This document shows, piece after piece, positions 1-8,603 of a stretch of DNA of 8,603 bases. Every line of letters starts with the position of its first letter. Positions within the stretch are counted from its first letter, which is position 1. The notes under the pieces are model-generated. The model was not told the DNA's origin. It searched no databases and saw only the letters and a program-made list of their open reading frames with translations. This DNA comes from Candidatus Hodarchaeota archaeon (GTDB lineage: Archaea > Asgardarchaeota > Heimdallarchaeia > Hodarchaeales > YT1-057). The stretch covers positions 1-8,603 of the forward strand of contig JAEOTI010000132.1 of the NCBI GenBank assembly GCA_016839955.1, read 5' to 3'. The position numbers and the translations under genes were made by a program.

Positions 1-183
1 AACAATGAGGAGTATGTCATAGATGTCTATGGTTGCTAAGAGTTGTATAAGTCTTTTAGAACGGTTTACAAATCAAATGATCCGTATCGAATTTAATCTG
101 ATTTGATAAATAGAGAAAGTTCTTACAATTTGTAATCTCTTCATTCATCAACCTTTGTTTGAATTGATGCAAAATTGACTGAT

Positions 184-220
184 AAAAATTAAAAAATAGG
201 TTGAGGGAAATCCCTCAACC
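184..220 (-). terminator. Intrinsic-type terminator of the MMPL transporter gene
   Basis: On the leftward strand, about 50 nt past the transporter stop codon, there is a perfect 9-bp stem (GGTTGAGGG / CCCTCAACC, 199-220) with a 4-nt loop. It is followed on that strand by the T-rich stretch TATTTTTTAATTTTTATC (181-198). The T-tract lies only on the leftward side, so the element is oriented to end leftward transcription. A stem this strong and GC-rich stands out against the AT-rich surroundings. T-tracts alone can terminate archaeal RNA polymerase; whether the hairpin contributes is inference. Confidence 0.75.
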
Positions 221-270
221 TGATATGGGATGTACTACTGAGTTTGGTAAAGATTTCATTGAATGGATTA

Positions 271-2694
271 TCAAGTCTGAGTCTGGGTTCCTTCTGTAGC
301 TGGAGTTATTATTGGAGGACTTGATGGCCACCAATTCGAATTCTCTGCGACAGACATAATCGCTGGTACAAGGAATGTTCTTACTAATGTTGCATCTATT
401 AATACTGCGATGGCTAGTATGAATCCAAATTCCACTAGTATTATTGTACTTGATAGCATTAATCCACTGAAAGCGATTACCATGATTGCTGCAGCCCCTG
501 TAACAATTCCACCAGTGTGTTGGAGCGCATCAGCTATTGCTTCTCGAGTTGTTTTTCCCTTCCAAACCTCTTCTCTGATACGGCCTAAGATGAAAAGATC
601 GTAATCCATTCCTAGTCCGACTAGAATCGAGAAAGACATAACAGGAACCATCCAGAATAATCCTTGTGTCTCGGAGATAGAGGGACGAATAATCCCTCCT
701 TCGAAGATTACTCCCCAATTTTCTTCAAAGAACAAGACAGCAAGTCCATACACAAATGAAATACTCAGTAAAACTGTGCCTAATAATCGAATTGGGACAA
801 AAACTGATCTATACATCAGTCCTACAATACAAGCAATCGTTAGTAAGACAAGGAGAATCATATATGGAAATAACTCATATGTACGGGATAGCATATCGTT
901 TGTTTCAGCTGTATTCCCTGCAACAGCAACTTCATAGTCGTATGGTCCTAATATTGAAGGAATAGTCTTATCGCATAATGTATTTACCCATGTCCGAGCA
1001 CTTTTAGAAACAGGATCAATGGCTAGAGCAACTTCTATCCTTGCTGTGTTACCATCTTTACTAATATATGCGGGTGCAAGAGAGAGATAAACTATGATAC
1101 TGTTTCTAATCTCTTCTGGATAAGAAGCAATTGCAGCATTAAGTTCTTCTTCTCCTAGAAGGAAAAGTGGAAGTATTGTTATTGCGAAATCATACGGAAC
1201 TGGTTCTCCCCCCATCCATGTATGTGACATGATTAAGGTAGGATTTACTTCATTCATGCCCGCAAGAACACTGATAAATTCGTGGCTTAGATTAAAATAT
1301 TCTTCAGACCAAATTCCATCCTGAGGTGTAATTACGATTGAAACCGGGCCAGTTATTCCTGGGGTAAACTCTGTTTGAAGAATTTTCAAACCATTTCGAC
1401 TTTCAGATCCTTCTGCAGCAATATCGGTAGTATCGAAACCTTGAGTCATGTTAAGAACTTGTGATGAAATGGGGATAGCAATTAACGTGACCAAAATAAG
1501 GATTGGAATTGCATATTTTGAGGAAAAATTAGCAAGAGTCCGCCAGTAAGCTTTTGCAAACCCAACAGATCCCTCGACTTCAATGATTTCATTTTTTACT
1601 TTTACTGGAGTTAACCATTCACCTGTGATACGTAAAACAGCTGGAATAAGCGTGAGGTTAATTGCTAGAGAAACTAAAACGGTTACAGCAATTGCGATCC
1701 CTACAGAAGAAAGTGAAGCAACGGGAAAAAGAATTAATCCGAAGAAGGCAACAGCAAGTGTTAATCCAGAAACAGTTATTGTATGACCTGCATGTGTGAG
1801 CATATCGTCAATAGCCTTTATAACTCCCACTTGTTGATCCCGCTCTTCCTTGAACCGGGATAAAAGGAATAGTGAGTAATCGACTCCAACACCTAAACCA
1901 ATAGATATCATTACATTAGGAACAAAGTTAAGAATAATCATATGATCTGCAACGAGGCCCATAATTGCAAAAGCAATTATTAAGGTAACAAAGATACCCA
2001 ATAGTGGAATAGGGACTAATCTAGGATTTCGAAGAATTATCCACAGAATTATTATGATTAATGGTATAATTATTAGGTCTATTCGCTCCATATCATGACG
2101 TAAGCTTTCATTACTATCTAAAGAGATTGCTGGCATACCAGTAAGAATAAGGTTAGTATTCGGAAATAATTTTTCTAAATTATTCAATATATGTCGAATT
2201 TCTGTAGCAAGTTCTTGAGATAGATCATAATCGCCTTCATCAGCTGTTCTTATGACGATATAGGTTGTTTTTTGATCATTTGAAATAAATTGAAACTTAA
2301 AATCAGGACTTGCTTGATCGATTTCAGTTCCTAAAAAAACATAATATCCCAAAACATCCTCTGAAGAGACGTATTTACTTAATTTATTATTACTATTGAT
2401 CTCGTTCAGTAAATTTGTGGTGAAATTTCCTACATCATCATTTATAACCATCGATTCATCTTTCATCTGTATTAATACAATATGATTCGAGTTTTCAGCC
2501 TCAGGAAATTCTTTTTCAATTACTTTCTGTGCATTTGCGGCGTCAGTTCCTTCTGGAGCATCATAATTCACTATCACTTTGTCGAAGAATTGAGGTACAA
2601 TTGGAATAGCTATTAAAAAGATAATACTCCAAAATAAGATAGACAATTTGTAGTTTGAGATAACCAATTTTCTTATACGTTCTGCAGAGGTCAA
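271..2694 (-). CDS. MMPL/RND-superfamily membrane transporter, 12 TM segments
   Basis: An 807-aa integral membrane protein with the two-fold repeat architecture of the RND superfamily, MMPL branch. Predicted segments are TM1 (about 17-36), a large extracytoplasmic domain (about 37-203), TM2-6 (about 205-352), TM7 (about 393-411), a second extracytoplasmic domain (about 412-608), and TM8-12 (about 609-775). Each half carries the family's TM4-type motif: GLGVGVDYSLFLLSRFKEE near 266-284 and GLGMDYDLFILGRIREE near 693-709. The Asp-Tyr pairs correspond to the proton-relay position of MMPL proteins. The family exports lipids or hydrophobic compounds using the proton gradient; the substrate here cannot be read from sequence. 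The start is TTG at 2694: an in-frame TGA lies two codons upstream, GGTG (2703-2706) sits 8 nt before it, and the next in-frame Met (about residue 77) would delete TM1. It is divergent from a winged-helix gene, a common regulator/transporter arrangement, and ends at a hairpin terminator. Family assignment is firm. Confidence 0.93.
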   Translation of the reverse strand: MTSAERIRKLVISNYKLSILFWSIIFLIAIPIVPQFFDKVIVNYDAPEGTDAANAQKVIEKEFPEAENSNHIVLIQMKDESMVINDDVGNFTTNLLNEINSNNKLSKYVSSEDVLGYYVFLGTEIDQASPDFKFQFISNDQKTTYIVIRTADEGDYDLSQELATEIRHILNNLEKLFPNTNLILTGMPAISLDSNESLRHDMERIDLIIIPLIIIILWIILRNPRLVPIPLLGIFVTLIIAFAIMGLVADHMIILNFVPNVMISIGLGVGVDYSLFLLSRFKEERDQQVGVIKAIDDMLTHAGHTITVSGLTLAVAFFGLILFPVASLSSVGIAIAVTVLVSLAINLTLIPAVLRITGEWLTPVKVKNEIIEVEGSVGFAKAYWRTLANFSSKYAIPILILVTLIAIPISSQVLNMTQGFDTTDIAAEGSESRNGLKILQTEFTPGITGPVSIVITPQDGIWSEEYFNLSHEFISVLAGMNEVNPTLIMSHTWMGGEPVPYDFAITILPLFLLGEEELNAAIASYPEEIRNSIIVYLSLAPAYISKDGNTARIEVALAIDPVSKSARTWVNTLCDKTIPSILGPYDYEVAVAGNTAETNDMLSRTYELFPYMILLVLLTIACIVGLMYRSVFVPIRLLGTVLLSISFVYGLAVLFFEENWGVIFEGGIIRPSISETQGLFWMVPVMSFSILVGLGMDYDLFILGRIREEVWKGKTTREAIADALQHTGGIVTGAAAIMVIAFSGLMLSSTIILVEFGFILAIAVLIDATLVRTFLVPAIMSVAENSNWWPSSPPIITPATEGTQTQT

Positions 2695-2832
2695 TTTTCA
2701 AGCACCAAAAATTACTATCATTTTTGCAACTGACTATCATAATTGAAAGCTTTTAATAGTTGTGTAAGTTGACAGAAACTAGCAAAAGTGATAGTATAAT
2801 ATTGATGTCTTGAGAATAGGGTTGAAATTCTT
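2695..2832. promoter_or_regulatory. Divergent promoter region with repeated heptamer and palindrome
   Basis: This 138-bp spacer must hold the promoters of both divergent genes. For the rightward gene, TATAAT lies at 2794-2799, about 34 nt before its ATG, compatible with an archaeal TATA box and a very short leader. For the leftward transporter gene, a TATA-like CTATTAAAAG (reverse strand of about 2750-2759) lies roughly 55 nt before its TTG. The heptamer ACTATCA occurs at 2714-2720 and 2733-2739, and inverted (TGATAGT) at 2789-2795, touching the rightward TATA. A 16-bp near-palindrome with one mismatched pair (ATTGAAAG/CTTTTAAT, 2742-2757) abuts the leftward TATA. These could be operators for the adjacent winged-helix protein. 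The repeats are seen; the regulatory role is inference. Confidence 0.45.
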
Positions 2833-3804
2833 ATGTTCCGTGATGCTCTACAACTAAAACAAATACAAAATACTCTTCTTAGAATGATTAATGACAGACC
2901 TCGGACATCCAAAGAATTGATAGACCTTTTTGCTGTTAATTTTCCTGAAGATTATAGGAATGAAAGTGGTTTTGAAGGGTTTAACGACGCAAAACTCTTT
3001 TCTATCTTACGTCAAATGAAAGAGAAGAACTTGATTTCACAAGATCCTAGTCGACGGTGGGTACTAGTTGAAGATGGGAAAGAAGTTCTTCGTCAAGAAT
3101 CAATACTTTCATTTTCACGTATTATTCAAACAATTGGGACTTCTCTCTTTCAGAAGTATAAGCTTCTAGATTCTGTTTCACCTGATATTCAAGTAGCTGA
3201 TATCGCTCCTCTAGATTTTCCTAATTTTCCTCCACCTGCTACCGTTATTTGTTTAGAGACAATGCCAAAAGGAGTTCACTACATTATTGATATACCTCCA
3301 ACTCCCAACATTTCAGATAATGAACTAATAGAGAGAAATAAGAAATTTCATGCCGGACAAAAAAGATTAGCTGCACTGGTTCCCGATGTCAAGGTGATTT
3401 TTGGTACAATTCGAAATTCTCAAATTCAAGAATACAATGAAGAAGGAGAATACATCCTACTTGAAGATGACAGTCTTGATGAGAGTGCATCTCAATTTCT
3501 TCTTGGTTTAACTGAGGATCATCAAGTGGTGTTAGCTGAAATATACCGTGTTCTTAAACCTGGTGCATCATTTAAATTAGTAGAATACATAGCTGAAGAA
3601 TCACTGTTTCAAATACTTGTTGAAGAAGTTGCATCAATAGGTATGGAATCCTTTCCACCAATTTATCAACGTGTTCTTAACGCTGGAGTTAATCTAAATT
3701 TAGATAAAATAAAAGAAATTGTGTCTGAAAGTCCTTTTGAGATAGAACAAATCTTTTCTTTCACAAACCTTCCAGTCTTACGTTTAAGAAAACAAGAGAC
3801 ATGA
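2833..3804 (+). CDS. Winged-helix protein with methyltransferase-like C-terminal half
   Basis: A 323-aa soluble protein. Residues about 8-90 look like a winged-helix DNA-binding domain: helix (LKQIQNTLLRMIND), recognition-type helices (SKELIDLF and DAKLFSILRQMKEKNLIS), then a short wing (RRWVLVEDGKEVL). The middle is linker-like and proline-rich (about 115-138). Residues about 205-323 resemble the second half of a class I SAM-methyltransferase fold, notably EIYRVLKPGASFKLVEYI (236-253), which matches the usual 'RVLKPGG' strand-turn. No GxGxG SAM-binding motif is visible in the first half of that region (about 137-200), so catalytic activity is doubtful; it may be a degenerate ligand-sensing or protein-binding domain. 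The ATG start is the first after an in-frame TGA (2803-2805). Divergence from the transporter suggests it could regulate it. The 3' end of this gene recurs as a decayed copy at about 4910-4972. Existence is certain; the domain calls are moderate. Confidence 0.8.
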   Translation: MFRDALQLKQIQNTLLRMINDRPRTSKELIDLFAVNFPEDYRNESGFEGFNDAKLFSILRQMKEKNLISQDPSRRWVLVEDGKEVLRQESILSFSRIIQTIGTSLFQKYKLLDSVSPDIQVADIAPLDFPNFPPPATVICLETMPKGVHYIIDIPPTPNISDNELIERNKKFHAGQKRLAALVPDVKVIFGTIRNSQIQEYNEEGEYILLEDDSLDESASQFLLGLTEDHQVVLAEIYRVLKPGASFKLVEYIAEESLFQILVEEVASIGMESFPPIYQRVLNAGVNLNLDKIKEIVSESPFEIEQIFSFTNLPVLRLRKQET

Positions 3805-3805
3805 A

Positions 3806-4138
3806 TTATCTTGTTATCATTTTTACATAAAGCTTGAACCGCGTCATACCTAATTTACTTCGAAAAGGAGCAAGCCAGAGTTTTGAAGTATAAAAGTTTA
3901 CATTCTCCTTAAGATTATGTAGAGACCTATCATGGACAGAATACATGAAGGAATCTCGATCTATTCCATTCCAGAATGCTGGGAAACAGAAAACCTGGGA
4001 AGTCTCAAAAACTGGAGTAAATTTGTTGAATATACTTTGATAGTGTTCTAGAGTAGAAATTATGTCATGATGCTTTCTGAATGGTCGAAAAGCGGCAATT
4101 CTAAACTTATTATTGGAAGACGCAATAACATCATACTC
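3806..4138 (-). pseudogene. GNAT acetyltransferase paralogue remnant, 5' end lost
   Basis: A 110-codon stop-free frame on the leftward strand, bounded upstream by an in-frame TAA (4139-4141) and without any ATG, GTG or TTG in its first 64 codons. Its last 29 codons (FYTSKLWLAPF...KLYVKMITR, then stop) match the C-terminus of the intact GNAT at 4974-5681 at 21 of 29 residues. Just upstream, DRDSFMYSV aligns with DPDSLSYGV of the GNAT; further upstream, similarity fades. Reading on past the TAA in the same frame gives protein-like stretches broken by further stops (TGA at 4163-4165 and others) up to about 4258, as expected of a decaying gene. The stop codon lies 1 bp from that of the convergent winged-helix gene, exactly as in the intact copy. 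A short functional product starting at the internal ATG cannot be excluded but is unlikely. The rightward 71-codon frame over 4067-4282 is its shadow. Confidence 0.7.
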
Positions 4139-4311
4139 TTAAGAATCATCCTTACTAACTTTTCAAAATATCAACATTATAGAATGATTAATGGCTCAAA
4201 CTTGAATCTAAAGTATTTTGAATCTAAAATTATTCAAGACATAATCACTACTAGACTAACCGTAAAGAATGTTATGTGGTAAAGCGTTGCCAAGTACCCC
4301 TCTTAGAAAAT

Positions 4312-4316
4312 GGAGG
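4312..4316 (+). promoter_or_regulatory. Shine-Dalgarno site GGAGG deciding the GTPase start
   Basis: GGAGG lies 7 nt before the GTG at 4324. It places the start there, not at the upstream in-frame GTG at 4276, which has no comparable site and would add 16 residues not seen in small GTPases. Confidence 0.8.
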
Positions 4317-4323
4317 CATAAAT

Positions 4324-4875
4324 GTGAAAAAGAGAGTTCGCTTATTTAAAATTGTCATCATAGGCGATCCCCGTGTTGGTAAGACTTCTTTACGCGCACG
4401 ATATCTAGGTCATGGATTTAAAGGACAGTATCTGCAAACTCTTGGTGCTGATTTCGCTAGTTTTGAGACAACAATTGACGATACTCTGTTACGCTGGCAA
4501 ATCTGGGATCTTGCCGGGCATGCAAAATTCTCTGATGTTCTCAAGAGGTATTATTTTGGAAGCTTTGGAGCCGTTGTTGCCTACGATGTTACTCGACCAG
4601 AAACACTTGAAAATGTAATTGAGTGGGTCCATAGCGTCTGGGAATATAGTGCTATTCACCAAAAGATCCCTGTTGTTTTATTGGCCAATAAGATTGACCT
4701 AGAGGGTCAAATCGAAATCAAGGCTGAAGCAGGTTTAGAAGTTGCAAAAAAGATAGCTATTGAAAGAGATGGACCTGTTCATTTCCTTGAAACATCAGCT
4801 AAAACAGGCCATAAGGTAAATGAAGCCTTTGAAGAATTAGGGAAATTAATTATCGAATTTACAGGGAAAATTTAG
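4324..4875 (+). CDS. Rab/Ras-like small GTPase, 183 aa
   Basis: A single-domain small GTPase of normal length with all five G motifs. G1/P-loop is GDPRVGKTS (14-22). The G2 threonine is T39 in YLQTLGADF, resembling the Rab 'Y-x-x-T-I-G-x-D-F' switch I. G3 is WDLAGHAKF (61-69), G4 is NKID (122-125), and G5 is ETSAK (156-160). The residue equivalent to the catalytic glutamine of Ras (Gln61) is His66, which predicts slow or differently activated hydrolysis. The protein ends FTGKI with no C-terminal cysteine, so no prenyl anchor is possible; membrane attachment, if any, must come through partners. Such Rab-like GTPases are abundant in Asgard archaea. The GTG start is set by the GGAGG site. The gene stands alone between two decayed copies of the flanking genes, and its partner or GAP is not identifiable here. 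A T-rich stretch (about 4907-4930) downstream could end transcription. Confidence 0.93.
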   Translation: MKKRVRLFKIVIIGDPRVGKTSLRARYLGHGFKGQYLQTLGADFASFETTIDDTLLRWQIWDLAGHAKFSDVLKRYYFGSFGAVVAYDVTRPETLENVIEWVHSVWEYSAIHQKIPVVLLANKIDLEGQIEIKAEAGLEVAKKIAIERDGPVHFLETSAKTGHKVNEAFEELGKLIIEFTGKI

Positions 4876-4909
4876 TTTAATTAGGAATAACTATCAAGAT
4901 TCCAAATTT

Positions 4910-4972
4910 ATTTGTTTAATCTTTTCTTTTACACATCTTCCAGTACTACGTTAAAGATAACCAGAGAAATAA
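4910..4972 (+). pseudogene. Decayed 3' end of a second winged-helix/methyltransferase-like gene
   Basis: This is a remnant copy of the last ~20 codons of the gene at 2833-3804. From 4937 the match is ungapped and reads CTTCCAGTACTACGT, TAA, AGA, TAA, then to a terminal TAA at 4970-4972. Codons for Leu318 and Lys320 of the intact gene have become TAA by single substitutions (TTA to TAA, AAA to TAA). By hand count 29 of 37 bases agree at 3769-3805 versus 4937-4973. Upstream (about 4910-4936) FSFTHLPVLR still resembles FSFTNLPVLR. The terminal stop lies 1 bp from the stop of the convergent GNAT gene, matching the intact junction at 3804/3806. Confidence 0.7.
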
Positions 4973-4973
4973 T

Positions 4974-5681
4974 TTATCTTGTTACCATTTTTACGTAAAG
5001 TTTGAAAAGCGCCATGCCTAATCTTCTTTTAAAAGGGGCAAGCCAGCGTTTTGGAGTATAAAAAGGGTTTTCCCAAATGAGTTGGACTCCATAGCTTAGA
5101 CTATCCGGATCATCAAAGTAATTTGGAATGATTTTGCCAATTTTGAGGGACGCACGACGATAAAAACGTACCTCAGGGTCTAGAGGTTCTCCTTTTTCAT
5201 TTACGGCATTAAGATATTCTTCCGGAGTCATATGCGTATAATTTGCATAATTTGGAATTCGTCCACCAAGAATGCCCCTCTTGAGGTTATTAGAGACAGA
5301 AAAGCGACCAACTTGGTGCAATAAACGGCTTCCAGTCCTTCGTGGAGCATCAGGATGGGCAGATAAATCTACACCAAATATACTGTCACCATCAGGTACA
5401 TGAGACTTTGCGATGAATCCATTATTTGTCATTTCTTTCCAAGAGGCTACTGGGTTATCACAATCATAGAGGCACCTTTGGAAAGCAATAACCCCCATTA
5501 TCTTGGTTGTTTGATCATCTTTCACTTCAGCTACCCATACGCCTTCTGGAAACGTTCGAATACGTGAACGAAACATTTCTGGCGTAGCTTCCCCTCCCTC
5601 TGGCCAAGCTGCTTTTTCTACCTCTATTATTCTTGGAATGTCTTCTTCAAGCGCTTGTCTGATAGAAAACTTACCCTTCAC
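4974..5681 (-). CDS. GNAT-family N-acetyltransferase
   Basis: A 235-aa protein of the GNAT superfamily, which transfers acetyl groups from acetyl-CoA to an amine; the substrate is unknown. The N-terminal strand-helix (FSIRQALEEDIPRIIEVEKAAWP, in segments over 5-27) is a typical GNAT opening. The central strand before motif A is SIFGVDLSAHP (100-110), followed by the acetyl-CoA pyrophosphate-binding loop RRTGSRLL (114-121), an R-x-x-G-x-R variant of R/Q-x-x-G-x-G/A. Then follow GGRIPNYANY (139-148) and a C-terminal part with GKIIPNYFDDPDS and a WENP motif (203-206). A basic tail (KRWLAPFKRRLGMALFKLYV) ends the protein. The GTG at 5681 is the only possible start between the in-frame upstream TGA and Met36. 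It is monocistronic, with 153 bp to the next leftward gene. Its C-terminus recurs in the pseudogene at 3806-4138, so a paralogue once stood there. Confidence 0.85.
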   Translation of the reverse strand: MKGKFSIRQALEEDIPRIIEVEKAAWPEGGEATPEMFRSRIRTFPEGVWVAEVKDDQTTKIMGVIAFQRCLYDCDNPVASWKEMTNNGFIAKSHVPDGDSIFGVDLSAHPDAPRRTGSRLLHQVGRFSVSNNLKRGILGGRIPNYANYTHMTPEEYLNAVNEKGEPLDPEVRFYRRASLKIGKIIPNYFDDPDSLSYGVQLIWENPFYTPKRWLAPFKRRLGMALFKLYVKMVTR

Positions 5682-5834
5682 GACACCATCACTCTTCCTA
5701 CATAGAGAAAGGAAGAGAAGTCATTGTAAAGATAATTCTTCCGAAGAGTGAGCGAAGTAATTCAAACACTTGTTTAAGAGCTATAATCGTGATTTTTCCA
5801 AAAAATTGTTTCTATTTCTAAAAATATCAGAGAA

Positions 5835-6389
5835 TTAGAAAGAAAAATTAGCACCATTAGTGTTTTCTAAGGATAATAGCCATTTTTTGATTTTAATATC
5901 CGGCCCGGAGCCACCAAATCCTCCTAGCTGTCCATCACTACGAATTACACGGTGACATGGGATTAAAAATGGAATAGGGTTTGATTTTAGTGCCTGACCA
6001 ACTGCTCTAGCTGCCTGAGGCCTATTTAGATCACTTGCAATCTCTCCATACGTCTTAGTCTCAGAATACGGAATTTTAGTTATATATTCCCAAATATCCC
6101 TTTGAAACTGAGTACCTACTTGATTAATATCAAGTGGAACGTCAAAATCAGTTCGAGTTCCATCAAAATATTCCGATAGTTGCCTGAGTGCTATTTCGTT
6201 AAATTTATTCGTTTCACCTTTTGCATTTTCCATATACCATTCAGGTGAGTTTTCATTCTCTTTTAATAGCGAAATTGCTTCTTTACAATGGAATTTAATA
6301 GAAAAAACACCAGATTTTGTGGATCCAATCGCAAGAAATGCAATAGGGCTTGGTGGATTAGAGTATAGACTCCATGTAACCGATTTCAT
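5835..6389 (-). CDS. O6-alkylguanine-DNA alkyltransferase (methylated-DNA--protein-cysteine methyltransferase)
   Basis: A suicide DNA-repair enzyme that moves the alkyl group from O6-alkylguanine to its own cysteine. The active-site motif IPCHRVI is present, with Cys145 counted from the ATG at 6389. The helix-turn-helix DNA-binding region precedes it (YGEIASDLNRPQAARAVG), with the arginine used for base flipping in 'ARAVG' and the conserved SNP before the active site. The post-motif glycine-rich loop is LGGFGGSG. About 184 aa is usual for the single-protein Ogt/MGMT form: an N-terminal RNase H-like domain with no extra Ada regulatory domain. An in-frame TTG four codons upstream (6401) is an alternative start; neither has a clear Shine-Dalgarno site, so ATG is preferred. 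It lies leftward, 117 bp downstream of the small RAM-like gene, and probably has its own promoter. T-runs after the stop (about 5798-5828) may act as terminator. Confidence 0.95.
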   Translation of the reverse strand: MKSVTWSLYSNPPSPIAFLAIGSTKSGVFSIKFHCKEAISLLKENENSPEWYMENAKGETNKFNEIALRQLSEYFDGTRTDFDVPLDINQVGTQFQRDIWEYITKIPYSETKTYGEIASDLNRPQAARAVGQALKSNPIPFLIPCHRVIRSDGQLGGFGGSGPDIKIKKWLLSLENTNGANFSF

Positions 6390-6518
6390 TTTGTTAACCA
6401 ATTATGTCTGGTTTTCCCTTTTCTTCTTAAACAAATCTTAGACATCATTGAAAAATGAGTAAATGTATAGAAGAGGATAATAAGATCAGATCAGGTTCGA
6501 GACTACAATTTCTCAATA

Positions 6519-6746
6519 TTATTCCAATGTAGAAAAGTGCATCAGCACATCAGTGCCTTTCATTCGTTCTATCACTTTATCAACGAATTGAATAACTTCA
6601 TCAAGCGTTGGTATCTTATTTTTCCAATCATAAACAAAATCATAACGCCCTAATGTCGTTGAAAACCCTAGTCCCTTTAATCGACTAACTATTTCTGATG
6701 CAGATGAACCTTCACTACTTACATGAAGAACGAGATGTGTTTTCAT
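6519..6746 (-). CDS. Small protein resembling a stand-alone Lrp/AsnC ligand-binding (RAM/ACT-like) fold
   Basis: A 75-aa protein with predicted order strand (KTHLVLHVS, 2-10), helix (ASEIVSRLKGLG), strand with GRYDFVYDW (33-41), helix (LDEVIQFVDKVIERMKG, about 48-64), strand (VLMHFSTL, 66-74). The 'G-x-YD' turn, the helix that follows, and the closing strand ending in a conserved threonine resemble the dimeric alpha-beta RAM domain of Lrp/AsnC regulators, or GYD-type small proteins. There is no DNA-binding domain. Such folds dimerise and bind small ligands such as amino acids, but no ligand can be read here. ATG at 6746 has GGAG (6755-6758) 8 nt upstream. It lies 33 bp downstream of the 378-aa GTPase gene, probably in the same operon. 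The fold call is inference from pattern, not a search. Confidence 0.75.
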   Translation of the reverse strand: MKTHLVLHVSSEGSSASEIVSRLKGLGFSTTLGRYDFVYDWKNKIPTLDEVIQFVDKVIERMKGTDVLMHFSTLE

Positions 6747-6779
6747 AGAGATTTCTCCGGTAACAAAATTTTTTTGTTC

Positions 6780-7916
6780 TTAAAAGATTTCTTCTAAAGG
6801 ATCCATTAAATTAAACTTCTGGGTTGGTGTCGCTTCACTAATGCTATTAAGAACTTTTCTTAACAATCCTGATATTGATTCTAATCCTTCTGGTGTAAAA
6901 GTTGATGCGTGAACTGTACCTTGAAGTTGCCAACCAGTTTCAGAACCCATTTCTTTTACTTTCTTCTCGATATTACTAATGTCCCTGTCTTCTGCTAATA
7001 GATGTGTTAGAATTGCGTTTTTGATTTCATCTTTTGAAACAGACGCTGAAATGTCTGGTTCATTACCCGCTAGAGGATATTTTCGTTGCAGCGCTTCCCA
7101 AGTTGTATCTAGTTCTAAAAGAGTAGGGCGCATATCATTTAATAGTCTTAGAATTGCTTTAGGATCTCGAGAAGAGTCCACGTCTTCTTGTGGCTGAGAG
7201 ATTGCAGAGGCTAAAGCTCGTGAAGACAATCGACAATTTACTAAACTAAAACCTTGTAGAAGTTGTGTACCTTCTGAAGCACTCCCCGGGACTACCTGAG
7301 TAAAGAATTCTTTTTCTAGAGCATTAACTATTATCTGTTCCGCGATGGAAAAGGGAATTGTGTTACTTGTAATTTTCGCAAAGCGTTCAATAATTTTATA
7401 TCCCCGGCTGAAATAAGCAATTCCGCCATCTCTTGTTGCTTCTTCAATTCCATTTGCAACGACGTGTGCGAATTGGTCTAAATTCTCTCTAATAATAATA
7501 TTTAAGTCTTGTTTAGTAACTGCTATGCCAATAGGATAATCATCATATGGAATGACTGGTGACACTTCAACAGCTTGGCGAATGGATGTTTCCCAAAAAC
7601 CCTTTGTACAAGAATCTAGAACTGTTACGATGCCTTCGGCAGCTTCTCCGTGGGCCGTTCGGAGAGAACCCCATTTTTCCTGACCTCCAATTGGAAGTAG
7701 GAGTGAAAAGAAATTTCCACCTTCGTACTCAAGTTTTAGATATTCTGTTTCGATTGTTCCTCCAAATTCTTCACGGTATCGAACATTCCGATCAGTTCTT
7801 GCTGCGAGTTTTGTTGCTAAAGCTGTCTTTCCTCCGCCTTGACTACCAACAACAAGAATTCTTCCTGCACTTATTTTGTTAGTGTCAAGTCCTGGAGAAT
7901 AGTATTCATTAGTCAT
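6780..7916 (-). CDS. Divergent GTPase with Arf/MglA-like G domain and C-terminal extension
   Basis: A 378-aa protein (counted from ATG at 7916). The N-terminal ~200 residues form a P-loop GTPase. G1 is GSQGGGKT (24-31), the likely G2 threonine is T54 in EEFGGTIETEY, and G3 reads LPIGGQEKW (about 74-82). This matches the Arf/SR-beta style 'GGQ-E-K' but has proline (75) in place of the invariant aspartate that reaches Mg2+. G4 is TKQD (134-137). A loss at the same G3 position is known in MglA-type polarity GTPases. The C-terminal ~170 residues are not recognised; they contain a Leu-rich helical stretch and a final amphipathic helix pair. Specificity for guanine is supported by TKQD. ATG is preferred over the adjacent GTG (7919) because GAGGTGAT, overlapping the previous gene's stop, is then correctly spaced. 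Translational coupling with the upstream gene is likely. Role unknown; membrane trafficking or polarity functions are only guesses. Confidence 0.85.
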   Translation of the reverse strand: MTNEYYSPGLDTNKISAGRILVVGSQGGGKTALATKLAARTDRNVRYREEFGGTIETEYLKLEYEGGNFFSLLLPIGGQEKWGSLRTAHGEAAEGIVTVLDSCTKGFWETSIRQAVEVSPVIPYDDYPIGIAVTKQDLNIIIRENLDQFAHVVANGIEEATRDGGIAYFSRGYKIIERFAKITSNTIPFSIAEQIIVNALEKEFFTQVVPGSASEGTQLLQGFSLVNCRLSSRALASAISQPQEDVDSSRDPKAILRLLNDMRPTLLELDTTWEALQRKYPLAGNEPDISASVSKDEIKNAILTHLLAEDRDISNIEKKVKEMGSETGWQLQGTVHASTFTPEGLESISGLLRKVLNSISEATPTQKFNLMDPLEEIF

Positions 7917-7919
7917 CAC

Positions 7920-7928
7920 ATCACCTCA
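7920..7928 (-). promoter_or_regulatory. Shine-Dalgarno TGAGGTGAT overlapping the upstream stop codon
   Basis: On the leftward strand TGAGGTGAT contains both the TGA stop of the upstream gene and a near-perfect anti-16S match. Its GAGG core is 7 nt from the ATG at 7916, but only 4 nt from the GTG at 7919. This supports the ATG start and coupled translation of the two genes. Confidence 0.8.
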
Positions 7929-8603
7929 TAAGTTGGAGATAACAACCGCAAGATCTTTCGGATCAGTAGCAAGTGCACGTTCTAAGATAAGTGACAGATT
8001 GTTCCTTTTTGGTCCTCGATCCAAGAATTTTCTTGGACGAAAAATTACTTCTACAGGGTTAATTAATTCACGGTTGGTTTTTTCTAAGGGATCGATCTCT
8101 TGAAAAGCTAGAACAGATAAATGATCATCAAATGGTTGAAAGAAATAAATGAAGCTTTCTTCATCTATATTGAATACAACTTGTCTTAGATGTACATTTC
8201 CTTTAAGCGAATGTCGTTGGGAATATGAAACACTAAATGACTCTTCAACTAATTTTTCTAAAGAATTATTGATCGCTTCGTACCAAGGATATCCGCTAGC
8301 TAAAACATGTCGATATTGAAAATCAAAATCATCAGATTTATAGATCGTGATTTCACCAGGGGATTTTGTTCGGGGTTTGTAGAACGTATCAACTTGAAAT
8401 GCAGGAGTAAATTTCTTTGAAGTGACTAATCCAGATCGATCTTCATCTGCAAAAATCTCTCTAACAATTTTTTGTGCTCTAGCTTCCTCATGGACCGTAG
8501 TTTCTTCAAGGATTTCTACAAGCATATTTCCAATGTGATCCCAAGATTTTCTTGGTAGTTTTTCAGTTGCGATATAATTTCCAAATTGTACATCGTCGCG
8601 ATC
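7926..8603 (-). CDS. Unrecognised protein, 5' end beyond the window
   Basis: At least 225 aa are visible. An ATG at 8525 would give 199 aa, but the frame stays open for all 26 codons to the window edge, and those residues (DRDDVQFGNYIATE..., SWDHIGN) look protein-like. The ATG at 8525 also lacks a good ribosome site, so the gene most likely starts outside. I do not recognise the family. It has no signal peptide or membrane segment in view. The N-terminal visible part is charged and helical (VEILEETTVHEEARAQ). The middle holds alternating strands (GEITIYKSDDFDFQYR, HLRQVVFNIDEESFIYFF, LSVLAFQEID). That beta-rich core followed by a helix is loosely reminiscent of longin or roadblock folds that accompany small GTPases, but this is weak. 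Its stop overlaps the Shine-Dalgarno of the GTPase gene, so the two proteins are probably made together and may act together. Confidence 0.8.
   Translation of the reverse strand, partial: DRDDVQFGNYIATEKLPRKSWDHIGNMLVEILEETTVHEEARAQKIVREIFADEDRSGLVTSKKFTPAFQVDTFYKPRTKSPGEITIYKSDDFDFQYRHVLASGYPWYEAINNSLEKLVEESFSVSYSQRHSLKGNVHLRQVVFNIDEESFIYFFQPFDDHLSVLAFQEIDPLEKTNRELINPVEVIFRPRKFLDRGPKRNNLSLILERALATDPKDLAVVISNL

What the first reader, a model, noticed from the sequence alone, without database searches (positions are those of the whole stretch)
3769..5063. Convergent gene junction present twice with reciprocal decay, flanking a GTPase gene
About 127 bp at 3769-3895 recurs without gaps at 4937-5063 (offset 1168). 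By hand count there are 29/37 matches in the winged-helix-gene part and about 76/90 in the GNAT part. The 1-bp gap between convergent stop codons is kept in both. Copy 1 retains the intact winged-helix gene and a ruined GNAT; copy 2 retains the intact GNAT and a ruined winged-helix gene. The simplest reading is an ancestral tandem duplication of the gene pair with complementary loss, the Rab-like GTPase ending up (or being inserted) between. It is a direct record of how an accessory GTPase gene came to lie between formerly adjacent genes.
Basis: partly seen in the sequence, partly recalled or inferred. Interest (0 to 1): 0.7.

Follow-up and report, generated by a model that had tools for sequence, protein, structure and literature searches.

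The report
GTPase block inserted between duplicated gene ends
In an uncultured Asgard archaeon, a one-kilobase block holding a small GTPase gene and the broken front of an unrelated enzyme gene sits between two copies of the place where two neighbouring genes meet, most likely the scar of a copy-and-insert repair event rather than of gene-pair duplication and decay.

Summary
The repeat is real and longer than reported: 3750-3895 and 4918-5063, 121 of 146 identical without gaps; 20 shuffles of the window gave at most 71. Each copy holds the ends of both the methyltransferase-like gene and the GNAT gene, stop codons 1 bp apart, so a convergent junction was duplicated.

'Reciprocal decay of a gene-pair duplication' is not supported. 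The repeat ends sharply, and the 'ruined GNAT' beyond copy 1 is a different gene: 77 N-terminal codons of a carbon-nitrogen hydrolase, cut at about the repeat edge and in frame with the GNAT tail. No convincing trace of either flanking gene's body lies in 3896-4917. Best reading: a block (hydrolase fragment, spacer, Ras-like GTPase) was inserted while 146 bp of target were doubled, by template switching or a staggered break. The GTPase has diverged from its clade's homologs more than two other window genes, as a dispersed duplicate might. Mechanism and donor are inferred; no host genome is held. A nice fossil junction, otherwise ordinary.

The parts
   Evidence: PF01209 20.8 bits, cut-off 20.1; PF08241 21.9 bits, cut-off 21.2; 52% to P0029 over 99%; two of its 19 other relatives bear the name Hodarchaeales (P0037, P0042)
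3750..3895 (.). repeat copy 1 (J1): last 18 codons (stop included) of the methyltransferase-like gene in place, plus 30 codons (stop included) of a GNAT 3' end
   Evidence: GNAT relatives P0004 and P0006 match the GNAT part of both copies, E 2.4e-4 to 0.004
3896..4126 (-). 5' fragment of a carbon-nitrogen hydrolase (nitrilase superfamily) gene, 77 codons, in frame with the GNAT tail of J1; the codon aligned to the closest relative's start Met reads ATT, the conserved FPE reads FPA
   Evidence: two relatives score PF00795 at 7e-18 and 4.4e-17; the fragment itself gives no PF00795 hit
4127..4323 (.). A+T-rich spacer (29.9% GC) between the fragment and the GTPase; no trace of the Fe-S gene that precedes the hydrolase in relatives
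4324..4875 (+). Ras-family small GTPase, intact, 183 aa from GTG 4324 (an upstream in-frame GTG lies at 4276)
   Evidence: PF00071 7.5e-39; best hit per genome 51-57% in 12 genomes of handles G042-G055
4876..4917 (.). 42-bp tail of the inserted block (19.0% GC)
4918..5063 (.). repeat copy 2 (J2): broken methyltransferase 3' end (two TAA before the old stop) and the GNAT 3' end in place
4974..5681 (-). intact GNAT-family acetyltransferase-like gene, 235 aa
   Evidence: 26 relatives besides itself, of which P0021-P0026 carry Pfam GNAT domains; no Pfam hit for the window protein itself

Best explanation
Ancestral state: methyltransferase-like gene and GNAT gene adjacent and convergent, 1 bp between stops. 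A block of about 1.02 kb from elsewhere (5' end of a carbon-nitrogen hydrolase gene, spacer, Ras-like GTPase gene and 42 bp after it) was inserted there, and in the same event 146 bp of the target were doubled. Most likely way: during repair synthesis through the junction the growing strand left its template inside the GNAT 3' end, copied the other locus, and returned to the original template 146 bp behind where it had left (template switching), or the block was captured in a break with 146-bp staggered ends that were filled in. Both flanking genes survived because each kept one full end. Afterwards the unused halves drifted: the methyltransferase tail of J2 gained stops, the GNAT tail of J1 and the hydrolase fragment drifted, while the GTPase kept its frame. 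Shown: repeat, sharp edges, identity of the fragment, intact flanking genes. Inferred: donor locus, single event, template switch or staggered break.
For: Sharp ungapped 146-bp repeat. Both copies carry both gene ends, so the genes were neighbours before duplication. P0015 (GNAT) and P0029 (methyltransferase-like, 52%, by far the closest relative) both list a longest contig of 1,899 bases from the same source; their 231 and 331 codons leave about 200 bases, so no GTPase between; 1,899 is the only length shared between 26 GNAT and 19 methyltransferase-like relatives, and the length method works in two cases that can be checked (P0031 = G042:C162, 21,068; P0013 = G185:C20, 46,038). The frame beyond J1 is a hydrolase N-terminus: 12 of 227 genomes match, 11 of them by 277-303-residue frames of one family, and 11 of those 11 match the window at E 1.5e-5 to 2.3e-15. 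No convincing GNAT or methyltransferase body inside the block. The GTPase is 50-55% to ten clade homologs that are 74-92% to one another, a larger gap than for two other window genes.
Against: No donor locus seen: in the 11 relatives the hydrolase gene follows an Fe-S gene, no relative of the GTPase lies in those loci (12 loci with about 1.5 kb flanks, L024 included), and none of 20 GTPase loci holds a relative of the hydrolase, Fe-S, GNAT or methyltransferase-like proteins. The Fe-S gene is absent from the spacer, so the block may be composite, which would need more than one switch or event. No genome of the host is held, so donor copy and reads cannot be checked. Hydrolase alignments run up to 24 bases into the repeat in two of 11 cases, so that edge is exact only to a few codons on the hydrolase side. 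Joint microhomology cannot be read without a donor.
Confidence: 0.6

Rival explanations
1. One reading: the gene pair was tandemly duplicated, then the inner GNAT body and inner methyltransferase body were deleted or replaced by the GTPase block, leaving 146 bp of junction on each side.
For: Gives the same outer arrangement; tandem duplication is common. The repeat holds both gene ends. One of four body-against-block alignments (methyltransferase body against 3896-4323) was reached by only 9 of 200 shuffles.
Against: Needs at least two events; no convincing remnant of either body inside; edges sharp rather than decayed.
Confidence: 0.2
2. Integration of a circular or transferred DNA molecule that already carried junction J and the block, by homologous recombination at J (Campbell-type), giving J-block-J.
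For: Would produce direct repeats around a foreign block in one crossover and explain 83% identity if J came from a relative (general knowledge; no call supports it).
Against: Requires a prior molecule in which the GNAT tail was already joined to the hydrolase and the GTPase tail to the methyltransferase tail; no plasmid match to J or to the fusion frame; no mobile-element protein among the eight window proteins scanned.
Confidence: 0.1
3. Assembly chimera: the window is a contig joined wrongly at one or both block edges.
For: Both new joints lie at repeat edges; no host genome is held to check.
Against: The copies are only 83% alike, too different for ordinary overlap-based misjoining (general knowledge); base composition of fragment and GTPase is like the rest (GC 35.5 and 39.7% against 36.3%).
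Confidence: 0.07
4. The in-frame hydrolase/GNAT-tail fusion (106 codons from ATT 4126) is a new expressed small protein under selection.
For: Frame open over 110 codons; about half of simulated neutral GNAT tails would have gained a stop at this divergence.
Against: No ATG, GTG or TTG at the aligned start (frame; one search lists no such frame); FPE reads FPA; differences in the tail fall almost evenly over codon positions, 4, 4, 6, and 8 codons change residue against 9.8 expected without selection.
Confidence: 0.03

Closest known systems
Complex insertions with templated insertions and sometimes duplication at the insertion site, attributed to template switching (FoSTeS/MMBIR), in human genomes (PMC5120786; search listing and passages seen)
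   Same: [quoted passage not shown] non-homologous joints
   Different: Much smaller here, in an archaeon, old (17% diverged), joint microhomology not readable, enzymes unknown
Staggered single-strand breaks with repair by end joining, leaving duplicated non-repetitive DNA at breakpoints (Drosophila inversions, PMC3355041; search listing and passages seen)
   Same: Duplicated single-copy DNA flanking a rearranged segment; one copy can stay functional while the other decays
   Different: There the copies are inverted around an inversion (about 1 to 7 kb); here direct, 146 bp, around an insertion
Insertion sequence with target-site duplication
   Same: Direct repeats of target DNA flank an inserted block
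   Different: Typical target duplications are a few to about 20 bp (recalled); no transposase among eight proteins scanned and no inverted repeat at both block ends among the 25 of 29 pairs shown
Small GTPase expansion and high gene duplication rates in Asgard archaea, notably Heimdallarchaeia with Hodarchaeales, and Lokiarchaeia (PMC10307638; passages seen)
   Same: A Ras-family gene that looks like a diverged duplicate in what seems to be that clade
   Different: Here the physical joint of one relocation can be read

Membership tests
Tandem gene-pair duplication with reciprocal loss | remnants of both gene bodies between the two retained genes | tested here: not met
   no convincing GNAT or methyltransferase body in 3896-4917; neighbour of J1 is a hydrolase fragment
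Tandem gene-pair duplication with reciprocal loss | both gene ends present in both copies of the junction | tested here: met
Transposon insertion | transposase gene and terminal inverted repeats at the block ends | tested here: not met
   no transposase among eight proteins scanned; 25 of 29 inverted pairs shown; nearest to both ends is an 11-nt pair, 91%, 3950-3960 / 4893-4903
Replicative template-switch insertion | inserted block with sharp edges plus local duplication of the target | tested here: met
Replicative template-switch insertion | donor copy of the block still present elsewhere in the genome | not testable with these tools
   no host genome held
Replicative template-switch insertion | microhomology at the joints | not testable with these tools
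   donor unknown; copies 17% diverged
Carbon-nitrogen hydrolase (PF00795) for 3896-4126 | sequence match to family members and catalytic Glu-Lys-Cys triad (triad recalled) | tested here: inconclusive
   11 relatives match, two of which were scanned and score PF00795; the fragment itself scores no PF00795 hit, holds only the N-terminal part, and the conserved Glu of FPE reads Ala
Ras-family small GTPase for 4324-4875 | Pfam Ras match and G motifs | tested here: met
   PF00071 133.4 bits against cut-off 21.6; GDPRVGKT, DLAGH, NKID visible
GNAT acetyltransferase for 4974-5681 | GNAT Pfam domain | tested here: inconclusive
   none for the window protein, but relatives P0021-P0026 at 47-50% carry PF00583, alone or with PF13508 and others

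The most novel reading that the evidence does not exclude
The block is a dispersed duplicate of a conserved clade GTPase, laid down by a copy-and-paste repair event without any mobile element; such template-switch insertions, recognisable as J-block-J scars with truncated passenger genes, could be a general route by which Asgard archaea scattered their many small GTPases.
Probability: 0.2. Interest if true: 0.55.

Novelty: new member of a known kind. Interest (0 to 1): 0.3.

Why it matters
Up to 2% of Asgard genes are reported to encode small GTPase homologues, and gene duplication rates in these lineages are reported to be high (PMC10307638, passages). How single copies reach new places is seldom readable. 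Here the passenger fragment and the doubled target mark the edges of one relocation, and a simple scan for J-block-J scars around GTPase genes in Asgard genomes would show whether it is an isolated accident or a habit.

Tried and rejected
Decayed GNAT or methyltransferase in the block: Smith-Waterman against mononucleotide shuffles and tblastn with 26 GNAT and 19 methyltransferase-like relatives. Against my reading: the methyltransferase body against 3896-4323 was reached by only 9 of 200 shuffles (one of four tests), and three related GNAT queries hit about 4238-4510 on the minus strand at E 0.006, 0.033 and 0.039, mostly antisense to the GTPase; I take both as chance. Fe-S gene remnant upstream of the fragment: none (best E 2.2). 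Transposon ends: none at both block ends among 25 of 29 pairs shown. RNA families: 0 matches at gathering scores. Junction hairpin as a conserved bidirectional terminator: weak folds, z -1.07 to -2.32, differing between the copies; not pursued. Solved structures with the fusion frame: one hit at E 0.26, chance. Viral contigs with GNAT and methyltransferase alignments: none. Plasmids with J and with the fusion frame: none. Synteny in genomes: GNAT in 3 of 227 (G169, E 7.1e-4 with five stops, dropped, leaving 2), methyltransferase-like in 12 of 227 (11 match only parts between query residues 139 and 305 at E 8.5e-5 to 9.4e-4 and were dropped; only G042 is full length); in G042, G185 and the named loci L001 and L002 the window's pair is not together. 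In one search one of 12 matches (G082, a 1,959-residue frame of another kind) was dropped as chance. The GTPase tree has support 0.222 at the window's node and is not used; one of 20 loci (L046) was not picked up by its script. Paper searches: five, of which two returned nothing.
Full report
The observation. An ungapped direct repeat at offset 1168 is present. The best 146-base pair in 20 dinucleotide shuffles of the window had 66 to 71 matches. In 20-base steps from 3500 to 4319, identity is 15-17 of 20 inside, 12 in the straddling step at 3740 and 3-11 elsewhere, so both edges are sharp. Each copy holds 18 codons of the methyltransferase-like gene's end, one base, and 30 codons of the GNAT gene's end, stops included. 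Copy 1 is the true end of the methyltransferase-like gene and copy 2 of the GNAT gene.

What lies beyond copy 1. The frame that continues the GNAT tail is open for 110 codons, 3806-4138 on the minus strand. Its first part is not GNAT. Searched in the 227 genomes held for the phylum of a Thorarchaeota genome (G001, anchor), it matched 12, best E 4.4e-15 at 38% identity over residues 5-85, the repeat beginning at residue 82. Eleven of the twelve are frames of 277-303 residues of one family; the two given to Pfam are carbon-nitrogen hydrolases, PF00795 at 7e-18 and 4.4e-17. The twelfth, G082, is a 1,959-residue frame of another kind and was dropped. All 11 family members match the window at E 1.5e-5 to 2.3e-15, between about 3872 and 4195; two run 24 bases into the repeat. 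The start methionine of the closest one (L018) aligns with ATT at 4126, and the FPE (LPE in two) conserved in the 11 reads FPA; that this Glu is catalytic is recalled. The fragment thus runs from the start codon to about the repeat edge and is cut there. The fragment itself gives no PF00795 hit.

No decayed gene pair. The GNAT body on either strand against 3896-4323, and the methyltransferase body against 3896-4323 and 4876-4917, gave scores reached by 70, 124, 9 and 48 of 200 mononucleotide shuffles; the 9 of 200 is the only one that leans the other way. Of 26 GNAT and 19 methyltransferase-like relatives the best hits in 3896-4917 are three related GNAT queries at E 0.006, 0.033 and 0.039, about 4238-4510 on the minus strand, mostly antisense to the GTPase gene. 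I take these as chance. GNAT relatives P0004 and P0006 match the GNAT tail in both repeat copies, E 2.4e-4 to 0.004.

Ancestral adjacency. The repeat itself shows it. Together the genes take 1,692 bases with stops. I could not fetch that contig, so adjacency there is inferred and chance is not excluded; the length method gives the right contig in two cases that can be checked (P0031 and G042:C162, both 21,068; P0013 and G185:C20, both 46,038).

The block. It holds the hydrolase fragment, a 197-base spacer, the GTPase and 42 bases. In the 11 relatives the hydrolase gene follows another gene on the same strand; the one scanned is an Fe-S (CCG) protein, and the C-terminal ends of all 11 look alike. 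No relative of the window GTPase lies in those loci, which have about 1.5 kb on each side, and the Fe-S gene is not in the spacer. The nearest GTPase homologs (16 of 227 genomes at E 1e-45 or better; at most 15 candidates per genome were scored) stand in other neighbourhoods: none of 20 GTPase loci holds a relative of the hydrolase, Fe-S, GNAT or methyltransferase-like proteins at E 1e-3. The window GTPase is 50-55% to ten clade homologs that are 74-92% to each other, medians 52 and 79; for the second GTPase-like gene (6780-7919) the medians are 51 and 63, for the alkyltransferase (5835-6401) 37 and 51, for the hydrolase fragment 27 and 43. So the block's GTPase has departed more than its neighbours: a duplicate or a fast evolver. 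The second GTPase-like gene matches only 8 of 227 genomes at E 1e-10, 7 of which also hold the hydrolase family (G051 does not), and two relatives of the methyltransferase-like protein are named Hodarchaeales, so the window probably comes from that part of the Asgard archaea.

Mechanism. A block with sharp edges, cut inside a passenger gene, between two copies of a short single-copy target, is explained in one step by template switching that returns behind the point of departure, or by capture at a staggered break with fill-in. Comparable processes are described in eukaryotes (PMC5120786 and PMC3355041, listings and passages seen). If the block is composite, as the missing Fe-S gene and the absence of a hydrolase-GTPase pair in relatives allow, more than one switch is needed. 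A tandem duplication followed by replacement needs two or more steps. Transposition is unlikely: no transposase among the eight proteins scanned, no inverted repeat at both ends in the pairs shown. Differences in the GNAT tail fall at codon positions 4, 4, 6 and those in the methyltransferase tail at 3, 4, 3 with two new stops in copy 2, as expected if one half of each copy drifted free.

Verdict. Observation confirmed and extended; interpretation partly right (former neighbours, later arrival of the GTPase) and wrong on the key point (reciprocal decay of whole genes). I saw no report of such a scar in archaea in the listings of four paper searches, which were few and narrow.

Noticed in passing
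4324-4875: The GTPase reads GDPRVGKT in the P-loop and DLAGH in the G3 motif, where all 19 aligned relatives have DLAGQ; by recalled Ras numbering positions 12 and 61, so its hydrolysis may be unusual.
   Followed up: partly
6780-7919: Second GTPase-like gene, P-loop GSQGGGKT, weak Ras match (PF00071 19.6 bits, cut-off 21.6), found in 8 of 227 genomes at 45-55% identity, with a second copy about 5 kb away in G045 and a partial one in G052; apparently a clade-restricted family.
   Followed up: partly
4974-5681: The GNAT family is patchy: two Thorarchaeota-type genomes of 227 and one Parcubacteria genome at 50%, plus a Nealsonbacteria protein at 47%, which suggests transfer between domains.
   Followed up: no
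4052-4252: Imperfect inverted pair 4052-4070 / 4234-4252, 19 nt at 84%, one arm in the hydrolase fragment and one in the spacer.
   Followed up: no
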